From Acerihabitans arboris (GTDB lineage Bacteria > Pseudomonadota > Gammaproteobacteria > Enterobacterales > Enterobacteriaceae), in assembly GCF_010131535.1 (NCBI RefSeq), contig NZ_WUBS01000001.1:186001-250000 (forward strand): a stretch of 64,000 bases of DNA, written 5' to 3'. Shown one piece after another: positions 1-64,000 of this stretch (positions are counted from its first letter, which is position 1; every line of letters starts with the position of its first letter). The position numbers and the translations under genes were made by a program. The notes below the pieces were generated by a model, which was given only the letters and a program-made list of their open reading frames with translations, made no database searches and was not told the origin of the DNA.

Positions 1-1965
1 AATGGCGTTATTACCGCGGCGCGTCTCAAGCCGGCGCCCGACTACCGGCCCACGCTCAGGCTGGTTTCGCTGGATATCGAAACCAATCGCGCCGGCGAAC
101 TTTACTGCATCGGCCTGGAGGGGTGCGGGCGGAGGCAGGTCTATATGCTGGGCGATCCGCCGTCCGCGGACGTCGGCTGGGCCGACGGCAGCCTGGAATA
201 CGTCCCTACCCGCGCGTTATTGATCCAGCGCCTGAATCAATGGTTCGCGACACATGACCCCGACGCCATCATCGGCTGGAACCTGGTGCAGTTCGATTTA
301 CATATCCTGCAAAAACAGGCGGAACGCTACCATCAACCGTTGCTGCTCGGACGCGGTGGTGAAACGCTGGAATGGCGCGAACATGGCGTCAAGGCGGGGC
401 ATTATTTCGCCAGCGCCGCCGGACGACTGATTATAGACGGCATCGAGGCGTTAAAATCCGCCTTTTGGCAATTTTCGTCGTTTAGCCTGGAAAATGTGGC
501 GCAGACCCTGCTGGGCGAAGGTAAGGATATCTCCACGCCTTACGCGCGCATGGATGAAATAGACCGGCTGTACCGGGAGGATAAGCCGGCGCTGGCGCGC
601 TACAACCTCAAGGATTGCGAGCTGGTGACGCGCATCTTCGGGCACACCCGACTGCTGGCGTTCCTGCTTGAGCGCGCCACCGTCACCGGGCTGGCGGCGG
701 ACCGCAGCGGCGGCTCGGTGGCCGCGTTTAACTGGCTCTACCTGCCGAGGATGCACCGCGCGGGGTATGTCGCCCCTAACCTTGGCGATATACCGATGCA
801 GGCCAGCCCGGGCGGTTATGTCATGGAATCGCGTCCCGGCCTGTATGACTCGGTGCTGGTGCTGGATTATAAAAGCCTCTACCCGTCGATTATCCGAACT
901 TTCCTGATCGACCCGGTGGGCTTGATTGAAGGCCTGGCCGAGGACGATCCGGCCCGGACGGTCGATGGTTTTATCGACGCGCGTTTCTCGCGCACGCATC
1001 ACTGCCTGCCGGAAATCGTCCGGGAACTCTGGCAAGGCCGCGAACGGGCGAAACGGGACCAAAACCAGCCTTTATCCCTGGCGCTGAAGATTATCATGAA
1101 CGCCTTTTACGGCGTACTGGGCGCGCCCGGCTGCCGGTTTTTCGATGCCCGCCTGGCCTCCTCCATTACGCTGCGCGGCCACGCCATCATGCATCAAACG
1201 CGGGAGCTTATCGAGGCCCGGGGTTATCCGGTCATCTACGGCGATACCGACTCTACCTTCGTCTGGCTGAAACCGGCCCGGGATGCGGACGCCGCCAACG
1301 CTATCGGCCAAGACCTGGTCAAGGATATTAACCAATGGTGGCGGACGCACCTGCGTGAGACCATGGGGCTGGACAGCGAGCTGGAGCTTGAGTTCGAAAC
1401 CCACTTCAGCCGTTTCCTGATGCCGACTATCCGTGGCGCTGAGCTGGGCAGTAAAAAACGTTACGCCGGCCTGGTGCAAGACGATCGGGGCGGGCACATG
1501 GTGTTCAAAGGCCTGGAAACGGTGCGCAGCGACTGGACGCCGCTGGCCCAGCAATTCCAGCAGCAGCTTTATGAGCTGGTTTTCCGCCGCCGGCCCTATC
1601 AGGATTTTGTGCGCGATTATGTCCGCCGGACCCTGGACGGCGAACTGGATTCGCTGCTGGTCTACCGCAAGCGCCTGCGGCGCAAGTTAAGCGAATACCA
1701 GAAGAACGTGCCGCCACAGGCGCGGGCGGCGCGCATTGCCGACGAGTATAATGCCCGCAACGGTCGGCAGCAGCAGTACCAGAACGGCGGCTGGATAAGC
1801 TATATCATGACCGCCCACGGCCCGGAGCCGCTGGAAATCACGCAAAGCGCGCCGGATTACGATCACTACCTGACCAAGCAGCTGCAGCCGGTGGCGGATG
1901 CCATCCTTCCCTTCCTGCAAGATGACTTTGCTACGCTTATATCAGGCCAGATGGGGCTGTTTTGA
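1..1965 (+). CDS. polB: DNA polymerase II, C-terminal 654 residues (5' end outside window)
   Basis: Family B DNA polymerase with 3'-5' exonuclease, used in translesion synthesis and replication restart. The frame is open from base 1, and about 130 N-terminal residues lie upstream if the protein has the E. coli length (783). The exonuclease I motif DIET is at visible residues 25-28, followed by the polymerase motifs DYKSLYPS (motif A), KIIMNAFYG (motif B) and YGDTDS (motif C), so the visible part looks catalytically complete. The ATG at 145 lies inside the exonuclease domain and is not the start. The gene ends 179 bases before rapA, in the same direction, as in E. coli. The SOS (LexA) promoter expected for polB would be outside the window. 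Confidence 0.96.
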
Positions 1966-2144
1966 TGAGAAAGAGATGGATTGGTAGGTGACGAAGGGGC
2001 ACTCATCCATTAACATAGCGCCTTTTCAGACCTCAACCTTAACTCTTGCCGCTTTTCACCGCCGTGGCATCAGGCCAGCGCCTGCCGCGGCAAGCCGCGC
2101 TATTGCCGGTACTTTTGCCTAACATAACACCGAGCCGAGAATTT

Positions 2145-5051
2145 ATGCCTTTTACCTTAGGTCAACGCTGGATCAGCGATACGGAAAGTGAATTAGGACT
2201 GGGAACTGTGGTTGCACAGGATGCCCGCATGGTAACCCTGCTGTTTTCCGCTATCGGCGAGAACCGTCTTTACGCCCGCGCGGACGCGCCCATCACCCGC
2301 GTGATATTCAATTCCGGCGATACCGTCACCAGCCACGAGGGCTGGCAGCTCAGCGTGGAATCCGTTGAGGAAGAGGACGGCCTGCTGACCTATATCGGCA
2401 CCCGGCTGGATAACGGCCAGGCCGATACCGCCCTGCGGGAAGTCCTGCTCGACAGCAAGCTGACCTTCAGCAAACCCCAGGATCGCCTGTTCGCCGGTCA
2501 AATCGATCGCATGGATCGTTTTGCCTTACGCTACCGGGCGCGCAAATTTCACAGCGAGCAGTTCCGCCAGGCCTGGAACGGACTGCGCGGCATCCGCGCC
2601 AACCTGATTCCCCATCAGCTGCATATTGCCTCCGAAGTAGGACAGCGTTACGCGCCGCGGGTGTTGCTGGCGGATGAAGTGGGTTTGGGTAAAACCATCG
2701 AAGCCGGCATGATAATCCATCAGCAGTTGCTTACCGGCCGGGCCGAGCGGGTGCTGATCATCGTTCCGGAGTCATTGATGCATCAATGGCTGGTGGAAAT
2801 GCTGCGGCGCTTCAACCTGCTGTTCTCGCTGTTTGACGACGAGCGCTACGCCGAAGCCATGCAGGACAGCGATAACCCGTTTGAAACCGAACAGTTGGTG
2901 CTGTGCTCGCTGGATTTTGTCCGCCGCAACCACGAGCGGCTGGAAAAGCTGGCCGACGCCGATTTTGACCTGATGGTGGTGGACGAAGCCCATCATCTGT
3001 CCTGGAGCGAAAACACCCCGAGCCGCGAATACCAGGTGATCGAACAGCTGGCGCGCAGTATTCCCGGTATTTTATTGCTGACCGCCACTCCTGAGCAGTT
3101 GGGACTGCAGAGCCATTTCGCCCGGCTGCGGCTGCTGGATCCGGACCGGTTCCATGACTATCAGGAATTCGTGGCGGAGCAGCAGCGTTATCGCCCGGTG
3201 GCCGACGCGGTTACCCTGCTGTTAAACGGCAAGGCGCTGGATATGGACGCCAAGAACCTGCTGGCCGATATGATCGGCGAGCAAAGCATCGAACCCCTGC
3301 TCTCTGTCGCCAATGGCGCGGATGCACGCGCCCTGGCGGCGCGGCGCGAGCTGATCGCCATGCTGATGGATCGCCACGGCACCAGCCGGGTACTGTTCCG
3401 CAATACCCGCCAGGGCGTAAAAGGCTTCCCGCGCCGCATCCTGCATCAAATCAGGCTGCCGCTGCCCGCCCAGTACCAAACCGCCATCAAGGTGGCCGGC
3501 ATCATGGGCGGCAAGCAAACCCTGGACGAACGGGCGCGCAATATGCTGTATCCCGAACAGATTTATCAGCAGTTCGAAGGCCAGAACGCCACCTGGTGGA
3601 ACTTTGATCCCCGTGTTGAATGGCTGATGGAGTTCTTGCTGCAAAACCGTCAGGAGAAGGTGCTGGTGATTTGTGCCCACGCCGCCACCGCGCTGCAGCT
3701 CGAACAGGTGCTGCGCGAGCGCGAAGGGATTCGCGCCGCCGTATTCCACGAGGGGCTGTCGCTGCTCGATCGCGACCGGGCGGCGGCCTATTTCGCCTCG
3801 GAGGATGACGGCGCGCAGGTGCTGTTATGTTCGGAAATCGGCTCCGAAGGACGTAACTTCCAGTTCGCCAGCCAAATGGTGATGTTTGATTTGCCGTTCA
3901 ATCCGGATCTGCTGGAACAACGCATCGGCCGTCTGGATCGCATCGGCCAGAATCATGATATCCGCATCTTCGTGCCCTGCCTGGAGCAAACGGCCCAATC
4001 GGTGTTGATCCGTTGGTATCACGAAGGGCTGGATGCGTTTGAACACACCTGCCCCACCGGCCGGGCGCTGTACGATCAATATTATCAACAGCTGGTCGGC
4101 TACCTGGGCGACCCCGGGAAACTCGAGGGCCTGGATGAGTTTATCCACGCCTGCCGCCATCAGCATGACGTGTTGAAACTCCAGCTTGAGCAAGGGCGCG
4201 ACCGTCTGCTGGAGCAACACTCCAACGGCGGCGAACAGGCGCAGGCGTTGGCCGATGCCATCGCCGCCCAGGATAGCGACGCGCAGTTGGTGAATTTCGC
4301 GCTCAATTTATTTGATATCGTCGGCATCAACCAGGAAGATCGCAGCGACAGCCTGATCGTGCTCACGCCGTCGGAACATATGCTGGTGCCTGATTTCCCG
4401 GGCCTGCCCGAGGAAGGATGTACTATCACCTTCAACCGCGAGCAGGCGCTGGCCCGCGAGGATACCCAGTTTATCAGTTGGGAACACCCGATCATCCGCA
4501 ACGGGCTGGATCTGGTATTATCGGGCGACAGCGGCACCAGCGCGGTATCACTGCTGCGCAATAAGGCGCTGCCGGCGGGCACCCTGCTGGTGGAGCTGGT
4601 CTATGTCGTGGAAGCGCCCGCGCCTAAAAAGCTGCAGTTGAGCCGTTTCCTGCCCGCCACTCCCGTACGGTTGCTGCTGGACCAGAACGGCAATAACCTG
4701 GCCGGCCAGGTGGAGTTCGAGCAGTTCAACCGCCAGCTTAACGCCGTCAAGCGCCATACCGCCGGTAAACTGGTCAGCGCGGTGCAGCCCGAGGTACATA
4801 AGCTGCTGCAAAGCAGCGAAGCGCTGGTGGCGAAACAGGCCCGGGAGCTGATCGACAACGCCCGACAGCAGGCGGATGAAAGCCTGAGCGCCGAACTCCA
4901 GCGCCTGGAGGCGTTAAAAGCCGTTAACCCGGCTATCCGCGAGGACGAATTGGAAACGCTGGCATCCAATCGCCAGCAGGTGCTGGCGCAGCTCGACCAG
5001 GCCAACTGGCGGCTGGACGCCATTCGCCTGATCGTGGTCACCCACCAGTAA
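2145..5051 (+). CDS. rapA: RNA polymerase-associated ATP-dependent translocase RapA (HepA)
   Basis: SWI2/SNF2 ATPase that binds RNA polymerase and helps recycle it after transcription. The protein is 968 residues, the same as E. coli RapA. It has an N-terminal Tudor-like region, Walker A in [12 protein letters not shown], the DEAH box VVDEAHH, and a helicase C lobe ending in the [11 protein letters not shown] motif VI. I chose the ATG at 2145 (product begins MPFTLGQRW), which matches the family start; an in-frame TTG at 2046 would add 33 unconserved residues. rluA follows after 45 bases that contain a GC-rich stem-loop. Confidence 0.97.
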
Positions 5052-5062
5052 GCACAACGCGC

Positions 5063-5082
5063 CCCGGGGCGAGAACCCCGGG
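5063..5082 (+). other. GC-rich stem-loop between rapA and rluA
   Basis: CCCGGGG and CCCCGGG form a perfect 7-bp stem around the loop CGAGAA. No T-tract follows, so it is not a standard terminator. It ends just upstream of the rluA Shine-Dalgarno (GGAG), so it could stabilise mRNA ends or tune rluA translation; this is inference. Confidence 0.5.
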
Positions 5083-5096
5083 CAAACCGGAGCAGT

Positions 5097-5750
5097 ATGG
5101 AACCCTACAATCCACCCACCGAACCCTGGCTGCATATCCTTTATCAGGATGCGCATATCATGGCGATCAACAAGCCCAGCGGCTTACTGTCGGTACCCGG
5201 CCGGGCGCCGGAGCATAACGACAGCGTGATGACCCGGGTACTGGCGCAATTCCCGCTGGCGCAGTCCGTGCACCGGCTGGATATGGCCACCAGCGGGGTG
5301 ATTGTCGTGGCGCTGACCAAAGCGGCGGAGCGGGAGCTGAAACGCCAGTTCCGCGATCGGGAGCCGCGCAAGTCCTATATCGCCAGGGTATGGGGACATC
5401 CCGCGCAGGAAGAGGGGTTGATTGATTTGCCGCTGATTTGCGACTGGCCGAACCGGCCCTTGCAAAAGGTGTGTTTTGACGCCGGCAAAGCGGCGCAAAC
5501 CCAATACCGGGTATTGTCCTATGAAGCGGATCTCACCGCGCGGGTGTTGTTAATGCCGGTGACCGGGCGGTCCCATCAGCTGCGGGTACATATGCAGGCC
5601 ATAGGCCACCCGATCCTGGGCGATGGTTTTTACGCCACGCCGGAGGCCAAAGCCATGGCCGGCCGTTTGCTGCTGCATGCGCAGGAGCTGGCGATAACCC
5701 ACCCGGCCTTTCATTCGCCTATCCATTTTCGCTGCGAGGCGGATTTCTGA
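5097..5750 (+). CDS. rluA: dual-specificity tRNA/23S rRNA pseudouridine synthase RluA
   Basis: Makes pseudouridine at 23S rRNA position 746 and at position 32 of several tRNAs. The product has 217 residues (E. coli RluA 219), with the RluA-family catalytic motif HRLDMATSG containing the essential aspartate. The start ATG has GGAG a few bases upstream. It lies just downstream of rapA in the same direction, as in E. coli, and its stop is only a few bases from the convergent djlA stop. Confidence 0.95.
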   Translation: MEPYNPPTEPWLHILYQDAHIMAINKPSGLLSVPGRAPEHNDSVMTRVLAQFPLAQSVHRLDMATSGVIVVALTKAAERELKRQFRDREPRKSYIARVWGHPAQEEGLIDLPLICDWPNRPLQKVCFDAGKAAQTQYRVLSYEADLTARVLLMPVTGRSHQLRVHMQAIGHPILGDGFYATPEAKAMAGRLLLHAQELAITHPAFHSPIHFRCEADF

Positions 5751-5755
5751 GTCGG

Positions 5756-6565
5756 CTAATGGAAACCCTTCTCGCGCTTAATCAGATCATAGGCCGCCTG
5801 GATGGCCTGCGTTTTCTGCTTGGCCATTTCCATCATCTCCGGCGGCAGGCCTTTCGCCACCAGCTTATCCGGATGGTGCTCGCCCATCAGCTTACGGTAG
5901 GCGCGCTTGATGGTGATGGCATCGTCGGTGCTGCTGACGCCGAGCACCTTGCAGGCATCCTCAAGCGTGGGGCCGCCGCCGGGCTGGTAGCCGCCCTGCG
6001 CGTACTCCTGCCCGCCAAACTGCTGTCCGCCCTCCATCATGCTGAGGAACTGGTCGAACTGCGCCCTCGAGATGCCCAGCTCCTCGCCAATCACATACAA
6101 CACCTGCCGCTCATTGGGATGTAATGACCCATCGGCGAACGCGGCCTGGATTTGGATTTCCAGGAACATCCTGATCAGATCAAAGCGCCCGAAGCACACC
6201 TGCCGGAATTCGCGCAGCGTCTCGCGCAGCGGAAACTGGCCCTCCTTGCCTTCACGAAAGGCCTGCTGCGCGGCCGAACGCGCGGCGCCGTCAAGCCGCA
6301 GGCGATCCATCATCAGGCTGGCGTTTTGGATATCCGCCTCGGTGACCCGTCCTTTTGATTTGGTAAGATGCCCCATGACCTGAAAGGTGGCGCGGAAAAA
6401 AACATTCTGCCTGGTTTGCTGATCGGCAAAAAAGCCGCCGCCGACCCGGGCACCGCGCGCCTTATCTATCATATGGCCGATCAGGAAGCCTAAAACCACG
6501 CCCCAAAACCCTGCTCCGGATAGAAAACCCAGAATAACGCCCAACACCTTACCCCAATACCGCAT
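5756..6565 (-). CDS. djlA: membrane-anchored DnaJ-like co-chaperone DjlA
   Basis: Type III J-domain protein of the inner membrane that stimulates DnaK and is linked to envelope/capsule regulation. The product is 269 residues (E. coli 271). A glycine-rich hydrophobic N-terminal segment (about residues 6-30) forms the single atypical membrane anchor. A TerB-like helical middle domain and a Gly/Gln-rich linker follow, then a C-terminal J domain with the HPD motif (HHPDKL). It is divergent from lptD, as in E. coli. Confidence 0.95.
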
Positions 6566-6747
6566 ATACTCCTCAATTCATCATGCCGACACTTCAAATT
6601 TGCTTTATCATACCTGTCATTTATCGCTGTGCCTAACGGTGCGCGGATAAACGGCGGGATTTAACACTGGCGCAACTCCGGTGAGTGAGATAGTCTCTGA
6701 CCGTTTGACGGCATGAAGCCCAAGATGACGGAACACCCGAAAAGCAT
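6566..6747. promoter_or_regulatory. divergent djlA/lptD control region
   Basis: This 182-base gap holds the promoters of djlA (minus) and lptD (plus). In E. coli lptD is partly driven by the envelope-stress factor sigma-E. Here GCAACTC (6672-6678) and GTCTCTGA (6693-6700) resemble sigma-E -35 and -10 elements, but the spacing is short and the match imperfect, so this is only a candidate. Confidence 0.35.
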
Positions 6748-9090
6748 ATGAAGAAACGTTACCCTACATTGCTGGCCAGCCTGATCTGGTCGGCGCTTTA
6801 TAGCCAGAATGCCCTGGCGGATTTTGCCGATCAGTGCATGCTGGGCGTGCCTGCCTATACCAAGCCGCTGGTGACGGGCGACCCGAATCAACTGCCGGTC
6901 CATATCCAGGCTGACCAGACGACGGCCAACTATCCGGATAACGCGCTGTTTTCCGGTAATGTCGATATCGAACAGGGTAACAGCACGCTCAACGCCAAAC
7001 AGGTAGAGCTGCAACAGAAGCAGACCGGACAGGAAGACCCGGTGCGTACCGTCACGGCCACCGGCGATGTCCATTACAACGATAACCAGATTAAACTCAA
7101 TGGACCCAAGGCCTGGTCCAACCTGAATACCAAGGATACTGACGTTTACCAGGGCGACTACCAGATGGTGGGACGCCAGGGGCGCGGCGACGCCGATACC
7201 ATGAAAATGCGCGGCAGCAACCGCTATACGGTCTTGGAAAACGGCACCTTTACCTCATGCCTGCCCGGGGACGACAGTTGGAGCGTACAAGGCTCCGAAG
7301 TCATCCACGACCGTGAAGAACAGGTGGCGGAAATCTATAACGCCCGGTTCAGGATCGGCAAGGTGCCGGTGTTCTACAGCCCTTACCTGCAGTTGCCGGT
7401 GGGCGATAAGCGCCGTTCCGGCTTTTTGATCCCGAACGCGAAATACGGCACCAAGAGCGGCTTTGAATTTTCCGCCCCGTATTACCTGAACCTGGCGCCG
7501 AACTACGACGCCACCATTACGCCGCATTATATGAGCAAGCGCGGCACCCAGTTGCAGAACGAATTCCGTTACCTGACCACGCCCGGCCTGGGCCTGGTGC
7601 AGTTCGACTGGCTGCCCAGCGATTCGGAATACGCCGATGAGCATCCCACGGACAACAATAACGACCGCTGGATGTTGTACTGGCGGCATAGCGGCGTCAT
7701 GGACGACGTGTGGCGTTTCAACGTCGACTATACCCGGGTCAGCGATCCTTACTATTTCACCGATCTGACCTCGCAGTACGGCTCCACGACCGACGGCTAC
7801 GCCACGCAGAAATTCAGCGTCGGCTATTCCGATGAGAACTGGGACGTCACCCTGGCCAGCAAGCAGTTCCAGATATTCTCGAACTCGGGCAATACCAACG
7901 CCTATCGCGCGGCGCCGCAGCTTGACGTCACCTATTACCAGAACGATGTGGGGCCGTTTGATACCCGCATCGTCAGCCAGGCCGCGAAGTTTACCAGCGT
8001 CAGCAGCGATAATCCCGAGGCGACCCGGCTGCATATTGAACCGACCGTCAGCCTGCCGCTGGCCAACAGCTGGGGCAGCCTGAACACCGAAACCAAGCTG
8101 ATGGCGACCCACTATCAGCAGGACAACCTGGATAATTACAATACCAACAATCCCGACAGCCGGCTGGACGGCACGGTCAACCGCGTGATGCCGCAGTTTA
8201 AAACCGACGGCAAGATGATTTTTGAACGGGATGTGGACTGGGCGCAAGATTATACCCAGACCCTGGAGCCGCGGCTGCAGTACCTGTATGTACCCTATCG
8301 CGACCAGAGCAATATCAACGTTTACGACTCCACGCTGCTGCAAACCGACTACACCGGACTGTTTCGCGACCGCAGCTATAGCGGCCTCGATCGCATCGCC
8401 TCCGCCAACCAACTGGCGGGCGGCGTCACCACCCGTCTTTATGATGACGCTTTGGTTGAACGTTTTAACGCTTCGCTGGGTCAAATCTATTACTTTACCC
8501 GTCCGCGCACCGGTTCGACCAACAGCAGCCTGGATCAGGATGCCGAAACGGGCAGCGTGGTCTGGGCCGGCGACACCTTCTGGAAGATCGATAACCAGTG
8601 GGGCGTGCGCGGCGGCGTACAATATGATACGCGCCTGAACAGCGTGGCGTTGGGCGACGCGGTACTGGAATACCGCCGCGACGATAACCGAATGGTTCAA
8701 TTGAACTACCGTTATGCCAGTCCCGAATATATTCAGGCCATGTTGCCCAATATTTCAAACCCGGGCTATCAACAGGGCATCTCGCAGATCGGCACCATCG
8801 CCAGCTGGCCAATCCGCGATCGGTGGTCGATTGTCGGCGCGTATTATTATGACACCAAGGCGAGCCAGCCCGCCGAACAGCTGATTGGCGTGCAGTACAA
8901 CACCTGTTGCTGGGCGGCCACGGTGGGTTACGACCGTAAGATCACCAGTTGGAACTACAACAGTAATACCAGTAATTACGACAATGCCGTGACGTTTAAT
9001 ATACAACTGCGCGGTCTGAGCAGCGATTACGGCCTTGGGACCGACAAGATGCTGGGTTCCGGCATATTGCCATACCAACGGGCGTTTTAA
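6748..9090 (+). CDS. lptD: LPS-assembly outer-membrane protein LptD
   Basis: Outer-membrane beta-barrel that, with the lipoprotein LptE, inserts lipopolysaccharide into the outer leaflet. The product is 780 residues (E. coli 784). It has a signal peptide cut near residue 24 (ALA-D), a periplasmic beta-jellyroll (OstA) domain to about residue 200, then the 26-strand barrel. All four cysteines needed for the interdomain disulfides are present: C30, C171 and the pair C720-C721. It heads the lptD-surA-pdxA-rsmA-apaG-apaH operon. The next gene, surA, encodes a chaperone on which LptD folding depends. Confidence 0.97.
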
Positions 9091-9156
9091 GGCTGCTTCT
9101 GACCTGCGAACGTTAATCTTGAATCCGCGAATGCGGCTGATATATATGGAAAAGTT

Positions 9157-10452
9157 ATGAAAAACTGGAGAACGTTTATTCTCAGCTTGGCTTTGTGCGC
9201 CGGAACCCTGTCCGCTGCGCCACAAGTAGTGGATAAAGTTGCTGCCGTGGTTGATAACAGCGTCGTTCTCGAAAGTGACGTGGATGGACTGTTACAATCG
9301 GTTAAACGCAATGCCCAGGAAGCCAAACAGCAGGTACCGGATGACGCAACGCTGCGTCGCCAGATTATCGATCGTTTGGTTATGGACAATATCATTCTTT
9401 CAATCGCCCAGCGCAACAACATCACCGTGACGGACGATCAGCTGACCCAATCCATTACCAACATCGCCGCGCAAAATAAAATGACGCTCGATCAGTTGCG
9501 CAGCCGCCTGGCCTATGACGGGATAAGCTACGAAACCTATCGCAAGCAGATCCGCAAGGAGATGCTGATTGCCGAGGTGCGCAACGGTGAAGTGCGCCGC
9601 CGCGTAACCATCCTGCCGCAGGAGGTGGATTCCCTGGCCCAGCAGATTGCCGCCCAAACCGGCAACGGCGCGCAATACAACTTAAGCCACATCCTGATCC
9701 CGCTGCCGGAAAACCCGACGCAGGAACAGGTGGATAAAGCGGAAGCCGTGGCGGCCTCCCTGGTACAGCAGATCAAGGGCGGCGCCGATTTCGGCAAGCT
9801 GGCGATCGGCTACTCCGCCGATCCGCAGGCGCTGAAAGGCGGGCAGATGGGCTGGGGCAAACTGGAAGAGCTGCCTAGCCTGTTCGCCGAGCGGTTGCAG
9901 GGCGCGCCCAAAGGGGCGGTGGTCGGCCCGATTCGTTCCGGCGTCGGTTTCCATATCCTGAAGGTCAACGATATCCGCGGCGGCGATGAGAAAGTTTCCG
10001 TTACCGAGGTGCATGCCCGGCATATCCTGCTGCGCACGTCGGTGGTGATGACCGATCAGCAGGCCGAAGCCAAACTGAATGAAGTACTGGCGCAGATTAA
10101 AAGCGGCAAGACCGATTTTGCCGCCCAGGCCAAACTGCTGTCGCAGGACCCCGGCTCCGCCAACCAGGGCGGCGATCTCGGCTGGGCCGCGCCGCAAGCC
10201 TATGATCCCGCCTTTCAGGACGCGCTTATGCGTTTGAAAAAAGGCGAAATCAGCCAGCCGGTGCACTCGTCTTTTGGCTGGCATCTGATTCAGTTGCTCG
10301 ATACCCGTCAGGTTGACCGTACCGACGCCACCAAAAAAGATCAGGCCTACCGTCTGCTGTTCAACCGCAAATTCGCCGAAGAGTCGCAGACCTGGATGCA
10401 GGAACAGCGCGCCGGCGCCTATGTCAAAATCATGGATGACAATGCTCAATAA
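9157..10452 (+). CDS. surA: periplasmic chaperone / peptidyl-prolyl isomerase SurA
   Basis: Carries unfolded outer-membrane proteins across the periplasm to the BAM complex. The product is 431 residues (E. coli 428), with a signal peptide of about 20 residues (cut near LSA-AP), the N-terminal chaperone module, two parvulin PPIase domains (about 175-275 and 286-385) and a C-terminal helix that completes the chaperone core. The gene overlaps the pdxA start by 11 bases. Confidence 0.96.
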
Positions 10453-11434
10453 GGCACGGCTGGCGATCACTCCCGGCGAACCCGCCGGGATTGGTCCCGA
10501 TCTGGTCGCCATGCTGGCGCAGCAGGCCTGGCCGGTCGAGCTGGTGGCCTGCGCCGATCCGGACATCCTGCTCGCGCGGGCGCGGCAGCTCGGACTGCCG
10601 CTTCAGCTTTATCCTTATCAGCCGCAACAGCCGGCGACGCCGCGGCCCGCGGGCGGCGTAAGCGTACTGGCGATAAACGCCCCCGCGCCCGTGACGCCCG
10701 GTGAGCTTGACGTCGCCAACAGCGGCTATGTGGTGGAAACCCTGGCGCGCGCCTGCGACGGATGCCTGGACGGCGAATTTGCCGCCCTGCTTACCGGCCC
10801 GGTGCATAAGGGCATCATCAATGACGGCGGCCTGGCTTTCACCGGCCATACCGAGTTCTTTGCCGATCGCAGCCGTTGCCAACGGGTGGTGATGATGCTG
10901 GCCACCGAATCGCTGCGGGTGGCGCTGGCGACCACGCACCTGCCGTTATCAGCGGTCCCGGCGGCCGTCACGCCGCAATCCCTGCGGGAAGTGATCGTCA
11001 TTCTCAGCCATGATTTGCGCACGCGGTTCGGCATACCCCGTCCCTGCGTCTATGTCTGCGGCCTTAACCCGCACGCGGGTGAAGGCGGCCATATGGGCCG
11101 GGAAGAAATAGACACCATTATCCCGACGCTGCAAGCCCTGCGCGATGAAGGTTTTGATTTGGTCGGGCCGCTGCCGGCCGATACGCTGTTCCAGCCCAAA
11201 TACCTGCGGCATGCCGACGCGGTGCTGGCGATGTATCATGACCAGGGCCTGCCGGTACTGAAATACCAGGGCTTCGGCCGCGCGGTAAATATCACCCTCG
11301 GCTTACCTTTTATACGTACCTCCGTCGATCACGGCACCGCGCTGGAACTGGCCGGTAGCGGTCTGGCGGAGGCCGGCAGCATCAAAACGGCGTTAAATCT
11401 CGCCATAAAAATGATAAATAATCGTAATGAGTAA
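10442..11434 (+). CDS. pdxA: 4-hydroxythreonine-4-phosphate dehydrogenase PdxA
   Basis: NAD-dependent oxidation and decarboxylation of 4-phosphohydroxy-L-threonine in pyridoxal 5'-phosphate synthesis. The product is 330 residues (E. coli 329), with the [13 protein letters not shown]-terminus, metal-binding histidines in HKG, FTGHTEF and MYHDQG, and the C-terminal RTSVDHGTA motif. I chose the ATG at 10442 because it aligns residue for residue with the family N-terminus; an ATG two codons earlier (10436) is the alternative. It has no clear Shine-Dalgarno and lies inside the end of surA, suggesting translational coupling. Confidence 0.95.
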
Positions 11435-12245
11435 ACTTGTTCACCAGGGCCATCTGGCCCGCAAACGTTTCGGCCAGAATTTCCTGCAGGACGGTAATAT
11501 TATCGACTCCATCGTCTCGGCCATTCATCCGTTGCCGGATCAGGCCATGGTGGAAATCGGTCCCGGTCTCGGCGCGCTGACCGAGCCGGTTGCCGAACGC
11601 ATCGATCATATGACGGTCATCGAGCTGGATCGCGATTTGGCCGCCCGGCTGGCGACCCATCCGTTCCTGAACAGTAAGCTGACCATCGTGCAGCAGGACG
11701 CCATGACGGTGGATTTTGCTGAACTGTCACGGCAGCTGGGCCAACCGCTACGGGTGTTCGGCAATCTCCCGTACAATATCTCCACGCCGTTGATGTTTCA
11801 CCTTTTCGGCTATACTCAGGCAATCCGCGACATGCATTTCATGTTGCAAAAAGAAGTGGTCAACCGGCTGGTCGCCGGACCGGACAGTAAGGCTTATGGC
11901 CGGCTGAGCGTGATGGCGCAGTATTATTGCCAGATCATTCCCGTGCTGGAAGTGCCGCCGACCTCTTTCCGGCCCGCGCCAAAAGTGGATTCCGCGGTGG
12001 TAAGGCTGGTACCCTACGCCGAGCTGCCCTACCCGGTCAGCGACCTGCAGGTGCTGGCGCGCATTACCAGCCAGGCGTTCAACCAGCGCCGCAAGACCGT
12101 GCGCAACAGCCTGGGCAATCTTTTTACCGCGGAGCAGTTGAAGGAATTGGGCATCGACCCGATTTTACGCGCTGAAAATATTACCGTGGCGCAATACTGC
12201 CATCTGGCAAACTGGCTGGCGGAGAACCCTTCGCAACAGGAATAA
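11427..12245 (+). CDS. rsmA: 16S rRNA dimethyladenosine transferase RsmA (KsgA)
   Basis: Dimethylates two adjacent adenosines (A1518 and A1519) in helix 45 of 16S rRNA late in 30S assembly; loss gives kasugamycin resistance. The product is 272 residues (E. coli 273). The SAM-binding loop is [10 protein letters not shown] (about 43-52) and the catalytic NLPYN motif is at 113-117. The ATG overlaps the end of pdxA by 8 bases, a coupled arrangement. apaG follows after 14 bases. Confidence 0.97.
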
Positions 12246-12259
12246 CAGGAGCAGCTGTG

Positions 12260-12637
12260 ATGATTAATTCGCCACGCGTTTGCGTGCAGGTTCAAAGTAT
12301 GTACGTAGAGACGCAATCGATGCCCGAACAGGAGCGTTATGTCTTTGCTTATACTATCACCGTGCGTAATCTCGGGCGGCATAACGTACAGCTGGTCGGG
12401 CGTTATTGGCTGATCACCAACGCCAACGGCAAGGAAACCCAGGTGCAGGGTGAAGGCGTGGTCGGCGAACAGCCGCTCATCCTGCCCGGCAACGAGTTTC
12501 AATATACCAGCGGGGCCATTCTTGAGACGCCACTTGGCACGATGGAAGGCCACTATGAGATGCTGGATCACCAGGGGCAGTCTTTCCGTATTGCCATTCC
12601 CGTCTTTCGCTTAGCGATCCCAACTCTTATACACTAA
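12260..12637 (+). CDS. apaG: ApaG-domain protein
   Basis: Small FN3-like beta-sandwich protein of unresolved role, historically linked to cobalt/magnesium resistance and always found with apaH. The product is 125 residues, identical in length to E. coli ApaG, with the conserved YTIT...GRYW and [11 protein letters not shown] segments. I chose the ATG at 12260 over the adjacent GTG at 12257 because it gives the family length and lies 7 bases after AGGAGC. Confidence 0.94.
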
Positions 12638-12639
12638 CT

Positions 12640-13485
12640 ATGTCGACATATTTAATCGGGGATGTTCATGGCTGCTACGACGAGCTGACGTCACTATTGT
12701 CCCAAGTGGCCTTTAATCCCGCGGCGGATACCCTGTGGCTCACCGGCGATCTGGTGGCGCGCGGCCCGGCGTCGCTGGACGTAATGCGTTTCGTGCGTGA
12801 ACTGGGCGACTGCGTGCGTTTGGTGCTGGGCAATCATGATTTGCACCTGTTGGCGGTTTACGCCGGCATCAGCCGTAACAAACCTAAGGATCGCATTACC
12901 CCGCTGCTGGAAGCGCCGGATGCCGATACGCTGATCAACTGGCTGCGCCGTCAGCCGGTATTGCAGGTGGACGAGGAAAAACGGCTGGTGATGGCCCACG
13001 CCGGCATTACGCCGCAGTGGGATTTGGCTACCGCCGTGACCTGCGCCCGCGAGGTGGAGTCCATACTCGCCAGCGACAGCTATCCGCTGTTCCTGGATGC
13101 CATGTACGGCGATATGCCGAATAACTGGTCGCCCGAGCTAAGCGGCCTGGCGCGGCTACGCTTCAGCACCAATGCCCTGACCCGCATGCGCTACTGTTTT
13201 CCCAACGGCCAGCTGGATATGATAGCCAAGGATTCCCCCGACAGCGCCCCCGCCCCATTACGGCCATGGTTTATGATCCCGGGCCCGGTATCGGAAAACT
13301 ACAGCATTGTGTTCGGTCACTGGGCGTCGCTGATGGGTAAAGGCACGCCGGAGAATGTCTATGGGCTGGATACCGGCTGCTGCTGGGGCGGCGACCTGAC
13401 CATGCTGCGCTGGGAAGATAAACGCTACTTTACCCAGCCCTCGAACCGCCAGGATGAAAGCGGCATCGAGGCCAGCGCGTTGTAG
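12640..13485 (+). CDS. apaH: diadenosine tetraphosphatase (symmetrical) ApaH
   Basis: Splits Ap4A into two ADP molecules and removes Np4A caps from RNA. The product is 281 residues (E. coli 280), with metallophosphatase motifs GDVHG (near the N-terminus), GDLVARGP and GNHD, and the late FGHWASL. It starts two bases after the apaG stop with no Shine-Dalgarno of its own, so translation is probably coupled to apaG. It is the last gene of the lptD operon and converges on folA. Confidence 0.96.
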
Positions 13486-13539
13486 ATGAATCAGCTGCCG
13501 GGCGGCCGTTGGTTTCCGGCTTACCGCACCGTTCACGCC

Positions 13540-14022
13540 TTAGCGACGATCCAGTATTTCCCAGCAAAAACTAGGGCTGTTCTTCTCATCGGCATCGTGG
13601 AATTCGCTGAAGGTGGACTGCCACTGATCCGGTTCGTACTCCGGGAAAAAGGTATCACCGTCAACTTCCGCGTCAATATGCGTCAGGTAAAGCCGCGTGG
13701 CCTGCGGCAGGAAATGCGCGTAGATCTTGCCGCCGCCGATCACCATCACTTCGTCCGCCCCGCCGGCGGCGGCCAGGGCCATCGCCGGCGTCGACGCCCA
13801 GGTTACGCGATCGTCAGCCGCCGGATGGCGGCTGACCACGATATTCAGGCGTCCCGGCAGGGGCTGGCCGATGGATTCATAGGTGCGACGCCCCATGATC
13901 ACCGGTTTATTGAGGGTATTGCGTTTAAACCATGCCATATCGGCGGGCAAATGCCATGGCATGGCGTTCTCGAGACCAATCACGCGATCTACGGCCAGCG
14001 CGGCAATCAGGCTAATAATCAT
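13540..14022 (-). CDS. folA: dihydrofolate reductase FolA
   Basis: NADPH-dependent reduction of dihydrofolate to tetrahydrofolate; the trimethoprim target. The product is 160 residues (E. coli 159; one extra isoleucine after Met1). The substrate-binding acidic residue lies in [12 protein letters not shown], and the [12 protein letters not shown] and VIGGGKIY cofactor motifs are present. I chose the ATG at 14022; an upstream start at 14055 would add 11 unconserved residues. The orientation convergent with apaH is as in E. coli, but the upstream neighbour is not kefC. Confidence 0.97.
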
Positions 14023-14133
14023 ATAGACTCTTACAGGCTTTAAAATTGCTGCCACTATACGGAAACTGCCGTCACCCGTCGAGCGCCCCGGCCGACGCCG
14101 GTCACAAAAATCAGAAAGCGCCTAAGGCCGGGC

Positions 14134-14604
14134 CTATACCCCCGGACGTTTACGGTACAGCCATAATCCCGGCAGGGATAAGCCTATCGACAGCGCGCCG
14201 ACGATGAAACCCGCCTTCAGGAACTGGGTAACCAGGATCGCCATCAGCGCATCGCTATACCCTAAATGGGAGATTTCCACCGCCGCCACCATGGCGCTGT
14301 AGGCGGAGATACCCGGGAACATGGGGATCACGGCCGCCACGGTAAACACCTTTGGGTGCGCCAGCAGCCAGCGCGACCAATGGATGCCGATGACGCCGAT
14401 AAGGATGGCGGCCAGCAGGGAAGCCCACTCGATATTCATCCCGTAATGGATGAGCAACATGCGCGTTCCGTGGCCGATGGCGCCGAGCAGCGCGCAATAA
14501 CGCAGCGCTTTTACCGGCACGTTAAACACCATGGCAAAACCCAGCGCCGGCACGGCCGCCAGCAGCATATCTTCCAGTAACGCCAGCAACAGACTCATGA
14601 CCAT
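14134..14604 (-). CDS. yjjB: YjjB subunit of the ThrE-family YjjP/YjjB exporter
   Basis: Small ThrE-like membrane protein that pairs with YjjP; in E. coli the pair is reported to export succinate. The product is 156 residues from the ATG at 14604 (E. coli YjjB 157). It carries four to five hydrophobic segments and the conserved run [16 protein letters not shown]. An alternative ATG at 14598 overlaps the yjjP stop in the ATGA pattern and would give 154 residues; either way the genes are translationally linked. In E. coli the pair lies elsewhere, near dnaTC. Confidence 0.9.
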
Positions 14605-15377
14605 CCCCGGAAATCCCACACCGCCATCGCCAGGACAATGCCGATGCAAATGGACAGCGTCAGCAGGCTGGCCATGGTCCAGCGCGCCAGCCCGGTATTG
14701 ACATGCCCTTTGAACATATCCGCCACCGCATTGATCAGCGGGAAACCGGGCACCAGCAGCAATACGCTGGCCGGCATCGCCACCAGCGAGGTGCCGTGGA
14801 ATATCGGCAACCGCATCAGCAGCCCGGAGGCGGACGTGGCGACAAAGGCGGTAATGCAAAAATTGATCAGCGGATTCATCTGCCGGGCGGTCAATAACTG
14901 GCGCACGTACATGGCCAGGCCGCTGGCAAACAGCGTCACGGCAAAGGCATCCCATCCGCCGCCGTTCAGGCGACTGAAGCAGCCGCAGGAAAGGCCGACG
15001 ACAATCACCATCAGCCAGCGCGGGTAGCGCAGCGGTTTGATATTGGCCAGGCGTTTGGTCACGTCGGCGACATCCAGCAAGCGATGTTCGGTCATGATGA
15101 CGATATGCTGCACCTGCGTCACCACATGCATATTAATGCCGCGATCGTTATTTTTACGCGTCGAGGTCAGGCAAAAATCGTTGATAATGGTGGTCAGCAC
15201 CACCGCATTGGCGGAAATGGAGCTTTCCACCCGCTGGACCCCCAATGCCAGGCCCAGACGTGTTGATAACTGCTCCACGATCATGCTTTCGGCGCCATGC
15301 TGCAACAACAACAGCGCGCATTCAATACATAGCCGGGTAATGACCCGTTGCTGATCGTGCGTTATTTCGCTACCCAT
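14595..15377 (-). CDS. yjjP: YjjP subunit of the ThrE-family YjjP/YjjB exporter
   Basis: Larger half of the split ThrE-type transporter. The product is 260 residues (E. coli YjjP 256). The N-terminal soluble DUF1212 part contains [16 protein letters not shown] and [16 protein letters not shown], and about five membrane segments follow from residue 120. YjjP and YjjB correspond to the halves of the single-chain ThrE exporter of Corynebacterium. A dicarboxylate such as succinate is the likely cargo, by analogy only. Confidence 0.9.
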
Positions 15378-15590
15378 CGATATGCACCATACTGCGCCGC
15401 TCTCCGATAACCCTACGTTTAATGAACGCTAGTTTCTTAGCACGTAACAAAAATTGCGGCAAGCCATAATCGGCACAATCGATGCGCCGCCTCATCTCTT
15501 CGGCACATAAGTGCTGAACCAGATTGATGGTGCGCTTCCCCGCCGCCGGCGTTATCCTTTAACGCAAACCGATAAATTGCCGGGACGATC

Positions 15591-16205
15591 ATGTTGGAAA
15601 CCTCATTGTTTGTCGCCTCCATCGCCGCGCTTGGGATGCTTTCTCCCGGCCCGGACTTCTTTTTGGTGATCAAAAACGCCGCTCGCTACCGCAGGCCCGC
15701 CGCCATGATGACCTCCCTTGGCGTGATCTGCGGCGTCGCCACCCACATGTCGTATTGCGTCGCCGGGCTGGCGGTGGTGATCACCACCACTCCCTGGCTG
15801 TTTAACCTGCTGAAATACGCCGGCGCGGCGTATCTGATCTGGATTGGCCTGCAGGCGCTGATGTCCCGCGGCGCCGGCATGCTCTGCATCAGCGACGCGC
15901 CCGGGCAGAGGGTAAGCCTGAAAGGCGCGTTTATCCAGGGTTACCTGAATAACCTGCTTAATCCCAAGGCGACGCTGTTTTTCCTGGCGGTATTTACCCA
16001 GGTGCTGCAGGTGGAATCGGGCGTGGGCGAGAAACTCTGGTACGCAGGCATTATCCTGCTGCTGGCGGTGGTCTGGTGGCCGCTGCTGGTGGTATTGATC
16101 CAAAGCGGGCCGGTGCGGCGCGCGCTGGTCAAAATGCAGAAATTAGTGGATAAACTGCTGGGCGGGGTGCTGATTGCCCTGGGAATCAAGGTCGCGTTAG
16201 GCTGA
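15591..16205 (+). CDS. LysE/RhtB-family amino acid exporter
   Basis: Inner-membrane amino-acid efflux protein of the LysE superfamily, 204 residues with six predicted membrane segments. The family signature near the N-terminus, LSPGPDFFLVIKNA, is clear, and YAGAAYLIWIGLQAL and NLLNPKATLFFLAVF are typical later motifs. The substrate cannot be told from sequence; homoserine, threonine or other neutral amino acids are usual for RhtB/RhtC relatives. It converges on carB across a gap with two stem-loops. E. coli has no such gene between folA and carB. Confidence 0.85.
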   Translation: MLETSLFVASIAALGMLSPGPDFFLVIKNAARYRRPAAMMTSLGVICGVATHMSYCVAGLAVVITTTPWLFNLLKYAGAAYLIWIGLQALMSRGAGMLCISDAPGQRVSLKGAFIQGYLNNLLNPKATLFFLAVFTQVLQVESGVGEKLWYAGIILLLAVVWWPLLVVLIQSGPVRRALVKMQKLVDKLLGGVLIALGIKVALG

Positions 16206-16253
16206 TTGGCTGCCAGCCCTGAACGCCGGGAATTTACGCGGGATGGCAAAGAT

Positions 16254-16325
16254 CGGGACGGCCCGACACCGTCCCGGCAACCGGATCTGTCGCGGCCATC
16301 CCCCGCCCTCATTGGCGGGGGATGG
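16254..16325. other. two stem-loops between convergent lysE-type gene and carB
   Basis: The first has arms CGGGACGG (16254-16261) and CCGTCCCG (16269-16276). The second has 12-bp perfect arms CCATCCCCCGCC (16296-16307) and GGCGGGGGATGG (16314-16325) around a 6-base loop. Neither is followed by a T-tract on either strand. They may protect or end the two converging transcripts. Confidence 0.55.
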
Positions 16326-16330
16326 GGCAA

Positions 16331-19555
<3,225 letters not shown>

Positions 19556-19569
19556 GGTCTTGCTCCTGA

Positions 19570-20718
19570 TTATTTTGCCTGGGAACGATAAGTCTTGATC
19601 AACTCGATAAAATGGTCGAACAGCGGCGCGGCGTCATGGGGCCCGGGACTGGCCTCAGGGTGTCCCTGGAAGCAGAACGCCGGCTTATCCGTGCGGTGCA
19701 AGCCCTGGAGCGTACCGTCGAACAGCGAGGTATGGGTCACGCGCAGGTTCGCCGGCAGCGACGTTTCATCCACCGCGAAACCGTGGTTCTGGGCGGTAAT
19801 CATCACCCGGCCGGCATCCAGATCCTTTACCGGATGGTTGCCGCCGTGGTGGCCGAACTTCATTTTAACGGTCCTGGCCCCGCTGGCCAGCGCCAGCAGC
19901 TGGTGGCCGAGGCAAATGCCGAATATCGGCGTTTCGGTTTCCAGTAACGTTTTGATGGCGGCGATAGCGTAATCGCAGGGTTCGGGATCGCCCGGGCCGT
20001 TGGCGAGGAAAATGCCGTCGGGGTCCATGGCCAGGACGACGTCCGCCGGCGTCTGCGCCGGTACCACCGTCAGGCGGCAGCCGCGATCCACCAGCATGCG
20101 CATGATATTGCGCTTGATGCCGTAATCGTAGGCCACCACATGATACGGCAGTGATTCGGGCGCTGCGGGCGCGGGCAGGCCGACATGCAGCGCCCAACTG
20201 CCCTGGGTCCAGCTGTATTGCTCGGCGGTGGTGACTTCCTTGGCCAGGTCCATGCCCTTGAGCCCCGGGAACTCGCGCGCCTTTTGCAGCGCCAGCGCCG
20301 CATCCGGCGCGTCGCCGGCAATGATGCAGCCGTTCTGCGCGCCTTTTTCCCGCAGCAGGCGGGTCAGCTTGCGGGTATCGATATCGGCAATGCCGACAAT
20401 ATTGTTTTGCTTCAGGTAGTCCGACAGCGTGCCGGTACTGCGGAAATTGCTGGCGATGAGCGGCAAATCGCGAATGACCAGTCCCTGGGCCTGGATGCGG
20501 GACGACTCTTCATCTGCTTCGTTGGTGCCGACATTGCCGATATGGGGATAAGTGAGAGTAACGATTTGGCGGGAATAGGAGGGATCGGTGAGGATTTCTT
20601 GATAGCCGGTCATCGACGTATTGAAGACCACTTCCCCCACTGCCGTTCCCTCTGCCCCGATGGCCCGACCGTGGAATTGGGTTCCGTCTTCCAGAACCAA
20701 CAGCGCTGACTTTATCAA
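19570..20718 (-). CDS. carA: carbamoyl-phosphate synthase small (glutaminase) subunit CarA
   Basis: Hydrolyses glutamine and channels ammonia to CarB. The product is 382 residues, exactly the E. coli length. The class I amidotransferase triad is visible: Cys in [10 protein letters not shown], and His and Glu in FQGHPEAS. The chosen start is TTG at 20718, preceded by the strong Shine-Dalgarno GGAGGGTG. This matches the unusual TTG start of E. coli carA; an upstream ATG at 20745 would lie inside the operator region. Confidence 0.96.
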
Positions 20719-20730
20719 AACACCCTCCAA

Positions 20731-20765
20731 GGAATATTCAGTCATTGTATTTGCATATTAATTCA
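20731..20765 (-). promoter_or_regulatory. tandem ArgR (ARG) boxes of the carAB promoter
   Basis: Read on the minus strand, TGAATTAATATGCA (20765-20752) and TGACTGAATATTCC (20744-20731) are two ARG-box-like palindromes whose starts are 21 bp apart, the tandem spacing used by hexameric ArgR. They lie just upstream of the carA Shine-Dalgarno and closely match the E. coli carA P2 operator. Arginine repression of carAB is therefore likely. Confidence 0.85.
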
Positions 20766-21185
20766 GATTTAACGATCTTAATCAATGCAAAAAACACCTT
20801 CAAGGTAGATTTTCGGCAAATTGGGCGCATTTTAATGATGAGCTAGTCACTTGTCCACCCCAGGCGGATATTTTTTGCTAAATAAAGGCAATTAAGCCGC
20901 CCAGCGAGGTCAAACCGGCCAAAAAGCGCTAATTTAGGGCAGGAGTAATCGGTTGCCCGGCTAGAAGTTTGTAAAATGCCTGCGCTATGGGATTGAAAGC
21001 AGGATAAACCGCCGGGGACGTCCGTCAAAGAAGAAAAAAAACGTAGAAAGAGTCATTTATAACTAGCCGGCATGTTTTTTACCGGATAAGTCGAATTTAA
21101 ATAAAAAACTCAAGGGCAATAAAAATAACTGCCCTGCAATCAGTATCTTAATATTGAAATGACCATATGGAAATAGCCGTTTATT
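20766..21185 (-). other. dapB-carA intergenic region
   Basis: About 420 bases upstream of the ARG boxes. By analogy with E. coli it should hold the upstream, pyrimidine-controlled carAB promoter, but I could not assign its hexamers with confidence. No conserved ORF is seen; a 61-codon minus-strand frame at 20843-21028 has no family features. Toward dapB, AGGGCA (21113-21118) and TGCCCT (21130-21135) form a 6-bp hairpin. On the minus strand it is followed by a T-rich run, so it is a candidate weak terminator for dapB. Confidence 0.5.
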
Positions 21186-22043
<858 letters not shown>

Positions 22044-22097
22044 TCAGGGTAACCGCCGCTCCGGATTGCCGCCAGCAGATTTGCCCAGAAATTAGAA

Positions 22098-22236
22098 TTA
22101 TAGGCCTGAGGCCGGTTGGCATCAGCAACGGCAATTTGCCCGGCGTGGCCGATCGGCTCGCCGGGAAAAATGAATGTTTATTCATCTTCGTGCGTTTATC
22201 GTTCGCCGCCGGGCATCCGTGCGGACCGGCTATAAT
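22098..22236. promoter_or_regulatory. divergent dapB / SMP-30-like promoters with an ArgR-like box
   Basis: On the minus strand a perfect -10 TATAAT for dapB is at 22103-22098. On the plus strand another perfect TATAAT (22231-22236) lies about 38 bases before the SMP-30-like start. No strong -35 is visible for either. Between them TGAATGTTTATTCA (22171-22184) is a perfect inverted repeat matching the ARG-box consensus at all ten arm bases. Confidence 0.6.
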
Positions 22237-22274
22237 GATTATCTACAGCAAATAACGACGTCAGCGGAGTCAGG

Positions 22275-23153
22275 ATGAGTGATTTTTTTACTTCCCCGGT
22301 CCACGCCATAGGGGATTACCGCGCCGCCCTCGGAGAAACGCCGGTCTGGTGCAGCCGCAGCCAATCGCTGCTGTGGGTTGATATCCTGCGGCATCGCCTG
22401 CTGCGCTATTGGCCCGGCCGGCAGCATATCGAGCAACGCCGGCTGGATTGCCTGTTTAGCGGGGTATTACTGACCGAACGGGAAGAGCTGTTCCTGGTGG
22501 TGTCGCAGCAGGGCATGCTGCTTTATCGGTATGACGGGGATAACGCACGCCTTGAGATGCTATGTCCCTACCCGGCCGACGCCGCCGGAACCCGCCCCAA
22601 CGAGGCCGCCATCGCCCCCGACGGTTCATTGTGGTTCAGTACCATGGACCTGGAGGAGGAGCGCCCTATCGGCGGCTGGTATCGCTTTGCCGCCGGTGAC
22701 GCCGGGCCGCGCAAGATGATGGGCCATGTGACCATTCCCAATACCCTGGCCTGGTATGGCGATATCGTATGGTTTGCCGACAGCGCTGAAAAAAGGTTTT
22801 ACGCCAGCGACGCCGCCGCCATAAACCCCGATCGCCTGCGGGTGTTCGACGCCGATGGCCTGACGCCCGACGGTTCGGCGCTGACCTCGGCGGGGGAGCT
22901 CATCAATGCGCGCTTCGGCCACGCTTGCCTGAGCCGCTACGCTATCGGCGATGGCTGGCCCGCCCTGCTCGAACATTTACCGTTGCCGGTGCGCCAGCCC
23001 AGCTGCTGCGCCTTCGGCGGTCCCGGGCGCAACGAATTATTCATTACCAGCGCCGGCAAAAACCTCGATTCGCCGGGCGAATTCGACGGGGCTCTGCTGC
23101 ACGTGGCAACCCGCGCCACCGGCGCGCCGCAGCACCGGTTCAGATTGGAATAA
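22275..23153 (+). CDS. SMP-30/gluconolactonase-family sugar lactonase
   Basis: Probable divalent-metal-dependent lactonase, 292 residues, a six-bladed beta-propeller of the SMP-30/gluconolactonase/LRE-like family. Likely metal ligands are E21 (LGETPVW), N109 (RPNE), N156 (IPNTLAW) and D199 (TPDG). The blade after D199 (SAGELINARFG) is less canonical than usual. The ATG lies 6 bases after GGAG. No signal peptide, so cytoplasmic. Family members open aldonolactones such as gluconolactone, but substrate is not predictable here. The gene is an insertion between dapB and ispH relative to E. coli. Confidence 0.85.
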   Translation: MSDFFTSPVHAIGDYRAALGETPVWCSRSQSLLWVDILRHRLLRYWPGRQHIEQRRLDCLFSGVLLTEREELFLVVSQQGMLLYRYDGDNARLEMLCPYPADAAGTRPNEAAIAPDGSLWFSTMDLEEERPIGGWYRFAAGDAGPRKMMGHVTIPNTLAWYGDIVWFADSAEKRFYASDAAAINPDRLRVFDADGLTPDGSALTSAGELINARFGHACLSRYAIGDGWPALLEHLPLPVRQPSCCAFGGPGRNELFITSAGKNLDSPGEFDGALLHVATRATGAPQHRFRLE

Positions 23154-23183
23154 TCCAGTCAGCGGGTTATGGCGAACCCGCGC

Positions 23184-24134
23184 TTACTCCACCATCCTCA
23201 CATTCACCCGCAGCTCTTTCGGCACCTCGAACACAATATTTTCCTCGCGTCCGATAAGTTCCTCCGCCCCCTGGCCACCCAGCGCCTGCAGGCGCTCAAT
23301 CACCGCCTTGACCAGGATATCCGGCGCCGAAGCCCCGGCGGTCACGCCGATAGTGCCGATACCCTGCAGCCAGCTCTCCTGGATATCCGCCGCGGTATCG
23401 ATCAGATAGGCCGGTTTGCCCACCCGCTGGGCCAGTTCGGCCAGCCGGTTGGAGTTAGACGAATTTTTCGAGCCGACCACCAGCACCACATCCGCATCGG
23501 CGGCCAGCTCGCGCACCGCTTCCTGGCGATTGGTGGTGGCGTAACAAATATCGTCTTTACGCGGCCCGATAATCAGCGGGAAACGTTCGCGCAGCGCATC
23601 TATAACGTCCGAGGTATCGTCCACCGACAGCGTGGTCTGGGTCATAAAGCACAGGTTGCCATCGTCCTTGACCCGTAATGTCCAGACGTCCGCCGGTGAT
23701 TCCACCAGATACATGCCGCCGTTGGGATTACTGTATTGCCCCATGGTGCCTTCTACTTCCGGATGCCCGGTATGGCCGATCAAAATCGCTTCCGTGCCTT
23801 TGCGGCTGGCGCGCGCCACTTCCATATGCACTTTGGTGACCAGCGGACAGGTGGCGTCGAAAACCGTCAGATCGCGGCTTTTGGCTTCGGCGCGCACCGC
23901 CTGCGAAACCCCATGGGCGGAAAAAATCAGGATAGAGCCGTCGGGCACTTCATCGATCTGTTCGATGAATATAGCGCCGCTGGCGCGCAGGGAGTCCACC
24001 ACATAGCGGTTGTGCACCACTTCGTGACGCACGTAAATCGGCGCGCCGTAGATTTCCAGCGCGCGCTCGACAATGCTGATTGCCCGGTCGACACCGGCGC
24101 AAAAACCACGAGGGTTAGCCAGTAAGATGCGCAT
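23184..24134 (-). CDS. ispH: 4-hydroxy-3-methylbut-2-enyl diphosphate reductase IspH
   Basis: Last enzyme of the MEP isoprenoid pathway, a [4Fe-4S] reductase giving IPP and DMAPP. The product is 316 residues, the E. coli length. The three cluster cysteines are C12 (RGFCAGV), C96 (DATCPLV) and C197 (DDICYATTN). I chose the ATG at 24134; the open frame runs 37 codons further upstream through fkpB without conservation. The start lies inside the 3' end of fkpB (20-base overlap). It is the last gene of the ribF-ileS-lspA-fkpB-ispH operon. Confidence 0.97.
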
Positions 24135-24585
24135 TTTTATCCTCCTGCTGCGGATCGATTGCCAAGACGTCGATATCGAAACAGACCGTGCGGCCGGCCA
24201 GCGGGTGGTTAAAGTCCACGGTAATGGACTCCTCCGCCACTTCACGAATCAAACCGGGCATTTCATTTCCGCTGACGGCGGTAAACAGCATAATGGTACC
24301 CACATCAGGCACGCCGGTTTCGATAAAATCCCGGCGGGAGAAAAACTGGATCAGATCGGGATTAACCGGTCCGAAAGCCGACTCCGGCGCCAGGGAAAAC
24401 GATTTTTTATCGCCCACATGCAGCCCGAGCAACAACTGCTCAAGCGCCGGCGAGAGGCTATCGTCGCCAAGACGAAACAGCGCCGGCTTGCTCTCGCGCC
24501 GGGTGGATTCGGCGATGGTGCCATCTTCGAGCTTAAGGTCGAAATGCACCAGCACCGCGCTGTCGGACTGCACCCGTTCGGTCAT
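24115..24585 (-). CDS. fkpB: FKBP-type peptidyl-prolyl cis-trans isomerase FkpB
   Basis: SlpA-like FKBP prolyl isomerase and chaperone of the cytoplasm. The product is 156 residues against 149 in E. coli. The extra residues are a C-terminal tail ([11 protein letters not shown]) that produces the 20-base overlap with ispH. FKBP core motifs [22 protein letters not shown] and VDFNHPLAG are intact. Confidence 0.95.
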
Positions 24586-24590
24586 GATGC

Positions 24591-25097
24591 TTAACCTTTC
24601 TGTTTGGCCGTTTTATCGGCCGGACGGATAAACCCGTCCAGCACGATCAGGAACGCACCGATGCAAATAGCCGAATCCGCGACGTTGAACGTCGGGAAGT
24701 GCCAGCCGCCGACATAAAAATCGATGAAATCGATCACTACGCCATGCACCAGACGATCAAACAGATTGCCCAGCGCGCCGCCGATAATCAGGGCATACGC
24801 GCAGTTGGTCATCCGCTGGCGACTATCCGAACGGTACATCAACACCATTAACGCAACGGCGATCACCAGGGCGATAATGGCAAACAGCCAGCGCTGCCAG
24901 CCCCCTTTGTCGGCCAGGAAACTGAAGGCCGCGCCATAGTTGTGCGCATAAAAAATATTAAAAAACGGGATCAGCGGCAGCGTTTCATGCAGCGTAAAAT
25001 TCTGCATGATCAGTTGCTTGCTGCCCAGGTCGATAATCAGTACTACCAGCGCCAGCCAAAGCCAGCGCAGACCGGTGGAGGTTAAGGATTTATTCAT
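24591..25097 (-). CDS. lspA: lipoprotein signal peptidase (signal peptidase II) LspA
   Basis: Inner-membrane aspartyl protease that removes the signal peptide from prolipoproteins. The product is 168 residues (E. coli 164) with four membrane segments. The catalytic aspartates lie in the conserved GNLFDR...IDFIDFY and FNVADSAI blocks (about 111-142). The ATG shares one base with the ileS stop (TGATG), so translation is coupled. Confidence 0.96.
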
Positions 25098-27913
25098 CAG
25101 ACAAATTTACGCTCTTCGCCCGGGCCTGCCACGTTAGCGACACAACGCCCGCAAATTTCCGGATGCCCGGCGTCAGCGCCGATATCGGACTCAAAGTGCC
25201 AGCAGCGCGGGCATTTTTCGCCATCGGCTTTTGCCAGGGCAATTTTCAGGCCTTTCAAGCCTTCGCATTGCTGGGCATCATCTCCCGCCGCGCTGTAATC
25301 GGCAACACCGGCGCGCGAGGTCAGCAGGGCAAAATACAGCTCATCGCCAAGCCCCCTGAGCGTTTGCGCCAGGGCCGGTTCGGCATACAGGGTGACATTG
25401 GCCTCGAGTGAGCCGCCGATGATCTTGTCCGCGCGCGCCTGCTCAAGCACTTTGTTCACTTCACCGCGCACTTTCAGCACCTGTTCCCAATAAGCGTCGT
25501 TCATGGTTTCGCCGGCGTCCAGTCCGAACAGCCCTTCATACCACTCTTCGGTAAAGACGTACCGGGCACGCTCGCCGGGCATAAAGCCCCAAATCTCATC
25601 GGCGGTAAAGGATAGGATCGGCGCCATCCAGCGCACCAGCGCCTCGGCAATGTGATAAAGCGCGGTCTGGCAGCTGCGGCGGGCAATACTGTCGGCCTGG
25701 GTGGTGTACTGGCGATCTTTAATGATATCCAGATAGAAGGATCCCATTTCCACCGAGCAGAACTGCATCATCCGCTGCACGACGTTATGGAAGTCATAGC
25801 TGTCGTAGGCGGCGATAATCTCCGCCTGCGCCGCCTGCGCCCGGCCCACGGCCCAGCGATCCAATACCACCATATCCTCCGGCTTGACGCAATGCAGGGC
25901 CGGCTCGAACCCATTGAGGTTGGCCAGCAGGAAACGCGCGGTATTGCGGATGCGGCGATAGGCGTCGGCGGAGCGTTTAAGGATCTCGTCCGACACCGCC
26001 ATTTCACCGGTATAGTCGGTGGAGGCGACCCACAAACGCAGGATATCCCCGCCAAGCTTATCCATGACCTGCTGCGGGCTGACCACGTTGCCGATGGATT
26101 TGGACATTTTACGGCCCTGTCCGTCGACGGTAAAACCGTGGGTCAGCACCTGGCGATAAGGCGCCTGGCCCTTAATGGCGGTGGAAATCATCAGCGACGA
26201 CATAAACCAGCCGCGATGCTGGTCGGAGCCTTCCAGGTACATATCCGGCTCGTGGCCGCCGAATTCAGGGCGCACCGCCACCACGGACGAATGCGTCGAA
26301 CCGGAGTCGAACCAGACGTCAAGGGTATCGGGCACCTTGGTATAATTAGCCGCGTCGTTGCCGAGGATCGCGGCCGGATCCAAATCCCACCAGGCCTGGA
26401 TACCGTCTTTCTCGACCCGCTTGGCCACTTCTTCCATCAATTCCAGCGTGCGCGGATGAAGTTCCTCGGTGTCTTTGTGCACGAACAGAGACATCGGCAC
26501 GCCCCAGGTGCGCTGGCGGGAGATACACCAGTCGGGACGATTGGCCACCATATTTTCGATGCGCGCCTGTCCCCAGCCCGGGATCCACTGCACTTCCTTG
26601 ATTTCTTCCAGGGAGCGTTTGCGCAGCCCTTTTTGATCCATGCTGATAAACCATTGCGGCGTGGCGCGGAAAATGATCGGGGTTTTATGACGCCAGCAGT
26701 GCGGATAGCTGTGCAGCAGTTTTTCCACATGCACCAGCGCGCCGCTCGAGCGCAATAATTCGACCACCACATCGTTGGCCTTGAACACCTGCAGCCCGTC
26801 GAGGCCCGGATAGGTCCCCGGCAGGTAACAGCCGTCCGGACCCACCGGATTGGCGACTTCCAGGCCGTATTGCTGGCCGATGACGTAATCGTCCGGGCCA
26901 TGGCCCGGAGCGGTATGCACCGCGCCGGTACCGGCTTCCAGCGTCACATGCTGGCCAAGGATCGCCGGCACGTCGAACCCCATGAACGGATGGCGGAAAC
27001 GCATCAGTTCCAGCGCGCCGCCTTTGCAACTGCCGAGCACGGTCCATTGGGCGATGCCCGCCCGCTGCATCACGCTGGCCACCAGTTCGGCGGCCAGGAT
27101 CCAGTTTTGTCCGTCGACCGCCACCAGCTGATACTCGAAGTCCGGATGGACCGAAATCGCCCGGTTGGCCGGCAGGGTCCAGGGAGTGGTGGTCCAGATA
27201 ACCAGCGCCACCGGGCCGCTAACCTCGGCCACGCCGAATTTTGCCGCTACGGCCGCGGCGTCAACCGCCTGGAAAGCCACATCTATGGAGGGCGAGGTAC
27301 GATCGTAATACTCCACTTCCGCCTCCGCCAGCGCGGAACGACAGTCGATACACCAGTGCACCGGCTTGGCGCCTTTATGCAGGTGGCCGTTGGCGATGAT
27401 CTTGCCGAGCGCGCGGATGATATTCGCTTCGGTGCCGAAATCCATCGTCAGGTAGGGATGCTCCCATTCGCCCAGCACGCCAAGGCGGATAAAGTCTTTT
27501 TTCTGCCCTTCCACCTGCTCGGCGGCATATTTGCGGCAGGCGGCGCGGAATTCCGCGGCGGTCACCTTTTCACCCGGCTTGCCGATCGTCTGTTCGACTT
27601 TCAGCTCAATCGGCAGGCCGTGGCAATCCCAGCCCGGCACATAGGGTGAGTCGTACCCCATCAAGCCTTTGGACTTGATGATAATATCTTTAAGAATTTT
27701 GTTAACCGAGTGACCGATATGAATACTACCGTTGGCATACGGAGGGCCGTCATGCAGGATAAAGGTTTTCTTGCCTTTTTTAGCGTTACGAATAATCCCG
27801 TACAGGTCCTGTTCATACCAACGTTGCAGCATGCCAGGCTCGCGCTTGGCCAGATCGCCACGCATCGGGAACCCTGTGTCCGGCAAATTCAGGGTATTTT
27901 TGTAATCACTCAT
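25097..27913 (-). CDS. ileS: isoleucyl-tRNA synthetase IleS
   Basis: Class Ia synthetase charging tRNA-Ile, with CP1 editing of mischarged valine. The product is 938 residues, identical in length to E. coli. The HIGH motif is in [10 protein letters not shown] (about 60-70) and KMSKS is in [10 protein letters not shown] (about 600). A C-terminal zinc finger is visible as CPRCWHF and CGRC. It lies 32 bases after ribF in the same operon. Confidence 0.98.
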
Positions 27914-27945
27914 TCGATTCTCGGTTCCGTTTTCGGTTAGAGAGT

Positions 27946-28884
27946 TTAAAGGGGTGTCGTCAGTCCGAAAAATTCCCGGCCGGTCACCACATCATTCGCA
28001 ATTTGCCGCTTTAACTCATCAAGGGAGGCAAATCGTTGTTCATTGCGCAATTTTGCGCGCATTACCACTTCTATATGACGACCATAAAGATCCATCGTCA
28101 TATCCAATAAATGCACTTCCAGCCGCTGGCGCAGCCCCGCCACCGTCGGACGGGTGCCGATATTGGCCACGCCCGGGCGCGGCTGCGCGCCCAGTCCGTT
28201 GACCTCCACCGCATATACCCCGTTAATCGGCGCAGGGCGGCCTTTCAGCGAGACGTTGGCCGTGGGGAAGCCAAGGGTGCGGCCCAGTTCGTCACCGTGC
28301 TCCACGCGCCCGGAAATACGGTAGGGATGGCCCAGCAGCATCTCGGCGACCACCAGTTGGTCGCTTAACAGCGCTTCGCGTACCGCCGTGCTGCTGATGC
28401 GCTTGCCGCCTTCCGTATAGGTGGCGGTGCTCATGACATCATAACCGGCCGCGGCCCCCGCCTGTTGCAAAAAGGCAAAATCACCCCGCCGCCCGGCACC
28501 GAAGCGAAAATCATCACCGACGCAAAGAAACCTGACGCCGAGTTTTTTCACCAGCAGCTCCGCGACAAAAGACTCGGCGCTGATAGCGGCGAACCGCGTA
28601 TCGAAGGTTACGCACAATACTACGTCTACCCCGGCCTGGGCCAGGTACTTCACTTTATCCCTCAGGCGGGTCAATCGCGCCGGGGCGTCCCGGCCGGCAA
28701 AATGCTCCTGCGGCTGGGGTTCGAATATCATCACCATTACCGGTAAACCGCGTTTGCGGCCTTCGGTCTGCAATTGTGCAATCAACGCCTGGTGCCCACG
28801 ATGAAAACCATCAAAATTGCCAATAGTGAGCACGCACCCGTGGTGACGCGCCTGCAGGTTATGTAAACCGCGAATAAGCTTCAT
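27946..28884 (-). CDS. ribF: bifunctional riboflavin kinase / FAD synthetase RibF
   Basis: Phosphorylates riboflavin to FMN and adenylylates FMN to FAD. The product is 312 residues (E. coli 313). The N-terminal nucleotidyltransferase half carries [12 protein letters not shown] and the C-terminal kinase half carries [11 protein letters not shown] and NIGTRPTV. It is the first gene of the ribF-ileS-lspA-fkpB-ispH operon, divergent from rpsT. Confidence 0.96.
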
Positions 28885-29283
28885 AGCAGGCTCAAGACAG
28901 AGGAAATCGGCGGATTATACCTTGTACAGTCGCTAAGGTTAACCCGCGAATCCAATCTTTGACAGTAACAGCGGCGAAAGGCATGCTTATTTTGTCCGAT
29001 CGGCGTTTTTTCGCCGGTTATCCCGCCGCGCACGGATTTTTCCTCTCCCGCCCGGCGGGCGGCGGGCCGCTTATTCATTTCTTTATTGCAGATAATTGCT
29101 TTTTTCTCGTCAAAGGCTGTATTCCGCGCGCTTAAACTGGTAGAATCCTGCGCCATCACATTGTAACAGGCGTTGCGTAGTCAAGCGGCGCTTATTTGCA
29201 CAAATCCATTGACAAAAGAAGGCCGAAAGGGCATATTCCTCGGCCTTTGAATTGTCTCATAGAACATGTTTGGGAGTTGGACC
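28885..29283. promoter_or_regulatory. ribF/rpsT divergent region with rpsT P2 promoter
   Basis: A 399-base gap. The rpsT promoter has a perfect -35 TTGACA at 29209-29214, a 17-base spacer and CATATT at 29232-29237, closely matching E. coli rpsT P2. An upstream TAGAAT (29141-29146) may be the -10 of a P1 promoter, without a clear -35. The rest (28885-29100) should contain the ribF promoter. I see no conserved reading frame, and E. coli yaaY is not recognisable. Confidence 0.75.
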
Positions 29284-29547
29284 TTGGCTAATATCAAATC
29301 AGCTAAGAAACGCGCCGTACAGTCTGAGAAGCGTCGTCAGCACAATGCCAGCCGTCGCTCCATGATGCGTACCTTCATTAAGAAGGTATACGCGGCTATC
29401 GATGCAGGTGATAAAGATGCAGCGCAGAATGCTTTTTCTGCCATGCAACCCATTGTGGACCGTCAGGCCAGTAAAGGTTTGATCCACAAGAACAAAGCAG
29501 CGCGTCATAAATCTAATCTGACCGCGCGTATCAACGCAATGCAGTAA
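29284..29547 (+). CDS. rpsT: 30S ribosomal protein S20
   Basis: Primary-binding 16S rRNA protein of the 30S subunit. The product is 87 residues, as in E. coli, and highly basic and helical. The start is TTG at 29284 with GGGAG 9 bases upstream. A TTG start is also used by E. coli rpsT, where it takes part in S20 autoregulation of translation. The ATG at 29266 would add six residues (beginning MFGSWT) and is rejected. Confidence 0.98.
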
Positions 29548-29578
29548 TACCTGCCACTTCGTTGGTGTTTTGTTCAAG

Positions 29579-29603
29579 AAAACCGGCTTCGGCCGGTTTT
29601 TTT
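29579..29603 (+). terminator. rho-independent terminator of rpsT
   Basis: Arms AAAACCGGC (29579-29587) and GCCGGTTTT (29592-29600) enclose the stable loop TTCG and run into seven T residues. It is 31 bases after the rpsT stop and just before the convergent nhaA stop. Reversed, the A-rich arm provides a short T-tract, so it may also serve nhaA. Confidence 0.95.
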
Positions 29604-29635
29604 GTGCCTGGCGGTTATGCCGCCAGGTAGCTAAT

Positions 29636-30883
29636 CTATCCAGCCCCCGGGCCAGCCGGCTTAGCAGCGTTCGGTGCCGCCGTGGTCAGCGGCAGCGCCA
29701 GGCGCAGCAGGATATAGCCTAATATAGCCGCCACCACCGAACCCGACAGGATGCCTAATTTGGCTAATGTCATGCTTTCCGGGTCCGACCCCGCGACGCC
29801 AAATGCCAGCCCGGCAATAAAAATCGACATGGTAAAACCGATACCGCACAGCATCGCGGCGGCGGCGATCTGGCGGAACGTCACGCCGTCGGGCAATCGC
29901 GCCAGACCTGATTTAATCGACAACAGGCAAAAGGCCAGGATGCCCACCGGCTTGCCCAGCACTAATCCCACGGCAATGCCCGCCGGCAGCACCGACATCA
30001 GGCTGGCGGGCGTTAAGCCATGCAGGGCAACGCCCGCGTTGGCAAAGGCGAACAGCGGCAGGATAAGATAAACCACCCAGGGTTGAATATGATGCTCCAG
30101 CACCAGGACGGGAGAATAAGCCTGGGTCTGCGGCGCCGCGGCCTGCGTCGCGCGCCGTGACGGCAGGCGCAGGGGGATCAGCGCGCCGAGGATCACCCCG
30201 GCCAGGGTGGCATGAATGCCCGATAACAATACGCAAACCCACAGCATCGCGCCGACTACCAGGTAAAGCCCGATATGGCGCACATTGTTGCGGTTCATCA
30301 ACGCCAGCGCCGCAACGGTTGCCGCCACGCCCGCCAGGGCGGTCAACGACAGATCGTGATTGTAGAACACCGCGATTATCACGATGGCGCCTAAATCATC
30401 GATAATGGCCAGCGCCAGCAAAAAAGCCTTCAAACTGGCGGGCACCCGCTTGCCCAGCAGCGCCAGCACCCCCACCGCGAAAGCGATATCCGTGGCGGTG
30501 GGAATCGCCCAGCCGGCATGGTTGGCGGGCGTATTCCAGTTAATAAGCGTATAGATAAGCGCCGGGGCTATCATGCCGCCCAACGCGGCGATGGCGGGGA
30601 ACGCCGCCTGGCTGCGGCTGGCGAGCGCGCCTTCCATCAGCTCGCGCTTCACCTCCAGGCCGATCATCAAAAAGAAGATCGCCATCAGCGCGTCATTAAT
30701 GAAAAACAGCAGCGTGAAAGGCGACGAGTGGCCGGCGGCGGCATCCAGGGGAAAATAAATCAGCGACTCATAGGCCGCCAGCGCCGGCGAATTGGCCATG
30801 GCCAGCGCCGCCAGCGCGGCCAGGATCAGCAAAACGCCGCCCGAGGCTTCGTGATTTAACCAACGGTGAATAAAAGAGGACAC
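29636..30883 (-). CDS. nhaA: Na+/H+ antiporter NhaA
   Basis: Electrogenic 2H+/Na+ antiporter of the inner membrane for pH and sodium homeostasis, with about 12 membrane segments. The ion-binding aspartates are present in ATDIAFAVG and the pair LAIIDDLGAI (E. coli D133, D163, D164), as are RELMEGAL and the IGFTMSIFIAGLAF helix. At 415 residues it is 27 longer than E. coli NhaA; the extra lies in a cytoplasmic loop (around RRATQAAAPQTQA) and an Ala/Pro-rich C-terminal tail. nhaR does not follow here, unlike in E. coli. Confidence 0.95.
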   Translation of the reverse strand: MSSFIHRWLNHEASGGVLLILAALAALAMANSPALAAYESLIYFPLDAAAGHSSPFTLLFFINDALMAIFFLMIGLEVKRELMEGALASRSQAAFPAIAALGGMIAPALIYTLINWNTPANHAGWAIPTATDIAFAVGVLALLGKRVPASLKAFLLALAIIDDLGAIVIIAVFYNHDLSLTALAGVAATVAALALMNRNNVRHIGLYLVVGAMLWVCVLLSGIHATLAGVILGALIPLRLPSRRATQAAAPQTQAYSPVLVLEHHIQPWVVYLILPLFAFANAGVALHGLTPASLMSVLPAGIAVGLVLGKPVGILAFCLLSIKSGLARLPDGVTFRQIAAAAMLCGIGFTMSIFIAGLAFGVAGSDPESMTLAKLGILSGSVVAAILGYILLRLALPLTTAAPNAAKPAGPGAG

Positions 30884-30945
30884 AGCGCATCCTTATAATG
30901 CAGAGAATAGGTTTATTGTGCGGGATGCGGCCGCGCAGGTAAATA

Positions 30946-30969
30946 AAAACCCGGCACAGTCCGGGTTTT
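30946..30969 (-). terminator. terminator of the sugar-acid cassette
   Basis: On the minus strand AAAACCCGG, a 6-base loop and CCGGGTTTT form a 9-bp hairpin followed by TATTT. It lies downstream of the MFS gene (stop at 31101) and upstream of nhaA, so it should end the MFS transcript and insulate nhaA. Confidence 0.85.
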
Positions 30970-31100
30970 ATGGATCACCGCTCGCAAAACCCGCTGCGAC
31001 GGCGGGATGCCCGCAGGCGGCCGGAGCGCTACGCCCCGAGCCGGGTCAGTGGGTTAACGCCGGCCCGGGGAGCGCGGAGAAGCCGTTATTGATATCGGCT

Positions 31101-32333
31101 TCAGGCGGCCTGCTCCTGATAATCCTGTTTTTGGATTCGGGTATACAGGTAGACCGCCAGTCCGCCCAATATGGCGACCACGCCGATAACCGTAAAGCCC
31201 GGCAGATAGGAACCGCTGCTTTTTAACATCATCACCACCACAAAACCCGCCGTGGTGCCGCCGCAGCCCGCCCCGATGCCGTTAATCACGCCGGCCGCCG
31301 GGCCTACCGCCTCCGGTTTCACGCTGGTGGTGATAATCGACCAGATATTGGTGGTGTAGCTGCTGGTGAAATAGGCAATGGCAAAGGTGATCAGCGCCAT
31401 TTTTACCACCGGATCCTGGATCAGCGGCAGCAGCGTCAGCAATAGGCCGGCAACCAGCAGACCCGATGCCGCAATCAGTCCTCTTTTTTGCGTGCGATCG
31501 CTGAGAATGGACATGGGAATGGCAAAAACCACCGCCAGCAAATAAGGCAACGAACTGGCAAATCCCTGCCACATGCCGACAAAGCCCAGCGAATGCACCA
31601 GCATCGGTATAAATAACGTGATACCCCAAAACAGCATGCCGTTGGCAAAATAACTGAATATCAACAGCAGGAAAGGATATCCGCCGAGGGACTGGAAGGT
31701 TATTTTCCCGCTCGGCCGTTGATCTTCGGCGGCGGCCTTGCCCTGGTTATCCGGCGCGGATTTCAGGAAAATCAAGAACAGCGGCACCACAACAAACAGG
31801 CCCAGGCCGCCGGTAATATAAAACAGCCACTTCCAGCCCAACACGTCATAAATAGGCGTCAGGATCAGGAAGCCCAGGCCTAGCGCCAGGAACTGGCCGT
31901 AGAACTGGATTAAATTGGTGCCGCGGGTAATTTCATCTTTGGTGAACCACGCGCGGGCGAAACGGAACTGCTGGGGCCAATAAATGCCCTCCGTAATACC
32001 GAGCACGATGCGAAAGACGATAAGTAAAGCAGGCGTGGTGACCCATGCGGTGGCTACCGTGGCCAGCGACCAGATAAAAACCATGCTGACAATGGTTGAC
32101 TTGGGATTAAGCTTATAGGTAAAAAAACCGCCGAAAAAATTTGATAACGCATAACCGATAAGAAAGCCGGTCAACGCCAGGCTCTTGGTGGCGGCGCCGG
32201 AAAAGCCGAGATCGCTTTCCATCCCGGGCAAGGCGATGGAAAGATTTGAACGATCGAGATAGGCAATAAATACCCCAATCATCAAAGTAACGCCTATACG
32301 ATACCATTTTGAATTACTCATATTATTTTCCAT
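31101..32333 (-). CDS. MFS transporter, anion:cation symporter (sugar-acid uptake) family
   Basis: Probable proton-coupled importer of a hexuronate, aldonate or aldarate. The product is 410 residues with 12 predicted membrane segments. The N-terminal signature IAYLDRSNLSIALP is typical of the ACS family (GudP, GarP, ExuT, DgoT), as is the EGIYWPQQFRFARAWFT block after helix 4. Start alternatives are the ATG at 32333 or the in-frame ATG at 32321, which has a better-placed GGA. It is downstream of the dehydratase gene by 42 bases, so they are probably co-transcribed. Confidence 0.85.
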   Translation of the reverse strand: MENNMSNSKWYRIGVTLMIGVFIAYLDRSNLSIALPGMESDLGFSGAATKSLALTGFLIGYALSNFFGGFFTYKLNPKSTIVSMVFIWSLATVATAWVTTPALLIVFRIVLGITEGIYWPQQFRFARAWFTKDEITRGTNLIQFYGQFLALGLGFLILTPIYDVLGWKWLFYITGGLGLFVVVPLFLIFLKSAPDNQGKAAAEDQRPSGKITFQSLGGYPFLLLIFSYFANGMLFWGITLFIPMLVHSLGFVGMWQGFASSLPYLLAVVFAIPMSILSDRTQKRGLIAASGLLVAGLLLTLLPLIQDPVVKMALITFAIAYFTSSYTTNIWSIITTSVKPEAVGPAAGVINGIGAGCGGTTAGFVVVMMLKSSGSYLPGFTVIGVVAILGGLAVYLYTRIQKQDYQEQAA

Positions 32334-32375
32334 TCTACGTTGGAGTTTACTGCCCGCAGGGTATTAACATCAGTC

Positions 32376-33497
32376 TTAGTTTTGTTCATAGTGCCGGATC
32401 AGATCCCGATCTATTTCTATTCCCAATCCAGGTTTATCAGGCACCGGAATGAACGGCCCAATGACTAAATCGGACAACTGCTCGCGAAAAACATTGGGCG
32501 CGCGGTCGAGTTCAAGCAACGGCCGCTCCTTGACACAGGAAGGGACCGCCAGCGGAATCGAGGAAATCAGATGTAGCGTTGCCGCCAATGAAATCGCGGA
32601 TCCCCATAGGTGAGGGAAACAATCAACGCCGTGGGCGCTGGCCAGCATGGCGATATTCAACGCTTCGCTGAGACCACCGCAGGCGGCGACATCCGGTTGG
32701 ACGATATCCACACACCGCTGCTCAAGGAAGGGCCTGAAACCAAAGCGGGTAAATTCAGATTCGCCGCCGGCGATGCGCATATTAAGCGCGCCCCTGACTT
32801 CACGATACCCTTGGAAATCATCCGGCAATACCGGCTCCTCGAACCAGGAAATATCATATTCCTCAATCGATTTACCAAATTGAATCGCCTCGCGCACGGT
32901 ATAGGCGCGGTTCGAGTCCACCGCCAGGCTGGCGTCGGGGCCGATTAACCGCCGCACTTCCGCCACCCTGGCGGCATCCTGGCGCGGCGTCATGCCGCCC
33001 ACTTTCATTTTGAATGCCTGGAATCCATGCTGCACGGAAACTTGCGCATCTTTTTCCAGGGAATACCGGTCGTCGGCCGAGTAATAGAAAGAGGAGGCAT
33101 AGGCTTTCACCGGCTCATCGGTGGCGCCGCCCAATAGGGTCGCAATAGGCTGCCCCAGCGCTTTGCCGACAATATCCCATAAGGCGATATCGATGCCCGA
33201 CAGCGCGGAAATCGCAATGCCTTTACGGCCGAATTCACGGGTACGGTTGTATAGATTTTCCCATAACCGGGCGCGTTGCAGCGGATCCTGGCCTATCAGC
33301 AGCGGCGAATATAATTCTTTAATCAGCGCGGCGTTGGCCTGCGCGGGACCAAAACATTCACCCCAGCCGATAACGCCGTCGTCGGTAATGATTTCCAGCA
33401 GGCAACTCGCGCGGCTATTCCATAACCACTGGGACATGCCGAACTGGGTCTCCAGTTTTTGTACAACTACATGGGTCTTGATCTCTTGGATACGCAT
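32376..33497 (-). CDS. enolase-superfamily (mandelate racemase subgroup) sugar-acid dehydratase
   Basis: Probable Mg2+-dependent dehydratase or racemase acting on an acid sugar, 373 residues. Metal ligands are D194 (VDSN), E220 (WFEEP) and E246 (GGE). The acid/base residues of the mandelate racemase subgroup are present: the KxK pair K163/K165 (FKMK) and the Asp-His dyad D269 (QPD) and H296 (FPHLWG). I chose the ATG at 33497, 6 bases after AGGAG; an ATG at 33515 lacks a ribosome site. A MFS sugar-acid importer lies downstream and a LacI regulator upstream, so a 2-keto-3-deoxy acid is the expected product. The exact substrate cannot be read from the sequence. Confidence 0.85.
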   Translation of the reverse strand: MRIQEIKTHVVVQKLETQFGMSQWLWNSRASCLLEIITDDGVIGWGECFGPAQANAALIKELYSPLLIGQDPLQRARLWENLYNRTREFGRKGIAISALSGIDIALWDIVGKALGQPIATLLGGATDEPVKAYASSFYYSADDRYSLEKDAQVSVQHGFQAFKMKVGGMTPRQDAARVAEVRRLIGPDASLAVDSNRAYTVREAIQFGKSIEEYDISWFEEPVLPDDFQGYREVRGALNMRIAGGESEFTRFGFRPFLEQRCVDIVQPDVAACGGLSEALNIAMLASAHGVDCFPHLWGSAISLAATLHLISSIPLAVPSCVKERPLLELDRAPNVFREQLSDLVIGPFIPVPDKPGLGIEIDRDLIRHYEQN

Positions 33498-33524
33498 GGG
33501 TGGCTCCTGTCTCATTTATCATAG

Positions 33525-33542
33525 GAGGTAATCGATTACCTC
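33525..33542. promoter_or_regulatory. LacI-type operator O1 before the dehydratase gene
   Basis: GAGGTAATCGATTACCTC is an 18-bp perfect palindrome with a central CG, the form recognised by LacI/GalR regulators. It lies 28 bases upstream of the dehydratase start, between it and the LacI gene stop. Its core is repeated upstream of the regulator gene. Confidence 0.85.
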
Positions 33543-33559
33543 TATTTTTCAAAAAAAAA

Positions 33560-34582
33560 TCAACGCAAGGTTGAGTCTCTTGCTATCAGCTGAACCGGCA
33601 ACTCAAGGCATTCCGGCTCAGCCTTTTTATGCCCGTTCAACAGGCCGGCTATCAGCTTTTTGGCCGCCGTCGCGCCAATTTGATAGGTCGGTTGCGAAAT
33701 CACGGTCAGGCTGGGATTGGTCACCGACGACCATTCCGTATCGTCGAAGCCGATAAAGAGAAAATCAGCGGGAATGATATAACCCGATATTTTCGCCGCC
33801 TTCAGCACCGCCAGCGATAAAATGCCGTTGGTCGCAATGATGCCCAGCCGGACGCCGCTGAAGCGCCGGCCGGCTATTTTTTCCAGGACCTCGGCGACCG
33901 CCTCTATCTGTATTTTTTCAAAAATATGAATATCGCTTTGAATGCCGTTGACGGCCGCCCGGGCGGCGAGGGTGCGAAATGCCTCGACGCGTTCGATTCG
34001 GGGACTGATGTGATGAGTGGCCGGGCTTAGCAGCACCAGGGAATCGCATCCCCGTTGCAGCATATGATCCACGGCCAGGTTAACCCCTTGGAAATTGTCC
34101 ACCGACACCGAACACACCGCTCCCTGGCTGATTTTACGTCCCACCAGCGCGACGGGGATTTCATCAGCGAGTTTGGCAATAAGCTCATCATTACCGCCGG
34201 TGGTATTGATGACAAAACCATCCACCCGCTTGGCCAGCATCATCTCGATAAATTGGCTTTCCTTGGCCGGCGATTCCTTGGAATTACAGACAAAAATGGT
34301 ATAGCCAAACCCGGCGCAAGCTTCCTCGATGCCTTGCAGGATGGCGATAGAGTAGGGATTGAGGATATCCGACAAGATCACCGCGATAGTATTGCTTTTG
34401 GTGCTTCTCAGGGTCCGCGCCACGTCATTGGGCTTATATCCCATCGACTCAATCACCTTTTCGATGCGCAACCGGGTATCCTCGCCCATCGACTGGAATT
34501 TGCCATTCAGATAGCGCGATATCGTTGCGGTGGAGACCCCTGATGCCAAAGCCACGTCACGGATTGCTATTTGTTTTTTCAT
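33560..34582 (-). CDS. LacI/GalR-family transcriptional regulator
   Basis: DNA-binding repressor of 340 residues. The N-terminal helix-turn-helix reads AIRDVALASGVSTATISRYLNG (residues 6-27, with the family's VSTATISRYLN core) with hinge helix VARTLRSTKSNTIAV, and a periplasmic-binding-protein-like effector domain follows. It is the first gene of the cassette, with the dehydratase and MFS transporter downstream on the same strand. Palindromes with the same core precede it and the dehydratase, so it probably controls itself and the operon. The inducer is presumably the sugar acid or its product. Confidence 0.9.
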   Translation of the reverse strand: MKKQIAIRDVALASGVSTATISRYLNGKFQSMGEDTRLRIEKVIESMGYKPNDVARTLRSTKSNTIAVILSDILNPYSIAILQGIEEACAGFGYTIFVCNSKESPAKESQFIEMMLAKRVDGFVINTTGGNDELIAKLADEIPVALVGRKISQGAVCSVSVDNFQGVNLAVDHMLQRGCDSLVLLSPATHHISPRIERVEAFRTLAARAAVNGIQSDIHIFEKIQIEAVAEVLEKIAGRRFSGVRLGIIATNGILSLAVLKAAKISGYIIPADFLFIGFDDTEWSSVTNPSLTVISQPTYQIGATAAKKLIAGLLNGHKKAEPECLELPVQLIARDSTLR

Positions 34583-34592
34583 ATTGTCTTGG

Positions 34593-34612
34593 TTAGGTAA
34601 TCGATTACCTAA
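34593..34612. promoter_or_regulatory. LacI-type operator O2 before the regulator gene
   Basis: TTAGGTAATCGATTACCTAA is a 20-bp perfect palindrome starting 11 bases upstream of the regulator start. Its 16-bp core AGGTAATCGATTACCT is identical to that of the operator at 33525-33542. Its position implies autoregulation. Confidence 0.85.
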
Positions 34613-34754
34613 AGGTTATATCGCTTCCGGGGTGAAAATCTGTGATCTGCTGCTCATAACCGATCCAGGAGGATCAATGCGCGTCGTATTGACGTGGATT
34701 GGGGCGCCATCATGGATGCAAGGCGGGATTGGAGAGCCAAGGCCAAAAACAAAA

Positions 34755-34780
34755 AGTCCCCGGTTTGGCAACCAGGGACT
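34755..34780 (-). terminator. rho-independent terminator of dnaJ
   Basis: On the minus strand AGTCCCTGGTT, loop GCCA and AACCGGGGACT form an 11-bp stem with one T-G wobble, followed by TTTTGTTTTTGG. It starts 24 bases after the dnaJ stop. Confidence 0.92.
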
Positions 34781-34804
34781 CGGATATAGACACGGAAACC
34801 GGTG

Positions 34805-35941
34805 CTAGCGCGTCAGATCGTCAAAAAACTTTTTCACGCCGTCCAGGAAACTTTTGGAACGCGGGCTGTTCTGATCGCCGCTCGGGCCGCCAAAACTTTC
34901 TTCCAGCTCACGCAACAGCTGTTTTTGTTTTTCATTAAGTTTAACCGGCGTTTCAACCACCACGCGACATAACAGATCGCCCTGGTTGCCGCCACGCACT
35001 GACTTAACCCCTTTGCCGCGCATACGGAACAGCTTGCCGGTTTGCGTCTCCGCCGGTACTTTCAGCTTGACGCGCCCGTCAAGGGTGGGCACCTCGATTT
35101 CGCCGCCCAGCGCCGCCATGGCGAAGTTAATCGGAACTTCGCAAAACAGGTTATTGTCTTCGCGTTCAAAGATAGGATGCTGGCGTACCTGGACCTGCAC
35201 ATACAGATCCCCCGCCTGCGCGCCCTGCTCGCCCGCCTCGCCTTCGCCCGACAGGCGGATGCGATCGCCGGTATCGACGCCGGCCGGTATTTTCACCGAC
35301 AGGGTCTTGGCTTTTTCTATGCGGCCGTGGCCGTGGCATTTATGACAAGGCTCCTTGATAATCTTGCCATGCCCCTGGCAGGTGGGGCACGCCTGCTGCA
35401 CCGCAAAAAAGCCCTGGCGCATCTGCACCTGTCCCGAACCGTGGCAGGTGGGACAGGTTATCGGCGAGGTGCCGGCTTTAGCGCCGCTGCCATGGCAGAC
35501 GTCACACTCTTCCAGCGTCGGGATGCGGATTTCCTTGGTCACGCCGCGGACCGCTTCCTCAAGGGTCAATTCCATATTGTAGCGAAGATCCGAGCCACGG
35601 CTGGCGCGCTGACGGCGTCCTCCGCCAAAGATATCGCCAAACACATCGCCGAAGATATCGGTGAAATCCGCACCGCCCGCGCCGCCGCCGCCGTAACCGC
35701 CGCCCATGCCGCCCTGTTCGAAGGCGGCATGGCCGTACTGGTCGTAAGCGGCGCGCTTTTGCGCGTCGGTCAGGATTTCATAGGCTTCTTTAGCTTCTTT
35801 GAATTTGGCTTCGGCGTCAGCATTCCCTGGGTTACGATCCGGGTGGAATTTCATTGCCAGGCGTTTGTAGGCCTTTTTGATTTCACGCTCTTCCGCATCT
35901 TTGGGAAGGCCTAAAATCTCGTAATAGTCTTTTTTCGCCAT
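34805..35941 (-). CDS. dnaJ: Hsp40 co-chaperone DnaJ
   Basis: Delivers substrates to DnaK and stimulates its ATPase. The product is 378 residues (E. coli 376). The J domain is at 1-70 with the HPD motif ([10 protein letters not shown]), then a Gly/Phe-rich linker. Four zinc-binding CxxCxGxG repeats follow ([32 protein letters not shown]), then two C-terminal beta domains. It is downstream of dnaK by 109 bases that contain a stem-loop. Confidence 0.98.
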
Positions 35942-35967
35942 TGTCTCTTCCTGCCCTCAACATGCTT

Positions 35968-35999
35968 GCACGGGCGTAAGGTTACCCCGACGCCCGTGC
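35968..35999 (-). other. stem-loop in the dnaK-dnaJ intergenic space
   Basis: GCACGGGCGT (35968-35977) and ACGCCCGTGC (35990-35999) form a perfect 10-bp stem around 12 bases. There is no T-tract after it on the minus strand. It could act as an RNA-stability or partial attenuation element that sets DnaK above DnaJ; this is inference. Confidence 0.6.
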
Positions 36000-36050
36000 C
36001 TGTTGCCAGCCGCGATATCAATTATCCCGGCTGTGCCCGCTCAAGGGCGA

Positions 36051-37970
36051 TTATTTTTTATCTTTAACTTCTTCAAACTCGGCGTCGACCACGTCGTCAT
36101 CTTTCTTGCCCGCATTGGCTTCGGCGCCCGCTTCAGCCGCACCGGCCTGCGCCGCCTGCTGCTGAGCCACTTCCAGCAGCTTGCCGGACACCTGGATCAG
36201 CGCCTGCATCTTGGCTTCGATATCCGCCTTGTCCTCGCCCTTCAGCGCAGTTTCCAGCGCGGTCAGCGCGGACTCGATGGCCGTTTTGTCGTCGGCGGGC
36301 AGTTTGTCGCCGGCTTCCTCCAGCTGTTTGCGGGTGCTGTGCAACTGATGATCGCCCTGGTTACGCGTCTGCACCAGTTCCTCGAACTTACGGTCGGATT
36401 CCGCGTTGGATTCCGCCTCGCGCACCATTTTCTGAATTTCTTCCTCGTTCAGGCCGGAAGACGCCTTGATGGTGATTTTCTGCTCGCGACCGCTGTTTTT
36501 ATCCTTGGCGGACACATGCAGGATACCGTCGGCGTCGATATCGAAGGTGACTTCGATTTGCGGCGTTCCGCGCATGGCGGCGGAAATCCCGTCCAGGTTG
36601 AACTGTCCCAGGGATTTATTATCCACGGCGCGTTTACGCTCGCCCTGCAGCACGTGGATGGTCACCGCGGACTGATTGTCTTCCGCGGTGGAGAACACCT
36701 GGCTGTGCTTGGTCGGGATGGTGGTATTCCTTTGGATAAGTGGGGTCATGATCCCACCCATGGTTTCAATGCCCAGGGACAACGGGCTGACATCAAGCAG
36801 CAGCACGTCTTTCACATCACCGGCCAACACCCCGCCCTGTATCGCGGCGCCTATGGCCACGGCTTCATCCGGGTTAACGTCTTTACGCGGTTCTTTACCA
36901 AAGAAATCGGTAACGGTTTTCTGCACCAGCGGCATACGGGTCTGGCCGCCGACCAGGATCACGTCCTTGATATCGCTCACGGACAAGCCGGCGTCTTTCA
37001 GCGCCTTTTGCAGTGGTTCCATGGTGCCTTTCACCAGGTCTTCCACCAGCGACTCCAGCTTGGCGCGGGTGACCTTGATGTTCATATGTTTCGGGCCGGT
37101 GGCGTCCGCCGTAATGTATGGCAGGTTGACGTCGGTTTGCTGCGCGGAGGACAGTTCGATCTTGGCCTTTTCCGCGGATTCCTTCAGGCGCTGCATGGCC
37201 AGCGGATCGTTGCGCAGATCGATACCCTGGTCTTTCTTGAATTCATCCACCAGGTAATTGATCAGGCGGCTGTCGAAGTCTTCGCCACCCAGATGGGTGT
37301 CGCCGTTGGTTGCCAGCACTTCAAAGGTTTTTTGACCGTCCACGTCATCGATTTCGATGACGGAGACATCAAAAGTGCCGCCGCCCAGGTCATATACCAC
37401 GATGGTACGGTTGCCGGTTTCTTTATCCAGGCCGTAGGCCAGCGCCGCGGCGGTGGGTTCGTTAATAATGCGTTTAACGTCGAGACCCGCGATACGGCCG
37501 GCGTCCTTGGTTGCCTGGCGCTGCGCGTCGGTAAAGTAGGCCGGCACGGTAATAACCGCTCCAGTGACCGGTTCGCCCAGATAGTCTTCCGCGGTCTTCT
37601 TCATTTTTATCAGGATTTCAGCGGACACCTGCGGCGGGGCCATTTTCTGGCCTTTCACGTCCAGCCAGGCGTCGCCGTTGTCGGAAGCGATGATTTTGTA
37701 CGGCATGATATTCTTGTCACGCTGCACTTCCTCGTCCTGGAAACGACGTCCGATCAAACGCTTGATGGCGAACAACGTGTTCTGCGGGTTTGTAACGGAC
37801 TGACGTTTAGCTGGTTGGCCAACCAGAATTTCACCGTCCTGCGTGTAAGCAATAATGGAAGGGGTAGTACGATCGCCTTCGCTGTTTTCCAGCACCCGAG
37901 GTTTGGAGCCTTCAATAATTGCGATACAAGAGTTGGTCGTACCCAAGTCGATACCAATAATTTTACCCAT
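36051..37970 (-). CDS. dnaK: Hsp70 chaperone DnaK
   Basis: ATP-dependent protein-folding chaperone and negative regulator of the heat-shock response. The product is 639 residues (E. coli 638). Nucleotide-binding motifs [22 protein letters not shown] and [10 protein letters not shown] are intact. The hydrophobic linker ([15 protein letters not shown]) and the C-terminal EEVKDKK tail are present. It is transcribed from a sigma-32 promoter at 38094-38121 with dnaJ downstream. Confidence 0.99.
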
Positions 37971-38298
37971 CTAAACATCTCCACTAAAAAGTCATATTCG
38001 TTGTGGTCGTAAACCTGATATGTGGCCGGATAACTTTTTTTCAAGCTTTCGGCACGTTTTTGTCAGCAGGTTAAACAACGTTGGTTGCAAATAAGATGGG
38101 GTCACCGCGGCGCGCATCAAGGGGGAGCAGGAAAAAAAAAGCTGTCCACGTGCTCCCGAGGGGCTTTAGCCGCCGCCATTACCGGGAGTGAGCGTCACAT
38201 CCAATTGATTTATCTATGTTTTTAGATAAACATCCCAAATCATTCCCAAAAGTGCCATAAAAGAATACGGGCGTGCTCAGGGGGCGGCGTGAATGAAA
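37971..38298. other. dnaK upstream region
   Basis: This 328-base gap carries the dnaK leader (about 120 bases from the promoter to the ATG) and the heat-shock promoter. From 38122 to 38298, toward the end of the MFS gene, I see no gene. AATTGAATTCAATT at the MFS 3' end (near 38303-38316) is a short palindrome without a clear role. Confidence 0.5.
38094..38121 (-). promoter_or_regulatory. sigma-32 heat-shock promoter of dnaKJ
   Basis: On the minus strand the -35 CTTGATG (38121-38115, inside CCCCCTTGATG) and the -10 CCCCATCT (38101-38094) are 13 bases apart. Both nearly match the E. coli dnaK P1 sigma-32 promoter. Confidence 0.92.
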
Positions 38299-39615
38299 TC
38301 AAGCAATTGAATTCAATCCACCGGCCAGCGGCAGCTTCTTGCGCAATCCGGAGGGCAGGCAGATGCCGATAAGTACCCCCATCACCGACAGTCCGAGCAC
38401 ATACCAGGACGGCGCCATCGGCGAGACGCGCATCAGCATGGTGACCAATACCGGGGTCAGGCCGCCGAAAACGGCATAGGCGACATTGTAGGAAAACGAG
38501 ATGCCGCTGAACCGCACCGCGGAGGGAAAGGCATGGACCATGACATAAGGCACGCCGCCCACCACGCCGACGCTCAGTCCCGCCAGCCCATAGGTGATAT
38601 ACAGCGATAACGGGTTAGCCGCGCCGGCGTGGTAAAACAGCCAGCTGAAGACGCCGAGCATGAGGCAGCCGATGATAAAGGTCTTGCCGGCCCCCAGGCG
38701 ATCGATGAAGGTTCCCGTCACTACGCAGCCGGCGGCCAGGGCGATGATAGCCACGCAGTTGGCCTTTAGCGCCAGGGAGGGAGAGGCGCCCATTTGCTGC
38801 TGCAGCCACAGCGGGGCCATCAGGATGACCACCACGATGCCGGCGGAAAGCAGCCAGGTCAGCAGCATGGAAATCAGCACCGCTTTTTTATGTTTCACCA
38901 CGACCGATTTGAGCGGCAGTTCCTGCGCCAGGGCCTTACGGGCCTGCATCTCGATAAATACCGGCGTTTCCCGCAGCCAGCGCCGCAGGTACATGGCAAC
39001 CAGCCCAAAGATGCCGCCCAGGAAAAAGGGAATGCGCCAGCCGCCCTGGATAATGCCCTGCGGGGTCATAAAGGTGTTGAGCAAGGTCGCGACAAAGGAA
39101 CCCAGCAATATGCCGATGGTTAGTCCGGCGGTTAACGTGCCGCAGGCAAAGCCGATGCGCTTATGGGGAACGTGTTCGGCGACAAAGACCCAGGCGCCGG
39201 GCACTTCGCCGCCGATGGCCGCGCCCTGCAAAATCCGCAGCAGCAGTAATAGCAGCGGCGCGCTGATGCCGATGGTTGCGTAGGTCGGCAGCAAGCCCAT
39301 CATCAGCGTCGGCAGCGCCATCAGCAGTATGGACAGGCTGAACATTTTTTTCCGGCCCACTTTATCGCCGAAATGCGCCATGACAATGCCGCCCAGCGGC
39401 CGGGCCAGGTAACCGGCGGCAAAAATGCCGAAGGTTTGCATTTGCCGCAGCCATTCCGGCAGATCCGGCGGAAAGAACAGCTTACCCATCACCGCGGCGA
39501 AAAAGACGAAGATAATAAAATCGTAGAATTCCAGCGCGCCGCCCAGGGCGGCAAGCGACAGGGTTTTATAGTCCTGTCGGGTTAATCGGCGTTGCGGGTC
39601 GGCAAGCATGGTCAT
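38299..39615 (-). CDS. MHS-family (metabolite:H+ symporter) MFS transporter
   Basis: Twelve-segment importer of the MFS metabolite:H+ symporter family, which includes ProP, ShiA, KgtP and CitA. The product is 438 residues from the ATG at 39615; a TTG at 39624 and an ATG at 39609 are alternatives. Family marks are GALEFYDFIIFVFFAAVMGKLFFP in helix 1 (key residues E/FYDF near 30), FGDKVGRKKMF after helix 2 and RILQGAAIGGEVPGAW in helix 4. The substrate is probably an organic or amino acid but cannot be assigned. It occupies the place of satP (yaaH) of E. coli. Confidence 0.85.
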   Translation of the reverse strand: MTMLADPQRRLTRQDYKTLSLAALGGALEFYDFIIFVFFAAVMGKLFFPPDLPEWLRQMQTFGIFAAGYLARPLGGIVMAHFGDKVGRKKMFSLSILLMALPTLMMGLLPTYATIGISAPLLLLLLRILQGAAIGGEVPGAWVFVAEHVPHKRIGFACGTLTAGLTIGILLGSFVATLLNTFMTPQGIIQGGWRIPFFLGGIFGLVAMYLRRWLRETPVFIEMQARKALAQELPLKSVVVKHKKAVLISMLLTWLLSAGIVVVILMAPLWLQQQMGASPSLALKANCVAIIALAAGCVVTGTFIDRLGAGKTFIIGCLMLGVFSWLFYHAGAANPLSLYITYGLAGLSVGVVGGVPYVMVHAFPSAVRFSGISFSYNVAYAVFGGLTPVLVTMLMRVSPMAPSWYVLGLSVMGVLIGICLPSGLRKKLPLAGGLNSIA

Positions 39616-39831
39616 TTGCGTCAAGCCAGGGGGAAAAAAGAAAACATAGCATACAACGTAAAGATAATCTTACTGGCTGGACATAATTTTTCACAGGCTT
39701 GCCCGCGGGCCTTACCCATCCATCGGCCCGGTCACAGCGGCCGCGCCCCGGCGTTTCGCCATCGGCATTGACCCGCTGGCATGGACCATGGGCATTGCTA
39801 AGCCGCCGGCAGGATGCAGGCGGACCAACGT

Positions 39832-40419
39832 TCATTCTTCCGCCGGACGGCGGGCGCTTTTGGGGCGAAAAGACGCCACGATCGCGGGGTCGGTATCGAC
39901 ATAAGGCCCTTCCAGCAATTGGATACAGTAAGGTATGCTGGCAAAGATGCCGGGCACCAGCACCGCCCCCTGCCCGTCTTTTACCCCTTCCAACGTTTCC
40001 TTGATGGCCCGCGGCTGGCCGGGCAGGTTCAGGATCAGCGCCTGCTTGCGGATCGCCCCCATTTGACGGGACAGGATGGCGGTCGGCACGAAATGCAGGC
40101 TGATCTGGCGCATTTGCTCGCCAAAGCCGGGCATTTCGCGATCGGCTATCGCCCGCGTTGCGTCTGGGGTGACATCGCGCCGGGCGGGGCCGGTGCCGCC
40201 GGTGGTCAGCACCAGATGGCAGCCCATTTCGTCCACCAGCTCGCTGAGCGTTTGTTCAATCAGCGGTTGCTCATCGGGCACCAAACGGGTTTCCAGCGTA
40301 AAAGGCGACACCAGCGCCCGGCGCAGCCAGGTTTCCAGCGCGGGAATGCCCTGATCCTGGTAGACGCCGTTGGCCGCGCGATCGGAAATGGATACCAGGC
40401 CGATGCGGCATGTTTGCAT
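39832..40419 (-). CDS. mog: molybdopterin adenylyltransferase Mog
   Basis: Adenylylates molybdopterin before molybdate insertion by MoeA. The product is 195 residues, identical in length to E. coli Mog. The MoaB/Mog motifs LTTGGTGPARRDVTPDAT and LPGQPRAIKE are present. I chose the ATG at 40419, with GAGGGA 6 bases upstream; the open frame begins earlier at 40452 without conservation. It follows talB on the same strand, as in E. coli. Confidence 0.96.
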   Translation of the reverse strand: MQTCRIGLVSISDRAANGVYQDQGIPALETWLRRALVSPFTLETRLVPDEQPLIEQTLSELVDEMGCHLVLTTGGTGPARRDVTPDATRAIADREMPGFGEQMRQISLHFVPTAILSRQMGAIRKQALILNLPGQPRAIKETLEGVKDGQGAVLVPGIFASIPYCIQLLEGPYVDTDPAIVASFRPKSARRPAEE

Positions 40420-40494
40420 GTGATGTCCCTCGGTTGACATGATTTTCCCCATGATAGCAATTTAACGGCGAAGCACCATGCGCGGCCGACAACA

Positions 40495-40513
40495 ACGGCC
40501 CGTTAAGGGCCGT
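40495..40513 (-). terminator. possible talB terminator hairpin
   Basis: ACGGCCC (40495-40501) and GGGCCGT (40507-40513) form a 7-bp stem. On the minus strand it is followed by TGTTGTC, a poor T-tract. It lies 20 bases after the talB stop and before mog. Confidence 0.5.
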
Positions 40514-40532
40514 GGGTTTGCCGGCAAATCAA

Positions 40533-41486
40533 TTACAGCAGGTCTTTGATCATCGCTTCCAGTTTTTCCTGGTCGACGGCGAACTTGCGGATGCCGTCCG
40601 CCAGTTTGTCCACCGCCATCGGATCATGGTTGTGCTGCCAGAGGAATTCGGCCTCGGTCATCTTGGCCGGACGTTCTTTGATGTCGCCCGTATAGGAAAG
40701 TTTGCGTTCCAGGGCGCCTTCGGTTTCCGCCAGTTCCTTGAGCAGCGGCGGCGCGATGGTCAGGCGATCGCAGCCGGCGAGTTCAACGATTTCGCCGGTG
40801 TTGCGAAAGCTGGCGCCCATGACTACGGTTTCATAGCCATGTTCTTTGTAATAGCGGTAGATTTCCGTGACGGAAATAACGCCCGGATCCTGCGCTGGGG
40901 TAAATTCCTTGCGCTCGCCGTTGGCTTTATGCCAGTCGAGGATGCGTCCAACGAAAGGCGAAATCAGGTAAGCCCCCGCTTCGGCGCAGGCGCGGGCCTG
41001 GGCAAAGGAAAACAACAGGGTCAGGTTGCAGTTGATGCCGGCCTTTTCCAACTGCTCGGCGGCACGAATGCCCTGCCAGGTCGAGGCCAGCTTGATCAGG
41101 ATGCGCTCGTTGCCGATGCCGGCGTCGTTATAAAGTTTGATCAGGCTCTTGGCCTTGGCGACGCTTGCCTCGGTGTCGTAGGACAGGCGGGCGTCGACTT
41201 CGGTGGAAACGCGCCCCGGCACCAGCTTGAGGATTTCCAGGCCGATATTGACCGCCAGCTTGTCGGTGGCGTATTTGACTTGTTCCGCCGCGTCCCGGCT
41301 TTGATCGCGCGCCCAGGAAACCGCCTGATCGATATATTTACGATATTCGGGAATCTGCGCCGCATTCAGGATCAATGAAGGGTTGGTGGTTGCATCCTGT
41401 GGCTGATACAGTTTGATGGCGGTGATATCACCGGTATCGGCGACAACGGAGGTCATCTTGCGTAGGGCACTAAGTTTATCTGTCAT
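40533..41486 (-). CDS. talB: transaldolase TalB
   Basis: Pentose-phosphate pathway enzyme moving a dihydroxyacetone unit between sedoheptulose 7-phosphate and glyceraldehyde 3-phosphate. The product is 317 residues, as in E. coli. The Schiff-base lysine is K132 ([11 protein letters not shown]). The N-terminal DATTNPSL motif is intact. I chose the ATG at 41486 ([10 protein letters not shown]); the longer open frame to 41666 is not conserved. It is divergent from the alanine symporter gene. Confidence 0.97.
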
Positions 41487-41698
41487 GGTGGAGTATCTCA
41501 TTGTGGAGGGTGTGCATATCTTATGGCGTTGCACTGCCTTTTTCGATAATACCACGCGTAGGGACGGGCGCAAGCGAGCCGCCAGCGCAATCGCACTACC
41601 CCGGCGGCAGCGTATTATGCGGTTATCGCAGCATAAAATCGCCCGCTGCCGGCCGGTGGTTAACATAACCGTTGTCCATCAGGGAAGACGAGGGATAA

Positions 41699-43135
41699 AT
41701 GGCTGAACTCTTCAACTTTATCGACGATTTGTTATGGAATTCGGTGTTAATTTACCTGCTGATTGGCACCGGCATCTGGTTTACTTTCCGCTCCGGTTTC
41801 ATTCAATTCCATTACTTTGGTCACATGTTTTCCATATTAAAGGGATCGGGCCGCGCCGACGCCGCGGGCATTTCCCCGTTCCAGGCGTTATGTACCACGC
41901 TGGCGGCGCGCATCGGCTGCGGCAACCTGACCGGCGTGACGTTATCCCTGGTCATCGGCGGGCCGGGGGCCATATTCTGGATGTGGCTGGCCGCCTTTAT
42001 CGGCATGGCCACCGCCTTTGTCGAAAGCACCCTGGCGCAGTTGTATAAGGTGCGCGACAGCCGGGGCAATTATCGCGGCGGCCCCGCCTGGTATATGGAA
42101 AAGGGCCTGGGCCTGCGCTGGATGGGCGTGCTGTTTTCCTGCTTTCTGCTGGCGGGCTACGGCGGCATTTTTAACGCGGTGCAGGCCAGCGCCATCACAC
42201 AATCGCTGCACGAGGCCTATGGCGTCGCGCCTTACCAGGCCGGCCTCGGCCTGGTGGCCTTAAGCGGCCTGGCCATCTGCGGCGGCCTGCGCCTTGTCGC
42301 CCGCTTGTCCCAATGGCTGGTGCCCCTGATGGCGCTGTGCTACGTGCTGCTGGCAACCTGGGTGGCGCTCAATCACGTCGATCGCCTGGGGGCGGTGGCT
42401 ACGCTGGTATTCAACAGCGCGTTCGGCCTGCCGCAGGCCGCGTCGGGGATTATGGGGTATGGCCTTTCCCAGGCGATCTTCCAGGGCGTGCAGCGCGGTT
42501 TGTTTTCCAACGAGGCCGGCATGGGCTCGGCGCCCAATATCGCCGCCGCCGCCGCCCCCTGGCCGCCCCACCCCGCGTCGCAGGGCTATATCCAGATGCT
42601 GGCGGTGTTTATTGATACTATCGTGATATGCAGCGCCACCGCGGCCATCATCCTGACGTCGGGCGTGCTGGAACAGGCCGTTCCCGACATCGGCGGCATT
42701 GCCCTGATCCAGCGTTCGTTGCTGGCGGTGACGGGGCACTGGGGCACGCCGTTTATGGTGTTCACCCTGTTTATCTTCGCCTTTACCTCGATTATCGGCA
42801 ACTACGCCTACGCCGAGAGCAGCCTGCAATTTTTCCGCCCTGACCCCAAACGGCGGGTGCTGATATTGCGCGGCGTGGCGTTGGCCATGGTGATGTTCGG
42901 CTGCCTGGCGGAGGTGCCGGTGCTGTGGCGACTGGCGGATCTGGCGATGGGGCTGATGACGCTGACCAACCTGATTGCCTTGCTGCTACTGTCGCGCGTC
43001 GCCCTGATGCTGGCCCGCGATTACAATAGCCAGCGCGCCATCGGCAAACTGCCGACCTTTTACGCCGCCAATTTCCCCAGCATCGCCGCGCAGCTGCCGC
43101 CCGGCAACTGGGCTCGGCCCACGGCGCGCAAATAA
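41699..43135 (+). CDS. yaaJ: alanine/glycine:sodium symporter (AGCS family), YaaJ-like
   Basis: Sodium-coupled amino-acid uptake carrier, 478 residues (E. coli YaaJ 476), with about 10-11 membrane segments. Family motifs include [23 protein letters not shown] and [25 protein letters not shown] precedes the ATG by a normal distance. It lies between talB and yaaA as in E. coli. Confidence 0.93.
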
Positions 43136-43193
43136 CCGTGGGTCACTATCACGGCGCTGGATTCCAGCCCTCAAGAGACAGGAACCATACGAC

Positions 43194-43967
43194 ATGCTAA
43201 TCGTTATCTCCCCGGCCAAGACGCTGGATTATACCAGCCCGCTGGCGACCCAACGCCATACCCGGCCGGAGCTGCTGGCCCGGTCTGAAAAACTGGTACG
43301 GTTATGTCGCAAGCTGACGCCGCCGCAATTATCCAGCCTGATGGGCATCAGCGATAAGCTGGCGGCGCTTAACGCGGCGCGTTTTCAGTCATGGCGGGCG
43401 GATTTTACCCCCGATAATGCCCGACAGGCGATCCTGGCGTTTAAAGGCGACGTTTACACCGGACTGGCCGCCGAGACCTTCAGCGAGGCGGATTTCGATT
43501 TCGCCCAGGGCCATCTGCGCATGCTGTCGGGACTGTACGGGATACTGCGGCCCCTGGACCTGATGCAGCCCTATCGCCTGGAGATGAGCATCAGGCTGGC
43601 GAATCCGGCCGGGGCCGATTTATATCATTTCTGGGGCGAGACCCTGACCCGGAAGCTTAATGAGGCGCTGGCGGCGCAGGGCGACAGCGTGCTGATAAAC
43701 CTGGCGTCCGGGGAATATTTTAAGGCGGTGAAACAGGAAAACCTGTCCGCGCGGGTAATCAAGCCGGTTTTCCTCGATGAAAAAAACGGCAAATATAAGA
43801 TCATTAGCTTTAACGCCAAAAAAGCGCGCGGCATGATGAGCCGGTTTATCATTACCCAAAGGCTAACCCAGCCGGAGCAGCTTGCCGCGTTCAACGACGG
43901 CGGTTATGCCTACGCGCAGCGGGAATCGAGCGAGACGGAAATGGTCTTTAAACGACCGGAACGATGA
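43194..43967 (+). CDS. yaaA: peroxide-stress protein YaaA (DUF328)
   Basis: In E. coli YaaA is OxyR-induced and limits intracellular free iron during peroxide stress. The product is 257 residues (E. coli 258), starting with the family motif [37 protein letters not shown] and [13 protein letters not shown] are further conserved blocks. It converges on thrC. Confidence 0.94.
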
Positions 43968-44026
43968 GGCGGCGGGGAGGAGGTGCGATGGCGCGTCCGC
44001 CATATCGGACGGTTGCGCTGGCCCGA

Positions 44027-44053
44027 ATGCCCCACGGTTTGACCGTGGGGCAT
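44027..44053. terminator. hairpin between convergent yaaA and thrC
   Basis: ATGCCCCACGGT (44027-44038) and ACCGTGGGGCAT (44042-44053) form a perfect 12-bp stem with a 3-base loop. It is symmetric for both transcripts, but neither side has an immediate T-tract (GCGGGCCGTTTT follows on the plus strand). It is a likely shared 3'-end structure. Confidence 0.6.
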
Positions 44054-44112
44054 GCGGGCCGTTTTGGCTGAACCGGCAAGGCGCGCCGACCGTCGGCGCC
44101 CCCGTGCCGGTG

Positions 44113-45402
44113 TTATTTCGGCAACGCCAGCAACAGCTCGCGCAGCGGGGCAAATTCCGCCGGCAGCCGGCTTGAGAGCAGCGGCAGGCCGGCCCGCAGC
44201 GCCAGTTCCTTGGGCAGCGGCAACGATTGTCCCAGCACCTCGTCCACGGTTTCCTTGAACTTGGCCGGATGGGCGGTGCCCAGGAACAGGCCGAATTCTC
44301 CCGGCTGGAGTTGGTCGCGCAATAAACGATAGGCGATAGCCGCATGCGGCTCAGAGATATAACCCAATCCCGCCAGTTCGCGCATGGTATCGCGGGTGGT
44401 TTTGTCATTCACGCAGCCGTAGGCCAGGGTATCGAGCCGCCAGTTTTTACGCCGGAACAACTCTTCAACGCGCGGCCAGTTGTTCGGCTGGCTGACATCC
44501 ATGGCATTGGACAGCGTCGCCACGGTGGCGTTAGGCAGCCATTTCCCGTCGGCAAGAAAGCGCGGCACGGTATCGTTGGCATTGGTGGCGGCAATAAAAC
44601 GCTTGATCGGCAGCCCGAGGGATTTTGCCAGCAGCCCGGCGGTCAGGTCGCCGAAATTGCCGCTGGGCACCGATACCACCAGCTGATTGCGCTGCTCCTG
44701 CGAGAGCTGCGCCACCGCTTCGAAGTAATAACAGATCTGCGCCAGTAGGCGGCTGATATTAATCGAATTGGCGGAATTCAGCCCCAGTTCGTGCTTGAGT
44801 TCCTCGTCGTCAAACGCCTGCTTGACCAGCGATTGACAGGCGTCGAAGTCACCCTCGACCGCCACGGTATGGATATTGCCGCCCAGGGTGCAGAACAGTT
44901 TTTCCTGCAGCGGGCTGATTTTGCCGCGCGGATAGAGAATCACCACCCGGACATTGTCCAACCCATAAAAGGCGTGCGCCACGGCGGCGCCGGTATCGCC
45001 GGAGGTGGCGGTCAGGATGGTCACCGGCTGGCCCTTGGCGACTTCGGTAAGCATTTGCGCCATAAAGCGGCCGCCGAAATCCTTGAACGCCAGGGTCGGG
45101 CCATGGAACAGCTCCAGCACCGAGATGTCGCCGGACACCCTGGCTACCGGAGCCGGAAATTCAAACGCCGCCTTAACCCGCTTATGGATGACGTCCAGCG
45201 GCAGTTCGTCGCCGATATAGGCCGACAGGATACGGGCGCTGCGGGTTACCAGATCGAGATCCAGTAGGGCGTCGATTTCCGACGAGGCGAACGCCGGCAG
45301 GTCGAGCGGGAAAAACAGCCCCTGCTGGCGCCCCAGTCCCTGCTTAATCGCCTGCGCGAAGCTGACCTGCTCGTTGTGATCTTTAATATTATATAATTTC
45401 AT
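44113..45402 (-). CDS. thrC: threonine synthase ThrC
   Basis: PLP enzyme converting O-phosphohomoserine to threonine. The product is 429 residues (E. coli 428). The PLP lysine is K107 (GPTLAFKDFGG). The phosphate-binding SGDTGAAVAHAF and VPSGNFGDLTAG motifs are intact. It is the last gene of thrLABC, starting three bases after the thrB stop. Confidence 0.98.
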   Translation of the reverse strand: MKLYNIKDHNEQVSFAQAIKQGLGRQQGLFFPLDLPAFASSEIDALLDLDLVTRSARILSAYIGDELPLDVIHKRVKAAFEFPAPVARVSGDISVLELFHGPTLAFKDFGGRFMAQMLTEVAKGQPVTILTATSGDTGAAVAHAFYGLDNVRVVILYPRGKISPLQEKLFCTLGGNIHTVAVEGDFDACQSLVKQAFDDEELKHELGLNSANSINISRLLAQICYYFEAVAQLSQEQRNQLVVSVPSGNFGDLTAGLLAKSLGLPIKRFIAATNANDTVPRFLADGKWLPNATVATLSNAMDVSQPNNWPRVEELFRRKNWRLDTLAYGCVNDKTTRDTMRELAGLGYISEPHAAIAYRLLRDQLQPGEFGLFLGTAHPAKFKETVDEVLGQSLPLPKELALRAGLPLLSSRLPAEFAPLRELLLALPK

Positions 45403-45405
45403 ACG

Positions 45406-46335
45406 TTATCCCATCACTCGCGCGCCGGTGGTGTCCAGGCGACAGATATGAACAAAACCTTCATCATTTTGCAGATAGTGCTGCTCCAGCCAGCCGGCCA
45501 GGCGCTGCGCGGTGTCGTCCCGATCGCAGACCGCAAACAGCGTCGGGCCCGAGCCGGAAATTCCGCAGGCCAGGGCGCCGATATTGGCCGCGGCCTGGCG
45601 CGCTTCGATAAACCCCGGCAGCAGCCTGGTACGGTAAGGCTCGGCAATCACGTCTTTCATCAGTTTTGCCGCCAGGGCCGGCTGCTGGGTATGGCTGGCA
45701 TGGATAAACCCGGCCAGGAAACGCCCATGGCTAATGCAATCCTGCCGGCGGTACTGGGCGGGCAAAATAGCCCGCGCCTCGGCGGTGGAGACCTTAATGC
45801 CCGGATAGGCCATCACCCACAGCCATTCGCTGAAACCGGGCACCTGCTGGCTGATAATGCTGTTTTCCTCCAGCATCAGCTGGATCCCGCCCAGGAAACA
45901 CGGCGCCACGTTGTCATAATGAACGCTGCCGGAAATACGCCCTTCCATTTCCCCCATCAGCGTCAGCATCTGGTTTTCATCCAGCGGATAATCGCAGTGG
46001 GCGTTCATCGCCACCAGCGCCGCCACGACGGAACAGGCGCTGGAGCCGAGGCCCGAGCCGATGGGCATATTCTTTTCCAGTCGCATGGCCACCGGGATGG
46101 TTTTGCCCACCGCCTGGCAAAAGCGTTCCCAGCATTGATAAACAATGTTCTGCTCGGTTTCGGCCGGCAGCTTGCCGGCAAAACGACCTTCATTGCGCAG
46201 GCTGAACTCCGCCGCCGCGTCAACCGTCACGCAGTCCCCGAGCAACGTACCGTCAACCGGCGATACCGCCGCGCCCAAGACATCAAAGCCGACACTGACA
46301 TTGCCGATTGACGCCGGCGCATACACCTTAACCAT
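45406..46335 (-). CDS. thrB: homoserine kinase ThrB
   Basis: GHMP-family kinase making O-phosphohomoserine. The product is 309 residues (E. coli 310). The ATP-binding loop is [17 protein letters not shown] (about 91-107), with a C-terminal GHMP motif in [12 protein letters not shown]. It begins one base after the thrA stop, so translation is coupled. Confidence 0.98.
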
Positions 46336-46336
46336 T

Positions 46337-48796
46337 TTAGACTCCCAGCTTCCATGACAGCGTGCGCAGAAGATCCGCGAATACGCCCGCGGCCGTCACA
46401 TCGTTACCGGCGCCGTAGCCGCGCAACACCAACGGCAGCGGTTGATAATAACGCGTATAAAACGCCAACGCGTTTTCGCCATCCTTCACTTTGTACAGCG
46501 GATCGTTACCGTCCACCGCTTCTATTTTAACCTGGCATTTGCCGTCCCCGATGCTGGCGACATAACGCAGCACCTGGCCCCGTTCCCGGGCAAGGGCGAC
46601 TTTAGAGGCGAAAGCGTCGTCCAGCCCCGGCAGCCGGGCCAGGAAAGACCCGGCATCGCCGTCGGCGCTAAAATCGGCGGGCAGCACCGGCTCCACGTCG
46701 ATATCGTCCAACTCCAGCTGATAGCCGGCCTCGCGGGCCAGAATCAGTAATTTACGCGCGACGTCCATCCCCGACAGGTCATCGCGCGGATCCGGCTCGG
46801 TATAGCCGAGATCCTTCGCCGCCAGGGTCGCCGCCGATAGCGACATGCCCTCGTCCAGCTTACCGAAAATAAATGACAGCGATCCGGAAAGGATACCGGA
46901 AAAACGCACCAGTTCATCACCGGCGTTTAACAGATTCTGTAAATTTTCGATAACCGGCAGGCCGGCGCCGACGTTGGTGTCGTATAAAAACTTACGCCGC
47001 GACCCGGCCGCCGCCGCGCGCATCTGCTGGTAATAGTGCATGGAGGCGGTATTGGCTTTCTTGTTAGGCGTCACCACGTGGAATCCGTCGGCCAAAAAGT
47101 CGGCGTACTGGTCGGCAACGGCCGCGCTGCTGGTGCAATCGACGATCACCGGATTAAGCAGATGATACTCTTTCACCAGGCGGATCAGGCGCCCCAGGTT
47201 GAACGGTTCCTTGGCCTCGGCCAGCTCCTCGCGCCAGGTCTCGAGCTTAATGCCGTGGACGCTGGTCAGCAGCGCCCGGGAATTGGCGATGCCGCAGACG
47301 CGTAGATCAATATGCTTCTCCTTCAGCCATTGGTGCTGGCGATGGATCTGCTCGATAAGCGCCCCGCCCACTCCGCCGGCACCGATGACAAACACTTCAA
47401 TCACCTGATCGGTATTAAACAGCATCTGATGCGCGACGCGCACCCCGGTAGTGGTGGTGTCATTATCCACCACCACTGAAATCGACCGTTCGGAAGAGCC
47501 CTGGGCGATGGCGATGATATTGATGTTGGCCCGCGCCAGGGCGGCGAACAGCTTGGCGGACAGGCCGCGCTGGGTGCGCATGCCGTCGCCGATAACCGAA
47601 ATAATCGCCAGCTTGGTCATGACGTCCAGCGGCTCCAGCAAGCCGTCCTTCAGTTCAAGATAGAACTCATCTTCCAACGCCTTGCGGGCGCCGTTCAGTT
47701 CATGGTGCGGCACGCAAAAGCTGATGCTGTATTCCGACGAGGATTGGGTAATCAACACGACCGAGCTGCCGGCGCGGGACATGGCGGCGAATACCCGCGC
47801 CGCCATGCCGATCATGCCCTTCATGCCCGGGCCAGAGACATTGATCATCGCCATATTGTTCAGATGGGTGATGCCTTTTACCGGATTAGCGCCGTCGGGA
47901 TCGCTCTGGCCGATAAGCGTGCCGGGGGCCTGGGGATTTTCGGTGTTTTTTATCAGGCAGGGGATCTGGAACTGGGCAATCGGGGCGATGGTGCGCGGGT
48001 GCAACACCTTGGCGCCGAAGTACGACAGCTCCATGGCCTCTTGATACGACATGGATTTCAATAACCGCGCGTCCGGTACCTGGCGGGGATCGCAGGTATA
48101 AACGCCGTCCACATCGGTCCAGATCTCGCAGCAATCGGCGCGCAGGCAGGCGGCCAGCACCGCCGCCGAGTAATCGGAGCCGTTGCGCCCCAGCACCACC
48201 AGTTCACCTTTATCGTTGCCGGCGGTGAATCCCGCCATCAGGATAACATGGTCGGCGGGAATGGCGGCGTCGTTGATACGGCGGGTGGACTCGACGATGT
48301 CCACGGTGGACTCCAGGTAGCTGCCCTGCGCCAACAGTTTTTCCACCGGATTGATTATCGTCACGGCAAAACCGCGGGCGATAAACACCGCGGCCATAAT
48401 AGCGATGGAGAGCTTTTCACCCCGGCAGATAATGGCGGCGTTGATACTGTCCGGACACTGCCTGAGCAAGGTTATGCCATGCAGCAGTTGCCTGAGCTGG
48501 GCGAATTCCTGATCCACCAGCTTACGCAGGCCGGCGTAGTCGAAACCGGGCTGGGCCTGTGCCAGGCCCAGCAGCAGCTCGGAGAAGATACGCTCGGCGT
48601 CATTCATGGCGGGCTGGATATCCAGGCCGCCCAACGTCCTCTCAATCATCGATACCAGGTGGTTGGTAATCTTGGCGGGCGCGGAAAGCACCGTGGCTAC
48701 CTGTCCCTGGCCTGTATTGCTTTCAATAATATCGGCAACACGGATAAAACGTTCCGCATTGGCAACCGAGGTACCACCGAATTTCAGTACTCGCAT
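46337..48796 (-). CDS. thrA: bifunctional aspartokinase I / homoserine dehydrogenase I ThrA
   Basis: Catalyses the first and third steps of threonine synthesis, feedback-inhibited by threonine. The product is 819 residues (E. coli 820). The aspartokinase domain starts with [17 protein letters not shown] and runs to about 300, followed by paired ACT domains (about 315-460). The homoserine dehydrogenase domain begins at [13 protein letters not shown] (about 465). AGGAG precedes the ATG. Expression is set by the upstream attenuator and leader peptide. Confidence 0.98.
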
Positions 48797-48826
48797 CTCT
48801 TTTTTATCTCCTGGATTTAAGCTTAA

Positions 48827-48861
48827 AAAAAAGCCCGCACTGTTTAGGTGCGGGCTTTTTT
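48827..48861 (-). terminator. thr operon attenuator
   Basis: On the minus strand AAAAAAGCCCGCAC, loop CTAAACA and GTGCGGGCTTTTTT form the attenuator stem followed by a run of T. The 5' arm (AGCCCGCACC) can instead pair with GGTGCGGGCT at the 3' end of thrL. That gives the antiterminator used when the ribosome stalls at Thr/Ile codons. Confidence 0.95.
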
Positions 48862-48879
48862 CTGTTTATCCTGTATGCG

Positions 48880-48948
48880 TCAGCCCGCACCGCTACTTGT
48901 GGTATCGGTGGTGGTAATAATAATGGTGGTCAGGCTGATAAAACGCAT
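48880..48948 (-). CDS. thrL: thr operon leader peptide ThrL
   Basis: A 22-residue leader peptide. It begins MRFISL, has seven Thr and four Ile residues in a TTIIITTTDTT core, and ends SSGAG before TGA. E. coli ThrL is 21 residues with a similar Thr/Ile core and the same GAG end. Stalling on low threonyl- or isoleucyl-tRNA should favour the antiterminator. The Shine-Dalgarno is weak (GAG). Confidence 0.93.
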   Translation of the reverse strand: MRFISLTTIIITTTDTTSSGAG

Positions 48949-49140
48949 GTCTCAAATAATCTATATTATTTTTTAATGGCTTACTGGTAAAGCAATTGCC
49001 GCCAAAAGTCAACGTTATTTTATGTTTGCCTATTTTTTGCGCGGGCCGCCAAGGGCTATTTTTACGGGAATATTCTGCCATTAACAGGATATAAATAGCA
49101 AAAAAACCATCTTAGCCAGCATTAAACGCCGACCCGTTCG
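48949..49140 (-). promoter_or_regulatory. thr operon promoter region
   Basis: A 192-base AT-rich gap upstream of thrL and downstream of lasT. On the minus strand TTTACC and TAATAT are 17 bases apart and close to thrL, a plausible promoter. A TTGACT farther upstream has no good -10 partner. No gene is seen. Confidence 0.45.
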
Positions 49141-49842
49141 CTACTTATCGGCATTATTTACTGACAGGACTTTTTCAATATCCTGCAGCAGCGTATGCAG
49201 CATCGCCGTGTCCCGCTGGGTCGCCAAACCGAGCCGCTGGTGCAGCCATTCGCTTAACTTACGATCGTCGCTGACGCTCAATTGCGCCAGCAGCCGATCG
49301 AAACGCTGATGCAGCGCCGCCAGCTGTCCGGGCAGGGCCTGGGGATGTTCCCGCGCCACGACATGGTTAAGCGCCGCCAGTTGGTAACAATAGACCATCA
49401 CCGCCTGCCCGAGATTCAGCGAGGGATAACCGGACTGCATCGGCACGCCCGTCAGGATATCGGCCAACGCCAGTTCCTCGTTGGTTAAACCGGTATCTTC
49501 CCGGCCGAACACCAGCGCCGCCTGCTTAACCCATTGTTGTTTCTCCTGCATTTGCGGCAGCAGCTGCGCGGCGGTACAGTAATAGTGGAACCGGGCCCGA
49601 TGCCGGGCGGTGGTGGCCACCGTGAAATCCACATCCCGCAAGGCGTCTTCCAGCGTGTCGAAATGCGCGGCCCGATCGAGAATGTCGGTCGAGCCATGGG
49701 CCACCCGGGCGGCGGCAGGCATAAGATGGGCCTGGCTATCGACGATGCGCAGCGAGCCGAATCCCATGGTCTTCATGGCCCGGGCCGCGGCGCCGACATT
49801 CTCCGGCCTGGCCGGTGAAACAAGAATAACGTGTAGCTGCAT
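49141..49842 (-). CDS. yjtD: TrmH-family RNA methyltransferase LasT (YjtD)
   Basis: SpoU/TrmH-type SAM-dependent RNA 2'-O-methyltransferase related to TrmJ; its target is not established. The product is 233 residues (E. coli 228). SPOUT motifs are ILVSPARPENVGAAARAM near the N-terminus, LVFGREDTGLTNEE (motif 2) and YPSLNLGQAVMVYCYQLA (motif 3). I chose the ATG at 49842; one at 49866 adds eight unconserved residues. It lies between thrL and arcA as in E. coli. Confidence 0.92.
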   Translation of the reverse strand: MQLHVILVSPARPENVGAAARAMKTMGFGSLRIVDSQAHLMPAAARVAHGSTDILDRAAHFDTLEDALRDVDFTVATTARHRARFHYYCTAAQLLPQMQEKQQWVKQAALVFGREDTGLTNEELALADILTGVPMQSGYPSLNLGQAVMVYCYQLAALNHVVAREHPQALPGQLAALHQRFDRLLAQLSVSDDRKLSEWLHQRLGLATQRDTAMLHTLLQDIEKVLSVNNADK

Positions 49843-50094
49843 GAAGGGTCTCTTGATACGCGGCAAATTACGCCCGATCTTAACATTATTCCATCGCGGT
49901 TTCAGACTGCGGCGCGGCGGCTGAATCGATCGCGGCGGTATAACAAAAGCGCTTAAATACGCTGGTATATAAGGGATTTCCCTTAAATGCGCGTTGTCAC
50001 GGGCGTTAATTTGATATATGTCAGCAAAATGAAATTTTCTTACGTGGCAATTTCGTTTCGCGCTGTTATAGTGTTGTTAATAAGGGTAAGCTAT

Positions 50095-50136
50095 ATGGCA
50101 TTTGAGCTTGAGAAAAAGCGGTCAAAATCAGGTTAG
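50095..50136 (+). CDS. possible leader ORF 1 upstream of arcA (13 codons)
   Basis: ATG preceded by AAGGGTAAG at a workable distance encodes MAFELEKKRSKSG and a TAG stop. It is short and could be chance, but it lies in the predicted arcA leader. No family is known to me. Confidence 0.25.
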   Translation: MAFELEKKRSKSG

Positions 50137-50178
50137 CGGTGCCAAGGTTATCCGTAGTTAATCACCTGGAGCACGTTT

Positions 50179-50211
50179 ATGTACTTTAGCCTCATGGCTT
50201 GGGGGAGTTAG
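50179..50211 (+). CDS. possible leader ORF 2 upstream of arcA (10 codons)
   Basis: ATG placed after a clear TGGAG encodes MYFSLMAWGS and a TAG stop. The stop is followed by a C/G-rich stretch (TACCCCGGGCA). The good ribosome site makes translation plausible; function unknown. Confidence 0.3.
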   Translation: MYFSLMAWGS

Positions 50212-50294
50212 CGTCCTACCCCGGGCAATGTTGTAGATAACCGCGGCTTTTGTACTTCCTCTTCCAATTTTGTTAGTAATTTTAGGTAGCAAAC

Positions 50295-51011
50295 ATGCAG
50301 ACCCCGCACATTCTTATCGTTGAAGACGAGTCAGTTACCCGCAATACCCTCAAAAGCATTTTCGAAGCCGAGGGATACATGGTTCATGAAGCCACCGATG
50401 GCGCTGAGATGCATCAGATTCTGTCGGAAAACGACATTAACCTGGTCATCATGGACATTAACCTGCCGGGTAAAAATGGTTTACTGCTGGCGCGCGAATT
50501 ACGTGAGCATGCAAGCGTCGCGCTGATGTTCTTGACTGGCCGCGATAATGAAGTCGATAAAATCCTCGGTCTGGAAATCGGCGCCGATGATTATATTACC
50601 AAGCCGTTCAATCCACGCGAACTCACCATCCGTGCGCGCAACCTGCTGTCGCGCACCATGAATCTCGGCGGTGGCGGCGAAGAACGCAAGCTGGTGGAAA
50701 GCTATAAATTCAACGGCTGGGAGCTGGACATCAACAGCCGCTCGCTGTTAAGCCCGACCGGCGATCACTACAAGCTGCCGCGTAGCGAGTTCCGCGCCAT
50801 GCTGCACTTTTGTGAAAACCCCGGCAAAATCCAGTCGCGCGCCGAACTGCTGAAAAAAATGACCGGGCGTGAACTCAAGGCGCACGATCGCACCGTCGAT
50901 GTCACCATCCGCCGCATACGTAAGCATTTTGAATCCACCCCTGATACACCTGAAATCATCGCCACCATCCATGGTGAAGGTTACCGTTTCTGCGGCGATC
51001 TGGAAGAATAA
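50295..51011 (+). CDS. arcA: aerobic respiration control response regulator ArcA
   Basis: OmpR-family response regulator phosphorylated by ArcB when respiration is limited; represses aerobic pathway genes. The product is 238 residues, as in E. coli. The receiver domain has the acidic pocket (VEDE), phospho-acceptor D54 (VIMDINLPG), and the conserved Thr and Lys (FLTGRD, YITKPF). A C-terminal winged helix follows ([16 protein letters not shown]). Confidence 0.98.
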
Positions 51012-51032
51012 CTTCCGCCTGGCCGATACCTG

Positions 51033-51063
51033 CCGGGTGCCGCTATGGCACCCGGTGTTGTTT
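51033..51063 (+). terminator. terminator of arcA
   Basis: CCGGGTGCC, loop GCTAT and GGCACCCGG form a 9-bp stem starting 22 bases after the arcA stop. It is followed by TGTTGTTT. Confidence 0.85.
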
Positions 51064-51106
51064 ATGACGCCGGTGTCGGGTAGCGACCGGTAGTCAATGG
51101 CGACGA

Positions 51107-51589
51107 TTATTCATGCTGGGTGGTCCAGGGGATAATCGGCACCGCGCTCAGGGCGTTTTTCGGCGACCCTTCCACTACCCGGTCCGAGTAGGACATATAG
51201 ACCAGCGCATTACGCTTCGCGTCATAAAAACGAACCACCTGCAGCCGCTTGAATACCAGCGATGTGCGTTTTTGGAATACCACGCTGCCGGTCTGTTTGC
51301 CGTTCTTGATTTTATCCGTCAGGGTGATGGGCCCGACCTGCTGGCAGGAGATGGCCGCGTCCGAGGTATCCTCGGCCAGCCCAAGGCCGCCCTTGATACC
51401 GCCGGTCTTGGCCCGGCTGAGATAGCAGGTGACATTCTGCACATCAGGATCGTCGAATGCTTCCACGACGATCTTGTGATCGGGACCAAAGAGTTTGAAT
51501 ACGGTGTCCACGGATCCGACTTCCTCGGAGCGGGCGGCGCCGGAGGCTAGCAGGCTTAAAAGCAACGCGGAAAACAACAGTTTATTCAT
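51107..51589 (-). CDS. creA: CreA family periplasmic protein
   Basis: Conserved secreted protein of unknown function. The product is 160 residues (E. coli 157), with a signal peptide of about 21 residues (cut near AARS-EE). The family blocks [29 protein letters not shown] and [12 protein letters not shown] are intact, including two cysteines that may pair. It sits between arcA and rob as in E. coli, but creBCD are not next to it here. Confidence 0.93.
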
Positions 51590-51786
51590 TGAGGTAGCTT
51601 CTTTTCTGGTGACTGGTTTGCGGGTTGGCGAAGACCGCGAACGGACATCGCTGCCGGTGGTGAATGACTGCTATCATGGCAGGTATTAATTAGCTAATAA
51701 ATCTTTGACGGTCTAACTGCAAAAAAATTGCTATCATGCGTCAACTTTTGCTTCATCGTGCCCTAAACGCTTCTTGAGGATGATCT

Positions 51787-52656
51787 ATGGATCAAGCCGG
51801 TATAATTCGTGATCTGTTAAGCTGGCTGGAAGGACACCTGGACCAGCCGTTATCTTTGGACAATGTCGCCGCGAAAGCGGGTTATTCGAAATGGCATTTG
51901 CAACGCATGTTCAAAGAGGTGACAGGTCATGCCATCGGTGCGTATATCAGGGCCCGCAGATTGTCCAAAGCGGCCGTTGCATTGCGTCTCACCAGTCGGC
52001 CGATCCTGGATATTGCCCTGCAATATCGTTTCGATTCGCAACAAACCTTTACCCGGGCGTTTAAAAAACAGTTTGTCCAGACGCCGGCGTTATATCGGCG
52101 GGCGGAAGAGTGGGATTCCAACGGTATCCGTCCGCCGATCCGGTTGGAAAAATGGGATATGCCGCAGGCGAAATTTATTGTCCTGCCGCCGATGCAACTG
52201 GTCGGCCTGACGCAAAGCTATTCCTGTACCCTCGAGCAAATCACCTCCTTCCGTACTGAACTGCGCATCCAGTTCTGGCGCCAGTACCTGGGGGAGGCAA
52301 AAACCATTCCGCCGGTACTGTACGGCCTGAACCACTCGCGCCCCAACCAGGAAAAGGACGACGAGCAGGAGATCCTCTATACCACCGCCATCGAACCCCA
52401 CGACGTGCCCGAGAATGTACAAAACGGCCAGCCGATCGCGCTGGAGGGAGGCGATTACGCGCAGTTTATCTATAACGGTCCGTCGGACGGCTTGCAGAGC
52501 TTTATATTATCGTTGTACGGCACCTGCTTGCCCACGATGAAGATGACCCGTCGCCGGGGACATGATATCGAGCGCTTCTACCCGCTGGAGAAAGCGCCCG
52601 ACGCGCCGGTGCCGCATATCATCCGCTGCGAGTACCTGATACCGGTGCGGCGTTAA
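51787..52656 (+). CDS. rob: MarA/SoxS-like transcriptional activator Rob
   Basis: AraC-family activator of the mar/sox/rob regulon (efflux, solvent and antibiotic tolerance). The product is 289 residues, as in E. coli. Two helix-turn-helix motifs occupy the N-terminal 110 residues (VAAKAGYSKWHLQRMFKEVTG and IALQYRFDSQQTFTRAFKK), and a GyrI-like ligand-binding domain follows. Its last four bases overlap the end of convergent gpmB. Confidence 0.97.
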   Translation: MDQAGIIRDLLSWLEGHLDQPLSLDNVAAKAGYSKWHLQRMFKEVTGHAIGAYIRARRLSKAAVALRLTSRPILDIALQYRFDSQQTFTRAFKKQFVQTPALYRRAEEWDSNGIRPPIRLEKWDMPQAKFIVLPPMQLVGLTQSYSCTLEQITSFRTELRIQFWRQYLGEAKTIPPVLYGLNHSRPNQEKDDEQEILYTTAIEPHDVPENVQNGQPIALEGGDYAQFIYNGPSDGLQSFILSLYGTCLPTMKMTRRRGHDIERFYPLEKAPDAPVPHIIRCEYLIPVRR

Positions 52657-53300
52657 CGCTGGATTTCATCCAGCGCCGGCATATCCAGGTGCGACGTATC
52701 GCCGGCGGTCTCCACCACCCAACCGGGCGCCAGCCAGGGACTTTGCTGAAAATCCATACGTGAAAGCGAGCAGTTGCGCAAGCGCAGCCGGCGTTCGGCG
52801 TAGGGCGGCAGGCCCAGTACGGTACTGATCAAGCAGCCCAGCGCCATACCGTGGCTGACCAGCAGCGGTATGCTGCCGGCTGGCAGTTCCCGGCAGCTGT
52901 CCAACGACGCGCGCATGCGCAGCGACAGTTCGGTCATTGATTCGCCCTTGGGGATCCGGCCGTCGGGCGTACCGTTGACCAACTGCGCGCGCCAGCTCTC
53001 TTCTTCCAGTGTCAGCGTGTCGATGTCGCGCATTTCCAGCACGCCCATGTCCAGCTCACGCAGCCTGGGGTCCGACAGGACATCGCAGCCGCAGGCCCGG
53101 GCGATAATATCGGCGGTGTGCCGCGTACGGCCGAGGTCGCTGCTGATGATATGGGTAATGCCCATATGTTTAACGCGTTCAGCTACCTGTTGGGCCTGGC
53201 GCTGGCCTTTGGCGGTTAATGCGCTGTCTGATTGTCCCTGGATGCGGCGCAAGGCATTCCATTCTGTTTCGCCATGGCGAACAAGATAGACCTGTAACAT
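52653..53300 (-). CDS. gpmB: phosphoglycerate mutase-like histidine phosphatase GpmB
   Basis: Histidine-phosphatase family protein (E. coli GpmB/YtjC), 215 residues in both. The catalytic RHGETEWN motif is at the N-terminus and the second histidine is in VSHGMALG. Its role as a true glycolytic mutase is doubtful; phosphatase activity is more likely. It is divergent from yjjX with only 50 bases between them. Confidence 0.95.
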
Positions 53301-53350
53301 GGTTTTTTTCCGTTATACTGCGTGAAAATGACTGGAGTGATAAAAACATT

Positions 53351-53881
53351 ATGTATTATGTGGTTGCTGCTACGACTAACCCGGCTAAAATCGATGCCAT
53401 TCTCCAGGCCTTTAACGATACCTATGGGACGGACAGTTGCCGGGTTGAGGGCATAGACGTCGACAGCGGCGTGCCTTCGCAGCCCATGGGCAATGTCGAA
53501 ACCCGCAGCGGCGCGCGTAATCGGGTTATGGCCGCACGTCAGGTATGTCCCGAGGCGGATTTCTGGGTCGGTGTCGAGGCGGGTATAGAAGATAATATGA
53601 CCTTTGCCTGGATGGTGATTGAAAATACACATTTACGCGGGGAATCACGCTCCGCCAGCTTAATATTACCAGAAAGTATATTACAGGGAATCATTGAAGG
53701 GCGGGAATTAGGCCAGGAAATGGCGAGATTGACCGGAATAATGGATATTAAGCGCCGGGGCGGCGCCATCGGCGTGTTTACCGCCGGCAGGCTGACCCGC
53801 AGCAGTGTTTATTATCAGGCGCTGTTGTTGGCGCTGGTTCCTTTTAATAACGCCATCTACCAGACCGGCCGCGGCGGTTAA
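53351..53881 (+). CDS. yjjX: inosine/xanthosine triphosphatase YjjX
   Basis: House-cleaning NTPase hydrolysing ITP and XTP. The product is 176 residues (E. coli 170). It shows the N-terminal [11 protein letters not shown] motif, the acidic WVGVEAGIE block, and [14 protein letters not shown]. The ATG at 53351 matches the family; the frame extends upstream through gpmB without conservation. It overlaps the convergent trpR by four bases. Confidence 0.95.
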
Positions 53882-54207
53882 TCCGGCAAAGTCCGCAGGT
53901 GCTGCTCCAGCCACTGTTTTAATTCCGGCGACGCGGCCTTCAGGCTGTTCGAGCCGCGGGTGATAGTCGCGATACCGGTGCCAAGGGAGTTCTTCAGCTC
54001 GCGCTGGCTCATCTCGCCGTCCAGCAGCGCGCGGATAATACGTATCCGCGTGCCGATCGCTTCCCGCTCGTCGGCGGTCAGCATCAGCTGCAGCAGCGGC
54101 ACATGCAAACCATCGGTAAAGGCCTGTCCCAGGAGCGCGGCAAAATGCCGCCACTCCTGCTCGTGCCGTGGCGCATCGTCGGCAACGGAGGTGTGAATGT
54201 CATTCAT
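53878..54207 (-). CDS. trpR: trp operon repressor TrpR
   Basis: Tryptophan-activated repressor of trp, aroH, mtr and itself. The product is 109 residues (E. coli 108). The helix-turn-helix is [21 protein letters not shown] (core [17 protein letters not shown]) with the tryptophan-binding RIRIIRALL region before it. It follows slt on the same strand as in E. coli, with its own operator at 54219-54236. Confidence 0.96.
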
Positions 54208-54218
54208 AATAGTCCGCC

Positions 54219-54236
54219 ATACCTGTTAACTAGTAC
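54219..54236 (-). promoter_or_regulatory. trp operator of trpR
   Basis: On the minus strand GTACTAGTTAACAGGTAT lies just upstream of the trpR start. It matches the E. coli operator core GTACTAGTTAACTAGTAC in the left half and centre, so autorepression is retained. Confidence 0.8.
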
Positions 54237-54262
54237 AGCAGTCTATCCTATTTCCCGCCGAT

Positions 54263-56212
54263 TCAGTAGCGCCGTTGCCACTCGGCGTCCGTCAGCACTT
54301 TCGCCGGCTGGCGCAGGAAATAACGGTAAAATACGTCATAAGCCAGGACATTTTTCACATAACCGCGGGTTTCCGAGAACGGGATGCTTTCAATAAAGGC
54401 CACCGCGTCAATACGGCCAGCGCTATTGCCAAGCCAGGTGGTCACCCGACCCGGGCCGGCATTATAAGCCACGCTCGACAATATGCGGTTGCGGCCGAAC
54501 ATCTGGTAAACATATTCCAGATAGGTGGTGCCCAGCTCGATATTGGTCCGTGGATCCAGCAGCTGGCTGGTATTCATATAGCTGCTTATATTAAACATCT
54601 CGGCAGTATGTTTGGCGGTAGCGGGCATGAGCTGCATCAGGCCGGCCGCGCCGACCGGCGACTGCGCCTTGGGGTTCCAGGCGCTTTCCTGGCGGGCTAT
54701 CGCCATGGCGTAGCTCTGGCTTATTCCCTTATCATCGGTGGCGCGGCGGAATTCATTATGCCAGGCCAGGGGAAAACGCTCCTCCAGATGATCCCACAGC
54801 TTGCCGCTGATGGTCGCCTGCACGCTCAGATCGGGCCATTGCTGCTCAAAGGCGTAACGCGCCAACCCCTCCTGCTCCGGCCTGCTGAGGCTGGACACCA
54901 GCGAGCTCCATTCATTCCTGGCCAGGTTATCCATATTCCAGTACATCAGCTCGCGCACGCGGGCTATCTCCGGCCGCTTCGTCAGCGCGGGCGGCGGCGC
55001 GACCGCGCGCGCCACGTTGACCACATAATTGGCGCCCAGTTCCTGCGCCGCGACCATCGGATAAAAACCGCGGCCCTGCATGAGATCGCGCAGTATCTGC
55101 CCGCCTTCGCTTTTGCGGCCCTGGTTGATTAACACCGCCGCCTGCCAATAGCGCCACTCCTCTTTCTGGCGGGCGTCCTCAGGCAAACGATCCAGCCAGG
55201 CGGCAACCGCGCGCATATCCCCCTGCCCCAGCGACATGCGGATACGCCGTTCCAGCAACGAGGTGGAATGACCGCGTAAAATAACATTGTCGCGCCAGGC
55301 GGCCTGTTCCGGCGTGGCGTCGGTGCCCATCAGGCGCCAGGCGACGCTTTCCTCGAGATCGAGGCGGTCGCTGTCATCCATTTTCTGCAGCCGCACCAGG
55401 GTCGGCAGCATGGCGCGGGCATTTTCCACATCGTCACGGGCCAGGCGGGCAAAAGAGATAATGGTGGCCTGCCGGGTTAAATCCGTCGGCCCTACGCTGC
55501 GGGCAAATCCTTCAAGCGTCGCGGGATTATCCTGTAGCGCCGCCAGCGCGCTGCCCATGGTCTGATATTCAATCGGCAGTTGCTTGGACAGTACGTTCAC
55601 CAGATTGGTGTTGCCCTCCTTCATGGCCAGGCGCATGCGCTCGAGGATCGCCAGCGGTCCGCGCTGGCCGGCCTGATCCCAGACGCCGAATAATTTATTG
55701 CAGCTCTCCGGCAGCGAATGTCCGTTAAGCCATATCTCCTTGGCGCCGTCCCAGGCCGCCTGCTGCTGTCCGGTGGCCCATTTGGCGTAATAAAAATTAC
55801 AGCGCGCGGAGACCGGCTTCGGCGGCTGAGGACTGAACGCCAGCAGTCCCGGCCAGTCCTGGCGCTGGGCCAGCTCATTGACAAAGCGGGCCGACAGCGA
55901 GCGCGCCGGCGGCAGCGTCGGGTTGGCATCGGTGAAGGCTTTGATCTGCGCCGAGCTGGCCTGCGAAAGATCCTGCGATAACGCCCGGTATTCCAGATAA
56001 GGGTACAGCGGATAATCACGCAGGGTCGGCATCAGTTGCGACACCACGTCCATTTGGTTGCCGTCCCATGCCTGCTTAACCTGTTGATAGCGCTGGCGCT
56101 GTGCATCGATTGAATCAGCATGTGCCGGGCCGGTTACGGTTGCCAGGCCTATTACCGCGCCCACCAGGCCCGCGCCCGCGTAACGCCATCTGTCCACCTT
56201 GACCATATCCAC
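54263..56212 (-). CDS. slt: soluble lytic murein transglycosylase Slt70
   Basis: Periplasmic exo-lytic transglycosylase that cuts peptidoglycan to anhydromuropeptides. The product is 649 residues (E. coli 645), with a signal peptide (cut near AHA-DS, about residue 33). A long alpha-superhelical U-shaped domain follows, and the C-terminal lysozyme-like domain has catalytic E509 (ARQESAWNP) with GLMQLMPATA and AYNAGPGRV. It is divergent from the accessory membrane-protein gene, whereas in E. coli it is divergent from ettA. Confidence 0.96.
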   Translation of the reverse strand: MDMVKVDRWRYAGAGLVGAVIGLATVTGPAHADSIDAQRQRYQQVKQAWDGNQMDVVSQLMPTLRDYPLYPYLEYRALSQDLSQASSAQIKAFTDANPTLPPARSLSARFVNELAQRQDWPGLLAFSPQPPKPVSARCNFYYAKWATGQQQAAWDGAKEIWLNGHSLPESCNKLFGVWDQAGQRGPLAILERMRLAMKEGNTNLVNVLSKQLPIEYQTMGSALAALQDNPATLEGFARSVGPTDLTRQATIISFARLARDDVENARAMLPTLVRLQKMDDSDRLDLEESVAWRLMGTDATPEQAAWRDNVILRGHSTSLLERRIRMSLGQGDMRAVAAWLDRLPEDARQKEEWRYWQAAVLINQGRKSEGGQILRDLMQGRGFYPMVAAQELGANYVVNVARAVAPPPALTKRPEIARVRELMYWNMDNLARNEWSSLVSSLSRPEQEGLARYAFEQQWPDLSVQATISGKLWDHLEERFPLAWHNEFRRATDDKGISQSYAMAIARQESAWNPKAQSPVGAAGLMQLMPATAKHTAEMFNISSYMNTSQLLDPRTNIELGTTYLEYVYQMFGRNRILSSVAYNAGPGRVTTWLGNSAGRIDAVAFIESIPFSETRGYVKNVLAYDVFYRYFLRQPAKVLTDAEWQRRY

Positions 56213-56649
56213 TCTATCCTCAGCGTAATGTCTTTTTTGTTGCGCCCTTGATCGGGCTTATCCCAGCCGGTCGGTTCCGGTTGCTGTCACCATGCTAGCT
56301 AAGCGGCCCGGTCTATGCCAGCGGCAGTCGCGACAATCGTCATTATTTTCGCCGATATCTTTTTTTAAGGCGTTTTAGGCTCCTTAAACCGGGTGGCCAA
56401 ACCCGCCGGCAGCGCGCTGGATCACATTTATGATTTTTAGCGGTATAAGGCCCCAGTTGCCCCTATCCACCCGCATGGCGTTGGGTTACGCTGCTCTGCT
56501 AAGCACGCAACCTGTAACCGCGCATATCCCGTAGGCATGCAGCCGATGGGCATGCGACCCGTGTCCTTTGCCTGTCTGCCCCCGGCTTAACCGAATTGCA
56601 GTAAAACGGCCGATGTCTGATACCAGCCTTTGCTTTAGGGTGATGGAAA
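56213..56649. other. intergenic region between slt and the membrane-protein gene
   Basis: A 437-base gap with the divergent promoters of slt and the next gene. TTTAAGG (56364-56370) and CCTTAAA (56382-56388) form a 7-bp inverted repeat. I see no convincing promoter hexamers and no conserved small gene; a minus-strand frame at 56499-56705 has no family features. Confidence 0.4.
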
Positions 56650-58302
56650 GTGAAATTGAAAAATAACCTGTTACTTATCTTTTTGAGTTTCTTGGTTTTA
56701 TGCATACTTGTGGTGACGTTGCAGGAAATTGGCGTTTGGGAAGGACATGATTGGGTCGCTCATTTCCAGAGAATGATTTCTTTAAATAATGAATTGGCAA
56801 ATAATCAATTTCCACCCTTGTTTGATTATTGGTCGCCGGGGCAATTTGGCTATTCGTGGCAGCTGTTTTATCCACCGCTGACGTCGTTGTTGTTTTTAGC
56901 GGCTAAAGCGCTCACATTCAATACCGCCGATATTATCATCCAGATGAAAATGGTTTTTTTCCTCATTTTCGTCATCGCTTTTTTTTCGGCGTTTTACGCC
57001 GCCAAACGCCAGCATTCATCTTCCGCGGCGGGTTTTTTATGCGCGATATTACTGATCTCCTCCGGGTATTTCCTGACCAATATCTATATCCGGTTTGCCT
57101 TGGGCGAAAGCCTGGCAATGGCATTGATGCCGCTGTTTATCAGGGGCTGCGGCTCGCTTATCAGCGATCGCAAAGATATCTGGCTGCTGCCGTTTTCCGC
57201 ATTAGGCGTGTTTTTATCGAATATACCCAGCGTGGTGGTGATTTCCATTTTTTTTATATTGTTCGCCGCGGTCAACTTCAAATTAATTACCATAAAACCT
57301 AATCTGGCTTTTTTTAGCATTTCGTTACTGTTCATCTTATCCATCAGCGCGTTTTATTGGGCGCCGTTGCTTTATCATATCCGCTTTTCAGATATTTTCG
57401 CCACCAGCGGCAAGCTGCTTAAGTATGACGACCTGTTGAAATTCAGCAGTGGCCTGACGGAGACCCTGCTGTCGCTGCCCTCCACCTATGGCGTATCCAA
57501 TCCCGGCATGTTTTTGTCGGTCGGCGTCATTCAACTGCTGCTCGCCGTGGCTTACCTGAAATGGGGTAAATCCGCCGCGGCGAAGAAAATGATTATTATT
57601 TCACTATTATTTATTATTGCCACTACCCACCTGCTGCCCTGGAACAAAATCCCCGATAGCGTCCCGATACTAAAATTAATCCAGTTCCCATGGCGGCTGC
57701 TGTCTTGCGCCACCGCCATTATCGCCTTGCATGCCTCAGGTATGCTGGCGGCAATGCTGGCGCGAAAAAAAACGCTGGTCACGTTACTGGCCTGCCTGTG
57801 CATCGCCAGTATGTATCCCTCCTACCACAAGGCCATGAGCGTTCGTTATATGAATGTGGATACATCATCCCTCTACGATGATTACCTCAATAACAGCAAC
57901 GTGCGTCCCGTGAACTTTGACCATCTGAAAATCAACGATTTTGCCTTCTTTGCCAATCCCCAGGCGCCCATTATCGGCACCGCCTATATCAACGGCTATC
58001 CCGAAATGGTTATCCGCTCCGCGGGAACGCAAACCGTTACCCTGCCTTATATCATGTACGCGGGTTATTACCTGCTGGTGGATGGCAATCGGGTGGCGGC
58101 CAGCCGCGTGGACAGCGGGCTGGTCGGCGTGACGCTTGACGGCGGCGAGCATACCGTCAGGCTGGCGTACCAGCGGTATATTGTTATTATCCCGGCGTTA
58201 ATCAGCCTGTTGTCTCTATTGGTGACGGCGCTGTTTTTTACCCGCCGCCGCGATCGGATATCCGCCCTGTCGGCGCGCTATACCAACATCTCTCGGGGAT
58301 AG
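56650..58302 (+). CDS. polytopic membrane protein, PTPS-related/YfhO-like (GT-C type) family
   Basis: A 550-residue integral membrane protein with about 12 hydrophobic segments and a C-terminal periplasmic beta-rich domain (about 405-515) before a last membrane helix. The N-terminal loop WEGHDWVAHFQRMISLNNEL, then FPPLFDYWSPGQFGYSW, resembles the 6-pyruvoyl-tetrahydropterin synthase-related membrane family and other GT-C glycosyltransferase-like proteins, with an acidic/His-rich first loop. It starts with GTG, 9 bases after AGGG. The 5' part is more AT-rich than the neighbours, suggesting transfer. A role in lipid-linked sugar transfer to envelope glycans is possible; no function is established. 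Confidence 0.75.
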   Translation: MKLKNNLLLIFLSFLVLCILVVTLQEIGVWEGHDWVAHFQRMISLNNELANNQFPPLFDYWSPGQFGYSWQLFYPPLTSLLFLAAKALTFNTADIIIQMKMVFFLIFVIAFFSAFYAAKRQHSSSAAGFLCAILLISSGYFLTNIYIRFALGESLAMALMPLFIRGCGSLISDRKDIWLLPFSALGVFLSNIPSVVVISIFFILFAAVNFKLITIKPNLAFFSISLLFILSISAFYWAPLLYHIRFSDIFATSGKLLKYDDLLKFSSGLTETLLSLPSTYGVSNPGMFLSVGVIQLLLAVAYLKWGKSAAAKKMIIISLLFIIATTHLLPWNKIPDSVPILKLIQFPWRLLSCATAIIALHASGMLAAMLARKKTLVTLLACLCIASMYPSYHKAMSVRYMNVDTSSLYDDYLNNSNVRPVNFDHLKINDFAFFANPQAPIIGTAYINGYPEMVIRSAGTQTVTLPYIMYAGYYLLVDGNRVAASRVDSGLVGVTLDGGEHTVRLAYQRYIVIIPALISLLSLLVTALFFTRRRDRISALSARYTNISRG

Positions 58303-58375
58303 CTGGGATCGCATGAGAAAACGGGCTAAACTGGACGGCTTATCCATTGCGACACTTGGCAACGCTGCCCCGTAT

Positions 58376-58400
58376 ATGCCCCCCGAGCATCGCGGGGCAT
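58376..58400 (+). other. stem-loop upstream of ettA
   Basis: ATGCCCC (58376-58382) and GGGGCAT (58394-58400) form a 7-bp stem, extended by three more pairs after one mismatch, 34 bases upstream of the ettA start. There is no T-tract. It may be a leaky end for the upstream gene or part of the ettA leader. Confidence 0.5.
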
Positions 58401-58434
58401 GGCTAAAACCCGATAGAAAGAGGCTCTTAACAAC

Positions 58435-60099
58435 GTGGCTCAATACGTCTATACCATGCATCGCGTCGGCAAAATCGTGCCGCCGAAACGCCATATCCTG
58501 AAAGATATTTCACTCAGCTTCTTCCCCGGCGCCAAGATCGGCGTGCTGGGCCTCAACGGCGCCGGTAAATCCACTCTGCTGCGCATCATGGCCGGCATCG
58601 ATACGGAAATAGAAGGCGAGGCGCGGCCTCAGGCGGGTATCAAAATCGGTTACCTGTCGCAGGAGCCGCAGCTTGATCTGCAGCAAACCGTGCGCGAGGC
58701 CGTAGAGCAGGCGGTCGGCGAGGTGAAGCAGGCCCTGACCCGCCTGGACGCGGTTTATGCCGCTTATGCGGAACCGGATGCGGATTTCGATAAACTGGCG
58801 AAAGAACAGGGCGAGCTGGAGGCCATTATCCAGGCCCATGACGGGCATAACCTGGATAACCAGCTGGAGCGCGCCGCCGATGCGCTGCGCCTGCCGCCGT
58901 GGGACGCCAAGATAGCCACCCTGTCCGGCGGGGAACGCCGCCGCGTGGCCATTTGCCGCCTGCTGCTGGAAAAACCGGACATGCTGCTGCTCGATGAACC
59001 GACCAACCATCTGGATGCGGAATCGGTGGCCTGGCTGGAGCGTTTCCTGCTGGATTACGAAGGCACCGTGGTGGCCATCACCCATGACCGTTATTTTCTG
59101 GATAACGTCGCCGGCTGGATCCTGGAACTGGACCGTGGCGAAGGCATTCCCTGGGAAGGCAATTATTCGTCCTGGCTGGAGCAAAAAGACGCGCGTCTGG
59201 CGCAGGAGGCCTCTACGGAAACGGCACGGCGTAAATCCATTGAGAAAGAGCTGGAATGGGTGCGCCAGAATCCCAAGGGCCGGCAGTCCAAGGGCAAAGC
59301 CCGCCTGGCACGCTTTGAAGAGCTTAACAACGTGGAATACCAGAAGCGCAATGAAACCAGCGAGCTGTTTATTCCACCGGGACCGCGCCTGGGCGACAAG
59401 GTGCTGGAGGTGGAAAACCTCAGGAAATCCTATGGCGACCGGCTGCTGATAGACAACCTGTCCTTCTCGGTTCCCAAAGGGGCGATCGTCGGCATTATCG
59501 GCCCGAACGGCGCCGGTAAATCCACCCTGTTTCGCATTCTCTCGGGCAAGGAACAGCCCGACGGCGGCACGGTGACGCTGGGCGATACCGTACAACTGGC
59601 GTCGGTCGATCAGTTCCGCGACAGCATGGACAACGGTAAAACCGTTTGGGAAGAAGTGTCCGGCGGCCAGGATATTATGCGCATCGGCAACTTTGAAATG
59701 CCGAGCCGCGCCTATGTCGGCCGTTTTAACTTCAAGGGCGTCGACCAGGGTAAACGCGTCGGCGAACTGTCCGGCGGCGAGCGCGGCCGCCTGCATCTGG
59801 CCAAGCTGCTGCAGGTGGGCGGCAATATGCTGCTGCTCGATGAACCGACCAACGACCTGGACGTGGAAACCCTGCGCGCGCTGGAAAACGCCCTGCTGGA
59901 GTTCCCCGGCTGCGCCATGGTCATTTCCCATGACCGCTGGTTCCTCGACCGGATCGCCACCCACATCATCGATTACCAGGATGAGGGCAAGATCGAATTT
60001 TTCGAGGGGAACTTTACCGAATACGAAGAGTGGAAAAAACGCACGCTGGGCGCTGAAGCATTGCAGCCGCACCGGATTAAATATAAAAAAATGTCCTGA
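58435..60099 (+). CDS. ettA: energy-dependent translational throttle protein EttA
   Basis: ABC-F ATPase that binds the ribosomal E site and gates the first elongation steps according to ATP/ADP. The product is 554 residues (E. coli 555). It has two Walker A motifs (LGLNGAGKST, IGPNGAGKST), two LSGGE signatures, two Walker B motifs (LLLDEPTNHLD, LLLDEPTNDLD) and the P-site arm linker between the domains. The start is GTG at 58435 (product MAQYVYTM). The nearest Shine-Dalgarno (AGAGG) is about 12 bases away, rather far. Confidence 0.97.
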   Translation: MAQYVYTMHRVGKIVPPKRHILKDISLSFFPGAKIGVLGLNGAGKSTLLRIMAGIDTEIEGEARPQAGIKIGYLSQEPQLDLQQTVREAVEQAVGEVKQALTRLDAVYAAYAEPDADFDKLAKEQGELEAIIQAHDGHNLDNQLERAADALRLPPWDAKIATLSGGERRRVAICRLLLEKPDMLLLDEPTNHLDAESVAWLERFLLDYEGTVVAITHDRYFLDNVAGWILELDRGEGIPWEGNYSSWLEQKDARLAQEASTETARRKSIEKELEWVRQNPKGRQSKGKARLARFEELNNVEYQKRNETSELFIPPGPRLGDKVLEVENLRKSYGDRLLIDNLSFSVPKGAIVGIIGPNGAGKSTLFRILSGKEQPDGGTVTLGDTVQLASVDQFRDSMDNGKTVWEEVSGGQDIMRIGNFEMPSRAYVGRFNFKGVDQGKRVGELSGGERGRLHLAKLLQVGGNMLLLDEPTNDLDVETLRALENALLEFPGCAMVISHDRWFLDRIATHIIDYQDEGKIEFFEGNFTEYEEWKKRTLGAEALQPHRIKYKKMS

Positions 60100-60432
60100 T
60101 ACCGCCAGCTATTATCGCCTGATATATCCAGAGTATCTGGCCTACCGCATCCTGGTGCAAATGGGTACGATGGGCAAGCGTGCCTGAGGGGCAAATGCGT
60201 AAAAACGCCGTAAATCCATCCCTGGGGCTTGGGCGCGCGTTCATGGATCACATTCCCGCGCGCCCCGCGGGTTTTGTTCCGATGTGCTCCCGGCGTATTG
60301 GTCCCTGGCGCGCTACGCTTTACTCTTCTTGCCCATCATACCCGCTTCACGCTTATGTATGGTTTGCGATAAGCCAAGGGCAGCTTACGCCGTCTTGTCA
60401 GCAACTCACGCCGTGCATGAAGGGCACTAGGC
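60100..60432. other. intergenic region between convergent ettA and nadR
   Basis: This 333-base gap lies between two gene ends. It contains a long-range imperfect inverted repeat: GGGTACGATGGGCAAG (60163-60178) and CTTGCCCATCATACCC (60328-60343), 15 of 16 pairs, around about 149 bases. No conserved reading frame or clear terminator is visible. Confidence 0.5.
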
Positions 60433-61662
60433 TTATCGTTGCCCCAGCAGATCGCGCACCAGATCGACGCATTGCAGGAAGCGCTGGTCATAATCGGGCA
60501 CGTCGATACGCACGAAGGGAATATTGTTGGCGTTAAGCAAGTCCTCCAGCAGCCGCTGGAAACCGTCGCGATCCACCGGGTTGCCCAGGCTGCGCAAACC
60601 GTCCGCCACCCACGGCGTATTATTCTTCAATAAAATCACCAAATCAAAACGGTACTCATCGATCATTGCCTGCACAAAAGGATGCTCGCGGCCATGGTAG
60701 CGTTTGCAGAAGGCCTGGCTGGTGACAAAATCCGTATCGATAAACGCTACCTTATTGGCGTATTTCACCGCGAAGTCGATGTATTGCGCCTGGCCCAGGG
60801 CAATTTTGTCATAATCGGAATACTGCAGCGCCATCTCGTCACCGCCCAAATGGGAAAAGATATATTCGCGGCCGTATTCCCAGGCGCTGCTGGTATTAAA
60901 GATATTGGCCAGCTTATTGACCATGGTGGATTTGCCGCTGGACTCGCCGCCGATTAACGCTACGGTCCGCACAAAGAAGGGTTTCACCTCGGTCGGGATA
61001 TATTCCCAATAGCGGAACGGATCCTGGCGGATTTGCTCGCCGCTGATGGCCATAAACGACCGGTTGGGGTCCACCAGTATGGTTTCGATACCCAAATGCT
61101 CGCGGTAACGCGACACGTCCCGCGCTTCACTTGAGTAGATAAACCCCGGATCGATCCCCTTCTCTTTCATAAAGGATTTGATGCCGTGGCTCCAGACATC
61201 CCAGCCGTGCGGATAAGGTTCCATCCCCTGCTCGTTAAAAGCGTGGATATGGATGTTTTTCTGGTATTTGAAGGTTTGCAGCAGCCAGCGCAACCGGTCG
61301 CTGACGGTAGGCTGTTGCGACATGGCGCTATCTTCAAATAATTTACGGTCGCGCGGCTCGTCGTAGCCGAGGATCACATGCAGCTCGTCCACCTGGCTGC
61401 AGGCGCGCTGGATCAGGTAGATATGGCCGGTGTGCAGGGGATAGAATTTGCCAAAAATAACGCCGGTTTTTTTTTCCCGGCGCGGAAACTCCAGGCCGAG
61501 AAAACGGTGGATGGCCTCCAGTTTCTGCGCGCTGGGGCTTTTGATTTTGGCGTTAAGCAACTGGCTAAGATAGCCTTTGGTCATGCCGCAAGCCTCGGCG
61601 ACCTGCTGCAGGGTACATCCCTGTTGTTTAATCGCACTCTTCAGATAATCGAATGACGACAT
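60433..61662 (-). CDS. nadR: NAD biosynthesis regulator / NMN adenylyltransferase / nicotinamide riboside kinase NadR
   Basis: Trifunctional protein that represses NAD synthesis genes and salvages nicotinamide riboside. The product is 409 residues (E. coli 410). The N-terminal helix-turn-helix is TLQQVAEACGMTKGYLSQLLN, with nucleotidyltransferase motif GKFYPLHTGH (about 71-80). The kinase Walker A GGESSGKST is at about 238. It is the third gene of the serB-radA-nadR series, as in E. coli. Confidence 0.97.
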   Translation of the reverse strand: MSSFDYLKSAIKQQGCTLQQVAEACGMTKGYLSQLLNAKIKSPSAQKLEAIHRFLGLEFPRREKKTGVIFGKFYPLHTGHIYLIQRACSQVDELHVILGYDEPRDRKLFEDSAMSQQPTVSDRLRWLLQTFKYQKNIHIHAFNEQGMEPYPHGWDVWSHGIKSFMKEKGIDPGFIYSSEARDVSRYREHLGIETILVDPNRSFMAISGEQIRQDPFRYWEYIPTEVKPFFVRTVALIGGESSGKSTMVNKLANIFNTSSAWEYGREYIFSHLGGDEMALQYSDYDKIALGQAQYIDFAVKYANKVAFIDTDFVTSQAFCKRYHGREHPFVQAMIDEYRFDLVILLKNNTPWVADGLRSLGNPVDRDGFQRLLEDLLNANNIPFVRIDVPDYDQRFLQCVDLVRDLLGQR

Positions 61663-61713
61663 AAACCTCCCTCTGATGGCTTAGGCAAAAACGCGCATGG
61701 CAAACCGCGCCGG

Positions 61714-63099
61714 TCATTCGAGCTCGGCAAGGATATCCAGCGCGTCGGCCAGCTTTTTCACGCCAAAAATCTGCATATTGTCCTGCGCTTTTTTCGGCAC
61801 GTTGGCATAGGGTACGATGGCGCGGCGGAAGCCATGCTTGGCAGCTTCAGAAATACGTTCCTGGCCGCTGGGCACCGGGCGGATTTCCCCGGCCAGCCCC
61901 ACTTCGCCAAACACCACCAGATCCCTCGGCAACGGACGATCGCGCAGGCTGGACACCATCGCCAGCATCAGCGCCAGGTCGGCGCTGGTTTCGGTGACCT
62001 TGACGCCGCCGACCACGTTGACAAATACATCCTGATCGGCCATTTGCAGTCCCCCGTGGCGATGCAGCACCGCCAGCAGGATCGCCAGGCGGTTTTGCTC
62101 CAGGCCCACCGCCACCCGCCGGGGATTGGCCAGCATCGAATGATCGACCAGCGCCTGGATTTCCACCAGCAGGGGGCGGGTGCCTTCCCAGACCACCATC
62201 ACGCTGCTGCCGGGGGTCATTTCCTCTCCCCGGCTCAGGAAAATGGCCGAGGGGTTGCTGACTTCCCTTAAACCCTGTTCGGTCATGGCGAACACGCCCA
62301 GCTCATTGACCGCACCAAAGCGGTTTTTATGGCTGCGCAGGGTGCGGAACCGGGAGTCCGCGTCGCCGTCGAGCATAATGGAACAGTCAATACAGTGTTC
62401 CAGCACCTTTGGCCCGGCCAGCGAACCGTCCTTGGTCACGTGGCCGACCATCAGGATCGCCACGCCCTGGGTTTTGGCGAACCGGGTCAGGTAGGCGGCG
62501 GTTTCACGCACCTGCGACACGCTGCCCGGCGAGGACTGGATATCCGCCATATGCATCACCTGGATGGAATCGATCACCATCAGGCGCGGTTTCTCTTCGG
62601 CGGCGATCAGGCAGATTTGCTCGATGCTGGTTTCCGACAGCATGTTCAGGCCGCCGGTGGGCAGCGCCAGCCGGTGCGCGCGCATGGCAACCTGTTGCAA
62701 CGACTCTTCGCCGGTGACATACAGGGTTTTCATCTGTTCGGACAGTTTGCATAACGTTTGCAGCAGCAGGGTACTTTTGCCGGCGCCGGGGCTGCCGCCG
62801 ATCAAAATGGCGCTGCCCGGCACCACCCCGCCGCCCAGCACCCGGTCGAACTCCTTAAAACCGGTGGAAAAGCGCGGCAGCTCCTCGGGGCTGATATCCG
62901 CCAGCCTGCGCACCCGGCTGACGCCGGCCTCGCCGGAAAAGCCGCTGAAACGGTCGTTACGCACGGCGGCGGGGGTAGACGCCACCCGCACCTCGGTAAT
63001 GGTGTTCCAGGCCTGACAGGCGCTGCACTGCCCCTGCCAGCGCGGATATTCCGCCCCGCATTCATTACAGACAAATGCCCGTTTCGCCGCTTTAGCCAC
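61714..63099 (-). CDS. radA: DNA repair protein RadA
   Basis: RecA-like hexameric helicase that drives branch migration in recombination. The product is 461 residues (E. coli 460). An N-terminal C4 zinc finger (CNECG...CSAC) is followed by Walker A GGSPGAGKST, the RadA-specific KNRFG motif (SHKNRFGAVNE), and a C-terminal Lon-protease-like domain. It lies 59 bases after serB. Confidence 0.97.
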   Translation of the reverse strand: MAKAAKRAFVCNECGAEYPRWQGQCSACQAWNTITEVRVASTPAAVRNDRFSGFSGEAGVSRVRRLADISPEELPRFSTGFKEFDRVLGGGVVPGSAILIGGSPGAGKSTLLLQTLCKLSEQMKTLYVTGEESLQQVAMRAHRLALPTGGLNMLSETSIEQICLIAAEEKPRLMVIDSIQVMHMADIQSSPGSVSQVRETAAYLTRFAKTQGVAILMVGHVTKDGSLAGPKVLEHCIDCSIMLDGDADSRFRTLRSHKNRFGAVNELGVFAMTEQGLREVSNPSAIFLSRGEEMTPGSSVMVVWEGTRPLLVEIQALVDHSMLANPRRVAVGLEQNRLAILLAVLHRHGGLQMADQDVFVNVVGGVKVTETSADLALMLAMVSSLRDRPLPRDLVVFGEVGLAGEIRPVPSGQERISEAAKHGFRRAIVPYANVPKKAQDNMQIFGVKKLADALDILAELE

Positions 63100-63158
63100 A
63101 ATGACCTCGGAAATTAGAAACTTATGATCAACAGCCCTGCGAAAAACCTACCGGACGC

Positions 63159-64000
63159 CTAGCGTTCTTCATTTTTAAGATTGCCCGTCAGGATGCACAG
63201 CACCCCCAGCAGGTCCGCATGGCGAATGATAACCTTGCTCTGTTCATTCACCTTGGGCTTGGCATGATAGGCGATGCCCAGGCCCGCTGATTGTAGCATC
63301 AATAGGTCATTGGCACCGTCGCCGATAGCCACCGTCTGGTGCAGCGGGATCTCCAGCCGTTCCGCCAGCGTGGTTAGGGTGCGGGCTTTATACGCCGCGT
63401 CGACGATGGGGCCCACCACCTCGCCGGTGAGCCTGCCGTCGCGTATTCCCAGCTCGTTGGCGACCACCGCGTCCAGGCGGAACCTGTCGCGCAAATAGTC
63501 GGCAAAATAGGTAAAGCCGCCGGAAGCGATGGCAATATGCCAGCCCAGGCTTTGCAGCTTGGCCACCAGCCCAGTTAGTCCCGGCATCAGCGGTAAACCG
63601 TCCCGCACCTGGCGCAAGATATCGGCATCGGCATCTTTGAGGGTCGCCACCCGGTGGCGCAGGCTGGCGGCAAAATCCAGCTCGCCGCGCATGGCGCGCT
63701 CGGTAACGGCGGCGACTTCCTCGCCTACGCCCGCCAGTTTGGCGATTTCATCAATACACTCGATCTGGATTGCGGTAGAATCCATGTCCATGATCAGCAG
63801 CCCCGGCGCGCGCAGATGGGGCGTTTTGCCAAACGGCGCGACATCAAGCGCCATATCCTGCGCCAGCCGGGCCGCCAGCACGGTAAGCGGACCGGCCAGC
63901 CTGACCACCTGATAGTCTTCAACATGCCAGGCGGAGACGATGACCATCGCCGCGCCAAGGCGGCGCTGGAAGTGGGTGAGGGAAAATTTATCCAATGATT
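63159..64000 (-). CDS. serB: phosphoserine phosphatase SerB (N-terminus outside window)
   Basis: HAD-family phosphatase for the last step of serine synthesis. About 280 residues are visible, ending in GNLKNEER. The N-terminal 40-45 residues of the family (E. coli 322) continue beyond base 64000, and the frame is open to the edge. The codon at 63995 is TTG within the protein, not a start. HAD motifs are intact: MDMDSTA (nucleophile Asp), ASGGFTYFA, and GDGANDL. Confidence 0.96.
   Translation of the reverse strand, partial: SLDKFSLTHFQRRLGAAMVIVSAWHVEDYQVVRLAGPLTVLAARLAQDMALDVAPFGKTPHLRAPGLLIMDMDSTAIQIECIDEIAKLAGVGEEVAAVTERAMRGELDFAASLRHRVATLKDADADILRQVRDGLPLMPGLTGLVAKLQSLGWHIAIASGGFTYFADYLRDRFRLDAVVANELGIRDGRLTGEVVGPIVDAAYKARTLTTLAERLEIPLHQTVAIGDGANDLLMLQSAGLGIAYHAKPKVNEQSKVIIRHADLLGVLCILTGNLKNEER

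Follow-up and report, generated by a model that had tools for sequence, protein, structure and literature searches.

A chromosomal GT-C-like gene between slt and ettA probably encodes a stand-alone acceptor-side glycosyltransferase of the phage Gtr type

The gene located between slt and ettA of Acerihabitans arboris, designated here GTX, probably encodes the acceptor-side glycosyltransferase of a phage-type, three-component (seroconversion) Gtr system, which has been left alone on the chromosome. It was analysed within a stretch of 64,000 nucleotides (contig C1:186001-250000 of the 5.64-Mb genome G000), referred to below as the window. The features of this region are as follows:

54263-56212, minus strand: slt, neighbour of GTX
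56326..58275, no strand: accessory stretch, approximate extent, from comparison with genome G003
56650..58302, plus strand: GTX, predicted GT-C-fold membrane glycosyltransferase gene (550 aa, GTG start, TAG stop; based on the ORF, fold and conservation)
56743..56772, plus strand: first-loop motif of GTX, residues 32-41 (G-H-D34-W-V-A-H38-F-Q-R41), from homologue conservation
57937..58170, plus strand: predicted C-terminal beta-rich domain of GTX, residues ~430-507 (Pfam, model, VIA-align)
58435-60099, plus strand: ettA, neighbour of GTX

The original prediction had described a 550-residue polytopic protein with a GTG start codon, encoded between divergent slt and ettA genes, and the ORF (uninterrupted in the window), its start and its neighbours were all confirmed. 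GTX is separated from slt by 437 bp and from ettA by 132 bp. The sequence conserved in G003, which carries other cargo between slt and ettA (the slt|ettA site), stops near 56325 and restarts near 58276. Neither gtrA nor gtrB was found between slt and ettA of the window, and GTX is therefore not classed within an intact gtr operon; remnants of these genes, sought beside GTX in the window and in the relatives G001 and G004, gave short low-scoring matches only. A tRNA-borne integration site was also considered, and was dropped since the window contains no tRNA.

A structural model of GTX was generated with AlphaFold2 from nine natural sequences (mean pLDDT 73, pTM 0.80; the low-confidence stretches include residues 54-73, 247-265 and 405-439). 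Helices make up most of the model, and strands are concentrated at residues ~441-507. All eight matches obtained with Foldseek against PDB at E<=0.001 are GT-C enzymes. VIA-align comparisons with oligosaccharyltransferases and the lipid A aminoarabinose transferase ArnT gave Z scores of ~18-21 over ~330-360 residues (best oligosaccharyltransferase, Z ~21; ArnT 5f15, Z 20.8, rmsd 3.8 Å over 344 aligned residues), compared with Z ~6 for chains of other types among the matches. A search of BFVD yielded no match at E<=0.001. The modelled fold of GTX is thus that of a GT-C glycosyltransferase, the architecture proposed for it at the outset. The two sequence features on which that proposal drew, an HDW...H N-terminal loop and a C-terminal beta-rich domain, were also found (residues 32-38 of the sequence G-H-D-W-V-A-H, and the strands at ~441-507, respectively). 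D34, H38 and R41 are invariant in all 13 homologues aligned, and belong to a set of 32 invariant columns that includes R148, E153, Q345, W348 and R349. By analogy with GT-C enzymes in general, D34 is a candidate catalytic acid, which would face the periplasm from the first loop. In Pfam, the C-terminal beta domain shows similarity to the terminal part of YfhO, and it gave beta-domain matches of Z ~6.

The GTX of the window reached no cut-off in Pfam or in NCBIfam (the latter giving irrelevant matches only) and had no match in PHROGs, which holds no family for GTX or its homologues. YfhO (PF09586) scored 17.1 bits against a cut-off of 28.5, along the C-terminal 58 residues only, and membership of this family was rejected; membership of the GtrII family was likewise rejected, as PF14264 gave no match at E<=1. 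PTPS_related (PF10131) was absent from the matches of the window protein at E<=1, but was recorded in its orthologues in G004 (30.6 bits, cut-off 26.4) and G001 (26.1 bits, just under the cut-off), and at E<=0.01 in three of nine members of the GTX family. The kinship with PTPS-related proteins that had been suggested therefore holds at the level of the orthologues, one of which passes the cut-off of PF10131 and another that of PF09586, while the window protein passes neither. No match with an ArnT-type or an acyltransferase family of Pfam was detected in GTX. Nothing meaningful was retrieved from PDB sequences by phmmer or profile searches, a scan of genome contigs with the single GTX sequence found no relative, and plasmids gave one distant partial match; in phage records, the matches were limited to ~19-28% identity, in unannotated Enterococcus- and Listeria-labelled entries. 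We found no publication on GTX in the open-licence literature, an absence that does not prove that none exists.

The genetic context of the GTX homologues points to their function. Four distinct contigs of IMG/VR encode such a protein, in each case within a gtrA-gtrB cluster. The gene orders are (i) gtrA-gtrB-GTX (locus L134), (ii) gtrA (cut by the contig end)-gtrB-GTX with another ORF of 508 aa (L135), (iii) gtrA-gtrB-GtrII-GTX (L131) and (iv) gtrA-gtrB-GtrII-GTX-acyltransferase (L132). Tailspike genes adjoin three of these clusters, recognised by Pfam in L131 and by a similar N-terminus in L134 and L135. In Edaphovirga the order is thrS | gtrA gtrB GTX. Among seven further loci of the family, gtrA-gtrB precede GTX in four (G1035, G886, G940, the last with a further ORF in between, and G986) and not in three (G869, G963 and G1083); of these, the Rouxiella locus (G963) and G1035, whose match is that of L135, add no new event. 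At the slt|ettA site of G002, a 318-aa GtrB-like gene (PHROGs GtrB, E 1e-163) lies directly upstream of GTX, and in G005 a gtrB with a damaged 5′ end occupies the same position. We infer that the chromosomal GTX copy would be of phage origin.

In some phage clusters, two GT-C-like genes, GtrII and then GTX, stand in tandem behind one gtrA-gtrB pair (L131 1279-4366 and L132 1276-4548, with GtrII assigned by Pfam; L167 5292-8395, with GtrII assigned by eye). Chimaeribacter californicus and Rouxiella contain a gtrA-gtrB pair with no transferase directly behind it, GTX being located elsewhere, and in C. coloradensis the pair is followed by an unmatched ORF of 426 aa. The pairs lying apart from GTX in Chimaeribacter and Rouxiella are:

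L126 5520-8205: gtrA-gtrB pair
L128 5815-7100: gtrA-gtrB pair
L129 6639-7945: gtrA-gtrB pair

The GTX gene of Chimaeribacter itself adjoins an acyltransferase-3 gene, with putative fliA, fliC and fliD a few kb away (L104 5947-8837, also L171). GTX may have become separated from gtrA-gtrB on more than one occasion. The trees are poorly resolved, with strong support on 2 of 10 inner branches for GTX and 3 of 14 for GtrB, and allow no firm order of events.

Inspection of the whole genome G000 revealed a gtrB gene on another contig:

G000:C53:117744-118658: gtrB of the window genome, intact, between thrS and pfkB, 77% identical to gtrB of G002

The same thrS|pfkB site carries both gtrA and gtrB in G001 and G004; in G000, the gtrA next to gtrB is gone. 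The thrS stretches examined in G002 and G005 contain no gtr gene, and the search for GTX remnants beside the thrS-linked gtrB gave short low-scoring matches only. Within the genus, the five genomes that carry GTX each possess a single gtrB at least 76% identical to the query (the gtrB of G002 itself), located at slt|ettA in G002 and G005 and at thrS|pfkB in G000, G001 and G004; in the 15 genomes without GTX in the same search, the best identity was at most 51%. Throughout the order, gtrB of this subfamily (E<=1e-110) occurs in 10 of 11 genomes with GTX, as against 10 of 393 others, in a count that takes two 394-genome searches as one and the same draw, includes calls for the genus made partly with a different query, leaves G869 and G1083 aside, and scores GTX by a narrower profile (A1) that probably misses distant phage-type copies. 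With relatedness ignored, Fisher's test gave P = 7e-14 by genome, 3e-4 by genus and 2e-3 by genus without Edaphovirga, where all genomes of the window genus count as one, as do all those of Chimaeribacter. The sole searched genome with GTX but without this gtrB is Kosakonia sp. S29, whose GTX copy has an in-frame stop. At the level of gene content, the co-occurrence and complementary placement support a partnership, short of proof, and the thrS-linked GtrB is probably the partner of GTX. The only GtrA-family match in G000 lies on contig C14 in unrelated company (L082 7099-7533), alone between putative ferredoxin/acpS genes and a regulator; its product could be the flippase.

With the Gtr scheme, as outlined in passages of PMC11127046 and PMC7389260, as the analogy, we infer the donor lipid, sugar, acceptor and activity of GTX as follows: (i) GtrB would use a nucleotide sugar to glycosylate undecaprenyl phosphate in the cytoplasm, (ii) a GtrA-family protein would help to flip the undecaprenyl-phosphate-sugar, and (iii) GTX, an inner-membrane protein whose Asp34 loop would face the periplasm, would attach the sugar to the O-antigen, the most likely acceptor, or to another surface glycan. 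Genes of the O-antigen ligase/polymerase family are present in G000, and such a target is therefore plausible. A substitution of GtrB between operons has been considered before, for Salmonella family II operons with a broken gtrB (part of PMC3688519). According to excerpts of other reports, the gtrC of such an operon in prophage BTP1 was later found to be GtrAB-independent and acetyltransferase-like (PMC4413052), and in Salmonella serogroup C1 a pair of 10-TMS proteins encoded beside gtrAB affects motility, and perhaps the LPS core (PMC8259012). An outcome of the BTP1 type is less likely for GTX, because it has no acyltransferase match and its predicted fold is GT-C. In a broad sense, GTX belongs to the acceptor-side transferases of Gtr systems, as a member not listed before.

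The distribution of GTX is that of an accessory gene, as had been proposed. A single-sequence search of 99 relatives detected it in seven (G000, G001, G002, G004, G005, G053 and, as a marginal partial match, G095), and a 13-row profile in 16 of 392 genomes of the family, representing 9 of 154 genera (E<=1e-20); the weak matches of G104, G261 and G346 (N-terminal, another family), G505 (C-terminal) and G095 were left out. Five of the six genomes of the genus carry GTX at slt|ettA, the copy of G005 being split by a frame change, and it was missing from all eight loci of other genera where slt and ettA were both identified (L039-L046; L047 and L048, in whose stretches slt was not found, are outside this count). 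Presence at this site across the family, which would have counted against the original proposal, is thus not what was observed. An alignment scan of genome contigs revealed nine GTX loci: two copies in MAGs and one in Sodalis sp. dw_96, corresponding to G001, G004 and G002, three in Chimaeribacter (46-47% identity), and one each in Kosakonia sp. S29 (39%), Rouxiella aceris (38%) and Edaphovirga cremea (30%).

The G+C content of GTX, 0.489, is the lowest among 42 non-overlapping ORFs of at least 200 aa called mechanically within the window (median 0.597), and its GC3 is 0.628 compared with a median of 0.731. The first half of the gene has a G+C content of 0.44 and the second half 0.54, which, with the accessory distribution, bears out the AT-rich 5′ half and the acquisition that had been postulated. 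In the GTX family as a whole, the values are 0.31-0.36 for the copies on phage contigs and 0.43-0.64 for the chromosomal ones, as expected if an AT-rich mobile gene were shifting towards the composition of its host.

It is unlikely that GTX is a passenger on its way out, i.e. an unlinked, functionless remnant of an old gtr cluster, although several observations lean that way: no gtrA or gtrB is linked to it in the window, the thrS-linked gtrA has been lost in G000, and GTX is broken in both G005 and Kosakonia (L107 5923-7590), and can therefore be lost. The gene also evolves faster than slt (slt dN 0.06-0.12). On the other hand, four of the five genomes of the genus having GTX carry it intact at slt|ettA, all 32 residues invariant across the family are kept, and G000, G001, G002 and G004 have each retained one intact gtrB of the subfamily. 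The pn/ps ratios among the four intact copies of the genus (0.26-0.40, with saturated synonymous sites) and the dN/dS ratios among the three Chimaeribacter copies (0.12-0.14), together with the slower evolution of slt, lead us to regard GTX as constrained yet fast-evolving; judged by these substitution patterns, it is under purifying selection.

Somewhat less probable still is that GTX is a GT-C enzyme fed by another lipid-linked sugar pathway (an ArnC-like or other Gtr-like synthase), or a modifier of the lipid A core like ArnT, its co-occurrence with GtrB reflecting shared phage history. ArnT is among the folds closest to GTX, a second GT2 gene of the GtrB kind (~31% identical) is present in an arn-like cluster of G000, and the GtrII protein encoded by each of G001 and G004 could be the client of GtrB. 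This reading is opposed by the repeated clustering of GTX with GtrB of one subfamily, and by a search of the whole of G000 for GtrII (PF14264), which gave no match and thus revealed no competing client of this type for GtrB. A coupling of GTX to the lytic transglycosylase Slt, e.g. in peptidoglycan decoration, for which the adjacency to slt in one genus alone would speak, is highly improbable and was rejected, since the two genes are transcribed divergently, homologues occupy other sites in other genera, and unrelated cargo fills slt|ettA in G003, G008 and G017.

The slt site is incidental for GTX, because the gene lies elsewhere in other genomes (at unrelated positions in Chimaeribacter, Rouxiella and Kosakonia) and the site receives other cargo. 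The original prediction of a new envelope function tied to the neighbouring murein hydrolase gene was thus not borne out as far as this tie is concerned; to call the function new was also too strong, since the best reading of GTX is a function class already known, extracytoplasmic glycosylation of the Gtr type, by a gene now separated from its operon. The slt|ettA site itself seems to be open to variable insertions. That of G003 holds genes for a LysR regulator and a quinone oxidoreductase, and pieces of a DNA methylase and a recombinase-like gene (L038 5977-11018; the methylase alone was checked with Pfam). Inspection by eye suggested a putative small toxin-antitoxin pair in G017 (L040 8078-9361) and a possible methyltransferase in G008 (L041 6149-7774).

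Returning to GTX as a Gtr-type transferase, a wider proposal can be made, tentatively and at rather less than even odds. In Sodalis-like bacteria, a phage seroconversion system may have been dismantled and retained as a permanent component of the envelope, with the acceptor enzyme fixed at slt|ettA and a single gtrB at one of two sites, never both, the parts being held by host selection rather than by an operon; the GTX family would then represent a Gtr(type) transferase not listed so far, which would form a sugar linkage of its own. With the present analysis, a protein below every Pfam and NCBIfam cut-off can be assigned to a function class and given a probable partner, with a residue open to testing, and its family recurs in phage seroconversion clusters despite having no PHROGs match. 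GTX and gtrB would represent a natural case of three-component glycosylation with unlinked donor and acceptor genes in a Gram-negative host, in which the interchangeability of GtrB is directly testable.

Of the known systems, the Gtr systems of Shigella and Salmonella phages (GtrA, GtrB and GtrC/Gtr(type)) are comparable in that the polytopic GTX family takes the place of the variable transferase in gtrA-gtrB clusters of phages and prophages, mostly beside tailspike genes, and that GtrB matches the O-antigen conversion family of PHROGs. GTX differs in having neither a PHROGs family nor a match with GtrII, and the window copy is outside an operon, with gtrB on another contig. The CsbB-GtcA-YfhO system, which glycosylates lipoteichoic acid in Gram-positives, shares the three-part logic and the C-terminal beta domain, although GTX aligns to YfhO by its C-terminal part only and below the cut-off; teichoic acids are not expected in the host of the window. 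Judging from PMC8035078, which gives widely separated locus tags for CsbB, GtcA and YfhO in S. aureus, the components of this system can also be unlinked, a precedent for GTX and gtrB. PTPS_related, described in the relevant part of PMC7801869 as a Pfam family with no assigned function, includes the G004 orthologue, nearly includes that of G001, and does not list the GTX of the window. ArnT shares the predicted GT-C fold, and is set apart by 8% identity in the structural alignment, the lack of a Pfam match and different gene partners.
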